From Chloroflexota bacterium (GTDB lineage Bacteria > Chloroflexota > UBA11872 > UBA12225), in NCBI GenBank assembly GCA_947446285.1, contig CANFGH010000013.1, positions 1 to 47,883 of the forward strand: DNA of 47,883 bases, written 5' to 3'. A program made the position numbers and the translations under genes. Positions 1 through 47,883 of the stretch are shown here, one piece after another. Below the pieces are notes generated by a model. It saw only the letters and a list, made by a program, of their open reading frames with translations. It had not been told where the DNA came from and ran no database searches. How positions within the stretch are numbered: position 1 is the first letter of the stretch; every line of letters begins with the position of its first letter.

Positions 1-139
1 CCCGGCAGGTGCGTGCGGGGTGACCAGGGCGACCAGGGCATCCCACGGCACCACCGCCAGCATCTCCTCCAAGGAACACCTGCTTGGTCGTCCGCTTGGT
101 CCCGCGCTCGGATCCCGTCGTCAGGCTCAGTTGATTCAT
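1..139 (-). pseudogene. IS5-family transposase N-terminus, frameshifted and running off the left window edge
   Basis: Minus strand from ATG at 139 reads MNQLSLTTGSERGTKRTTKQVFL. After one extra G (CTTGGAGGAGATG) the next frame continues EEMLAVVPWDALVALVTPHAPAG. Joined, this matches the typical IS5-family N-terminus pattern (M.Q.sl...ger.tKrTrk..FL.eM...VPW..L..li.PhaP.g). Confidence 0.7.
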
Positions 140-932
140 GCCTTCATGATTCCCCATCACGCTCCCCCACCGCTCCCTTATGCAGGCAATCCCTAGTATC
201 CGCCCGCGCCGAAGGTATGGGTAGGACCCTCTCTGGACTATCCATTGCGTGACGCCCCAAACGTGGCCAGATCGGGAAGGTCACTCCGGCTCCTTCTGAT
301 CGCTCGCGCCCTCTCCGTTTCGTCACTCGTCATCGCGACAGGTATCGTCCAATGCCCGCTGTTCAAGGCTGAGGTGTGGGAAGCCTCACCCAGTCGCGAC
401 CTGCGAAACCCTGACGGAGGAGGCGCCGGCGTTCCGGCTTATCCTGACCCGCTCGCTTCATTGGTCGACAGGGCCTGGGCACTGGCGGTCGTTCGCCCAA
501 ACCGGCGAAGGTCCATCACCATCCACCAGGGTGCCAGACCGCGCCTGCGCCGCCCTCGATCCCGAGGCCACCGCCAGCTGCGAACCCCGTTACCAACGTG
601 CCATCTCCAAGGCTCGGGCAATGTAGTTGGGAACCGTGGTGCAAGGCGTGCATAAGCCTCAAGAAACTACCTGCATGTTCTGGTATCGACCTGTGACCAC
701 CCAATGTGGGGAGGAGTTCTTGATGTTCAAGTCGGGTGTCTTGACGATTGACCAGCCAGTGGATTCAGCCTCCGTTGGGAGAGAACACGTCTCGATGACT
801 GACGAGTGAACTCAGCGAACTCGGATGCCGGAAGGTAGCATGACGCACTGCAGTCGCGTTGATGCATTGCATTTGCGGCCTTGGCCTATCTTCGCATCGT
901 ACAACCGACCAGTTTGAGGAGATGCCCGGAAA

Positions 933-3224
933 ATGGCGACAACTAGCGTCATCGGAGACACTCCGTTAGACAAGCCGACTAGACCGATACGAGCATCCCT
1001 GATTAATTCCATTGTCACTGTCTTTTTTATTGTATGTGCGTGGATATTCGCAGCACAATATTTTCCGTTGGATGAAAACCGAGCTGGTGGTCCCGGCGAG
1101 TTTGTATCGGGCGTCGCAATCCAGTGGTTCGTGGCAGACATTGTAGGGCGATTTGGAGAGTTTCCCCTCTGGAACCCGTACATCAGGACGGGACTACCTT
1201 ACATCGGTAATCCATATATCAGCATGTTCAATCCATTCGTTTTAGTGCCACTGGGATTGCTAGGACCGACGAACGGGGCGAAAGTCGCGGTTGTCTTGTC
1301 AATGGCGATGGCCGGATCAGGCCAATACTGGCTCGGTCGGGTCCTTGGACACGGTCGGACGGTGGCGCTTGCCAGCGGTGTACTGGCACTTTGCGCCGGG
1401 AGCATCTTGGCCCCCGTGGGCAGCGGATTCTCGTTCGCCGCTCCAATTCAGCACGCGTGGATAGCGGCTGTGCTGGCGAGCTTCATCATGGTCCTCGAGC
1501 ACAGGTCCCCTCGAAATCTTGCCATTGCCGCAATGTGCAGCGCCGTCATGTTCATGACTGGTTTTCTGTACTACTGGATTGGAATCGGGTTCATTCTCAT
1601 CATTTTTATTTTTGTGGAGATTGTAAAAAAATCGACAAATATGCTCGCAGCAATAGATTCCGTGAAGCACAATGGAATCACATTAGCTGCTTATGCTGCG
1701 CTCACGGCTCTGCTCATCGCACCACAATTCCTTCCCCTTGTGGAACTGATGCCATACATTGAAAAACCAATGGATGTGAGCGGTTCGGGAACTCTCCCGC
1801 CGTTGGTGACGTTATTCGGCTTTGTTGTGCCAGACCGTCAATTCTGGGCCAATGGATTGTTCGGTGCGAGCCCTATTGGTTGGGCAATCTATTACAGCTA
1901 TATTGGAGCTACAGTATTCATCTTTGCACCATTCGCTATCGGGGCTTACCTGCGTGGTCGGACACGGTACTTGCCTCACCTTCTGGCAAGTTTTGTTGCT
2001 ATGATTATTCTCTCTTCAATTCATAAAACTTCGTTCAAATTGCTACTTGATGTGTTCTCGTTCATGCAGCAGTTCAGGTTCTGGGGAAGTTTGGTTGCGG
2101 TCGCAACCATCGTGCTTATCCCGTTACTGATGGGTGGTGCGGACTGGTTGTGGAAGGCAATCGTTTCGAGAAGTCTCCCGGCTGACATCTCGCTCCCTGA
2201 TTGGCGATTTCAGGTGGTCACGGGGACATCAGGTGGAGACACCCAGGAAGTTGCGCGTACTCGGCAGTTTAATCTGGCGCGCGCCGGAGTCACTGCAGGT
2301 GTCGTCATCGCCTTGCTGGCAGCAGTCGCCGACCCATGGCAGGCAAACAAGGGCATTCTGAACACTCCGCCGTGGAACCGATCGGAGAGTGAAGTATTTT
2401 CGTGGGTTCGGTCTCAGGAACCCGGCGCGCTCTTGATCAATGCAAACTCGATGATCTACAGCCTTGCTTCTTCCTCACAGATGAGCAACGAACTCACCGT
2501 GATTGACTCCGTATTTCCGATGACACTTCGGGCGAACCGGGTTCCCACCAAGGATGTATTGACGCCTGCGCCCCGATATGCACTGATCTTGCCGAACGCA
2601 CCGACAAATGCCCAAATGAAGCCCATCCGCCAGTTCAGTGGTGGATGGGTCTACGGGTTGCCTCTTGGACTGCCGTTCGCATTCGTCGCCCGCGATGGGA
2701 AGGTTCCGTTCGGGCCAATTGAGGTTGGCACCGCTGCTGTCGCGAGTGGGGACGTCATTGAGGCGCGAGCGAGCTTCAAAGGCCCGAACCGCATAGTAGT
2801 GAAAGTCCCAACGTCGACGTGGACCGTCACGGATGGCCCGGGACAGGGCGTGGTCGTAATGCAAGGCTGGATGCCGGGGTGGCGCGCACGCTCTGACGCT
2901 GGACAGGACCGATTGGTTCGCCCGATTGGAGAGTTCATTGAGATCGTCGGGGCACAACCCGGTGAGACGGTCATCCTGAATTACCTTCCGACAAGCTTTG
3001 TCATCGGCACGGTGCTTGGGTTCCTGGGACTTGGGCTTTTCGCGGTTTTCGTTGCTGTCCCTGAGTCTTTGCTCGAAACTACCTTCGGCCAATTCAAGTC
3101 CAGGCTGTTCGGGGTCCAGACGGGTTCCCGCAAGTTCACGGATGAGGGACTGGATGAGGATTTGCGAGGTACTTCAATGCCTGTGCCCCTACCTCCGAGA
3201 CCGAACTCGGATCGCACCGTGTAG
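933..3224 (+). CDS. Large polytopic membrane protein, YfhO-like / glycosyltransferase-C-like
   Basis: 763-aa ORF with many hydrophobic segments, an N-terminal 'WNPYIRTGLPYIGNPYISMFNPF' motif typical of YfhO-like proteins, and a soluble C-terminal part before a last TM helix. Confidence 0.7.
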   Translation: MATTSVIGDTPLDKPTRPIRASLINSIVTVFFIVCAWIFAAQYFPLDENRAGGPGEFVSGVAIQWFVADIVGRFGEFPLWNPYIRTGLPYIGNPYISMFNPFVLVPLGLLGPTNGAKVAVVLSMAMAGSGQYWLGRVLGHGRTVALASGVLALCAGSILAPVGSGFSFAAPIQHAWIAAVLASFIMVLEHRSPRNLAIAAMCSAVMFMTGFLYYWIGIGFILIIFIFVEIVKKSTNMLAAIDSVKHNGITLAAYAALTALLIAPQFLPLVELMPYIEKPMDVSGSGTLPPLVTLFGFVVPDRQFWANGLFGASPIGWAIYYSYIGATVFIFAPFAIGAYLRGRTRYLPHLLASFVAMIILSSIHKTSFKLLLDVFSFMQQFRFWGSLVAVATIVLIPLLMGGADWLWKAIVSRSLPADISLPDWRFQVVTGTSGGDTQEVARTRQFNLARAGVTAGVVIALLAAVADPWQANKGILNTPPWNRSESEVFSWVRSQEPGALLINANSMIYSLASSSQMSNELTVIDSVFPMTLRANRVPTKDVLTPAPRYALILPNAPTNAQMKPIRQFSGGWVYGLPLGLPFAFVARDGKVPFGPIEVGTAAVASGDVIEARASFKGPNRIVVKVPTSTWTVTDGPGQGVVVMQGWMPGWRARSDAGQDRLVRPIGEFIEIVGAQPGETVILNYLPTSFVIGTVLGFLGLGLFAVFVAVPESLLETTFGQFKSRLFGVQTGSRKFTDEGLDEDLRGTSMPVPLPPRPNSDRTV

Positions 3225-3306
3225 AGGTCGAATCGGCGAGTGCGGTTAGCGTAATGTAGGGTGTCGCGCTACCGCTTTCGTCGCCCCGCGACAAGCGAGG
3301 CGCCGG

Positions 3307-4542
3307 TTACTTGCTTTTCGTGCCCACTGCCCGGTAAATCTCCGCCGTCTTCTTGGCAGCAATTTCCCACGTGAACTCAGCGAGCACACGCGCTCGGCCG
3401 TTCGCGCCCCACGTGCGCAGGCGTTCCCGGTTGGAAAGTGCTTCGTTGAGGCCCCATGCGATATCGGACGGGTTGCCTCCATCAACGTGCAAACCCGTCT
3501 GGGCGTCGCCCAATGGGACTACCTGTTCGCGAAACCCGACCACACCGCGCGCACCGGCAACACATGCCTTGCCGATGGCCATTGCCTCGAGGGTCACAAT
3601 CCCGAAAGGTTCATAGGTCGACGGGAAGAGGCCCACATCGCACATCTCGAAGTGGACAATGCGTTCGTGCTCGCTGACCAGTTCTGCGCGCATGTGCACC
3701 TGTCCGTCAACACCCAGGTCTGCAATTCGCCCGCGCATCGGGCCTTCCATCTGGCCAGCCCCGAGGACGACAAAGTGCGCGTCTGGATTAGCGGCGAGGA
3801 GTGAAGGTACTGCTTCGATCATGGGAAGGACGCCCTTTTCGGGCACCAGCCTTCCGACGTATAGGATCACGGGCGCTCCAGGGGGAATGCCGTACCGTGC
3901 CCTTAGCGCGTCGGTTTCCGCGGCCGTGGCAATCCCGGGTCGGTAGCGTTTCGGGTCGACACCATTCCACACCGTGTGAATCTTCCCCGCATCCCATCCG
4001 TGCACGATCAGGTCCTCGCGCATCGCGTGTGACACCGTGACGATTGCGTCGGCGTGTTGGGCCATCGAGGCCTCGAAGTCGCGCACTGACGACGACCCTC
4101 CGCCATCTGGTTGCCGACCCCATTCGGCGCTGTGGATGTGGAAGACGACCGGCACCCTGCGGTCTTTTGCCAGGCTGAGGCCGGCTATTGCCGAAAGCCA
4201 GTCCTGGACAGCGATCACGTCAAGGCCCTCGGTTAATAGTGTCTCGCCGGTCGCCTGCAGGTTGAATGTGATGAGGTCCGACAGGTAACCGCCCCAGTTC
4301 CGGAGGTCATCGTTGAGCAGGTGGGGGAAGACCCCAGTGATATCGAACAGCGGCAATCGTCGGACGTGCATGCGCGGGTGAGGCACTGGCACCACGGTCT
4401 TTGGCCAGCCGACCTGTTCTGGTGACCAGACGTGCACGTCGTGACCGAGGTCGGCCAGTGCCGTCGTGATGCACTGGCTATACGTGCCGAGGCCCCCGAC
4501 GATGGTGGGGGGGAACTCCCAGGTGTGATGGGCGATGCGCAT
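3307..4542 (-). CDS. GT4-family glycosyltransferase
   Basis: MRIAHHTWEFPPTIVGGLGTY N-terminus, 'VILYVGRLVPEKGV' and 'PSTYEPFGIVTLEAMAIGKACVAG' (EPFGIVxLEAM). SD AAGGAGG lies 5 nt before ATG at 4542; the ORF track start at 4557 is likely too early. Confidence 0.9.
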   Translation of the reverse strand: MRIAHHTWEFPPTIVGGLGTYSQCITTALADLGHDVHVWSPEQVGWPKTVVPVPHPRMHVRRLPLFDITGVFPHLLNDDLRNWGGYLSDLITFNLQATGETLLTEGLDVIAVQDWLSAIAGLSLAKDRRVPVVFHIHSAEWGRQPDGGGSSSVRDFEASMAQHADAIVTVSHAMREDLIVHGWDAGKIHTVWNGVDPKRYRPGIATAAETDALRARYGIPPGAPVILYVGRLVPEKGVLPMIEAVPSLLAANPDAHFVVLGAGQMEGPMRGRIADLGVDGQVHMRAELVSEHERIVHFEMCDVGLFPSTYEPFGIVTLEAMAIGKACVAGARGVVGFREQVVPLGDAQTGLHVDGGNPSDIAWGLNEALSNRERLRTWGANGRARVLAEFTWEIAAKKTAEIYRAVGTKSK

Positions 4543-4649
4543 CGGCGCCTCCTTCATGACCTGTTATGCCGCGGTCGTGGATCAGCGAGCACCATGGATG
4601 ACCGCCTGAACCGGCTTGCCACGAAATGAACCAGTCGTGCGGCGGGTCC

Positions 4650-6581
4650 TCATCTGGGCTTCGATGCCAGGTAGTCGAGCTTGCCGAGGAGGTTTGCGAT
4701 GACCCGGTTCCACGTGAACAACGCTGCAGTACGTCGGGCCTCTTCGCGGATCGGACCGAGCCATTCCGGATGTGCCATCAGATGCCGGACTGCACCGGCC
4801 AGTTCCTCGGCGTCATCGGTCTCGATGGCCAGGCAGTTCTGGAAACTGATTGCGTAGTCCTCGCCGGTTGCCCCGACAACGGCAATTCCGCCGGCACCCA
4901 TCACTTCAAGTCCGACGATGCCGAAGGGTTCGTGCCCGCTGTTTGCCAAGACAGCGTCGGCCGCGCCGTAACAGGCCCGCTTGAAGTCATCACTCAGGAA
5001 GAACCGCAAGTTCAGGACATCTGCATCGCGCGACGCTTCGGCTAGGGCGTGGACCGCAGCCCAGTCGTCGCCCCGGGGCGCCGTGACGTCCTTGACCACC
5101 AGGCCGCGTCGATAGGCGTGTGCAAGAACCTGCCCACCGTGTGGTTCGATGCCGCCTCGCACGACCAATCTGACCCGATGTCCACTGCGCTTCAACCGGA
5201 CGGCAGCTTCCACGGCCTGCATCCATCGCTTGTCAGGGTCGAACCGTCCGATCTTGAAGAGGAACGGTGCCCCCCCGACCCCTTTGCGAATTGCGTCGGT
5301 CATGTGGTGGTCAGGCGGGGCGAGGAACCGGTCCGGAATACCGTTCGGGATCACGAGCGGGTTAAGGCCAAGGGGCCACATCAGGTGCTTCATGTAGCGA
5401 CTGACTGTGGTGATCGTCGAGACGAAACTGAGGCGGGTCCAATTTATCTGCTTGAACGCGAACGTGTTATTTGCATTCCATAGCAAGAGTGCATGATTGC
5501 GCAGACCAACAGAATAGAGGAGATCACTGGTTCTCCAGGTCGCCTCGGCGGTGTGCCATTCCTCGGCGAGAACCGCGACGGTCCTGCCCTGCGCAGCTGC
5601 CGGCCCGACGATGTGATCGGCAACAAACCTCGGCACGCTGTCATTGAAATCGCGGACCTTGAGGTACTCACCGTCGTACACCCCGTTCGGGTGGCTACGG
5701 CTGATCCATTGGCACCACCGGTACAGGTGGAGGTTTCCGTGGAATTGCACCTCGTGTCCCGGCAAGTTCGGATCACCCACGAAAATGAGATGCGTGCGGA
5801 ATCCGCTTTCGGCGAGCGCTTGGGCGAGTTCGGTCACGCGAACACCTAGGCCACCGGCCATCGAATAGGGTTGATCCGGCCCCTCGAAGCTGAGGAGGAC
5901 AACTTCCAGGTTGCCGGGATTGAACCCAGAACCCATTTGGGCGCTAACGGACGAATGATCGGTACTCGACATTTCATGGTCTCGGTTGGGGTGGCTTTCA
6001 TGGTTGACGCCGCCATCCGCTGCGTGGTCGCCATCGTTACCAGCAGATGCAAATGCTTCGTGGTCGTCTGGCGCCCAATTTAAAACTGGCGTGGTGGTTG
6101 TGCGGTCGGCATCCAGGCGATGGGCATCCGGCGGTTCAGCACTTGGGGTTTCCGGAATCGGTTCTTTCGCCTCTGGCCGACGCCCTGCACCCGAACGCAT
6201 TCGGGACTTTGAGACACGACTGGGCACCGATTGAGCAGAACTACCTACAGAAGTCAGAGCGGCCACCGCTGGCTGACTTGGCGCCGTGAGGTCCGGATCA
6301 GTCGAAATCGTCGAAGCCGGTTCGACATTCCCTCCTACCCCCAGAGCAAGCCTCGCGACCTTCCGCTTTGCTGCCGGTCCAGTGGTCTGGGAATCAGGCG
6401 TCGGAGCGGAGACGCGACGCCGGCGGAGTGCATCTGACTGAATTGGTGCGATCTGTTCGGATGGGTCGGAACTTGTCAGGGTCGTGCTTCCTGTTTTGTG
6501 TCGGGGATCATCCCACGTCGAGACCTTGCACCCTGGATCCCATGGAGCGTTCCTCATGTGAACCCGCAAGGCCCGTCTCAT
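4650..6581 (-). CDS. GT4-family glycosyltransferase with long low-complexity N-terminal extension (start uncertain)
   Basis: GT4 core from 'NLEVVLLSFEGPDQPYSMAGGLGVRVTELAQ' to 'NSGHEPFGIVGLEVMGAGG', preceded by ~210 residues rich in S/T/P/D/A. Start codon not certain. Confidence 0.8.
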   Translation of the reverse strand: MRRALRVHMRNAPWDPGCKVSTWDDPRHKTGSTTLTSSDPSEQIAPIQSDALRRRRVSAPTPDSQTTGPAAKRKVARLALGVGGNVEPASTISTDPDLTAPSQPAVAALTSVGSSAQSVPSRVSKSRMRSGAGRRPEAKEPIPETPSAEPPDAHRLDADRTTTTPVLNWAPDDHEAFASAGNDGDHAADGGVNHESHPNRDHEMSSTDHSSVSAQMGSGFNPGNLEVVLLSFEGPDQPYSMAGGLGVRVTELAQALAESGFRTHLIFVGDPNLPGHEVQFHGNLHLYRWCQWISRSHPNGVYDGEYLKVRDFNDSVPRFVADHIVGPAAAQGRTVAVLAEEWHTAEATWRTSDLLYSVGLRNHALLLWNANNTFAFKQINWTRLSFVSTITTVSRYMKHLMWPLGLNPLVIPNGIPDRFLAPPDHHMTDAIRKGVGGAPFLFKIGRFDPDKRWMQAVEAAVRLKRSGHRVRLVVRGGIEPHGGQVLAHAYRRGLVVKDVTAPRGDDWAAVHALAEASRDADVLNLRFFLSDDFKRACYGAADAVLANSGHEPFGIVGLEVMGAGGIAVVGATGEDYAISFQNCLAIETDDAEELAGAVRHLMAHPEWLGPIREEARRTAALFTWNRVIANLLGKLDYLASKPR

Positions 6582-6807
6582 GGACCCCTCACGCGATGGT
6601 GGGGGGATTTCGAAAGGACTTCTGGTTGCTAGAAGTTCATCATCAAATCGGGTCAGAGTGGGCAGGGACGTTCAACATGAACTTTGTCCAGTGTAACCAG
6701 TACACACCGATTTTCAGGACTGCGCGATGACACCGCGTGAGCATTCGGGATTGGATGACTTGACCGCGCGATGCAGGGGATTTGAGGCGTCAGTCGTTAC
6801 AGGGTAG

Positions 6808-8424
6808 ATGTCAACGCGCCCATCGACGGATGTTCCACGCAGGGAGGGCGTGCAAATCGTGCGTGCGGGCACGTTGCTTTTCATCGGTTTGCTGGCGAGT
6901 AGAGTGCTCGCTGTAGGGCGTGACGTGGTCATCTCCGCCCAGTTTGGAACCTCCGGTGACCTCGATCTTTATATCGCCGCCTTTCGCATCCCGGATCTGA
7001 TCTTCACGCTGATCTCTGGTGGGGCGCTTGGTTCGGCGCTTGTGCCGGTGTTCGCGCGCGCGTGGAATGCCGGGCCGGGTGGGGATCGTCCTGATCCCGC
7101 CTACCTTGATCGCCTGGCTCGAACCGTCCTGACTGCGGTGACCCTGATTGCGTCGGTCGGTGCGGTGACGGCGATGGTGGTTGCTTCCAGCCTTGTCGAA
7201 ATCATCGGGGCTGGCTTCGGGCCGGATGCACGCTTGCGGCTTGTGGACCTGGTTCGCCTCATGCTAGTCCAACCGGTCTTTCTTGGCGCCGGGGAGGTCC
7301 TGACCCGGTACCTCAATGTCCGGGGTCACTTTGCGGTAACGGCGTTCGCGCCGGCGGTCTACACCTTGGCAATCGTTGTCGGCGCGGCTGTTTTTGGTCC
7401 AGCGCTTGGCACGACCGGCCTCGCAATCGGTGTCGTGACGGGTGCGTTCGGGTTCCTGGCGGTGCAACTGGTCGCATCACTGCGACTTGGCATCGGCCGG
7501 TCACCGGCAGGTGCCAACGGCCGGTCAGTGCGGGCTGACCTCCGGGAAATCTTCACCCTGATGGTGCCCCGCCTGGTCGGCCAAGGGGCGGTTCAACTCA
7601 GTTTTGTGGCCACGACACGGCTCGCGACCTACTTGCCGTCGGGTCGGGTTGCGTCCCTGAATTACGCCTGGGCACTCATGATGCTGCCCCTTGGGGCGTT
7701 CGCGATGACACTTGCGAACGCTGCGTTTCCGACGTTTGCTGCACAGGCCGCGCGGGGAGACCGCGACGCCCTTGCGACAACCGGTCGGCAGTCGATGGCA
7801 ACCATCCTCTGCGTGATGGTTCCGGCGACGGCGGTCGTGGTCGTCTTTGGCTCCCTCGGCATCGAGGTGCTGTTTGCTCGTCGCGCGTTCACGGCTGAGT
7901 CAGTTGCACTTACGGCGTCCGCACTGGCAGCGTACGGCATCGGGTTGCCAGCGCACGGGATCCTTGAGGTGCAGATGCGCCTTTCGTTCGCCTTGAGTGA
8001 CACGCGAACCCCCGTGGTGATTGGCGTGGTTGCGATGGTTGCAAATGTCTTGCTGGCGTTTGTCCTTGTCGAACCGCTGGGCCATGTCGGTATTGCCCTC
8101 TCGCTCAGCGTTGCTGCCACACTGGAAGCGGTCCTTCTCGGCGTGGTTCTCCATCGCAAACTCCCGGGCCTTCACACGAGCGCACTTGGCGACACGACTG
8201 TCCGGGTTCTCGTTGCCACAATCGCCGCGACCGCCGTCGCCCTGGGGATTCAGGAGCAGTTCCTCTCAGACGGGCTGCCGGTCGTCCTTCGTGCGGTCAC
8301 GGTTATCGGACTATTCGGAGTCACGTATTTGGCTGCGGCGGCGATTCTCAGGGTAAGGGAACTTGGGGTCATCTACGAGACGCAGGTTCGGCCACGCCTC
8401 GCGCGGGCGCGGGCATCGGGCTGA
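6808..8424 (+). CDS. murJ: MurJ/MviN-family lipid II flippase
   Basis: 538-aa MATE-like multi-TM protein: 'LLASRVLAVGRDVVISAQFGTSGDLDLYIAAFRIPDLIFTLISGGALGSALVPVF', characteristic of MurJ. Confidence 0.92.
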   Translation: MSTRPSTDVPRREGVQIVRAGTLLFIGLLASRVLAVGRDVVISAQFGTSGDLDLYIAAFRIPDLIFTLISGGALGSALVPVFARAWNAGPGGDRPDPAYLDRLARTVLTAVTLIASVGAVTAMVVASSLVEIIGAGFGPDARLRLVDLVRLMLVQPVFLGAGEVLTRYLNVRGHFAVTAFAPAVYTLAIVVGAAVFGPALGTTGLAIGVVTGAFGFLAVQLVASLRLGIGRSPAGANGRSVRADLREIFTLMVPRLVGQGAVQLSFVATTRLATYLPSGRVASLNYAWALMMLPLGAFAMTLANAAFPTFAAQAARGDRDALATTGRQSMATILCVMVPATAVVVVFGSLGIEVLFARRAFTAESVALTASALAAYGIGLPAHGILEVQMRLSFALSDTRTPVVIGVVAMVANVLLAFVLVEPLGHVGIALSLSVAATLEAVLLGVVLHRKLPGLHTSALGDTTVRVLVATIAATAVALGIQEQFLSDGLPVVLRAVTVIGLFGVTYLAAAAILRVRELGVIYETQVRPRLARARASG

Positions 8425-8467
8425 TCAAGGATCGGACCGGGCTGTTCCAGATTGTTTCAGGACGGTC

Positions 8468-8491
8468 CCGCCGGACACCGGTCCGGGGCGG
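8468..8491 (+). terminator. GC-rich hairpin between murJ and lepA (putative murJ terminator)
   Basis: CCGCCGGAC-ACCG-GTCC-gg-GGCGG, with inner perfect stem CCGGAC/GTCCGG (8471-8476/8481-8486), followed by TTTAT. Confidence 0.5.
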
Positions 8492-8493
8492 TT

Positions 8494-8508
8494 TATACTG
8501 CATCAGTG
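8494..8508 (+). promoter_or_regulatory. -10-like TATACT immediately upstream of lepA GTG (leaderless configuration)
   Basis: TATACT (8494-8499), then 6 nt, then GTG (8506). Confidence 0.5.
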
Positions 8509-10305
8509 ATTCCTCGCGAACGCATCCGAAACTTTTGCATCATCGCGCATGTTGACCACGGCAAGTCAACCCTGGCCGATCGCCTCCTCGAGGTGACCGG
8601 GACGATTTCCAAACGCGATCTCACCGAGCAGGTCCTTGACCAGATGGACCTCGAACGTGAGAAGGGCATCACGATCAAGGCGAAGGCCGTTCGGATGCTG
8701 TACCGCGCGCTGGATGGCCTGGACTACCAACTCAACCTGATCGACACTCCCGGCCACGTCGACTTCGCCTATGAAGTCAGCCGGGCATTGGCGTCTTGCG
8801 AAGGTGCGTTGCTCGTCGTGGATGCGGCTCAGGGCATTGAGGCCCAGACGCTGGCGAATACCTACCAGGCAATCGAACACAACCTCTCAATCATTCCCGT
8901 CATTAACAAGATTGACCTGCCCTCCGCACAGCCGGAACACGTCGCCGACGAGGTCGAGCGGGTAATTGGCCTGGCGCGCGAGGACTGCATCATGGCCTCG
9001 GCGAAGACCGGGGTCGGCACCATCGAAATTCTTGAGGCCATCGTCAGGCAGGTTCCCGCACCAGTCGGTGAAGCGTCAAAGCCTGTGCGTGCACTTATTT
9101 TCGACAGCCACTACGACACCCACAAGGGTGTGGTGGCGTACGTCCGGATGATCGATGGGCAGTTGAGGGCCGGCCAGAAGATCGTGATGATCCAGACCGG
9201 TATCACTGCCGACCTGCTTGAAGTAGGTGCGTTCCGGCCAAAGGGTGTTCAGGAAGCGAGCCTCGAACCCGGTGAGGTGGGCTACATCGCCACTGGCCTC
9301 AAGTCCGTCGCAGACTGCCGGGTTGGCGACACCGTGACCGACGCATCCCGACCAGCGCCCGAGGCGCTTGATGGCTACCAACCGGTGAAGCCAATGGTCT
9401 ACGCGGGCTTCTTTCCGGTAGAGAGCACCGACTTCCCGCTGCTGCGTGACGCACTTGACAAGCTCAAGCTCAATGACGCGGCACTCGTCTATCAGCCAGA
9501 GACGTCAGTCGCCCTTGGGTTTGGGTTCCGTTGCGGGTTTCTCGGCCTCCTTCACATGGAAATTGTTCAGGAGCGTCTCGAACGCGACTACAACTTGAAC
9601 CTTCTGGCAACGGTGCCAAGTGTGGAGTACGAGGTCTTGACCACCAAGGGCGAGATCATCAGGGTGGACAATCCTTCGGGTTTGCCATCTCCGGACCGGA
9701 TCGACACCATCAGCGAACCATGGATGGGTATCCAAGTGGTTGCCCCGAAGATCTACATTGGCGCAATCATGGATCTTGTGACCGCCCGCCGGGGTGAATA
9801 CAAGAAGATGGAGTACCTCGATGAGGGCCGGGTCCTCTTGCAGTACTCGGTGCCTCTTGCGGAAATCATCATCGACTTCTTCGACCAGTTGAAGTCGCGG
9901 ACGCAAGGATATGCGTCGCTGGATTACGCCATCGAGGGCTTGCGTGCCGGTCCTTTGGTTCGCCTTGACGTCCTTGTAAATGGTGAGCCAGTTGATGCCC
10001 TCTCGTTGATCATTCACCGTGACAAGGCGTACGACCATGGACGCGTCCTTGTGGAGAAGCTTCGCGGACTGATCCCGCGCCACATGTTCGAGATCCCGAT
10101 CCAGGCAGCCGTTGGCGCGCGAGTGATCGCCCGCGAAACGGTTCGTGCCATGCGCAAGGACGTCCTTTCCAAGTGCTACGGCGGCGATATCTCGCGCAAG
10201 CGCAAACTTCTCGAGAAGCAGAAGGAAGGCAAGCTGCGCATGAAGCGGGTTGGGAATGTCGAGATCCCACAGGAGGCCTTTCTGGCCGTCCTCAAGCTGT
10301 CCTGA
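8506..10305 (+). CDS. lepA: Elongation factor 4 (LepA), GTP-binding
   Basis: [42 protein letters not shown] and the C-terminal '[34 protein letters not shown]' are diagnostic of LepA. Start set at GTG 8506; the tracked ORF begins at 8452. Confidence 0.97.
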
Positions 10306-10464
10306 GTTTTGACACTGCCGTGACCAATCCGATTGACAATGGGCGTCGTATGTACGGTGGTCCCGGGTTCCGGGCGTGCGAAGCGATTTCTTTCCCTTGG
10401 CGTACCTGCGATGTGCAAGTGAATTCCCGATGAAGATCCGCCATGGAACTGGACCAAATCCATC

Positions 10465-11457
10465 GTGATGATTGATGTAACCCACCTGACCAAGCAATAC
10501 GGGGACCGGGTGGCACTGCAGGATGTGAGCTTCCACGCCAACCGCGGCGAGATCCTGGGTCTTCTCGGGCCAAACGGTGCCGGCAAGAGCAGCACCATGC
10601 GCATCCTGACCGGGTACATGCCCCCTACCAGCGGGTCGGCGCGGGTGGCCGGGTTTGATGTCGTCACTGACTCCATCGAGGTCAGGCGCCGGATTGGCTA
10701 CTTGCCTGAGAATGTCCCCCTCTACACTGAGATGACCGTCCGGGCATATCTGGACTTCGTCGCCCGGGCCAAACAAGTGACCCAACGAGAAGACACGGTT
10801 GAATGGGCCATGGATGCGGCACGGGTCGATCACATGGCGGACGCGATCATCGGACGCCTGTCCAAGGGCTATCGGCAACGTGTTGGACTTGCGCAGGCAA
10901 TCCTAGCGGACCCGGAAGTCCTGATCCTCGATGAACCGACAGCAGGCCTTGACCCAAACCAGATCATCGAGACGAGGCAGCTTATCAAGTCGCTCGGGCG
11001 TGACCGGACGGTCATCCTTTCCACACATATCCTTCCCGAAGTCAGCATGATTTGCGACCGGGTCGTCATCATCAACAGAGGACAAGTCGTTGCTGAAGAC
11101 ACGCCAGATGGTCTGGCGCGTCGCGTGGCAGGTGCCGAACGGCTTTCGATCACCGTTCGCGGCCCGGACATCGAGATTGGTGATGCGCTGCGCGGGCTCC
11201 CGGGTGTTGCCCGGGTACTCGTTGGCGCGGGTGGCGGAGGCGTCGGCGTCTCACGGTTCGAGATTGATGCCGAGGGCGACGCAGACATTCGCGAGGTTGT
11301 CGCCTCGACGGTCATCGCATCCGGTTGGGGGCTTCGGGAAATGCGTTCTCAGGCGTTATCCCTGGAAGACGTTTTCCTGCAGTTGACCACTTCCGAGGTT
11401 GTCGAAGACTTTCAGCCACTGACGGTTCCGGCCACGGCACCGGAAGAAGCAGTTTGA
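10465..11457 (+). CDS. ABC transporter ATP-binding protein (GldA/CcmA-like)
   Basis: GPNGAGKSSTMRILTGYMPPTSG Walker A, SKGYRQRVGLAQAILADPEVLILDEPTAGLDPNQ signature/Walker B. Confidence 0.93.
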   Translation: MMIDVTHLTKQYGDRVALQDVSFHANRGEILGLLGPNGAGKSSTMRILTGYMPPTSGSARVAGFDVVTDSIEVRRRIGYLPENVPLYTEMTVRAYLDFVARAKQVTQREDTVEWAMDAARVDHMADAIIGRLSKGYRQRVGLAQAILADPEVLILDEPTAGLDPNQIIETRQLIKSLGRDRTVILSTHILPEVSMICDRVVIINRGQVVAEDTPDGLARRVAGAERLSITVRGPDIEIGDALRGLPGVARVLVGAGGGGVGVSRFEIDAEGDADIREVVASTVIASGWGLREMRSQALSLEDVFLQLTTSEVVEDFQPLTVPATAPEEAV

Positions 11458-11577
11458 GAGGACGTTTTCCCCCAATGGACGGCGTCGTCTTGGTAACTCC
11501 TTTGGTGATGAACGTATTGGCCCTGGTGACGTGCGCTCCTTCACTGCCTTTCCCGAAGCGCTGAGGACTTCAAAAAC

Positions 11578-12330
11578 ATGAGTAGCCTTCCCGGCTCGAT
11601 CGCCAGGCACTGGTTCGGAACTTGGGCGGTTTCCCGTCGTGAACTTTATGCCTACCTCGTATCGCCAATGGCGTACGCGGTGGCTTCGGTGTTCCTGCTG
11701 GTCAACGGCTTCATCTTTTTCCTGATCCTCGCCCAAGGGTTTGCCGAGGCGAACCTGAAGGCCATCCTCCCTACGACCGCGTTCCTCTTGTTGCTGGTCA
11801 TTCCGGTCCTCACCATGCGCCTTGTCGCCGAGGAACGAAGTACCGGAACGATCGAACTGCTCATGACGTTTCCCCTCTCTGATGCCCAAGTAGTTGTAGG
11901 CAAGTTTCTGGCCACACTACTCACGTACGCGCTGATGCTCGTTCCGACCCTTGCCTACGTCCTGATCATCGTGATCTACGGTGCGACGGAGTGGGGTCCG
12001 ATCATGTCGGCATACATTGGCCTTCTTCTCCTGGGTGGAGCGTTCATTAGCCTTGGGCTGTTTGCATCGTCGCTTGCGGGGCGCAACCAAATCGTGGCTG
12101 CGATCCTCGGGATTGGCCTGCTCTTGATGCTCTGGGTGCTTGGATCCGGAGCGAGTGTCCTGGGTCCGCGACTGTCCCCAATCGTCGGATACCTGTCTTT
12201 GGCCGAACACTTCCAGAACTTCGGATTGGGCGTCCTCGAAGTGAAAGATGTCGTGTACTACCTGAGTGTGATGGCCGGATGTCTCTTCCTGACCACCCGA
12301 GTTGTTGAGTCTGGACGGTGGCGGGCATGA
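11578..12330 (+). CDS. ABC transporter permease (ABC-2 type, GldF-like)
   Basis: 250-aa multi-TM protein: RRELYAYLVSPMAYAVASVFLLVNGFIFFL...EERSTGTIELLMTFPLSDAQVVVGKFLATL. Confidence 0.9.
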   Translation: MSSLPGSIARHWFGTWAVSRRELYAYLVSPMAYAVASVFLLVNGFIFFLILAQGFAEANLKAILPTTAFLLLLVIPVLTMRLVAEERSTGTIELLMTFPLSDAQVVVGKFLATLLTYALMLVPTLAYVLIIVIYGATEWGPIMSAYIGLLLLGGAFISLGLFASSLAGRNQIVAAILGIGLLLMLWVLGSGASVLGPRLSPIVGYLSLAEHFQNFGLGVLEVKDVVYYLSVMAGCLFLTTRVVESGRWRA

Positions 12331-14144
12331 CCGTCTCACCCGAACGTCCATCCAACGATCCGAAGACCGAGAACCTTCCCGGTGGTTCACCACCAGTCGA
12401 GGGCAAGGCCAGTGACGAGGCTTCAGTGAGTGCGTCCGGCGAGACTGGTCAGTCCGATCATCCCGTGGAAGGCACTGGACTTGTCGACGATCACGACGGT
12501 TCATCGGGCCCTGACGACGTTGGGGTTCTTGCGATTGACACGGTTGCGCAAGACGCATCCGCCGATGACGCACCTCGTGAGAGCGTCGTTTCTTCTGTCG
12601 CGTCCGTGGCGGGTGCCGCCGGTGGTGTATCCCTTGTTGCCGGGCTGGTGTGGTGGGCTGCGGTCCAGTCAACATCACCTGAGGTCCTCGCCCTCCTGAT
12701 CGTCGGAGCCGTTCTCGTTGCGATCTACGCGATCGTCAACAGCCGCGAACTGCTGGTCTGGGCGGGTAGCCGGGGTGCGCAACGCGGGAGCGCCGCGACC
12801 GTGCAAGCCGTCGCCGTGATCGGACTGCTGGTCGTCATCAATTGGACCGCCAACACCTTCGGGGGTCAGATTGACCTGACTGACGCACGACGCTACACCC
12901 TTGCCGACCAGACCCAAAAGGTCCTCTCGCAACTTGATCGTGATGTCAAGATCGTCGCATTTTTTCCAAGCCGCCAGGAAGATCCCTTCACACGGGGAAC
13001 CAAGTCGCTTCTTAACCAGTACCAGAAGGCATCGCCGAGGATCACCATCGAGTTTGTTGACCCGGATGTGAACCCAGGTGCAGCCAAGCAGTACGACATC
13101 AAGAACTACCCGATCACGATCTTCACGTCGGGAGATCGCAAGGAAGAGACGACTGGCCTGACCGAACAGGACTTCACCAGCGCCTTGTTGAAGCTGTCTC
13201 GGACCGAGAAGAAGAAGGTCTATTTCCTCCAGGGACATCAGGAACGCGACCCCGACTCTTCGCAACCGACCGGTTTCAATACCATCTCTCAGGCACTGAA
13301 GCGAGAGAATTACGTGGTTGAGAAGTTGTCCTTCCTCACTAGTCCGCAGGTGCCTGCCGACGCCGCGGTCCTCGTGATCGCCGGAGCGCGTGCGCGTGCC
13401 CTTGAGAACGAGGTCAAGGCGGTCTCCGACTTCCTTGACGCTGGTGGACACGTGCTCGCGCTTCTGGAACCGAAGCAGGAGACGGGGTACGAGGCGATAT
13501 TCGAGAAGTGGAACATCAGCGTTGGCAATGACTTGGTCATCGATCCGTCGCGCAATTACAACGGTGACCCGCTGACCCCTGCGCCCTTACCTCAGCCCGG
13601 GCACCGGATTACCGGATCCTTGACGGATGTCTTGATGCCAGGTTCGCGGACAATCACCCCGAAGTCGGCAGCGGGGACCGATCTCGCAATCGCGTCACTT
13701 CTCAAGACCACCGAGCGTGGATGGGGCGAGACTACCCTGTCGGGACAGGCGAAGTTTGACGAAGGTGCCGACCTCAAAGGGCCGGTTTCGGTTGCGGTGG
13801 CAGTGAATCGGTCGGATCCGACCGCTCCAGTCACCCCTGGCGCGACGCCAACCCCCAACGCCGCCCCAAAGGCCCCGAAGGGCCGGATGGTCGTCGTTGG
13901 AAACACCGAATTTGCTGCGAATACGCTTGCGGCGCCAGTGCTGGGGAACCGCGACTTCTTCGTGAATTCCGTGAACTGGCTGGCAGAGGAAGAGGAATTG
14001 ATCAGCATTCGTGCTGAACCTCAGTCCGCTGCGACAGTCGTGATGACGAACCAGTCCCAGGTTCTCGTCTTCTTCACAACGGTGGTCCTGGTGCCACTAT
14101 CTGCGCTCTTGATCGGCATTGCGGTCTGGTGGCAGCGTCGGTGA
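12318..14144 (+). CDS. GldG-like ABC transporter auxiliary protein with acidic N-terminal extension
   Basis: Overlaps the permease gene; 'DLTDARRYTLADQTQKVLSQLDRDVKIVAFF...LLNQYQKASPRITIEFVDPDVNP' is typical of GldG-type DUF7088/ABC_transp_aux proteins; TM helices at both ends. Confidence 0.85.
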   Translation: MAGMTVSPERPSNDPKTENLPGGSPPVEGKASDEASVSASGETGQSDHPVEGTGLVDDHDGSSGPDDVGVLAIDTVAQDASADDAPRESVVSSVASVAGAAGGVSLVAGLVWWAAVQSTSPEVLALLIVGAVLVAIYAIVNSRELLVWAGSRGAQRGSAATVQAVAVIGLLVVINWTANTFGGQIDLTDARRYTLADQTQKVLSQLDRDVKIVAFFPSRQEDPFTRGTKSLLNQYQKASPRITIEFVDPDVNPGAAKQYDIKNYPITIFTSGDRKEETTGLTEQDFTSALLKLSRTEKKKVYFLQGHQERDPDSSQPTGFNTISQALKRENYVVEKLSFLTSPQVPADAAVLVIAGARARALENEVKAVSDFLDAGGHVLALLEPKQETGYEAIFEKWNISVGNDLVIDPSRNYNGDPLTPAPLPQPGHRITGSLTDVLMPGSRTITPKSAAGTDLAIASLLKTTERGWGETTLSGQAKFDEGADLKGPVSVAVAVNRSDPTAPVTPGATPTPNAAPKAPKGRMVVVGNTEFAANTLAAPVLGNRDFFVNSVNWLAEEEELISIRAEPQSAATVVMTNQSQVLVFFTTVVLVPLSALLIGIAVWWQRR

Positions 14145-14150
14145 CGAACC

Positions 14151-14855
14151 ATGACTAGTTCCCTTTCCAGAACCCGACCTGCCACACCACCAGGTGGGAG
14201 TGGCCCGCGCAAAGAGATGCCTCGTCAGCAGCGGGAGGCTGCGCCGGTCGTGCCAGTATCCCGTGGACGTGCAGGTGTCCGTTTGACGAGTTTGCTTGTG
14301 ATTATTCTGGTGAGTTCAACGGCCGGGGCATGGTATTTCGGCGGGCAGGCAACCGAGGCGACTACCACCGCCAAGCAAGTAGTCTCTCTCACATCGGGGA
14401 ATGTGCAGAAAGTCACCCTGCAGGCAACGGGCCAGGCCGTGACCTTCGAACGCAATGCCGACGGCAAGATGGCGCCGACGTCACCGATTGCCACGCCAAC
14501 GGCGGCTCCGGCACCAGTTGGGCTGGTGTCCACTCCGGTGCTTCCGCCAGTGCAGATTGACACGGGCGCGCGCATCGAAAGCTACCTGACCCAGTTGCAT
14601 GATCTCACGATAGACCGCGTCTTGGTCAAGACACCCGGTGAGGGTGCCGAGTATGGACTTGACAAGCCCGTGCTTGTTGCGACTATTTCGCCGAAATCCG
14701 GAGCGCCAGTGACCATTTCACTTGGATCTGGCAATCCTCAAGGGAACGCCGTGTACGTCCGGCGCGACCCACCGGGAGATATCGTGCTCGTTTCTCGCTA
14801 CACGATTGACGAGTTCTTGAAGTTCGCCCAGTCCATAACCCCGGCCAATCCGTAA
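14151..14855 (+). CDS. DUF4340-like protein, partner of the Gld-like ABC system
   Basis: Single N-terminal TM; 'LTSGNVQKVTLQATGQAVTFERNADGKM' and 'EYGLDKPVLVATISPKSGAPVTISLGSGNPQGNAVYVRRD' match the DUF4340 style; 6 nt downstream of the GldG-like gene. Confidence 0.75.
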   Translation: MTSSLSRTRPATPPGGSGPRKEMPRQQREAAPVVPVSRGRAGVRLTSLLVIILVSSTAGAWYFGGQATEATTTAKQVVSLTSGNVQKVTLQATGQAVTFERNADGKMAPTSPIATPTAAPAPVGLVSTPVLPPVQIDTGARIESYLTQLHDLTIDRVLVKTPGEGAEYGLDKPVLVATISPKSGAPVTISLGSGNPQGNAVYVRRDPPGDIVLVSRYTIDEFLKFAQSITPANP

Positions 14856-14893
14856 TTCCGGGACGCTTGGCACGCGTTGCAACCGTGGTCGCG

Positions 14894-15556
14894 CTACCTG
14901 TGTCGTCTGGCGAGGACCGCCTCGACGTCCGCCGGGGTCATTCCGGCATCGGCCAGAAGCACAAGCGTGTGGAACCAGAGGTCCGCCATCTCATTCGAGA
15001 GTTCCTCGTGTGAACGGTTCTTGGCGGCGATGATCACCTCGGCAGCTTCCTCACCAACCTTCTTCGCGATGCGGTCGACGCCACGCGCCAGCAATCCGGC
15101 TACATAGGATCCCTCTGGCTTGGTGCGCTTTCGCTCCTCGATGATTGCATGGACCCACGATAATGATCCGGCTCGGGTATCCAGACTTTCTGACCATGGT
15201 TTGGACGCTTCTATATCTTGGCCATCAAGGGTGCGGAAATAGCATGAGACCGCGCCGGTATGGCAGGTCGGCCCAACTGGATCCGCAAGGTACAGGAGGC
15301 TAGTGTCCTCGCAGTTGCGTCGGATTTCGGTGACGTTCAGGTAATTCCCCGACGTCGCGCCCTTGTGCCATGGTTCGTTCCGTGACCGGCTCCAGAACCA
15401 GGCCTGACCAGTTTCGATGGTCCTCGAAACCATCTCACGGGTCGTAAAGGCCACCATGAGCACTTCGCCAGTGGCGCGGTCCTGGACGACGACCGGGATG
15501 AGGCCATCCGGACCGAATGCGATCGTTTCAAGTCCGCCATCGTGTAGCCCCGACAT
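14894..15556 (-). CDS. hisIE: Bifunctional phosphoribosyl-AMP cyclohydrolase / phosphoribosyl-ATP pyrophosphatase
   Basis: HisI motif 'GEVLMVAFTTREMVSRTIETGQAWFWSRSRNEPWHKGATSGNYLNV...PTCHTGAVSCYF' fused to HisE 'KVGEEAAEVIIAAKNRSHEELSNEMADLWFH'. Confidence 0.96.
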   Translation of the reverse strand: MSGLHDGGLETIAFGPDGLIPVVVQDRATGEVLMVAFTTREMVSRTIETGQAWFWSRSRNEPWHKGATSGNYLNVTEIRRNCEDTSLLYLADPVGPTCHTGAVSCYFRTLDGQDIEASKPWSESLDTRAGSLSWVHAIIEERKRTKPEGSYVAGLLARGVDRIAKKVGEEAAEVIIAAKNRSHEELSNEMADLWFHTLVLLADAGMTPADVEAVLARRHR

Positions 15557-15669
15557 GGGTGAGTCCTTCTCGTTCGTGAGATCGGCGAGTTCGGTGAGTC
15601 ACTGCAGTGGGCGGTGGCACAAGCGTCCAGGCCGTGGTTTCGTGGAACCCGACTGGCACACGCCGTGCC

Positions 15670-16443
15670 TTACAAGCGCACGGGCAATCCGTGAGTTGCG
15701 AGGTGACGCTTCACTTCGGGGACTGAAAAGACGCCGTAGTGGAACACTGATGCCGCGAGAACTGCGTGGGCATGCCCGATCGAGAACGCGTCGGTGAAGT
15801 GGTCCAGGGTTCCTGCGCCTCCGGACGCCACAACAGGAACTTCAACGAGCCCGGTAACCGTACTGAGCAGGTCAAGGTCGTATCCCTCGCGCGTGCCATC
15901 CGCATCGATCGAGTTGAGCACCAACTCCCCGGCGCCCCGGTCAACGCCCTCGCGTGCCCAGGCAACCGCGTCAATCCCGGTCGCCTTGCGCCCACCATTC
16001 ACGTAAACCTGCCACCAGTTCCGGCCATCGTCCTCAACAGTCTTCTTTGCATCGATTGAAAGCACGATGCACTGGCTCCCGAACCTGCGCGCACCTTGAT
16101 CGATCAGATCGGGAGTGCGTACGGCTGCTGAATTGATGCTTGTCTTGTCGGCGCCGGCACGCAGTACGCCGTACAAGTCATCGACGGTGGCTAATCCACC
16201 ACCGACACAGAGAGGGATGAACAATTCCCGCGCACAGTCCTCAAGGAGGCCCATGAACAAACCGCGGCCTTCATGGGAGGCGGTGATGTCATAGAACACC
16301 AGTTCATCGGCACCCTCGGTGTTGTACCGGCGTGCGAGTTCAATCGGATCACCCGCATCCTTGTCTGCCGAGAACTTCACTCCCCGGACGACACGGCCCG
16401 CAGCAACATCGAGACAGGGAATGACCCGCTTCGTCAACATCAT
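15670..16443 (-). CDS. hisF: Imidazole glycerol phosphate synthase subunit HisF
   Basis: MMLTKRVIPCLDVAAGRVVRGVKF...GDPIELARRYNTEGADELVFYDITAS. Confidence 0.97.
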   Translation of the reverse strand: MMLTKRVIPCLDVAAGRVVRGVKFSADKDAGDPIELARRYNTEGADELVFYDITASHEGRGLFMGLLEDCARELFIPLCVGGGLATVDDLYGVLRAGADKTSINSAAVRTPDLIDQGARRFGSQCIVLSIDAKKTVEDDGRNWWQVYVNGGRKATGIDAVAWAREGVDRGAGELVLNSIDADGTREGYDLDLLSTVTGLVEVPVVASGGAGTLDHFTDAFSIGHAHAVLAASVFHYGVFSVPEVKRHLATHGLPVRL

Positions 16444-16454
16444 TCAGCTTCCCG

Positions 16455-17231
16455 TCACGCGCCGGTTCGGGTTGCGGCGATTGCCTCCGCGACGGTGAGG
16501 CGCCCGGCGTACAGTGCGCTTCCGACGACCGCGCCCTCGAGGCCGAGCCGATGCAATTCCTGGAGTTGCGCCACCGTCGTCACTCCGCCAGATGCGATCA
16601 CGGACGCACGTCCGGCAACGGCGCGGTTCAGGACCTCGAGTTCCGGGGTGTTCGGACCAGTCAACGTTGAGTCACGTGCGATGTCGGTGCAGACAAAGCG
16701 GATCACACCCAGTCCGATCATGGCCTCGGCGAGGTCTCGGGTGGTCATCTCGGATGGTGCCTGCCAGCCCCGGGTGGCAACACGACCATCGCGTCCGTCA
16801 ATCCCGACGATGACCGCTTCGGGGCCAGAGGCACGAACCGTTTCAGCGACGTGTTCAGGATGTTCAACGGCGGCCGTGCCGAAGATTACGCGGTCTGCGC
16901 CGGCATCCAGGGCGGCCCTGGCGACCGCTGCGGAGCGGATGCCACCGCCCAGTTCAAGTCGTGCGCCATGCGAATGCACGATGTCGGCAAGCTTTCGAAC
17001 CAGGGCAGCGTTTGCCGGTGCCCCATCACGGGCACCATCAAGGTCAACCACGTGGAGCCACGAGGCACCATCCTCAAGGAACCGGTGCGCAACGGCTTCA
17101 GCCGGATCGTCGTAGACCGTCTCGCGGGCGTAGTCGCCCTGGTAGAGGTCGACGACCAGTCCTCCCCGCAGGTCAATGGATGGCAGGATAAGGAATCCCG
17201 CACCCTGGTCCACATCTGTCCCGGCGTTCAT
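16455..17231 (-). CDS. hisA: Phosphoribosylformimino-5-aminoimidazole carboxamide ribotide isomerase
   Basis: ILPSIDLRGGLVVDLYQGDYARETVYDDPAEAVAHRFLEDGASWLHVVDLDGAR...; start overlaps the hisH stop. Confidence 0.96.
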   Translation of the reverse strand: MNAGTDVDQGAGFLILPSIDLRGGLVVDLYQGDYARETVYDDPAEAVAHRFLEDGASWLHVVDLDGARDGAPANAALVRKLADIVHSHGARLELGGGIRSAAVARAALDAGADRVIFGTAAVEHPEHVAETVRASGPEAVIVGIDGRDGRVATRGWQAPSEMTTRDLAEAMIGLGVIRFVCTDIARDSTLTGPNTPELEVLNRAVAGRASVIASGGVTTVAQLQELHRLGLEGAVVGSALYAGRLTVAEAIAATRTGA

Positions 17232-17899
17232 GCCACCCCCACAGTATCGGCTTGGCGGACTGTCCCGTGGCCAAGTTCGCCACGAACGATCCGACCGAAA
17301 TTTGCATACAGCCGCAACCCACCGGTTGCGCTCTTTTCTGGGTGGAACTGCGTTGCCACAAGGCTTCCCGATGCAATCACCGACGGAAACGTGGGGCCAT
17401 ATGTTGTATCTCCAATAACAATCTTCGGGTCAGTTGCATCAACGTGGAAGGAATGCACGAAATAGAAGTGCGTGCCATCAGCGATGCCGTCAAAGATCGG
17501 ATGTGACCGCACTTGGCGCACTTGGTTCCAACCCATGTGGGGAATGCTCAGGCCGGGAGCAAATCGACGGACGGTTCCTCCGAGAATGTCAAGGCATGCG
17601 TGCGATCCACCTTCCTCGGAAACGGTGAACAGGGCTTGCATGCCCATGCACACGCCAAGGAATGGCTTTCCCGCCGAGATGACCTCACCGATCACACCGG
17701 TAAGGTTCCGAGACACTAGGTTTTCCATGGTGTCGGCGGCGGCGCCAACCCCCGGGAGGATGACACCCGGCGCCCTCCGGATGACCGACGCATCGTCAGT
17801 GACAATTGCGTTGAGCCCGGCATGGACGACGGCATGCACGACGCTCCGGAGATTTCCCGCTCCGTAATCAATGATGGCGATTGCGTCGGCGGTGCTCAC
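17228..17899 (-). CDS. hisH: Imidazole glycerol phosphate synthase subunit HisH
   Basis: IIDYGAGNLRSV...GVCMGMQALF...ATQFHPEKS; GTG start preceded by SD AGAGGAGG. Confidence 0.96.
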   Translation of the reverse strand: MSTADAIAIIDYGAGNLRSVVHAVVHAGLNAIVTDDASVIRRAPGVILPGVGAAADTMENLVSRNLTGVIGEVISAGKPFLGVCMGMQALFTVSEEGGSHACLDILGGTVRRFAPGLSIPHMGWNQVRQVRSHPIFDGIADGTHFYFVHSFHVDATDPKIVIGDTTYGPTFPSVIASGSLVATQFHPEKSATGGLRLYANFGRIVRGELGHGTVRQADTVGVA

Positions 17900-17985
17900 A
17901 ATGGCCTCCTCTGAGGGCGAACGGTGACCGGCATGAAGGGGTTGTCACACGGCTCAAGCCACCGGACCATTACCCCGGGCCAAGG

Positions 17986-18282
17986 TTACCGAAACGTGTT
18001 CGCCGCCGACTGCAACACACTTGACGCGATGTTGCCTGCCGTCTGGAGGACGATCATGGCGACGAAAGGCGAAAGGTCGAGCATTCCCATGGTCGGCAGG
18101 ATGCGACGCAGTGGCGCCAGGATTGGCTCGGTGATATCCCGAAGGAACCGTGAGATGACATTGTCACTTCCTGGCGGAACGAACCACGAGAAGATCGCCC
18201 GCAGGAAGATCGCGCTCGTCAGGACCTGCACGAGGAGACTGACAAATTGGGACGCATAAAAAAAGAGATACTGGATTTCCAT
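17986..18282 (-). CDS. YggT family membrane protein
   Basis: 98 aa: 'LLVQVLTSAIFLRAIFSWFVPPGSDNVISRFLRDITEPILAPLRRILPTMGMLDLSPFVAMIVLQ', the YggT signature. Confidence 0.93.
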   Translation of the reverse strand: MEIQYLFFYASQFVSLLVQVLTSAIFLRAIFSWFVPPGSDNVISRFLRDITEPILAPLRRILPTMGMLDLSPFVAMIVLQTAGNIASSVLQSAANTFR

Positions 18283-18285
18283 TGG

Positions 18286-19041
18286 TCAGGGTCTCCGTTC
18301 GCCAAAGATCGCGCGTCCGACGCGTACGAGCGTCGCGCCTTCCTCGACCGCGACTTCAAAGTCGCCACTCATGCCCATTGATAGGTGTTGCCACGGATGA
18401 CCCACGGCGATCGCCTCGGAATGCAGTTCAGCGTGGAGTTGTGCAAGGTGCTTGAAATAGGGTCGGGTCGCTTCGACGCTGCCAAGATCGTGCACATCCG
18501 GCGCAATGCACATCAAGCCATCCAGGCTGAGGCCGGGGAACACCCGGACTTCACGGAACAGGGCTGAAAGGTCCCCGGAAGCGACACCACCCTGTGATGA
18601 CCGTTCGGCCACGTTCACTTGGAGCAGGATCGGAACTGTACGTCCCGTTGCGACTGCCCGGGCTCCTAACGCACGTGCGAGATCCAGCCGATCGACGCTG
18701 TGGACGAGGTGAAAGTGATCGGCGGCTGATTTGGCCTTGTTGGTCTGCAGCCCACCGATGAGGTGCCAGACCGGCCCCTCGCCAAGTTCCAAGATCTTGG
18801 TGACCGCTTCCTGCACCCGGTTCTCACCGAGATCGGTGATGCCCGCGGCTATTGCGTTTGCAACGTCCTCGACTGGCCACGTCTTGCTCACACCGATCAG
18901 CGTGACGTCGGCACCGTTCCGTCCCGAACGCTGTGCGGCTTGGTCAATCCGCGCGCGCACGAGCCGAATGCGGTCCCGCATCGTCGCATCTACAGTGCCA
19001 TGCACTGAGGCACTTCCCATGGGTGACGGCGCGGTGACCAT
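18286..19041 (-). CDS. yggS: PLP homeostasis protein YggS/PROSC family
   Basis: 'LIGVSKTWPVEDVANAIAAGITDLGENRVQEA...WHLIGGLQTNKAK...LSMGMSGDFEVAVEEGATLVRVGRAIFG'. Confidence 0.95.
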   Translation of the reverse strand: MVTAPSPMGSASVHGTVDATMRDRIRLVRARIDQAAQRSGRNGADVTLIGVSKTWPVEDVANAIAAGITDLGENRVQEAVTKILELGEGPVWHLIGGLQTNKAKSAADHFHLVHSVDRLDLARALGARAVATGRTVPILLQVNVAERSSQGGVASGDLSALFREVRVFPGLSLDGLMCIAPDVHDLGSVEATRPYFKHLAQLHAELHSEAIAVGHPWQHLSMGMSGDFEVAVEEGATLVRVGRAIFGERRP

Positions 19042-19054
19042 TCACCTGAGTCTA
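19039..19054 (-). promoter_or_regulatory. -10-like TAGACT 7 nt upstream of yggS ATG
   Basis: Minus strand TAGACT-CAGGTGA-ATG. Confidence 0.4.
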
Positions 19055-19095
19055 TCACCAGCGGTCGGGCATCTGGACTGGGGAGATAGCCAAGG

Positions 19096-20139
19096 CTACG
19101 GAGAGGCACGAAGCGAAGTGCCTGGCTTCGCACCTTGCAGTTCGGGAGGAGGCCCACCAGCGAAGTGGCACGACGCCTGATGGCCTGGTCCGATTGTTCT
19201 GAGAGACGGCGCTTCGACCCTGCATCGGTCTGCTGCGATTGGACAGCGGGTATGGAAGTGGCAGCCAGACGGCGGGTTCACCGGGCTCGGCACCTCACCC
19301 GTCAGGATGACACGCCGGCGCTTCGCCTCTATCTCCGGATCTGGATACGGGACAGCGGAAAGCAGCGCCTGCGTATATGGATGCTGGGGAGCCTGGTACA
19401 GGGCCTCGCGCGTCGCGGTTTCGACAATCCGGCCCAGATACATGACCGCAACCTGGTCGCTCATTTGGCCAACAACCGCAAGGTCGTGAGCAATGAAGAG
19501 GTACGTCAGGCCGAACTGGACTTGCAGATCGAGCAGGAGCCGAAGGATCTGGGACTGGATTGAGACGTCCAATGCTGACACCGGTTCGTCAAGCACAATG
19601 AAATCCGGTTCGGCGGCCAGTGCACGCGCGATGCCGATCCGTTGACGCTGGCCTCCGGAAAACTCATGGGGGAACCGTCCCATCGCACTCCCAGGTAACC
19701 CGACCAGTGTGAGGAGTTCTCGGACCCTGGCAACCCGCTCGCGTTCCGGCCGGAGGTTGTGTACCCAAATGGGTTCCGTCACGATCTGTTCGACGGTGTG
19801 TCGCGGGTTCAGCGACGCGAACGGATCCTGGAAAACGATCTGCATCTGGCGGCGTATGGGCCGGAGTTCAGCTGCCGACAGGGTTGTAAGGTCGCGGCTA
19901 TTCAGGCGTACCGTTCCCCCGGTGATCGGTGCCAAGCGCAGAATGGCGCGACCAGTTGTCGATTTTCCGCAACCTGATTCGCCGACTAAGCCGAGGGTTT
20001 GCCCGCGCTCGATCTGGATCGAAAGGCCGTCAACGGCCTTCACCGTCTGTTTGCCGCTGCCGAACCAGCCAGTCCCGGGGAGTTGGAAGTGGACCCTCAG
20101 GTCATCGACGGCAAGCAATGGAGCGGTCGTCGAGGTCAT
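19096..20139 (-). CDS. Oligopeptide/dipeptide ABC transporter ATP-binding protein (OppF/DppF-like)
   Basis: GESGCGKSTTGRAILRL, SGGQRQRIGIARALAAEPDFIVLDEPVSALDVSIQSQ, and C-terminal oligo_HPY 'CHFHTRCPIAADRC'. Confidence 0.95.
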   Translation of the reverse strand: MTSTTAPLLAVDDLRVHFQLPGTGWFGSGKQTVKAVDGLSIQIERGQTLGLVGESGCGKSTTGRAILRLAPITGGTVRLNSRDLTTLSAAELRPIRRQMQIVFQDPFASLNPRHTVEQIVTEPIWVHNLRPERERVARVRELLTLVGLPGSAMGRFPHEFSGGQRQRIGIARALAAEPDFIVLDEPVSALDVSIQSQILRLLLDLQVQFGLTYLFIAHDLAVVGQMSDQVAVMYLGRIVETATREALYQAPQHPYTQALLSAVPYPDPEIEAKRRRVILTGEVPSPVNPPSGCHFHTRCPIAADRCRVEAPSLRTIGPGHQASCHFAGGPPPELQGAKPGTSLRASP

Positions 20140-20223
20140 TTCGGGACACCCTGGGTTCGTGTTTTCGTCATGGCCTTGGTGCCGAGGAAGCCAACCGTCT
20201 CACCCCACCAATGGTGGTGAACG

Positions 20224-21351
20224 TCACGCATCGCTCTTGTCATGGGCGCGTCCGTACGCGACGGCCATCCGCGCTGAAGTCTGGTGATCTGCGCCCGCGT
20301 CGGAAGATGCCTTTGCTGCAGGGTTCCAGCATGCCATGAGGTGATCGGTTGAGCCGGGCACGGCCGAACCGTTCGTGTGGGCGAGGTTTGGTCTCTCACT
20401 GCGACAGTGATCGGTGACCGCGTCGCACCGTGAGGCAAAGGCGCACCCTGGTGGCAGGTTTGTAAGTTCCGGCGGAGTTCCGGGGATCGTGAAGAAAATT
20501 CCTTTGCCCTGACGATCCAGCCGCGGAACACATGCCAGAAGGCCTGCCGTATACCGGTGGTGAGGATGTCGGAACAGGTCACCAGCGCTTGCGGTCTCGG
20601 CGATACGACCGCAATACATCACCGCGACACGGTTGCAATGACCGGCCACGATCCCGAGATTGTGGGTGATCAGGAGCAACGCCATGCCGGTTTCGCGCTT
20701 GATTTCGTCCAGAAGTTCGAGGATCTGTGCCTGGACGGTCGCATCGAGGGCGGTGGTGGGCTCATCGGCAATCAGGATTGCGGGTTCGCAGGAGATCGCC
20801 AGAGCAATCATCACCCTCTGGCGCATTCCCCCCGAAAGTTGATGGGGGTATGCGTCAAGGCGCTTCCGCGGTTCCGGGATGCCGACACGTGACAGGAGAT
20901 CGGCGGCACGCGACCGAGCGGTTTCGCCGCGCATGCCGAGATGGATATCCAACACTTCGACGATATGGTCTCCGACCGTCATGACCGGGTTCAGGGCGGT
21001 GAGCGGATCCTGTGGGATCAGTGCAATGCGCTTGCCACGAAGTCGGTTCATGTCCCGTTCCGAAATGGACAGGAGATCACGCCCCTCAAATTCGATGGAG
21101 CCCCCATCGATCTTGCCGGGTGCGGGCACGCTGCGGAGCAGGGAGAGTGCCGTGTCGGTCTTGCCGCAGCCGCTTTCACCGACCAGACCTAAGGTCTCAC
21201 CGGCGTTCAGCGTGAAGGACACTCCGTCGACGGCACGGACCCGCCCACGTCGGGTGTCAAACTCGACACGGAGGTCACGAACGGAAAGGACTGGGCCTAC
21301 GGTACTCGTCGAGTTACCAGATGCGTTGCTGACGTCACTACTCGATCGCAT
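20224..21351 (-). CDS. Oligopeptide/dipeptide ABC transporter ATP-binding protein (OppD/DppD-like)
   Basis: GESGCGKTDTALSLLR, SGGMRQRVMIALAISCEPAILIADEPTTALDATVQAQ, 'PPGCAFASRCDAVTDHC'. Confidence 0.95.
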   Translation of the reverse strand: MRSSSDVSNASGNSTSTVGPVLSVRDLRVEFDTRRGRVRAVDGVSFTLNAGETLGLVGESGCGKTDTALSLLRSVPAPGKIDGGSIEFEGRDLLSISERDMNRLRGKRIALIPQDPLTALNPVMTVGDHIVEVLDIHLGMRGETARSRAADLLSRVGIPEPRKRLDAYPHQLSGGMRQRVMIALAISCEPAILIADEPTTALDATVQAQILELLDEIKRETGMALLLITHNLGIVAGHCNRVAVMYCGRIAETASAGDLFRHPHHRYTAGLLACVPRLDRQGKGIFFTIPGTPPELTNLPPGCAFASRCDAVTDHCRSERPNLAHTNGSAVPGSTDHLMACWNPAAKASSDAGADHQTSARMAVAYGRAHDKSDA

Positions 21352-21372
21352 TGATGATTCTCATGAAGAGGA

Positions 21373-21409
21373 CGGGGCCCGCGCTTCCTGTTTGGTCGTG
21401 CGGGCCCCG
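21373..21409 (-). terminator. 10-bp GC hairpin between the SBP gene and oppD-like gene
   Basis: CGGGGCCCGC (21373-21382) pairs perfectly with GCGGGCCCCG (21400-21409). No U-tract follows, so it could be an mRNA-stabilising or attenuator hairpin. Confidence 0.7.
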
Positions 21410-21435
21410 CAACTGCGTCGATGGGCGTCCCAGAT

Positions 21436-23163
21436 CTAGCGGAACTTGGTGACGTCGCTCGAGATGTAGAGCTGCGGAATAGCGAGAGTCGCCGTCCCGA
21501 AGCCGGGCCACTGCAGGCCGGTGTATCCGAACGAGTTTGCGGTGAGGATTTCACCCTTCAGATACGGCTTGTAGAGGAACCCGGCGAGTTTGTGGTATAC
21601 GAACAGGCCAACACAGTCCTCGACGAGGATCTTCTCGGCCTGCATCATCATTTCCGAGCGCTTGGCTGGCTCGGTGGTCATGATGCCACCCTGCTTGACC
21701 AAGCGGTCGAACTCGTCATTCTTCCAGGAATGGCGTCCACCGGACAACCACACCCCGAGCATGTTGGTGGCGTCGAAGTAGTCCATGCCATAGGAGAGCC
21801 AACCAACCGCAATCTCGGTGGGCTTGGCGTTGAGCTTGGCCATGAACGACGGCTGGTCGAGGTTTTCAAGCGTCAACTCGATATTGAGGACCTGCTTGAA
21901 CCCGGCCGTAAGGGCCTGGCACACGTCCTTGTCAACCTGCGCGCTGCCACGGATGTAGAGGGTGGTCTTCGGGAAGCCACGGCCGTCAGGAAAACCAGCT
22001 TCGGCGAGCAGTCGCTTGGCTGCGGCTGGGTCGAAGGTCTGGATTGGCTTGAGCGCCTCCTGATTGGCGTCCGGGAACCCCGGTGCGAGCCAGGAGTAGG
22101 CCGGAATGGCGAGCGGACGGAGGATGGCATCGATGATGCCTTCACGGTCCACGGCCTTCGAAAGCGCCTGCCGAAGCTTCAAGTTATCCCACGGCTTGGT
22201 GTTGACATCGAAGAACAGGTAATACGTGCGGAAGTCCTGCGGGTTGGTCGCGAATTGACGGCTGAGCTCCGGGTCCGCATTGACCAACGCGATTTCGGCC
22301 GGGCTCGTCACTTCGGTGCTGTCAACTTCGTTCGCCTGATACCGCAGGAAATTGCTGCCACCGCGGACGACGTTCGCGATCTGGGAGGTGATGTTTGGCT
22401 TGAGGGCACCCGTGTACTTCGGGTTCGCCTTGACAACGAACCGGCGGTCTGGCTGCCACTCGGCCAGGTAGTAGGGGCCTGAGGTCACCGACGTTGAAAC
22501 GTTGATGTTGTACTTGCCTGAGCCGTACTTGTTGAGTGCAACCTTGTTCAGAGGCCAGGAGTACAACATCATTGCCGGCAGATATGGGACCGGGTCAACG
22601 GTTTCAACCTCGAAGTCGGTCGGAACCGACCCGACCCTGACACCGACCTGATCCAAGGTGACGGTTCCCTTGGTGGCTTCGGTGTAGTTCTTGATGATGC
22701 CGTTCCAGTACCACGTGAAGTCCCACGCGTGCTTCGGGTCGGCTGAATAGCGGAACGTCTCGACGTAGTCGGCCGCGGTCACTGCGCTGCCGTCGCTCCA
22801 CTTGAGGTTGGGGTCGATATGGAACGTCCATACCTTGCCGTCAGCGCTGCATTCCCAACCCATGGCGGTGCCGGGAATGACGCCAAAGTCCTTGGTCATG
22901 CGGGTCAACGGCTCGGCGAACAGATCCGAAAGGCCGGCGCGGTTGTAGACCCCTTCGTAGAGGTCCATGCACTCGCCCTTGAGACCTTCGCCGTCCCACG
23001 ATGTGATCATCACCTGCTTGTCAGCGGTTGCTGCATCCGAACCAACCTGATGCAGCGAAGACGCAAACGCCCGTCCTCCGGATAGGCCTGCCAAGCCGGC
23101 GGCGCCGGCGGCCAGACCACGCATGGCCTGCCGACGGTCAAACCGCGAGTCTCTCATTGCCAT
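21436..23163 (-). CDS. ABC transporter substrate-binding protein, SBP_bac_5 family
   Basis: Tat/signal-like N-terminus RRQAMRGLAAGAAGLAGLSGGRAFA; 'YNRAGLSDLFAEPLTRMTKDFGVIPGTAMGWECSADGKVWTFHIDPNLKWSDGSAVTAADYVETFRYSADP'; SD GGAGGAG upstream. Confidence 0.94.
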   Translation of the reverse strand: MAMRDSRFDRRQAMRGLAAGAAGLAGLSGGRAFASSLHQVGSDAATADKQVMITSWDGEGLKGECMDLYEGVYNRAGLSDLFAEPLTRMTKDFGVIPGTAMGWECSADGKVWTFHIDPNLKWSDGSAVTAADYVETFRYSADPKHAWDFTWYWNGIIKNYTEATKGTVTLDQVGVRVGSVPTDFEVETVDPVPYLPAMMLYSWPLNKVALNKYGSGKYNINVSTSVTSGPYYLAEWQPDRRFVVKANPKYTGALKPNITSQIANVVRGGSNFLRYQANEVDSTEVTSPAEIALVNADPELSRQFATNPQDFRTYYLFFDVNTKPWDNLKLRQALSKAVDREGIIDAILRPLAIPAYSWLAPGFPDANQEALKPIQTFDPAAAKRLLAEAGFPDGRGFPKTTLYIRGSAQVDKDVCQALTAGFKQVLNIELTLENLDQPSFMAKLNAKPTEIAVGWLSYGMDYFDATNMLGVWLSGGRHSWKNDEFDRLVKQGGIMTTEPAKRSEMMMQAEKILVEDCVGLFVYHKLAGFLYKPYLKGEILTANSFGYTGLQWPGFGTATLAIPQLYISSDVTKFR

Positions 23164-23320
23164 TGTCTGGACTCCTCCTGTTTTGATGCTGCGGGCGTCC
23201 GTATCCGCCCAGTAACACTCCGGTTAAAAATGCGCGAGGCTAAGTAAGCGTACCATCGCCCCTGATGTGGGTCGAACCATGGCGACACGGCTGCCAGGCC
23301 GACCCGCAAATCCCACTGGG

Positions 23321-24274
23321 TTACCGTTGACCTTGCGGGTCGAGGGCATCCCGTAGTCCGTCGCCAAGGAAACTGAACGCAAGCATCGTGACCGCGATGC
23401 AACCCGTCGGAATCATCGCCAGATACCAGTACACCGAAGCAAACCGGCTTGATTCGGCGACCATCTTTCCCCAACTTGGGATCGGGTCATTCACACCCAA
23501 CCCAAGGAAACTGAGTCCAGCTTCTCCGAAGATTGCGCCTGGAATGCCGAGGGTGAACATCACGATGATCGGTCCAGCGGCATTCACCATCACGTGCCGG
23601 AACATGATTGACCACTCACTCATGCCCAAGGCGCGCGCAGCGGTCACGAAGTCACGTTCACGCAGTGTCATGAACTGCGCGCGTCCAAGACGGCATACCC
23701 CGACCCATCCGGTGATGCCTTGGAAGATGATGACATTCTGGAGGTCGTGGCCAAAGAGCGTGAGGAGGAAAAGTGCCAACAAGATTGACGGAACTGCGGT
23801 CATGAATTCGACAAGCCGGAGGACCGTCGAATCAACCCGTCCGCCGAACCACCCGGCCGCGGCACCCAGGGGCAAGCCGATTGCCAGGGTGATCAACGGC
23901 ACACTGAAGCCGACAATCATCGAGGTTCTTGCGCCGTAGATGAGCCGGCTCCAGAAGTCTCGCCCAATTGCGTCGGTTCCAAGTGGGTACTTGGCAAACA
24001 TGCAGTCCGGGAACGGTAGTGAACCCTTTGGATCTGCACACGGCGGGAACTTCAGCGCGTCCCTCAGCACCGAGTAATCGTAAGAAGTCGTCGCGATGAG
24101 GGGTGCCAGCAGCCCTCCACCTGTGATCACCACAACGAAGACCAATCCGATTGCTGCAAGTCGGTTGCGAAAGAACCGTTGGATCGACTGGCGCATGGGA
24201 CTGTTGGCCGCCTCAATTCGGGAGGCCTCACCACTGATGGTGTCGGTGTCGGAGGGCAATTGCAGTGACGTCAT
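23321..24274 (-). CDS. Oligopeptide/dipeptide ABC transporter permease (OppC/DppC-like)
   Basis: 'PLGTDAIGRDFWSRLIYGARTSMIVGF' and 'EAGLSFLGLGVNDPIPSWGKMVAES'. Confidence 0.95.
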   Translation of the reverse strand: MTSLQLPSDTDTISGEASRIEAANSPMRQSIQRFFRNRLAAIGLVFVVVITGGGLLAPLIATTSYDYSVLRDALKFPPCADPKGSLPFPDCMFAKYPLGTDAIGRDFWSRLIYGARTSMIVGFSVPLITLAIGLPLGAAAGWFGGRVDSTVLRLVEFMTAVPSILLALFLLTLFGHDLQNVIIFQGITGWVGVCRLGRAQFMTLRERDFVTAARALGMSEWSIMFRHVMVNAAGPIIVMFTLGIPGAIFGEAGLSFLGLGVNDPIPSWGKMVAESSRFASVYWYLAMIPTGCIAVTMLAFSFLGDGLRDALDPQGQR

Positions 24275-25215
24275 CGCACTTCGCCGCCGACCCGCATCCG
24301 CGGGTCAGCCAGGCCATACAGCACGTCACTGATGATGTACGTCGCTCCCCAGAGGACCGCGACCATCAACATCATCGCCATGATCATCGGATAATCCCGG
24401 AACTGCGCGCTTGATGTGAAGAACCGCCCCAGACCCGGGATGGAGAACATCCCTTCGATAAAGATCGATCCCGTCAACACGTCAGGGATGCTCGGACCCA
24501 GTACGGTGATGAGGGGTACGAGGGCATTCCGCAACGTATATCGGAGCATCACCCGGTGCCATGGCAGACCTCGTGCCCGTGCGAGGCGGACATACTCTGA
24601 CCGCAATACCTCAAGCATGCTGGCCCGGGTGTAGCGAGCGACGATCGCCATCGGTCCCAGCCCGTACGCGATGACCGGCATGATGAGCTGCTCTGGCTTG
24701 CCCCATCCTCCTGTCGGAAGCCACCGGAGCTTGACACTCAGGAAGTACACAAGCAGGAACCCGATGATGAAACTGGGCAGGGTCAGTCCCAACGTGGCGA
24801 CAAAGGTGACAACCCGGTCAATCCATGAGTTCTGCCAGACGGCGGCGGTGATCCCGAACAGAATTCCCAGCGTGTAGGAGATCGTGATGGTAATCACACC
24901 AACAATGATCGTGACGGGCCATGCGCGCTGGACCAGAGAAACCACCGTCTCTGAAGGCGACTGGAACGGAATGCCGAAGTCGAAGTGAAGGATCGCCCAC
25001 AGCCACTTGAAGTACTGGACGTAGACCGGCTGATCGAGGCCATACTTCCGGTTGATGTTCGCCATCTGCTCGGCCGGAAGCGGTTGTTTCTCGAAGGTGA
25101 ACGGACCTCCGGGGACCTGATGCATCAGGAAAAACACCACGGCACTCAAGGCCAAAATGACCATGAGTAATCCGAAGACCCGTCCAGCCAAGTACCGCGT
25201 AAATGCGCCGCTCAT
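24271..25215 (-). CDS. Oligopeptide/dipeptide ABC transporter permease (OppB/DppB-like)
   Basis: 'RVFGLLMVILALSAVVFFLMHQVPGGPF', 'YVRLARARGLPWHRVMLRYTLRNALVPLITVLG'. Start re-assigned to ATG at 25215 (MSGAFTRYLAGR). Confidence 0.94.
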   Translation of the reverse strand: MSGAFTRYLAGRVFGLLMVILALSAVVFFLMHQVPGGPFTFEKQPLPAEQMANINRKYGLDQPVYVQYFKWLWAILHFDFGIPFQSPSETVVSLVQRAWPVTIIVGVITITISYTLGILFGITAAVWQNSWIDRVVTFVATLGLTLPSFIIGFLLVYFLSVKLRWLPTGGWGKPEQLIMPVIAYGLGPMAIVARYTRASMLEVLRSEYVRLARARGLPWHRVMLRYTLRNALVPLITVLGPSIPDVLTGSIFIEGMFSIPGLGRFFTSSAQFRDYPMIMAMMLMVAVLWGATYIISDVLYGLADPRMRVGGEVR

Positions 25216-25644
25216 CTCAACCTCAAACCACCACCAACGGCGACTGGTCCGTCCCGACGACCGACTGCGGGAAGGCTTGGTACCAAACCGCATCTGTGCG
25301 TTGCTGCGTGCCCCCCGGCAGTGCGTCGGTTAAAGAGTGCGTTGCAACCGTCGTGATTGCAGCTTGGCTCCTGCATTGGAACCAGGCCCCAAGGTCAAGA
25401 GTTGTACGGGCTTGCCCGGACGCATGACGCTTCGTCTCCCCAGACGTTCCACGCCACCCCTCAAACGGGACCTGCAAACCCGCCCGTCCACCCCGGTCGA
25501 GGTTCGTTGGGGCGAATGATACTGCCAGACATGATCAGACGCACAAGGCGGCAATCTTCATTCCTGAGGTCTATCGGAGACTCTGTGCATTCCCTGCCTT
25601 TCGTAATTCCACTGGACGCTGCCTGCTACGCAATTCTCAAGGCG

Positions 25645-28233
25645 CTAGCGGGACGTGTTAGGCCTACTCGAATAGGCGAATGGCATCCGCCAACGGAGGT
25701 TGCGCCACGTCTCCTCGACAGATCGGCGTTCCTCGTCAGTTGGGATTACACCCCCGTATAAGGTGCGTGCGTAGACCATGGCAATCACGCCCGGATTGCC
25801 GGTTGGTGGACCGACGGTGTCTCGAAACCGGCGGATGATCCAGTTGGTCGGACGGGAGAACGCGTCATCCATGTGTCGGTCCAGCGCGTTAGCGAACTCC
25901 ATCGGTGTTTGTGACGGTGGTGGCCCAATGCCAACGAGACGGGCGAAGAACGTGAGCTGCCAATATGCGTGGATGACGGCGTCTCTCGGCGGGCGACGGC
26001 GTTCGAGATAGTCTCCGCCATATCGATACACGCCAGCCCCAAAGGCGACCGCGCCTATCACGCCCGCGATGGCCCATGCGATCCATCCGGCGACATCGGC
26101 TGCAGCCGACCAAGCGAAGTCAAGTGACCCGGGAACGAATGACGCCCCTTGGTCATCGGCGATTGGTCCCACCAGGGTGGCCGGATCACCATTGTCGCCG
26201 CATTCACCGAATGTGCTGTATCCGTACTCATAGCAGTCGAGTGGCTCCGAATACGTTCCGGATACAGGAACCTCGGGCCGCACCTTCGCCGGCCGGTACC
26301 CGGATGGTTCGAAGGCAATCCATCCGTAATTCGGGAAGTACACCTCCGGCCAGGAATGTGCCTCTTCCTCGGTGATGACGTACTGGCTGGATGCAGGGTC
26401 GAGGGTGCCGGTCACGTAGCCGGTTGCAAGCCGTGCCGGTACACCTTGGGCGCGCAAAAGTACCACCATCGATGTTGCGAAGTAATCGCAGTAGCCTTGC
26501 TTGGAATCGAACAGGAAGTATTCGACCGCATCCCGGTCTGCAGGAACCGCCTTGACGTCAAGGGTGTACGGATAGCGGCGGAGGAACTGTTCCACCGTGG
26601 TAGCGCGATCGTACGTCGACTTCCGTCCTCGCCCCAAGGTGAGTGCAAGATCGCGGACCTTTTGCGGGACATCTGGAAGTTGGGTGTACCGCTTGACCCA
26701 TTCCGGATTGTCGAGAGGGGCCGCTCGCAGTTCCTCGGCACTCGCACGGCTTGCAAACGCGTCTACTTGGTACCGGAGGCTAGGAATGGCGGGTCTCCGG
26801 GCCCGTATGGCGCTGAAATCTACGGCAGCGGCGTCGGGGGATGCAGCGTACATCCGGTACGAGACGCTCAAGGTCGTCGGTTCATCCGGAACATAGAGCA
26901 AGTCGCTCTTTGACTGCTGGATCGTGATATCTGCAGTGATCTTCTCGCGGCGTGTGAACCGACTGGGGATGACCGGCTGCTTATCCGTCCGGGTGACTGG
27001 CGACCGGTCGGAAGTGATCCATTCCTTCCCGGTCCAGACGTCATACGACGCGCCCCGCCAGTACTCCGGTTCGGCGCTTGCGATGGTCATCACAATCCGC
27101 TGGGTCAATTTCACGGGACCAGACAAGGTAAGCCGGTCGCGTCCGGCACCGGAATTCTTCTGGGGGTTGTTCACTCCCGAGAAGAAGCGGTTCGACGCGT
27201 TTTCCATGTCCGTCCATTGTTCACCCATGTACTCCCAGAAGGCATTGGAGACCGGGTTTTCCCCGAGGCGGGGCCCGAGCAACGCAAGGAGTGCAAGGCC
27301 ACAGATGACCACGAAACTGCTTACGGTGACGTCGAAGAGCAATCCAGATGGAAACGCCACATTGAGCACGTGCCACCGGCGTTGCAACGACGCCACATTC
27401 AGGGTGACTGCGAGCAGAAGCAATGTGATGAGGAAGATTGCGAACGGTGCCCGGGCATCACCCGTGTAGGTTGCATTCGTGCCGAGGACTATCGCGGTCG
27501 GCAGGGATGCGAGGACGACGTCCTGCCGTCGGTAGAGACCCCATGCACCGGCAAGTCCCTGCACCCACGCGATCACGCCGATGGTCATCAGGAACACGGT
27601 ATTGTCGGTAACCGCCTTCCCCGACGAGCCTTGCTGGACCCACACCGCAATCCGGTAGCCGAAGTCCGCGGCGCCATTTCCGAACGCCACGAACGCGCCA
27701 CCGAGCGTCCAAAGAGGTGGTACGGGTGTCAATGCGCCACTTGCCGAGCGTACTGATGCCCCTTTTGCGGAAGCCTCACGCAACACCGGGTCGGTCAACC
27801 AGATCCACGTTCCGCGGGCGGTCATGCGTGCTAGCCGTGACCAGTCCTCGAATGGCGGCAAGAGGTGACCGACCTGGACATAGACGACGGTGAGGCCGAG
27901 GACAAGACCAAGTGCGAGGGCGATTGGGCCCTTGACCCGGACATGAAGCAATACCCCTCCGACAACGAAGGCACCGACCGCGAGGCCATACACGATCTCG
28001 GTCCCGGTTGCCCACCGGCCACGATCAACACTCGCGACCGTGCTGAGAATCATCGTCAGGAGAAGCGCCGTTGAGATCCATCCTTCGCGGGTCGCCAGGA
28101 TTGAACGGTATCGGCCCGCGCTGATTGCACGACGGTCTGACGCGTCGCCCCGGGGTTGCCGAATGGTGTCGTTGACCAGTGCGGAGACCGAGGTCATGGT
28201 GTCCGCATCTCTTGACAGTTCATGCAAGCGCAC
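25645..28233 (-). CDS. TgpA-like transmembrane transglutaminase-domain protein
   Basis: N-terminal TM helices, transglutaminase core 'SKQGYCDYFATSMVVLLRAQGVPARLATGYVTG...AHSWPEVYFPNYGWIAFEPSG', C-terminal TM and DUF4129-like tail. Confidence 0.92.
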   Translation of the reverse strand: MRLHELSRDADTMTSVSALVNDTIRQPRGDASDRRAISAGRYRSILATREGWISTALLLTMILSTVASVDRGRWATGTEIVYGLAVGAFVVGGVLLHVRVKGPIALALGLVLGLTVVYVQVGHLLPPFEDWSRLARMTARGTWIWLTDPVLREASAKGASVRSASGALTPVPPLWTLGGAFVAFGNGAADFGYRIAVWVQQGSSGKAVTDNTVFLMTIGVIAWVQGLAGAWGLYRRQDVVLASLPTAIVLGTNATYTGDARAPFAIFLITLLLLAVTLNVASLQRRWHVLNVAFPSGLLFDVTVSSFVVICGLALLALLGPRLGENPVSNAFWEYMGEQWTDMENASNRFFSGVNNPQKNSGAGRDRLTLSGPVKLTQRIVMTIASAEPEYWRGASYDVWTGKEWITSDRSPVTRTDKQPVIPSRFTRREKITADITIQQSKSDLLYVPDEPTTLSVSYRMYAASPDAAAVDFSAIRARRPAIPSLRYQVDAFASRASAEELRAAPLDNPEWVKRYTQLPDVPQKVRDLALTLGRGRKSTYDRATTVEQFLRRYPYTLDVKAVPADRDAVEYFLFDSKQGYCDYFATSMVVLLRAQGVPARLATGYVTGTLDPASSQYVITEEEAHSWPEVYFPNYGWIAFEPSGYRPAKVRPEVPVSGTYSEPLDCYEYGYSTFGECGDNGDPATLVGPIADDQGASFVPGSLDFAWSAAADVAGWIAWAIAGVIGAVAFGAGVYRYGGDYLERRRPPRDAVIHAYWQLTFFARLVGIGPPPSQTPMEFANALDRHMDDAFSRPTNWIIRRFRDTVGPPTGNPGVIAMVYARTLYGGVIPTDEERRSVEETWRNLRWRMPFAYSSRPNTSR

Positions 28234-28242
28234 ATCATGGTT

Positions 28243-29605
28243 TCAGTTCATGTGCCCACGGGGGGCCGGCGAAGTCGATTGACCGACGATCTGGAATTGC
28301 TGACCCTGCTGCACGACGTGGGTTTGGAACCCGGCACTCCCAAGTTGTGCTTGGAGTGCACGGGCCGATACAGACGTTCTCCCGCCTGGACGTTCACCAC
28401 GGCTGGCAAAGGTTGCTCCGTCAATGAGGATGACCGCGGGCATCGTTGCGCGGGCGCGGGCCGAGTGCAGGTGTTGCAGCCACGCCGGGTCGGTTGACGG
28501 GGTGATCGTCACGACGGACAAGCCCCGACCAAGTGTCGACTGCACGTCGGACAGGACACGGTCCAAGGGCTCGGTGCCGTCGGCGCGCACGGTGGCGAGG
28601 ACTTCCATGAGGCGCCACAGGTGCGCCGAACCCTTGCCCGGTTGCACGATCACTCGCTTTGCGCCAATCGCAACCAGCCCTACCGCCTTGTTGTCTCGGA
28701 GTGCCCGATGAATGAGCGCGCCAGTCACGTTGACGGCATATTCTTCAGTCGACTCCAGACCCTCACCAACGTGGACCCCTTGGTCCAGATCCAGGATGGC
28801 CCACAAGTTCCCCGATGGTTCGAAGTCGAACTCCTTCGATCGCAGTTCCCCCGCGCGCGCGCTCGAAAGCCAGTGGATCCGATGGAGGCTGTCACCCGGC
28901 GCATAGGCCCTGATGCTTGATGCATCGGTCGTGACGTCGAGCGAACGGATGTGTGTGCGCGACGCGCCAGGCAACCGGCCGTACGGCATCGGCAAGTCGG
29001 GTAGATCGAGGAGAGGCGGATAGACGATGAAACTGGTCGAGGCGTGATAGGTAACCATTCCCTGGAAGATGCCAAAGGGATCGCCGGTGACAAGACGCAA
29101 CGGACCCAATTCGTACAGGCCTCGCCGGTTGCACACGGTCCGCATCCGCCACTGACGCTGCTCGAAGCCGCCCAGCGACTGCACTGATCCGGGTTCATAG
29201 CCGGGTACCGTCGATTCGTCCCTGACCTCGACCCAGAGCGCCGGCAGCCGACCACCATTACGAAGGATGAACTCCTCGACGATTGGCTCGCCCACGACAC
29301 ACCACTTGGTCCGCAACACCCGGGTAACCGATAGCCACCTGACCAGGGATCGTGTCCAGATGAACGTGATCGCAACGAGCGCCAACACGGCGTAGACCAT
29401 GTAGTAGAGGATCGGGACACCGGCCACGAGTGCCAGCACCATCAACACAATGCCGAGTATCGGGATTGCAGGACGCAGCAACCGGAGTTCTCCGGTCACG
29501 AGAAAGGCAGGGTCATTTCCACTGGCGGTGGGGGGCACCATTCCGTCGAACCGGGACGTCACCGCCGGTTCGATGGCTGTCGCGCGTCCGCGGGCACCCA
29601 TGGCC
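28243..29605 (-). CDS. DUF58 domain-containing protein
   Basis: Two TM helices, then 'DVTTDASSIRAYAPGDSLHRIHWLSSARAGELRSKEFDFEPSGNLWAILDLD', the DUF58 signature. Start proposed at ATG 29605, because the tracked start 29634 lies upstream of a TATACT box. Confidence 0.92.
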
Positions 29606-29617
29606 ATGCGTGGAGTA
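29603..29617 (-). promoter_or_regulatory. -10-like TATACT 6 nt upstream of the DUF58 ATG (leaderless configuration)
   Basis: Minus strand TATACT-CCACGC-ATG. Confidence 0.5.
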
Positions 29618-29666
29618 TAGGGCGCGTCGGTCACCGGCGGAACATGGGCGCCCCGCCAATATCAGG

Positions 29667-30290
29667 CTATGCTGGTTGCGGAAAGGGTTCCAAATCGAGC
29701 GGTCGGATCATCGCGGTTTCGTCGCAGTTCGCAAACTTCGGACAGCGGTAGCACTCGTACCAGACTTTCAGATGCAAGGTCCCCCGGTCCACTTGGATGA
29801 ATCCCCGCTTCTCGAAGAACCTCGGAACCAGTGTCAAGGTGTACACCTTTGCAATCCGTAGGTCGCGGGCACGTTCGACGCACGCGTCGACCAACGTGCT
29901 CCCAATGCCTCGGGCGGCAACATCCGGATGGATTGCGAGCCCCCGGACTTCGGCAAGGCCAAGCCCAACGGGATGCAGTCCGCACACACCGAGTAGGAAG
30001 TCGCCATCCGGGTGAGGTTGTTCAACGAGACGAAGCGCATCCCCGGGAAGGGAACCACGGGCGACCAAGAACTCATCGATCGACGCCAGGATGTCCGGGG
30101 CCGTGCGAAACAGCATCCGGTTCTGTCTCGCAAAGTGCGAGATCAGTGCCTCCATCTCCGGCACGTCATCGGCCGTTGCCGCACGCACGTGACACGCAAC
30201 ATCCGTACCCCGCTCACGATCGCTGGGTTCGGGTTCGCGGTCTGGTGCGAGCCGGCTGGCATCGGATGCATGAATGACGGTTCGTGTCAT
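29667..30290 (-). CDS. Short ArgA-like N-acetyltransferase (GNAT)
   Basis: 'VRAATADDVPEMEALISHFARQNRML...EVRGLAIHPDVAARGIGSTLVDACVERARDL...FFEKRGFIQVDR.TLHLKVWYECYRCPKFANCDETAM'; the Cys-containing tail is typical of stand-alone ArgA-like GNATs. Confidence 0.85.
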   Translation of the reverse strand: MTRTVIHASDASRLAPDREPEPSDRERGTDVACHVRAATADDVPEMEALISHFARQNRMLFRTAPDILASIDEFLVARGSLPGDALRLVEQPHPDGDFLLGVCGLHPVGLGLAEVRGLAIHPDVAARGIGSTLVDACVERARDLRIAKVYTLTLVPRFFEKRGFIQVDRGTLHLKVWYECYRCPKFANCDETAMIRPLDLEPFPQPA

Positions 30291-30488
30291 GGAGATGTCC
30301 TGTCCGCGCACCCGACCCTGCTGCCCCATCCCATTCCACTGGAGGATGGTCTTTGAGCCCTGCGATGCACGTCCCTACCACTCTACATGGAAGGGCGCGG
30401 GTTCGTCCGAAGTGAGGGGTGAGTTCGCGCCCGGAACGGATCCACCATCTCATCTCCGACACATCGGGTCAGTATCCTGTAGTCCACG

Positions 30489-31691
30489 ATGACTTCCACT
30501 CCGGTCCTCGTTCTGACCTCGGACACCGGGTCTGGCCACCGGAGCGTGTCTCGCGCACTCGTGGCCGGTGCGTCAGACGCGCCCGAACGAGCTCTCCAAC
30601 TCATCGAGTTTGATCCGCTTGTTTCACGCGATCCGGTGCTGTCCCAAAAGCGTGGTGCCAGCGCGGTTCAATCGTCGGTATTCGACCGGGTCGTTGGGCT
30701 CTATGGTCCGATGATCGTGCGTGCGCCATGGGCGTGGGGCCTTGCGTTCCGTTTCGCAGCGTTGCCGGGTATGGCTTCCGTTTACCACGCGACGTACGGG
30801 CGCACTGTCGCGTCGCGTATCGCGGCGGCGATCCGCGCAACGCGGGCCCAGGCCGTGGTGTCGGTCCATCCGCTCGTGAATGATGCGATGGTCGTCGCGC
30901 GCAAATCCGGGGGTCGAGACCTGCCTTTGCTCTCGGTCGTGACGGATCTGGTGGGTGTCCACCCGTGGTGGGCGAATGCTGGCATAGACCGGTACGTTGT
31001 TGGATCAGGCGATGCCGCACGGGCGCTGTTCGGGCTAGGGATCGAGCCGTCCCGGACAGCGGTGACGGGCATCCCGCTCAGGTCCACGTTTGGACGCGTC
31101 ACACGTTCGGTGCGTGAGATGCGCGAGCAACTCGGCCTCGACCCGACTCAACAAATGGTGCTGTTCATGGGTGGTGGTGACGGGGCCGGCCGTCTTGCCG
31201 ACGTCGTTACGGCTTGTGATGCGGTCGTTCGCACGGGAAGCGTGGACGTGACGCGCTTTGTGGTGATTTGCGGACGGAACGAACCCCTGCGTACTTCCCT
31301 CGTGGCCCGGGATTGGCGTGGTCCGACAACCGTCCTCGGGCACGTCGCAAATGTTCATGAGTGGATGACGGCGTCAGACGTTGTTGTAACCAAGCCCGGA
31401 TCGCTCACCGTCTCCGAAGCGCTTGCGATTGGCCGGCCTTTACTCCTTGGACCCCCATTGCCGGGTCAGGAGGAAGGAAACATCCCCTTCGTCTGTGAAA
31501 ATGGAGTGGGTTTGGCGTACCGGGACCCGACAGAAGCCTCGATGCTCTTGGAAGGGATGCTTGCCGATCCCTCTTCTCTCTGGGAGATGGGTCAGCGGAC
31601 GCTCCCACTCAGGCATCTCAAGGCGACCGAGCGCGTGCTTGATCTGGTGCAGTCGCTTGTGATGAATTCCCGGAAACCTCATCAGTCGTAA
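30489..31691 (+). CDS. MGDG-synthase-like / GT28-family glycosyltransferase
   Basis: 'VLVLTSDTGSGHRSVSRAL', 'VVSVHPLVNDAMVVARK..VVTDLVGVHPWW', 'DVVVTKPGSLTVSEALAIGRPLLLGPPLPGQEEGNIPFV'. Confidence 0.9.
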   Translation: MTSTPVLVLTSDTGSGHRSVSRALVAGASDAPERALQLIEFDPLVSRDPVLSQKRGASAVQSSVFDRVVGLYGPMIVRAPWAWGLAFRFAALPGMASVYHATYGRTVASRIAAAIRATRAQAVVSVHPLVNDAMVVARKSGGRDLPLLSVVTDLVGVHPWWANAGIDRYVVGSGDAARALFGLGIEPSRTAVTGIPLRSTFGRVTRSVREMREQLGLDPTQQMVLFMGGGDGAGRLADVVTACDAVVRTGSVDVTRFVVICGRNEPLRTSLVARDWRGPTTVLGHVANVHEWMTASDVVVTKPGSLTVSEALAIGRPLLLGPPLPGQEEGNIPFVCENGVGLAYRDPTEASMLLEGMLADPSSLWEMGQRTLPLRHLKATERVLDLVQSLVMNSRKPHQS

Positions 31692-31700
31692 GGCACAGAG

Positions 31701-32726
31701 ATGACCACTGAAACGCGACCGACGCTCGCCGTGACCATGGGTGACCCCGCAGGGATCGGGCCCGAAGTGACCGTTCGCGCACTTTCGGACAAGTCGGTCA
31801 GGTCTTGCGCCCGTGTCGTGGTCATTGGTGATCGGAAAGTCCTTGCCGAGGCGTGCCGGGTAACTGGCGTGGACGTGCCGTGGCATCTGGTCACCAACCG
31901 ACACAAGATCGGCGCGAACGACAACCGCGACGACCGGGTCTTGCTACTCGATATGGCAAATGTCACACCTGACACATGGCAATGGGGCAGGTTGTCTGCG
32001 GCACACGGACAGGCCGCCCTGGACTACTTCGACAAGGCGTTGGAACTTGTGGATGACGGGACGGTCTCAGGCATCGTCACGGCGCCAATCAACAAGGAAG
32101 CCACCTCACTCGCAGGGTGCCAGGACCTCGGGCACATGGAACTGCTGGCGCGGGCTTATGCGGTCCGCGACCACGCCACAATGCTTGTGAGTGGTCGGCT
32201 CAGGTGCGTCCACGTCTCGACCCACTACTCCCTGAGGGATTCACTGGATCGCATCACTCGCGCACGGGTCCTCCAACGGCTTGTGACGACGGACGAGGCG
32301 TTCCGCAAGTGGGGCCTTGCAGCACCCCGCTTTGCAGTCGCTGCCGTCAATCCCCATGGCGGCGAGGGCGGGCTGCTTGGCCGGGAGGAAATCGAGGAGC
32401 TTGCGCCGGCAGTCGCCGACGCCCGGGCGCTTGGCATCGATGCGCACGGTCCGCTTCCGGCTGACTCCGTGTTCGTTGCGGCAATGCGAGGCGAGTACGA
32501 CGCGGTGGTCGCGATGTTCCACGATCAGGGGCATATCCCGGTCAAGGTTCACGGCTTTGAGGAAAGCGTGAGTGTTGCCTTGGGGCTACCCATTGTCCGA
32601 ACGTCCGTTGACCACGGCACGGCGTTCGGGATCGCTGGCACTGGTGTGGCTGACGCCCAGTCAATGGCCGAGGCAATCCGCGTCGCCGGCAAGATTTGTA
32701 CCGGAACGTGGTTGCACTCCCGGTAG
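31701..32726 (+). CDS. pdxA: 4-hydroxythreonine-4-phosphate dehydrogenase
   Basis: 'LAVTMGDPAGIGPEV', 'GHMELLARAYAV', 'AVAAVNPHGGEGGLLGREE', 'AMFHDQGHIPVKVHGF', 'VDHGTAFGIAGTG'. Confidence 0.96.
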   Translation: MTTETRPTLAVTMGDPAGIGPEVTVRALSDKSVRSCARVVVIGDRKVLAEACRVTGVDVPWHLVTNRHKIGANDNRDDRVLLLDMANVTPDTWQWGRLSAAHGQAALDYFDKALELVDDGTVSGIVTAPINKEATSLAGCQDLGHMELLARAYAVRDHATMLVSGRLRCVHVSTHYSLRDSLDRITRARVLQRLVTTDEAFRKWGLAAPRFAVAAVNPHGGEGGLLGREEIEELAPAVADARALGIDAHGPLPADSVFVAAMRGEYDAVVAMFHDQGHIPVKVHGFEESVSVALGLPIVRTSVDHGTAFGIAGTGVADAQSMAEAIRVAGKICTGTWLHSR

Positions 32727-32849
32727 CCGGTCGTTTCCTCTGCGCCGATGGGCATTGTTGCTTGTTCGCCACGGACCTTGGGCCGATGATCGGCGGATGG
32801 GTGGCCATCGATTGTGGAGCCACCCCCTTCCCGTTCATTGAAGTGAGTT

Positions 32850-34694
32850 TCACCCGGCCGCGGTCGAGAGTTCCTGACCAGCGAATTGGGCGTGGTAAAG
32901 CGCGTGGTATGCCCCACGGGTGGACAGGAGCCCTTCGTGGGTGCCTCGTTCGACGATGCGCCCATGGTCGAGCACAAGGATCTGGTCGGCATGCCGTACG
33001 GTCGAGAGGCGATGCGCGATCACGAACGTCGTGCGTCCACGCATGACCCGTTCGAGTGCCGCCTGGATCAGGACTTCCGTTTCGGTATCCACGTCAGAGG
33101 TTGCCTCGTCGAGGATGAGGACACGAGGATTCTTCAGAATTGCGCGGGCGAGTGATATTCGTTGCCTCTGCCCGCGCGAGATCAGTACCCCGCCATCCCC
33201 ACACCACGCGTCATAGCCCTTTGGAAGCAGACGGATGAACTCGTCGGCGTGTGCCTCGCGCGCAGCCGCTTCGACTTCCTCATCTGTCGCATCCAACCGT
33301 CCGTACCGGATGTTGTCGCGCATCGTCGCGCCAAACAGGAAAGTCTCCTGGATGACCACCGCGAGTTGCGCCCGCAGGCTTGAAAGTGAGAGGTCACGGA
33401 TGTCGTGGCCGTCAAGTGTGATGCGTCCGGACTGCGGGTCGTAGAAGCGGGGTAACAGGTTCACGAAGGTGGTCTTGCCAGACCCGGTATGTCCAACAAG
33501 CGCGATGACCTGGCCGGGTGCAACATCAACGTTCGCGTCGATCAGTACTGGCTTTCCGGGTTCGTATTCGAAGGTCACCCCTTCCATGCGCACCGCGCCC
33601 TCGGCGCGCGCCAGTTCAACTGCCCCGGGCCGGTCGGAGACGTCAGGAACTTCGTCGAGGTACTCGAAGATGCGCTCGGCGGCGGCGAGGGCTTGCTGCA
33701 GGGTGTTGTTGACGCGGATCAAGTCCTCGACAGGCTGATAGAACTGGATCAGGTAACTGTTGAACGCAACCAGTGCCCCGACCGTCATCGAGTGATCGAA
33801 GATGAAGTAGGTGCCAATGCCAAGGACCCCGGCAGTACCCGCCGCGGAAATCATTTGGATTGCCGGAGTTGCCACGGCCTGCACCGATGCGGTTGACATG
33901 TTCGCATCGAGGTTGCCCCGGTTCTCCGAACTGAACCGCTGACGCTGGCGTCCTTCCTGCGCGAAGGCCTTGGCGACACGCATCCCAGAAATGTTTTCCG
34001 AGAGGACGTTGTTGACGTCGGCTGCCTTCTCCTGCACGCGCAGATACCGATCCCTCAGCTTGTTCGCCGAGTACTGGCTTGCGCCGACAAGGATCGGCAC
34101 GGTCAGGAAAACGAGCAATGCCAATTTCCATTGCAGGGCGAGCATGATCACCCCAAAGGCGAACATGTTCAGCAATCCGACGAACGCCATGATGGTGCCA
34201 CCGTTGATCGCCTGTTGCATCGCCTGGATGTCATTGGTGATACGCGAAATGATCTCGCCGGTTGAGTTGCGTTCGTAGAACCGGAGCGATAGCCGTTCGA
34301 TGTGCTCGAACAGGTTCCGGGTGACCCGGTAAACCAGTTGCTGTGACGCAAAGGAGATGTAATAGCGCTGGCCATAGCCAAAGACGTACCTGAGTGCCTG
34401 GATGATGAGTAACGCGATCCCGATCCAGACGAGGCCATTCACATCTCTCTCAGGAATTGTCGTGTCGATGATGTGCTTGAATGCCCACGGCATGGTCATC
34501 TGGAGAGCGGACATGCTGACTAGGCAGAACAGCGCCATGAACAGGTGGTAGTTGTAATCCTTGATCATTGACAAGAGGCGGACGGTCAGCTTCCACGGGC
34601 TTGACTGAAGTTCCACCTTCGGGCCCATTCCGGACCACATGTCGGCGCGTCCCCGGGCCATGGCGCCAGGTCCCATCGGGCGACCGGAAATCAC
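32850..34694 (-). CDS. ABC exporter half-transporter (MsbA/MdlB-like) with degenerate signature motif
   Basis: TM domain plus NBD with GHTGSGKTTFV, 'VLISRGQRQRISLARAILKNPRVLILDEATSDVD'. Start placed at GTG 34694 after SD AGGAGA; the tracked ORF start at 34949 overlaps the upstream gene. Confidence 0.93.
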   Translation of the reverse strand: MISGRPMGPGAMARGRADMWSGMGPKVELQSSPWKLTVRLLSMIKDYNYHLFMALFCLVSMSALQMTMPWAFKHIIDTTIPERDVNGLVWIGIALLIIQALRYVFGYGQRYYISFASQQLVYRVTRNLFEHIERLSLRFYERNSTGEIISRITNDIQAMQQAINGGTIMAFVGLLNMFAFGVIMLALQWKLALLVFLTVPILVGASQYSANKLRDRYLRVQEKAADVNNVLSENISGMRVAKAFAQEGRQRQRFSSENRGNLDANMSTASVQAVATPAIQMISAAGTAGVLGIGTYFIFDHSMTVGALVAFNSYLIQFYQPVEDLIRVNNTLQQALAAAERIFEYLDEVPDVSDRPGAVELARAEGAVRMEGVTFEYEPGKPVLIDANVDVAPGQVIALVGHTGSGKTTFVNLLPRFYDPQSGRITLDGHDIRDLSLSSLRAQLAVVIQETFLFGATMRDNIRYGRLDATDEEVEAAAREAHADEFIRLLPKGYDAWCGDGGVLISRGQRQRISLARAILKNPRVLILDEATSDVDTETEVLIQAALERVMRGRTTFVIAHRLSTVRHADQILVLDHGRIVERGTHEGLLSTRGAYHALYHAQFAGQELSTAAG

Positions 34695-34752
34695 TTGCTT
34701 GTCTCCTGGTTCAGGACTTGGTTGGCCTGCGGGTGGGTCGTGAATATGGCCT

Positions 34753-36522
34753 TCATCGTTGCGCCACCGGGGTGGCCGGACCAGCGGATGCCGAGGCCTC
34801 GGTTGCCAACTGGAACTGGATATCCGCCAGGTGCGCGTACAACGGACTGCTTCGCAGCAATTGGGAGTGGGTGCCACGGGCGGTGATCCGCCCTGCCTCC
34901 ATGACGGCAATCTGGTGAGCGCGTTGAACGGTCGAAAGCCGGTGTGCAATCACGATGGTCGTGCGACCCTCCATGAGGGTGTCGAGTGCCTGCCGGATCA
35001 GGTAATCGGTCTGGTTGTCGACCGAACTCGTTGCCTCGTCCAGAATGAGGATGCGGGGGTCGACAAGGATTGCCCGGGCGATCGCGAGGCGCTGCCTCTG
35101 GCCACCGGAAAGCCGGGTGCCACGCTCGCCGATTTCGGTGTCGTAGCCGTTCGGCATCTCGGAAATGAATGGGTGGGCGTTAGCCGCACGCGCCGCGGTC
35201 TCGATCTCTTCCATGGAAGCGTCTGCACGCCCGTAGGCGATGTTCTCGCGGATTGATGCATTGAAAAGGAAGGTCTCTTGCATGACCATGCCCATCTGGG
35301 CCCGGAGCGCCTCGACCTGGATATCCCGGACGTCGTGTCCGTCGATACGCACGTTGCCAGTGGTCGGGTCGTAGAACCGGGGTATCAGGTTCACAAGGGT
35401 CGTCTTGCCGCTCCCGGACGGCCCGACCAACGCGAGTGTCTTCCCCGGCGGAACGTCAATGCTGATGTCGCGAAGGAGAGGCGCACCCTTCCCGTAGGCG
35501 AATGACACGTTTTCCATGCTGACTGCACCGCGCACGTGCTCGAGCCGCACGGCACCGGGACGGTCCATCACGTCCAACGGCGTGTCCAGGATTTCGAAGA
35601 TGCGTTCGCCCGAAGCCAACGCGTTCAGCGCCATCTGGTTGATGAAGACCAGGAAACGTACCGGCGCAAACATCGTCAGGACGTATGCGTAGAAGGCGGA
35701 CAAGTCGCCGATCGTGAGATGGCCTTGCATGACGCGCAGTCCGCCGACGGTGATGATGATGATCGCCGAGAGGTAGGTGGCGAACTCTTGCCCCGGCCCG
35801 GTCACGCCAAACACGCGCCATGACTGCAGGGCGACGGTGCGCATTTCCTCATTGACCGTGTTGAAGCGGTCGGCTTCGAACTCTTCGCGTCCGTACGCCT
35901 TCACCAGTTTGATGCCGGCAACGTTCTCCTGGATTACCACATTCAGGGAGGCCTGCAACTCCTGGCGCTTCCGGAACAGTGGCCAGACTTTCACGGAATA
36001 CTTCTGGAACCAGAGGATCAATGGGACGACGACGAGCGAGATGAGTGTCAGTTGCCAGTCGAGCCAGAACATGACCGTCAGGTTTGCCGCGATCGTGATG
36101 AAGGTGGTCACGAGGCGCGACAGCCCCTGGGTGAGGAAGAACTGGACTTGTGACACGTCATTGGTGACGCGTGACATGAGCTGGCCAGTCTGGTTGGCGT
36201 CGTAAAAGCTCATCGACTGGCTCTGCAGGTGGTCGTAGAGGGCGCCGCGAACGTCAAAGATGACCCGCTGGCCGACCCACTGCTCCAGATAGAGCTGCAC
36301 TGCTCCGAGCAAATTGAGACCGCCTGAGACCCCGATCATTCCAATCAGGTACACGCCAACCAAGGGCAGGCTTTCCTTGGGGATGGCGTCATCAATGATG
36401 AGCTTCGTCATCCATGCTGGCCCAAGTTTGAGGATGGTGATGGCGAAGATAAGCACCATCGTTACCACGGTCCCCCACCAGTACGGGCGGACGAAGCGGA
36501 GGAGCCGGGTGAGGGTGTTCAT
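34753..36522 (-). CDS. ABC exporter half-transporter (MsbA/MdlA-like)
   Basis: 589 aa; GPSGSGKTTLV, 'RLSGGQRQRLAIARAILVDPRILILDEATSSVD'. Confidence 0.94.
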   Translation of the reverse strand: MNTLTRLLRFVRPYWWGTVVTMVLIFAITILKLGPAWMTKLIIDDAIPKESLPLVGVYLIGMIGVSGGLNLLGAVQLYLEQWVGQRVIFDVRGALYDHLQSQSMSFYDANQTGQLMSRVTNDVSQVQFFLTQGLSRLVTTFITIAANLTVMFWLDWQLTLISLVVVPLILWFQKYSVKVWPLFRKRQELQASLNVVIQENVAGIKLVKAYGREEFEADRFNTVNEEMRTVALQSWRVFGVTGPGQEFATYLSAIIIITVGGLRVMQGHLTIGDLSAFYAYVLTMFAPVRFLVFINQMALNALASGERIFEILDTPLDVMDRPGAVRLEHVRGAVSMENVSFAYGKGAPLLRDISIDVPPGKTLALVGPSGSGKTTLVNLIPRFYDPTTGNVRIDGHDVRDIQVEALRAQMGMVMQETFLFNASIRENIAYGRADASMEEIETAARAANAHPFISEMPNGYDTEIGERGTRLSGGQRQRLAIARAILVDPRILILDEATSSVDNQTDYLIRQALDTLMEGRTTIVIAHRLSTVQRAHQIAVMEAGRITARGTHSQLLRSSPLYAHLADIQFQLATEASASAGPATPVAQR

Positions 36523-37157
36523 CGGGGTACCGTCCTTGTTGCCTGGCTTCCAGTTATCTCGGCTGCAGAGGTGTCCGTGTCGGGTTCACCGTCGGCCTCG
36601 AGGAGTTGGACCAAGGTCGACAAACCACGCGAGATCACGTCCTGTTGGCGTGACGTGCCTCGCGACAACGCTTCGGCGAGTACCGCCCGGCGTGCCTCCC
36701 ACGGTCGATCGACGATGTCGCGACCCTCTGGGGTCAATGCGGTGCGTACAACGCGCCGGTCGTTCTGACACGTCGTGCGCGTTACGAGCCCCGCCCGGAC
36801 AAGCCGGTCCACAGTCTCTGTTGCGCTGGGCTGACTAATCTGCATCGCTTCCGCGACACTGCCAACCGGCATGGGTTCACTACGACCCAGAAGGAAAAGG
36901 ACGCGCAGCTGGGGCATTGTCAGCCCGGCGGCCCAGTCGGCTGGGTCGCCGGCGCGCAGGGCACGTCCGACCCGCCGGTAGTGCACGACGATTTCATCGA
37001 TCAATGAAGGATCGGTAATCGTCGTGCGATTGCTTGCGTCTTTGTCACCGAGTTCATGGTCCTGAGACGATGACGTGGGCTGATGGTTCTCTTTGGGGGT
37101 CACGGGGTCTCCAGACCGAATCTCGCAATTCGGCTCGGCGAGGCAGTCGCTTTTCAC
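36519..37157 (-). CDS. MarR-family transcriptional regulator
   Basis: 'LTMPQLRVLFLLGRSEPMPVGSVAEAMQISQPSATETVDRLVRAGLVTRTTCQNDRRVVRTALTPEGRDIV' winged HTH. Stop overlaps the start of the ABC gene (ATGA). Start uncertain, as the tracked start TTG at 37169 directly abuts the -10 box. Confidence 0.92.
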   Translation of the reverse strand: MKSDCLAEPNCEIRSGDPVTPKENHQPTSSSQDHELGDKDASNRTTITDPSLIDEIVVHYRRVGRALRAGDPADWAAGLTMPQLRVLFLLGRSEPMPVGSVAEAMQISQPSATETVDRLVRAGLVTRTTCQNDRRVVRTALTPEGRDIVDRPWEARRAVLAEALSRGTSRQQDVISRGLSTLVQLLEADGEPDTDTSAAEITGSQATRTVPR

Positions 37158-37169
37158 GACACCAAGCAA

Positions 37170-37199
37170 ATGATAGGTCGGCCCTTACTGATTGGTCAA
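37170..37199 (-). promoter_or_regulatory. Putative sigma70-like promoter of marR-ABC-ABC operon
   Basis: TTGACC (37199-37194), 18-nt spacer, TATCAT (37175-37170) on the minus strand. Confidence 0.55.
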
Positions 37200-37864
37200 G
37201 CCGATGGAAAACTGCTTCGGGGTGACTGGCGCGCCGAACGAACGGAATGACACTCCTGCAGGGCGGCGCTCCAACGATGGCGGTGGTCCGGCCCTAGGTC
37301 ACCGTCTGGGGCGTAGACAGGCGTGAACCCGAGTGCGAGGTATGAGCGAATGGCGTCAATGCGAACATCATCCGTCTCAAGCATCGCGTCCGTGTCGCCA
37401 CGACTGGCCATCGCCTTCAGTGCCGCCAACGACACCGCGCGTCCGAGACCCTTTCCTCGAAATTCGGGGAGAGCCCCAACCATGTGGAGGTAGCCACGGG
37501 CAGGATGTCCGGCTGTTGTCACGCGCCACATCGTCGCTGACGCGACGGGGATTTGGTGCGGGGTGGTCATGCAGGCGAGGAAGCACCCTGACGGGGCGAA
37601 CTCGGACCGGTCAACAAGCTTTTCGCGCACCCGGTGGACCAACCACCCGCCGGATGTGTGAATACCTCCCGGGCTGTCCATGATTGCGCCCCACGCCTCT
37701 TCATCACCGTCTTGCCATGTCCTCAGCAAAAATCCGGGTGGCAAGGCTATCTCGGGAAGGTGGCTGAAGTGCGGACGCAGCATCTGCAGTTGACGAGGGC
37801 GAACTGGAATTCCCGCAGATGGATCATCGAGGGATTTGTCAATCACTGGCGTCCAGTCTGTCAC
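37196..37864 (-). CDS. GNAT-family N-acetyltransferase
   Basis: 'GYLHMVGALPEFRGKGLGRAVSLAALKAMASRGDTDAMLETDDVRIDAIRSYLALGFTPVY'. Confidence 0.88.
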   Translation of the reverse strand: MTDWTPVIDKSLDDPSAGIPVRPRQLQMLRPHFSHLPEIALPPGFLLRTWQDGDEEAWGAIMDSPGGIHTSGGWLVHRVREKLVDRSEFAPSGCFLACMTTPHQIPVASATMWRVTTAGHPARGYLHMVGALPEFRGKGLGRAVSLAALKAMASRGDTDAMLETDDVRIDAIRSYLALGFTPVYAPDGDLGPDHRHRWSAALQECHSVRSARQSPRSSFPSA

Positions 37865-37901
37865 CGACCTCGTTTCAGCGCAAATCGCTTGGTCAGAGGT
37901 G

Positions 37902-39023
37902 TCAGATTACAGGAACCCGCATTGGAGTGCCCCCGGCTTCAATGGATGCCTCGGAAACCAACCCGGGAACGGTGTAGGCCAGCGCGCGGTCGATACCGAT
38001 TGGCACGGGCGTCCCCTTCAGGATTGCATCGGCGAATGTGTGTGCGACCCAGAAGTCACCTCCACCATGTCCCGCCGAGGTGGCGGCCTGGGCCTGTGGA
38101 CCAGTCATCCATCCGGGAAGTGCCTCCTCGTGGTCCCAAAGCGAACCCCACCGACGCGAGCCCTTCGGGTCGGGAGCGTTTTCACCGAACCAGACAACCG
38201 GGTGCGGTGCGCTACCCCGGGCAGCTTCGTAGACCCCGAGTGTCCCTTGGGCCTGGTACCACGACGCGCCTTCGGGTCGGTTACTCATCATGTCAAGACG
38301 AATACGGACGAGCCCTCCATTCGCGAGGGTGCAGATCATCAGGCAACTGTCGTCGTGAGGCAGGTCAGGGTCAGTCCACACCCCGGTTCCGTGGCACGCA
38401 ACGGTCTCGACGCGGGAGTCCGGTCCGAACCAATCAAGCACCGGACCGAGGCTGTGGGTTGCGTAGGTTGCCCCTCGCTTCCCAACCTGCCAGGTCGCGC
38501 GCCACGTGGGCGTTCCATCCGCATTTTTATGAAGATGTTTGACATCGTGGAGGTACTCGCCCTCGGCGTAATAGAGGCGACCGAACCGGCCCGAAGACGC
38601 AAGGGCACGGACGAGGACAAGTTCGCGACGAAAGCACGCGTTTTCAGCAAGCATGTACTGGACGCCGGATAGGGCTGCACGCCGGGCGGTGGATGCGAGG
38701 ACGAGGCATTCGTCGATGCTGACGGCCGCCGTTACTTCGCAAAGAACATGAATGCCCATGCCGAGGGCGACGATGCTCTGTTCGGCGTGAAGGTCCATCG
38801 GCGTGCCGATGGCGACGGCATCTGGTCGTGCATCGGCTAACATCCGGCCATAATCTGCATACTTGGCCTCTGCACGTACTCCGGCCCGGGTTCCCAAGGC
38901 GTCCCGGGCGGACGCGTCGCGTTCGCAAACCGCCACAATCCGCACGCCAGGTGTCGCTGCGAACCCGGCGACGAACGCGCCCGCACGCTTCCCTACGAGT
39001 GCCACGCCAAGTGTCTCGCGCAT
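37902..39023 (-). CDS. Gfo/Idh/MocA oxidoreductase, GH109-like
   Basis: N-terminal Rossmann 'GVALVGKRAGAFVAGFAATPGVRIVAVCERD'; C-terminal 'AGHGGGDFWVAHTFADAILKGTPVPIGIDRALAYTVPGLVSEASIEAGGTP' resembles GH109/Gfo-Idh proteins. SD GGGAGG. Confidence 0.85.
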   Translation of the reverse strand: MRETLGVALVGKRAGAFVAGFAATPGVRIVAVCERDASARDALGTRAGVRAEAKYADYGRMLADARPDAVAIGTPMDLHAEQSIVALGMGIHVLCEVTAAVSIDECLVLASTARRAALSGVQYMLAENACFRRELVLVRALASSGRFGRLYYAEGEYLHDVKHLHKNADGTPTWRATWQVGKRGATYATHSLGPVLDWFGPDSRVETVACHGTGVWTDPDLPHDDSCLMICTLANGGLVRIRLDMMSNRPEGASWYQAQGTLGVYEAARGSAPHPVVWFGENAPDPKGSRRWGSLWDHEEALPGWMTGPQAQAATSAGHGGGDFWVAHTFADAILKGTPVPIGIDRALAYTVPGLVSEASIEAGGTPMRVPVI

Positions 39024-39174
39024 TCCTGCCTCCCGGCCATCCGTGTGACCGTCACGATATACCCCGGGGCCCGAATTTGCCGTGGGTTGCAGCTGCGTCC
39101 GGGGGTCTGACGCGCTACGATGGCGGACACCCGCAGAGACGCTTCGGAGTCCCTGCCGGGTGTCGGGAGGCGGA

Positions 39175-40935
39175 ATGGCGTCGATGAGTGATCAGACTTC
39201 GGGGCGGACCGGATCAGCGTTCACGCCGGCCCCCGGCGCGGGGTTCGTCCCTGGTGGCGTTGGCCGGATGCAGGAGGCACTGATTGGGGCTGACTACCGG
39301 CGGACCGCCGGCGAGTTCACCGGATTGATCAAGGATGGGCAATCGATGCCCGACCTGGTCCGGCATGCCCTGAATGTCGCCGCTCCCTACCTGACGGTCC
39401 CGTCACACGTGATGGTTGCCGAGAGCGGCGAGTACAGCAACGTCAACTACGATCACTGTGTCCTCGGCCTGCGCGCGTCGCGTCGTCTATTGTCGTATCT
39501 GCCTACGGGTCACCGCCAACTCGCAATGGCGCAGGCCGTCTGGTATATGCCTCAGGGTCTGGACGTCTGGGATCAGTTGCTGTGCGAGTTTCCGGGCCAC
39601 TATGCACGCGATGACAAGAAGTGTGGTCTGCGCCCTGGAGGCACGGATGAACACGGCGCGGACAGGTTTGACGGTCCCGCATGGAACGCACCCAAGGCGT
39701 GGTTCGACACCGACCACGAACCTGATCGCTCCGGGACATCGGCAGATCGGCTGCGTCGACTGCAGGAGCGGATCCTCGAGGGTGACCGGCACGGTGCGTA
39801 TCGGGTGTCGCTGGGCTTGCGACGCGAAGCCGATCCCGTCGTCCGGCGCCAACTTGAAGCCCAGTTACTGTTCTGCGGGATCATCGACTTGCAGGACACC
39901 TTGCAGACCCGCAAGTTGCAGAACATTGGCCATAAGGCGCTTCGGGCCCGCGCCGCGGTCGACCTGACAAGCCTGGTGGGTTGGGATCACGCGGATCCTC
40001 TCTACTACTGTGTCGTGCCTGACCTAGCCTGTTTTCCACGCCTCTATCCACTGTTTGACATGACCACGGTCACCCTGACAAACCGGTTCAAGGGAGACCA
40101 GTGGTCCCTGAAGTCGCGGAACGTCGGCTATCTGGATGACGTCAACCGTGACCGCCTCACCGCAGCCATGCTCCACGGCAAGCTTGCAGACGTCACCGCG
40201 GTGATCACCGATTTGCTCGCTGATGGAGTGCGGGTGATCGAGATTTCCGACGCGATCATCGCGGCGTTTTGCCGTCACCTTGTTGACGAGGCGTGGTCGT
40301 CCAAGTCCTTCTTCCAGATCGGGCACGCATTTGACTACAGCAATGTCGTCAGCTTCTGGTTGCGCGAATACGACCATCCCCATCAGGCGAAGGCTCCCTA
40401 TTTCCAGGCTGCTTTCGTTAATGACTGCATACAGATGAACAAGTTCTTCCCGCCCGATCCCGGCAGCCCCCTCTGGGTTGGTGATCCACGTGAGCATCGG
40501 GGATGGGCGGACGGACTCCCCCTATCCGAGTGCCTGACGCAAATTCTCGCGGCGACCGAGACCCTCGATTACCCACGGGCCGGGGCGTGCGTCGAGACTT
40601 ACCTGTCCCGGACCCGTGAACGGACCAAACTGCTTCGAACACTCGTCCTTGCCTCATCAAAGATGCAGAACGATCCTCACCAGCAACGTCATGCGGCATC
40701 GATGGTTGAGGAATGGGAACACACAACCGCTGGGGACGGTGCCCGCGACACGATGCTTCGCGCGTGGGTGAAGTATGTCGCCGGGGGGGCGAAACGCACG
40801 ACCGACCTGGAATGTGTCCGCATGTTCGAGACTAGCCTCGGACTGAGTTCGTCGGTTATCCGTACGCCCGACCATCTGCAGGCCGACCGCGGGGTGATGG
40901 GAGTGACGCTGGCAAAGCCAGTCGATATTCCTTGA
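39175..40935 (+). CDS. Uncharacterised ~587-aa protein
   Basis: Long ORF with SD GGGAGG before ATG at 39175 (MASMSDQTSG...) and consistent coding character. No family recognised. Conserved-looking His/Trp/Tyr-rich stretches such as 'NVNYDHCVLGLRASRRLLSYL', 'AQAVWYMPQGLDVWDQ' and 'IGHAFDYSNVVSFWLREYDHPHQ'. Confidence 0.8.
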   Translation: MASMSDQTSGRTGSAFTPAPGAGFVPGGVGRMQEALIGADYRRTAGEFTGLIKDGQSMPDLVRHALNVAAPYLTVPSHVMVAESGEYSNVNYDHCVLGLRASRRLLSYLPTGHRQLAMAQAVWYMPQGLDVWDQLLCEFPGHYARDDKKCGLRPGGTDEHGADRFDGPAWNAPKAWFDTDHEPDRSGTSADRLRRLQERILEGDRHGAYRVSLGLRREADPVVRRQLEAQLLFCGIIDLQDTLQTRKLQNIGHKALRARAAVDLTSLVGWDHADPLYYCVVPDLACFPRLYPLFDMTTVTLTNRFKGDQWSLKSRNVGYLDDVNRDRLTAAMLHGKLADVTAVITDLLADGVRVIEISDAIIAAFCRHLVDEAWSSKSFFQIGHAFDYSNVVSFWLREYDHPHQAKAPYFQAAFVNDCIQMNKFFPPDPGSPLWVGDPREHRGWADGLPLSECLTQILAATETLDYPRAGACVETYLSRTRERTKLLRTLVLASSKMQNDPHQQRHAASMVEEWEHTTAGDGARDTMLRAWVKYVAGGAKRTTDLECVRMFETSLGLSSSVIRTPDHLQADRGVMGVTLAKPVDIP

Positions 40936-41041
40936 CCGCTGCGACAGGTGAAACGGTGTTCGCGTCTCCCACTGCCTTGTAGGCGGTGGTCGGTATGATC
41001 GCTCCCCGAGAAGTGGCCGATACGGCCGAGGAGAACGGTGA

Positions 41042-42205
41042 ATGAAGCGCGTCGGGGTAGTCGGGTTTGGGCGTCGACTGCAGCACATGGTCAAGGTTGT
41101 CCAACGCAATGACCCGGATGTTGTTGTCACTGCCATTGTTGACCCGGCCTCTGACACCCGTCGTGCCGAATTTCCAGATGTGCTCGGGTCGGCGACTTCG
41201 TTTTCCGGCATTGAACAGATGCTTGACGCCGGGAACCTTGACGGCGTCATGGTCGGGACGAGATGCGATCTCCACACTCCGGTTGCCGTTGAGGTGCTTG
41301 CGAGCAATCTTCCCCTTTTCCTGGAGAAACCGGTCGCGATCGATTGGGACCAATTTCATCGCCTGAGCGAAGCATTTACGGCAAGCAAAAGCCCGACAGT
41401 GGTCGGGTTCCCGTTGCGGGTCTCTCCACTGTGTGAGCTCGCGGCGCGCATCGTGCGCAGTGGAGCGCTTGGAACCCTTGCCCAGGTGCAGGCGGTGAAC
41501 AATGTTCCGGACTACTCGATCGGCTACTACATGGGCTGGATGCGCGACGAGACCCAGACTGGTGGCCTCTGGTTGCAAAAGGCGACCCACGACTTTGACT
41601 ACTTGCTTTCACTGCTTGGCGACGGTGAACTCGCCGGACATCCGACCCGGGTGATTGCCATGGAATCCAAGCAGGTATTTCGGGGTGATCGGCCCGCCGG
41701 ATTGCACTGTCGTGACTGTGATATCCGGCACGAATGCGTGGAAAGTCCGTACTTGCCGGGAAGCGCGCGGTCGCGCCAGATTGACCGTGAAGCGGCAAGC
41801 CTGCAATGCGCCTTCGCGGTCGACACCGGGAACCATGACAGCGCAAGCGCCCTGATCCAGTTCGAGACTGGTCTCCACTTGAATTACACCCAGAACTTCG
41901 TGACCCGCCGAGGTGCCGCCGCCCGGGGTGCGACGGTGATTGGGCACGATGCGACGTTGTCGTTTGATTGGTATCGCGACGAGTTGGTGGTGCATCACCA
42001 TCACGACGAGCGGGTTGAAAGGCATATCTTTGTGAAAGGAGATGCGGGTCACGGCCACCACGGCGGGGATGATGAACTCGGTCGTGACTTCATCAAGGCG
42101 ATGTCTGGCCGGACGTCATCGCGGGCGTCACTCGCCATCGGGCTTGAAAGTGCCCGGCTATGCCTCAGAGCCCGTGATGCCGCCCGCGCTACGACGTCGC
42201 ACTGA
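41042..42205 (+). CDS. Gfo/Idh/MocA family oxidoreductase with Cys cluster
   Basis: 'KRVGVVGFGRRLQHMVKVVQ', 'FLEKPVAIDWDQF', 'LHCRDCDIRHECVES', 'DAGHGHHGGDDELGRDFIKAM'. SD GAGGAG before ATG. Confidence 0.9.
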   Translation: MKRVGVVGFGRRLQHMVKVVQRNDPDVVVTAIVDPASDTRRAEFPDVLGSATSFSGIEQMLDAGNLDGVMVGTRCDLHTPVAVEVLASNLPLFLEKPVAIDWDQFHRLSEAFTASKSPTVVGFPLRVSPLCELAARIVRSGALGTLAQVQAVNNVPDYSIGYYMGWMRDETQTGGLWLQKATHDFDYLLSLLGDGELAGHPTRVIAMESKQVFRGDRPAGLHCRDCDIRHECVESPYLPGSARSRQIDREAASLQCAFAVDTGNHDSASALIQFETGLHLNYTQNFVTRRGAAARGATVIGHDATLSFDWYRDELVVHHHHDERVERHIFVKGDAGHGHHGGDDELGRDFIKAMSGRTSSRASLAIGLESARLCLRARDAARATTSH

Positions 42206-43260
42206 TGATTGTCCGCTCACAAGGACCTGGTCCGATGCAATCGATACCTTTGACTGATCCGCGCTTGGCTTGGGACGGCGCGGTCGGCGTGACCCACGGC
42301 GCTGATGGATCCCGTGGTTGGCGCATACCTCCTGGTGAGCGTGATGTCTGGCACCCGGAACTTGTCATCCGTGCCGCAATGCCCGCCGGGGTACGGATAC
42401 GGTTCGTCACTGACGCGTCGGCGGTCGCAGGGACGGTCGAGGCTGATCAGGAGAGTAGTCCGATTGACATCGTCGCCGACGGCCACCTCATCGCGAGTTT
42501 GCCGGTAGGCGGATCAGCATCCTTTTTGTGTGACAGCCTGCCTGCGGGAACCAAGGTCCTCGAAATCTGGTTGCCGCAGTTCGGTCCCTTCGCCATCACC
42601 GGCTTGAAACTCTCCGCGGGCGCGATGGTCAGCGCCGTGAACGACGGTCGGCCACGTTGGGTCACTTACGGGAGTTCTATCACTCAGTGCCGCGCCGCGC
42701 CGTCGCCAACGCAGACTTGGCCGGCGATTGTGGCGCGCCACGCAGATCTCAACCTGACATGCCTTGGGTATGGCGGTCAATGCCATCTGGACATCGGCGT
42801 CGCCAGGCTGATCAGGTCCCTCCCTGCGTCCTACATATCGATATGCGCAGGTATCAACATCTACGGCGCCGCAAGTCTCGGGCCGCGCGCATTCCGGACA
42901 ACCCTGACTGGGTTTGTCCAAATTGTTCGGGATGGTCACCCGGTGACACCGATTGTGTTGGTCTCTCCAATCTGGGGTGTCCATCGTGAGACCGAGATGA
43001 ACCTGGTTGGGTTCACCCTTGCATCTATGCGCGACGAGGTCCAGGCCGTCGTGGAATTGCTGCGTTCACGTGGTGATCGCCAGACCCACTACGTCGATGG
43101 CCAGACCCTGTTCGGCGCAAGTTCGGCACATCACTTGCCCGACGACCTTCACCCGAATGGCGAGGGATATCGGGTTCTGGCCACAAACTTCCTGACACAG
43201 GTTGTCGACCCGTACTTCCGTCCGGCACGCGCAGATGACGGGCGTGTGCTTCACCTGTGA
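42205..43260 (+). CDS. SGNH/GDSL hydrolase family protein
   Basis: Block I 'VTYGSSITQ', block II 'LGYGGQCH', block III-like 'ICAGINIYG', block V 'HLPDDLHPNGEGY'. Start overlaps the preceding stop (TGATG). Confidence 0.88.
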   Translation: MIVRSQGPGPMQSIPLTDPRLAWDGAVGVTHGADGSRGWRIPPGERDVWHPELVIRAAMPAGVRIRFVTDASAVAGTVEADQESSPIDIVADGHLIASLPVGGSASFLCDSLPAGTKVLEIWLPQFGPFAITGLKLSAGAMVSAVNDGRPRWVTYGSSITQCRAAPSPTQTWPAIVARHADLNLTCLGYGGQCHLDIGVARLIRSLPASYISICAGINIYGAASLGPRAFRTTLTGFVQIVRDGHPVTPIVLVSPIWGVHRETEMNLVGFTLASMRDEVQAVVELLRSRGDRQTHYVDGQTLFGASSAHHLPDDLHPNGEGYRVLATNFLTQVVDPYFRPARADDGRVLHL

Positions 43261-43282
43261 CGCCCCATTTGGAGAGAACGGA

Positions 43283-44434
43283 ATGCCAAGCGTCTCTGCA
43301 ATTCAGTCAGCCACGACCCTAGCCCTGCGGGAAGCCCTTGCCCTGTACGGTGAAATCGGCTGGCAGGCCGCGGTAATCCATCGGGGTGCGCTTGTCGTCG
43401 ATGCAGTTGCCGGTGTCGCCGATCAAGCCACGGGACGCCCGGTTGAGCAGGACACCCTATTCCTGGTGTTCTCGAACTCCAAGGGCGTGACAGCGACCGT
43501 CGTGCACCGCCTCGTCGAACGGGGTTTGATGGAGTACGACGCGCCGCTTGCCACGTACTGGCCCGAATTCGCCAAGCATGGCAAGGGGAATGTCACGGTG
43601 CGACATGCCCTGAGCCATCGCGCGGGCCTCCCAGAGTTCCGCGACATGCCGATAACTGACTATCCCAGCCTGTTGCAAACTGGGCGCCATCTCGAGAATG
43701 CCACGCCAGATTGGGCGCCAGGTGCGTCAATGGCCTATCACAGCATGACGTTCGGGACACTTTTGGGTCGGGCAGTTGAGGGGGCTACCGGCACACCGTT
43801 TGGTGACGTCATGCGCGCCGAGGTCGCACATCCATTGGGTCTTGACGACATGTGGTTCGGCGTCCCCGCAGATGTCGCGGTGAGCGCGAGGATTGCGACC
43901 CTCGAAGCTGCAAAAGACCCGGACCCGTCAACTGGTCTCGGACCGATGACCCATGAGGAACACGACGACCGGGCGCAGTCAGCGTCAGAGTTCAATACTT
44001 CAGGCGCCCGCGCTGGCTGCATGCCGGCAGCCGGCCTGATCACAAACGCTCGTGCGTTGGTGCGTCATTACGCCGCAATGAGGGAGGCTGAGTTGGATGG
44101 GGTCCGCCTACTGAGCCCATCGACGATTGCCGAGGCGACAATCCCGTACTCCGGTGCCGATGGTGCGCATGTGGCGTGGACGACGCGCATGGGCCTTGGG
44201 TATGCGTTGGGTGCGGCGATACACCCGTTCTGCGGCATTCCAACGGTCGCGCCATGGCCCGATGCCTTCGGTCACACCGGTCTTGGTGGGTCGATATCGA
44301 TGTATTGCCCATCACATGACTTGGCTGTGGTGATGACGAAGAATGCGCTGGCGCCCGCGCGGTTCAGTTTCCAATCGTGGGACCTTGTCTTGCGGGCGAT
44401 TGCGGGTGCATTGGGCATCGACTGCGACGGGTAG
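43283..44434 (+). CDS. Serine hydrolase / class C beta-lactamase-like (EstB-like)
   Basis: SxxK 'FSNSKGVTATVVHRLVERGLMEYDAPLATYWPEFA', 'VRHALSHRAGLPEF', 'AYHSMTFGTLLGRAVE', 'FGHTGLGGSISM'. ATG at 43283 after SD-like GGAGAG. Confidence 0.93.
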   Translation: MPSVSAIQSATTLALREALALYGEIGWQAAVIHRGALVVDAVAGVADQATGRPVEQDTLFLVFSNSKGVTATVVHRLVERGLMEYDAPLATYWPEFAKHGKGNVTVRHALSHRAGLPEFRDMPITDYPSLLQTGRHLENATPDWAPGASMAYHSMTFGTLLGRAVEGATGTPFGDVMRAEVAHPLGLDDMWFGVPADVAVSARIATLEAAKDPDPSTGLGPMTHEEHDDRAQSASEFNTSGARAGCMPAAGLITNARALVRHYAAMREAELDGVRLLSPSTIAEATIPYSGADGAHVAWTTRMGLGYALGAAIHPFCGIPTVAPWPDAFGHTGLGGSISMYCPSHDLAVVMTKNALAPARFSFQSWDLVLRAIAGALGIDCDG

Positions 44435-44497
44435 TGCCAGGCCGGGGACTTCCACAGATCCGGGTGCTGAACGTGCGCCAGGTTGCGGAGCGCCTCG

Positions 44498-45106
44498 CTA
44501 AGTTCTTATTTCGGCGAGAAGGCGTCGAAAAACCGCCTCGCTGTCCTCTTCTCCAAGGAGGTGACGAACTTTCCGGTCCGTCTCGGCGCTGTCCTCGATG
44601 CGCGCACGATGCGCGGCGAGGGCATCGGCGGCACTAATGCCGTGCACCATGCAGTCCTTGATCGCGCGGAAATAGTGGTCGACGGCGCTTGCGGTCCCAA
44701 GGATCATCCCGGCAAGGTCGATGTCCGGCTGGCACATCACCGTGAACGTCCAGATGAACGTCAGACGAGCATCCGTTGGGTCGATTGCGAGGGATCCGGC
44801 CTTGATTTCGTGCTGGTTGATCTGGTTGAGGAGCAGTTGAGTCTGGGCCAGGTTGAATGGAGCAATCGCGAGTGCTGGACATGCCGCAGTGTCGAAACCG
44901 AGGACATCGGCGGTTGACCGAACTCCGAGCAGCACAGCCTCTCCGTCGAGAGAAAAGGCGTAGAGGCCGAATTCGTAACTTGGTGCTTCCGTCCCGGTCA
45001 ATGCCACGGCCAGGGCATCCCGTTCGACGAAGCATGATATGCCCAGCGATTCGAGGAGCTGGTCAATCGACAGGATCAGGTTTTCGATGCGGTTCGGATA
45101 CATCAT
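44498..45106 (-). CDS. YbjN-like (type III secretion chaperone-fold-like) protein A
   Basis: 'ALAIAPFNLAQTQLLLNQINQHEIKAGSLAIDPTDARLTFIWTFTVMCQPDIDLAGMILGTASAVDHYFRAIKD'. Start at ATG 45106 after SD GAGAGG. Confidence 0.65.
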   Translation of the reverse strand: MMYPNRIENLILSIDQLLESLGISCFVERDALAVALTGTEAPSYEFGLYAFSLDGEAVLLGVRSTADVLGFDTAACPALAIAPFNLAQTQLLLNQINQHEIKAGSLAIDPTDARLTFIWTFTVMCQPDIDLAGMILGTASAVDHYFRAIKDCMVHGISAADALAAHRARIEDSAETDRKVRHLLGEEDSEAVFRRLLAEIRT

Positions 45107-45193
45107 TGGGTTTCCTCTCCCGTTCCACACGCCGATGTGAGACGCACCCTCATCCTGCTTTGATGCAGGTGCAATAGGTTTCCCCTGAGCGCG

Positions 45194-45745
45194 TTAGGCG
45201 ATGAGCGCGTGATCGTCGCCGTCTGCCTGTGCGCGGGGCGAAATAATCTTCAAGAGCGCTGCCGTTGCCGTTTTCTCTCCAGATGCGACTGCCACAAGTT
45301 CCGGGCGACAACCGTCAATCGAGTTCAAACCGGCGTTGACCACCGTGGTAAACGTTTTTTGGTCCAGCGTGGCTGGGATTGGTACGCGCCAGGTGTGGTT
45401 GATCGTCGCGGAGGCATTATCGAAACTCAGCGAACCCAGCAGTTGCGTGACTGGGTTCAGCAAGCTCACCAAGGCGTAGACCTGCTCACGTTCACAGGGT
45501 TGAAGGCTCGGGCTACCCTCACCCGTGTCGGATCCCATCGTGTGCACCAGGACCAATGGAGCCGACGTGTCGACGATCAGGGTTTGGACCCGGCCATTGA
45601 AGAAGTCTGCGGTGATACGGGTCGTGAAGCGAACGGTGTCACGAATTTGGTCAACCACAAAGACGCCTTCCTCAAGGGTATAGGGCATGGCCTTTTCATT
45701 GAGGAATGCAATGACTTGGGTGTGTATAGAATGTATGATTTCCAA
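45194..45745 (-). CDS. YbjN-like protein B (paralogous in layout to the downstream gene)
   Basis: 'QVYALVSLLNPVTQLLGSLSFDNASATINHTWRVPIPATLDQKTFTTVVNAGLNSIDGCRPELVAVASG' follows the YbjN-like pattern. Probable TTG start at 45745 after AAAGGAAG; alternative GTG at 45778. Confidence 0.6.
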   Translation of the reverse strand: MEIIHSIHTQVIAFLNEKAMPYTLEEGVFVVDQIRDTVRFTTRITADFFNGRVQTLIVDTSAPLVLVHTMGSDTGEGSPSLQPCEREQVYALVSLLNPVTQLLGSLSFDNASATINHTWRVPIPATLDQKTFTTVVNAGLNSIDGCRPELVAVASGEKTATAALLKIISPRAQADGDDHALIA

Positions 45746-46188
45746 GATACGACTTCCTTTCGTCGTGAGTGCGGGCACGCCTTCAACAGATCAAGTTCCG
45801 GATTTGTGATCGGTGCGAGCTGCGCTCACGAACGGGGTCATCGCCAGATTGCCGGATGCTCTTTTGTCGCTTGTGATACCCATCGTGTTCCAGGGCGCCC
45901 GGAACCCCTTTCCCTTGTGCTCACCTAGGTCACCAAAAATGTCTCTTGTGACACGCGAACATTTGTTGTGACTGCCCCAGTCGCAACCGTGGATGCTTGA
46001 AGACCCGGGTGAACTTCGCCAATTGCCGGACTGCCCGAGTGAAGCCGCCGTTGTCGCGAGAGAGAGGCCGATTGGTTTGAAGTCGCATGCCTGATCCGGG
46101 GACCTTCCGGAGGCGTGTTGGTTCTCGGCTAGCGGAATACCGCACCGAGTTGAATGCGACCCATTTGGCCACCAGTCAGAGAAGGCAC

Positions 46189-46205
46189 TACGCTGAGCAG
46201 CCATG
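46189..46205 (+). promoter_or_regulatory. -10-like TACGCT 8 nt upstream of the M19 dipeptidase ATG
   Basis: TTGGCC, 18 nt, TACGCT, 8 nt, ATG (46203). Confidence 0.4.
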
Positions 46206-47222
46206 AACTGCAAGCTGACTGACCAAAAACGCGATGCTCTTGACAAGGCCAAGAGCATCATAAGTAACACCTTGGTCTGGGATAACCACGGATGCATGCC
46301 AGTCGGAGCGCCCTTCGGGACTGACTTCCTGCCCGAACTTCGCCGCTATCGTGAGGCTGGTGTAAATATCGTCTCGTTGAATGTCGGGTTCGGCGAAATG
46401 GACGTTGCTGACCACTTCCAGACCCTCGCTACGATCCGACGCTGGGTGTCCATGCACGATGACTACATGCTGGTTTCGACTTCTGCGGACGTGTACTTGG
46501 CGGAACAGACAGGGCGACTTGGTGTTTGCTTTGACATCGAGGGTGCGAACGCAATCGGAGATCTGTTGTCGCTCATCAGCGCGTATCACTCCCTAGGCGT
46601 TCGCTGGATGCTTCTTGCGTACAACCTGAACAACCTTGCCGGCGGGGGGTGCCAGGACGACGACGATGGTATGACAGCTTTCGGGCACGATGTCGTGCGC
46701 GAGATGGAGCGCGTGGGCATGGTGGTGTGCTGCAGCCATACTGGATACCGGACAGCACGCGATGTTCTAAAAATGGCTACGAAACCAGTGGTTTTCTCTC
46801 ACAGCAATGCACACGATATCGTTGCCCATCCGCGGAACCTCCCTGACGACCTTGTGCGGGAGTGTGCCCAGACCGGGGGCGTCGTGGGGGTCAACGGTAT
46901 CGGCCTTTTCCTCGGCCCCGCCGACGGAGACTAGGCCGAGCCCGTGGCAACACACATTGATCACATGGTTCAGCTAGTCGGTCCACGGCACATCGGACTT
47001 GGGTTGGACTACGTGTTCGATACCGGGGAACTCAAGACGTATCTCGCCAAGATGCGCGCAACCTTCCCCACTGAGTTCGGCTACGACACCGAGATTCCCA
47101 TGCTTCCGCCGGAAAATGTGCTCGATGTTGTCGCATCGTTGCTTCGACGCGGCTACGCAGAAAGTGACATCCGCTCAATCCTCGGAGGCAAATTTCTGCG
47201 GATTGCCCGCGAGGTCTGGTGA
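46203..47222 (+). pseudogene. Membrane dipeptidase (peptidase M19, COG2355-like), interrupted by one in-frame TAG at 46932-46934
   Basis: 46203-46931 encodes 'FDIEGANAIGDLLSLISAYHSLGVRWMLLAYNLNNLAGGGCQDDDDGMTAFGHDVVREMERVGMVVCCSHTGYRT...VFSHSNAHDIVAHPRNLPDDLVRECAQTGGVVGVNGIGLFLGPADGD'. After TAG the same frame continues 'AEPVATHIDHMVQLVGPRHIGLGLDYVFD...GYAESDIRSILGGKFLRIAREVW'. Confidence 0.88.
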
Positions 47223-47273
47223 CTTTGGTTCGTCACCAGCCTCTCGCATTCGCCTGAGAACCGACGGCGCTCA

Positions 47274-47696
47274 TCACGCCGCGAGACGTTCGCCCGACGA
47301 AGCGGTCACAGACGACAGGGCCGCCGCCATGAGCAGGTCATCAAAAGCCGGAAGGGCACGGTAAGCGCGTCGCCAGGCTACAAACGCGGCACCGCGACGT
47401 GCTTCGGCGTTGATGAAGTGCTCCCAAGCCGATGCGCACCTCTCTGCTGCGACTTGGAGTAGCCCGCCACCGGCTGCCTTGTCATGAATCTCCCGCGCCG
47501 CAACCCAACTGTGCCAAGCGTCCTGCTCAGCTGCGTCAGCCTCGACAAGGGCTTGGTATTCGGGAAGCGCAGTGGAAGCACGTGCACATGAATCCCGAGC
47601 TGCCGTTCGCTTCCAGACGAGCGACTGGGACAGGAAATGCGTTGGCACCGGGTGTGTGGAGGTCGCTTCGTCTGGATTGACATTCATGCCTGACAC
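47274..47696 (-). CDS. Small uncharacterised Ala-rich, probably helical protein
   Basis: 140-aa ORF; GTG start preceded by a strong SD (AGGAGGA, 6-nt spacing). No family recognised. Confidence 0.5.
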   Translation of the reverse strand: MSGMNVNPDEATSTHPVPTHFLSQSLVWKRTAARDSCARASTALPEYQALVEADAAEQDAWHSWVAAREIHDKAAGGGLLQVAAERCASAWEHFINAEARRGAAFVAWRRAYRALPAFDDLLMAAALSSVTASSGERLAA

Positions 47697-47754
47697 CGTC
47701 GGTCCTCCTGTAAAGGTGTGCCAGAGACAACCACCCTGTCTCGCGGAAAGCGTA

Positions 47755-47883
47755 ATGCTCGGAGCCAGCGGACGTCCGTTACTTGGGCGTACCGAGAAGT
47801 GTCGAACGCGTTTCGAACGACCGGCACCCGAGTGGATGCCGGTCTATCGCCTGACTATCAATGAGAAGCGCATCTCCGATACC
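47755..47883 (+). CDS. Possible partial CDS running off the right edge (start uncertain)
   Basis: Open frame MLGASGRPLLGRTEKCRTRFERPAPEWMPVYRLTINEKRISDT to the window end. An internal ATG at 47836 begins MPVYRLTINEKRISDT. Too short to assign. Confidence 0.3.
   Translation, partial: MLGASGRPLLGRTEKCRTRFERPAPEWMPVYRLTINEKRISDT

Follow-up and report, generated by a model that had tools for sequence, protein, structure and literature searches.

Can a gene that is interrupted by one in-frame stop codon still be read into a working enzyme, or has the gene simply been lost? This question is raised by a locus near the end of a contig (C13) of a Chloroflexota bacterium. The whole contig, 47,883 nucleotides in length, was analysed and is called the window here, and the source genome is a MAG of 3.42 Mb in 217 contigs with a completeness of 89%. 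In the window, one frame starts with ATG, runs through 243 sense codons to a TAG, and then goes on in the same register for 95 sense codons to a TGA. The TAG is the sole internal stop of this frame. We found that both pieces match the Pfam family Peptidase_M19 (PF01244; curated cut-off of 26 bits) separately and in collinear order, the 5′ piece with 183.4 bits over profile positions 38–241 and the 3′ piece with 50.6 bits over profile positions 249–319. When the TAG was treated as a residue, the whole frame reached 244.7 bits. A sequence-only reading of this DNA had described a single TAG inside an otherwise intact M19 gene, and the profile matches bear this out.

The frame resembles the M19 membrane (renal) dipeptidases of COG2355 in that the family match extends at full length across the stop. 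In addition, H29, E113, H179, H200, and D269 are all present and are invariant in the relatives, and from what is known of the M19 family we take them to be the metal-site or catalytic His, Glu, and Asp residues. The nearest solved relatives are the amidohydrolase 2i5g and dipeptidases such as 3id7 and 1itq. However, the single uninterrupted coding frame that is expected of Peptidase M19 is broken here, which predicts a truncated product. A search of NCBIfam did not assign the frame to a named subfamily, and no second M19 gene was found in the source genome. The features are collected in Table 1.

Table 1. Features of the interrupted M19 gene, with positions in the window
Feature	Position	Strand	Evidence
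M19 (COG2355-like) zinc dipeptidase frame with one TAG	46203–47222	+	PF01244, 1.8e-72 with the TAG treated as a residue; intact collinear orthologue in UBA2235
5′ piece, 243 aa and TAG; most of the barrel; H29, E113, H179, H200	46203–46934	+	PF01244, 8e-54; residue conservation
Amber codon (derived state); the two congeners with an orthologous copy have CAG (Gln)	46932–46934	+	Codon comparison
3′ piece, 95 sense codons and TGA; GLGLDYVFD (Asp269) and C-terminal GGxFLR block	46935–47222	+	PF01244, 2e-13; conservation

The nearest congener is Chloroflexi bacterium UBA2235 (phylum Chloroflexota), which is collinear with the window from about 12.2 kb to the window end. Its M19 orthologue lies in the collinear position, is intact, shares 91–92% amino acid identity with the frame, and carries CAG (Gln) at exactly the codon of the TAG. 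In addition, the orthologue of a second congener (genome G001), with 75% DNA identity, also has CAG at this codon. Since CAG is found in both UBA2235 and the outgroup congener G001, the TAG is the derived state and arose by a C-to-T transition on the branch of the source genome. Meanwhile, in the nearer 59 of the more distant relatives, this site is occupied by Ser, Arg, Thr, Leu, and other residues, in agreement with the variable loop that had been proposed around the TAG. Furthermore, internal stops in the aligned frame are absent from all 86 of the more distant M19 relatives that were examined.

Four options had been offered for the TAG, namely, a recent nonsense mutation, a sequencing or assembly error, amber readthrough, and re-initiation, and the ancestral CAG speaks for the first of them. 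With a probability of about 85%, we consider this locus to be an ordinary nonsense mutation, CAG to TAG, in a probably horizontally acquired and non-essential M19 dipeptidase gene, which would now be either a recently formed pseudogene or a null allele.

The decoding apparatus of the source genome bears on the possibility that the TAG is read as a sense codon. RF1 (prfA) is present with a score of 506.9 bits, above the cut-off, and a second release-factor homologue lies on another contig. TAG is the terminator of 8 of the 27 neighbouring genes, as had already been noticed for several genes of the window. The 89% complete MAG has 47 tRNA genes, which serve all twenty amino acids; a CUA anticodon occurs in none of them. 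A search for a PylRS/PheS-type synthetase (PF01409) gave no match in the source genome; since the essential PheS was likewise not recovered, the corresponding part of the genome may be lacking from the assembly, and this negative result is weak evidence. In the collinear 35 kb sampled, no other clear gene is interrupted. The RNA structure 3′ of the TAG is not unusual (z = −1.1), and 27 of 200 shuffles fold equally well, so a readthrough-promoting hairpin was rejected. Within the 89% complete MAG, we also rejected pyrrolysine decoding or a suppressor tRNA (no CUA tRNA, RF1 present, and TAG a normal stop) and genome-wide TAG reassignment (RF1 present and TAG ending neighbouring genes). Thus, readthrough machinery and reassignment are unsupported in view of the release factor, the set of tRNAs, the genes that end in TAG, and a stop context without recoding signals.

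Functional readthrough could also be carried out by a near-cognate tRNA-Gln or another tRNA, and then both full-length and truncated dipeptidase would be made in this lineage, the former at a useful level. Past the TAG, the frame stays open without a change of register, and many different residues are tolerated at the site. In addition, catalytic residues are retained both before and after the TAG, a fact that also counts against the pseudogene view. However, besides the findings on decoding given above, the stop is conserved in neither congener, and the source-genome-specific change N330K alters, 3′ of the stop, a residue that is Asn in 58 of 58 relatives. We regard functional readthrough as very improbable.

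Under the preferred reading of a nonsense mutation, a C-to-T transition at 46932 would have turned the Gln codon into an amber stop, and the ribosome would be expected to release a product of 243 residues. This predicted product keeps H29, E113, H179, and H200, and it lacks Asp269 and the C-terminal block, all of which are invariant or nearly so in the relatives. Asp269 itself is kept in 58 of 58 aligned relatives, and the expectation that a truncated product would lose this conserved Asp was therefore correct. In this metallo-barrel family, a fragment of such kind is expected to be inactive. With the last quarter of the barrel and Asp269 missing, the fragment would probably be inactive, and the gene would then be a pseudogene of recent origin or, alternatively, a null allele that segregates in the population.

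A split enzyme would escape this loss, if re-initiation at the GTG at 46944, only 9 nt past the stop, produced a C-terminal piece of 92 aa for assembly with the N-terminal piece of 243 aa. The GTG codon does exist as had been pointed out, and it gained no further support: a ribosome-binding site is not obvious in the sequence, a split is seen in no other relative, and N330K falls within the C-terminal piece. We find a split enzyme extremely unlikely.

Contig C13 ends 661 bp downstream of the M19 gene. Its last 312 bp (47572–47883) are overlapped by positions 1–312 of contig C185 of the same MAG with only 92% identity. This overlap is a sign of strain mixture and suggests that more than one haplotype meets at the contig break, and in such a mixed population the TAG may represent one of the alleles. 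The same overlap, the position near the contig end, and the fragmented state of the MAG would fit a sequencing, assembly, or strain-mixing error; in that case, an intact gene with CAG would be the true state, and the TAG would stem from an artefact of the consensus or from a minority haplotype. However, the M19 gene has no indels, the neighbours in the same stretch show a clean purifying pattern (dN/dS of about 0.15), and a single isolated C-to-T change is typical of a real mutation, on a branch that is also altered at invariant residues. We consider such an error unlikely.

Two further observations concern the region collinear with UBA2235. The last 5.7 kb of the window (42205–47883) has a synonymous divergence of 0.12–0.21 from the corresponding contig of UBA2235 (C95), versus about 0.5–1.0 elsewhere in the collinear region, and the high identity (92–93%) to this sister species carries on into contig C185. 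This low-divergence stretch could be a recombination tract or a recently shared island. Meanwhile, a conserved gene of 617 aa at 39082–40935 (forward strand) has a dN/dS of 0.07 and no match in Pfam or NCBIfam.

We also compared the selection on the M19 gene with that on its neighbours. The dN/dS of the M19 gene against UBA2235 is 0.32 (0.25 before the stop and 0.58 after it), and that of the adjacent GDSL hydrolase and beta-lactamase-family genes is 0.15–0.16 at a similarly low dS. Besides N330K, the source genome has the specific change L157M at a residue that is Leu in 59 of 59 relatives. With Gln placed at the stop, the source copy scores 503.5 bits against the profile versus 519.8 bits for the sister copy, and most of this deficit lies upstream of the stop. 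Nevertheless, the ratio of nonsynonymous to synonymous changes is 16:10 on the branch of the source genome and 10:11 on that of the sister (Fisher's test, P = 0.39), and the mean severity of the changes, measured as profile log-odds, does not separate the two branches. None of the three tests of relaxed selection (N:S by branch, before versus after the stop, and profile log-odds) was significant. Relaxed selection or decay of the M19 gene is thus suggested by these values, and it is not statistically secure. A weak signal of decay is to be anticipated for a young stop. Under neutral evolution of the gene, the 27 changes on the branch would include one stop or more with a probability of about one half.

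The copy of the second congener, G001, which lies on contig C109, contains two single-base indels, one insertion and one deletion, by which about 63 codons are shifted out of frame. This is apparently an independent disruption, or else assembly errors. From these two frameshifts, the M19 gene appears to be dispensable and non-essential. In addition, beyond the genus, the closest M19 relatives belong mainly to the Proteobacteria (44–60% identity), for the most part to the Burkholderiales and Sphingomonadales, and they are far closer than the members of the same Chloroflexota class (only about 38% identity). This pattern fits horizontal acquisition, and the M19 gene is probably a horizontally acquired accessory gene.

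The locus can be set beside two known systems. With pyrrolysine and amber-suppression systems, it shares an in-frame TAG within an otherwise open gene, and it differs from them in the absence of a PylRS-type match and a CUA tRNA, in the presence of RF1, and in the use of TAG as a normal stop. With bacterial pseudogenes that carry a single nonsense mutation, it shares one derived stop, an intact sister gene, apparent dispensability, and the lack of detected recoding machinery; we see no notable difference from them, the selection statistics being too weak to prove decay. A literature search returned nothing. Most likely, this is an ordinary loss-of-function mutation with no new reading of the genetic code.

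The frame is presumed to be a pseudogene or null allele, and in annotation the M19 gene should be marked as a probable one; beyond this, the finding has little import. It removes one candidate for amber recoding. Furthermore, it provides an instance of accessory-peptidase loss in an uncultured genus of the Chloroflexota, of which another member carries a seemingly independent disruption of the same gene.
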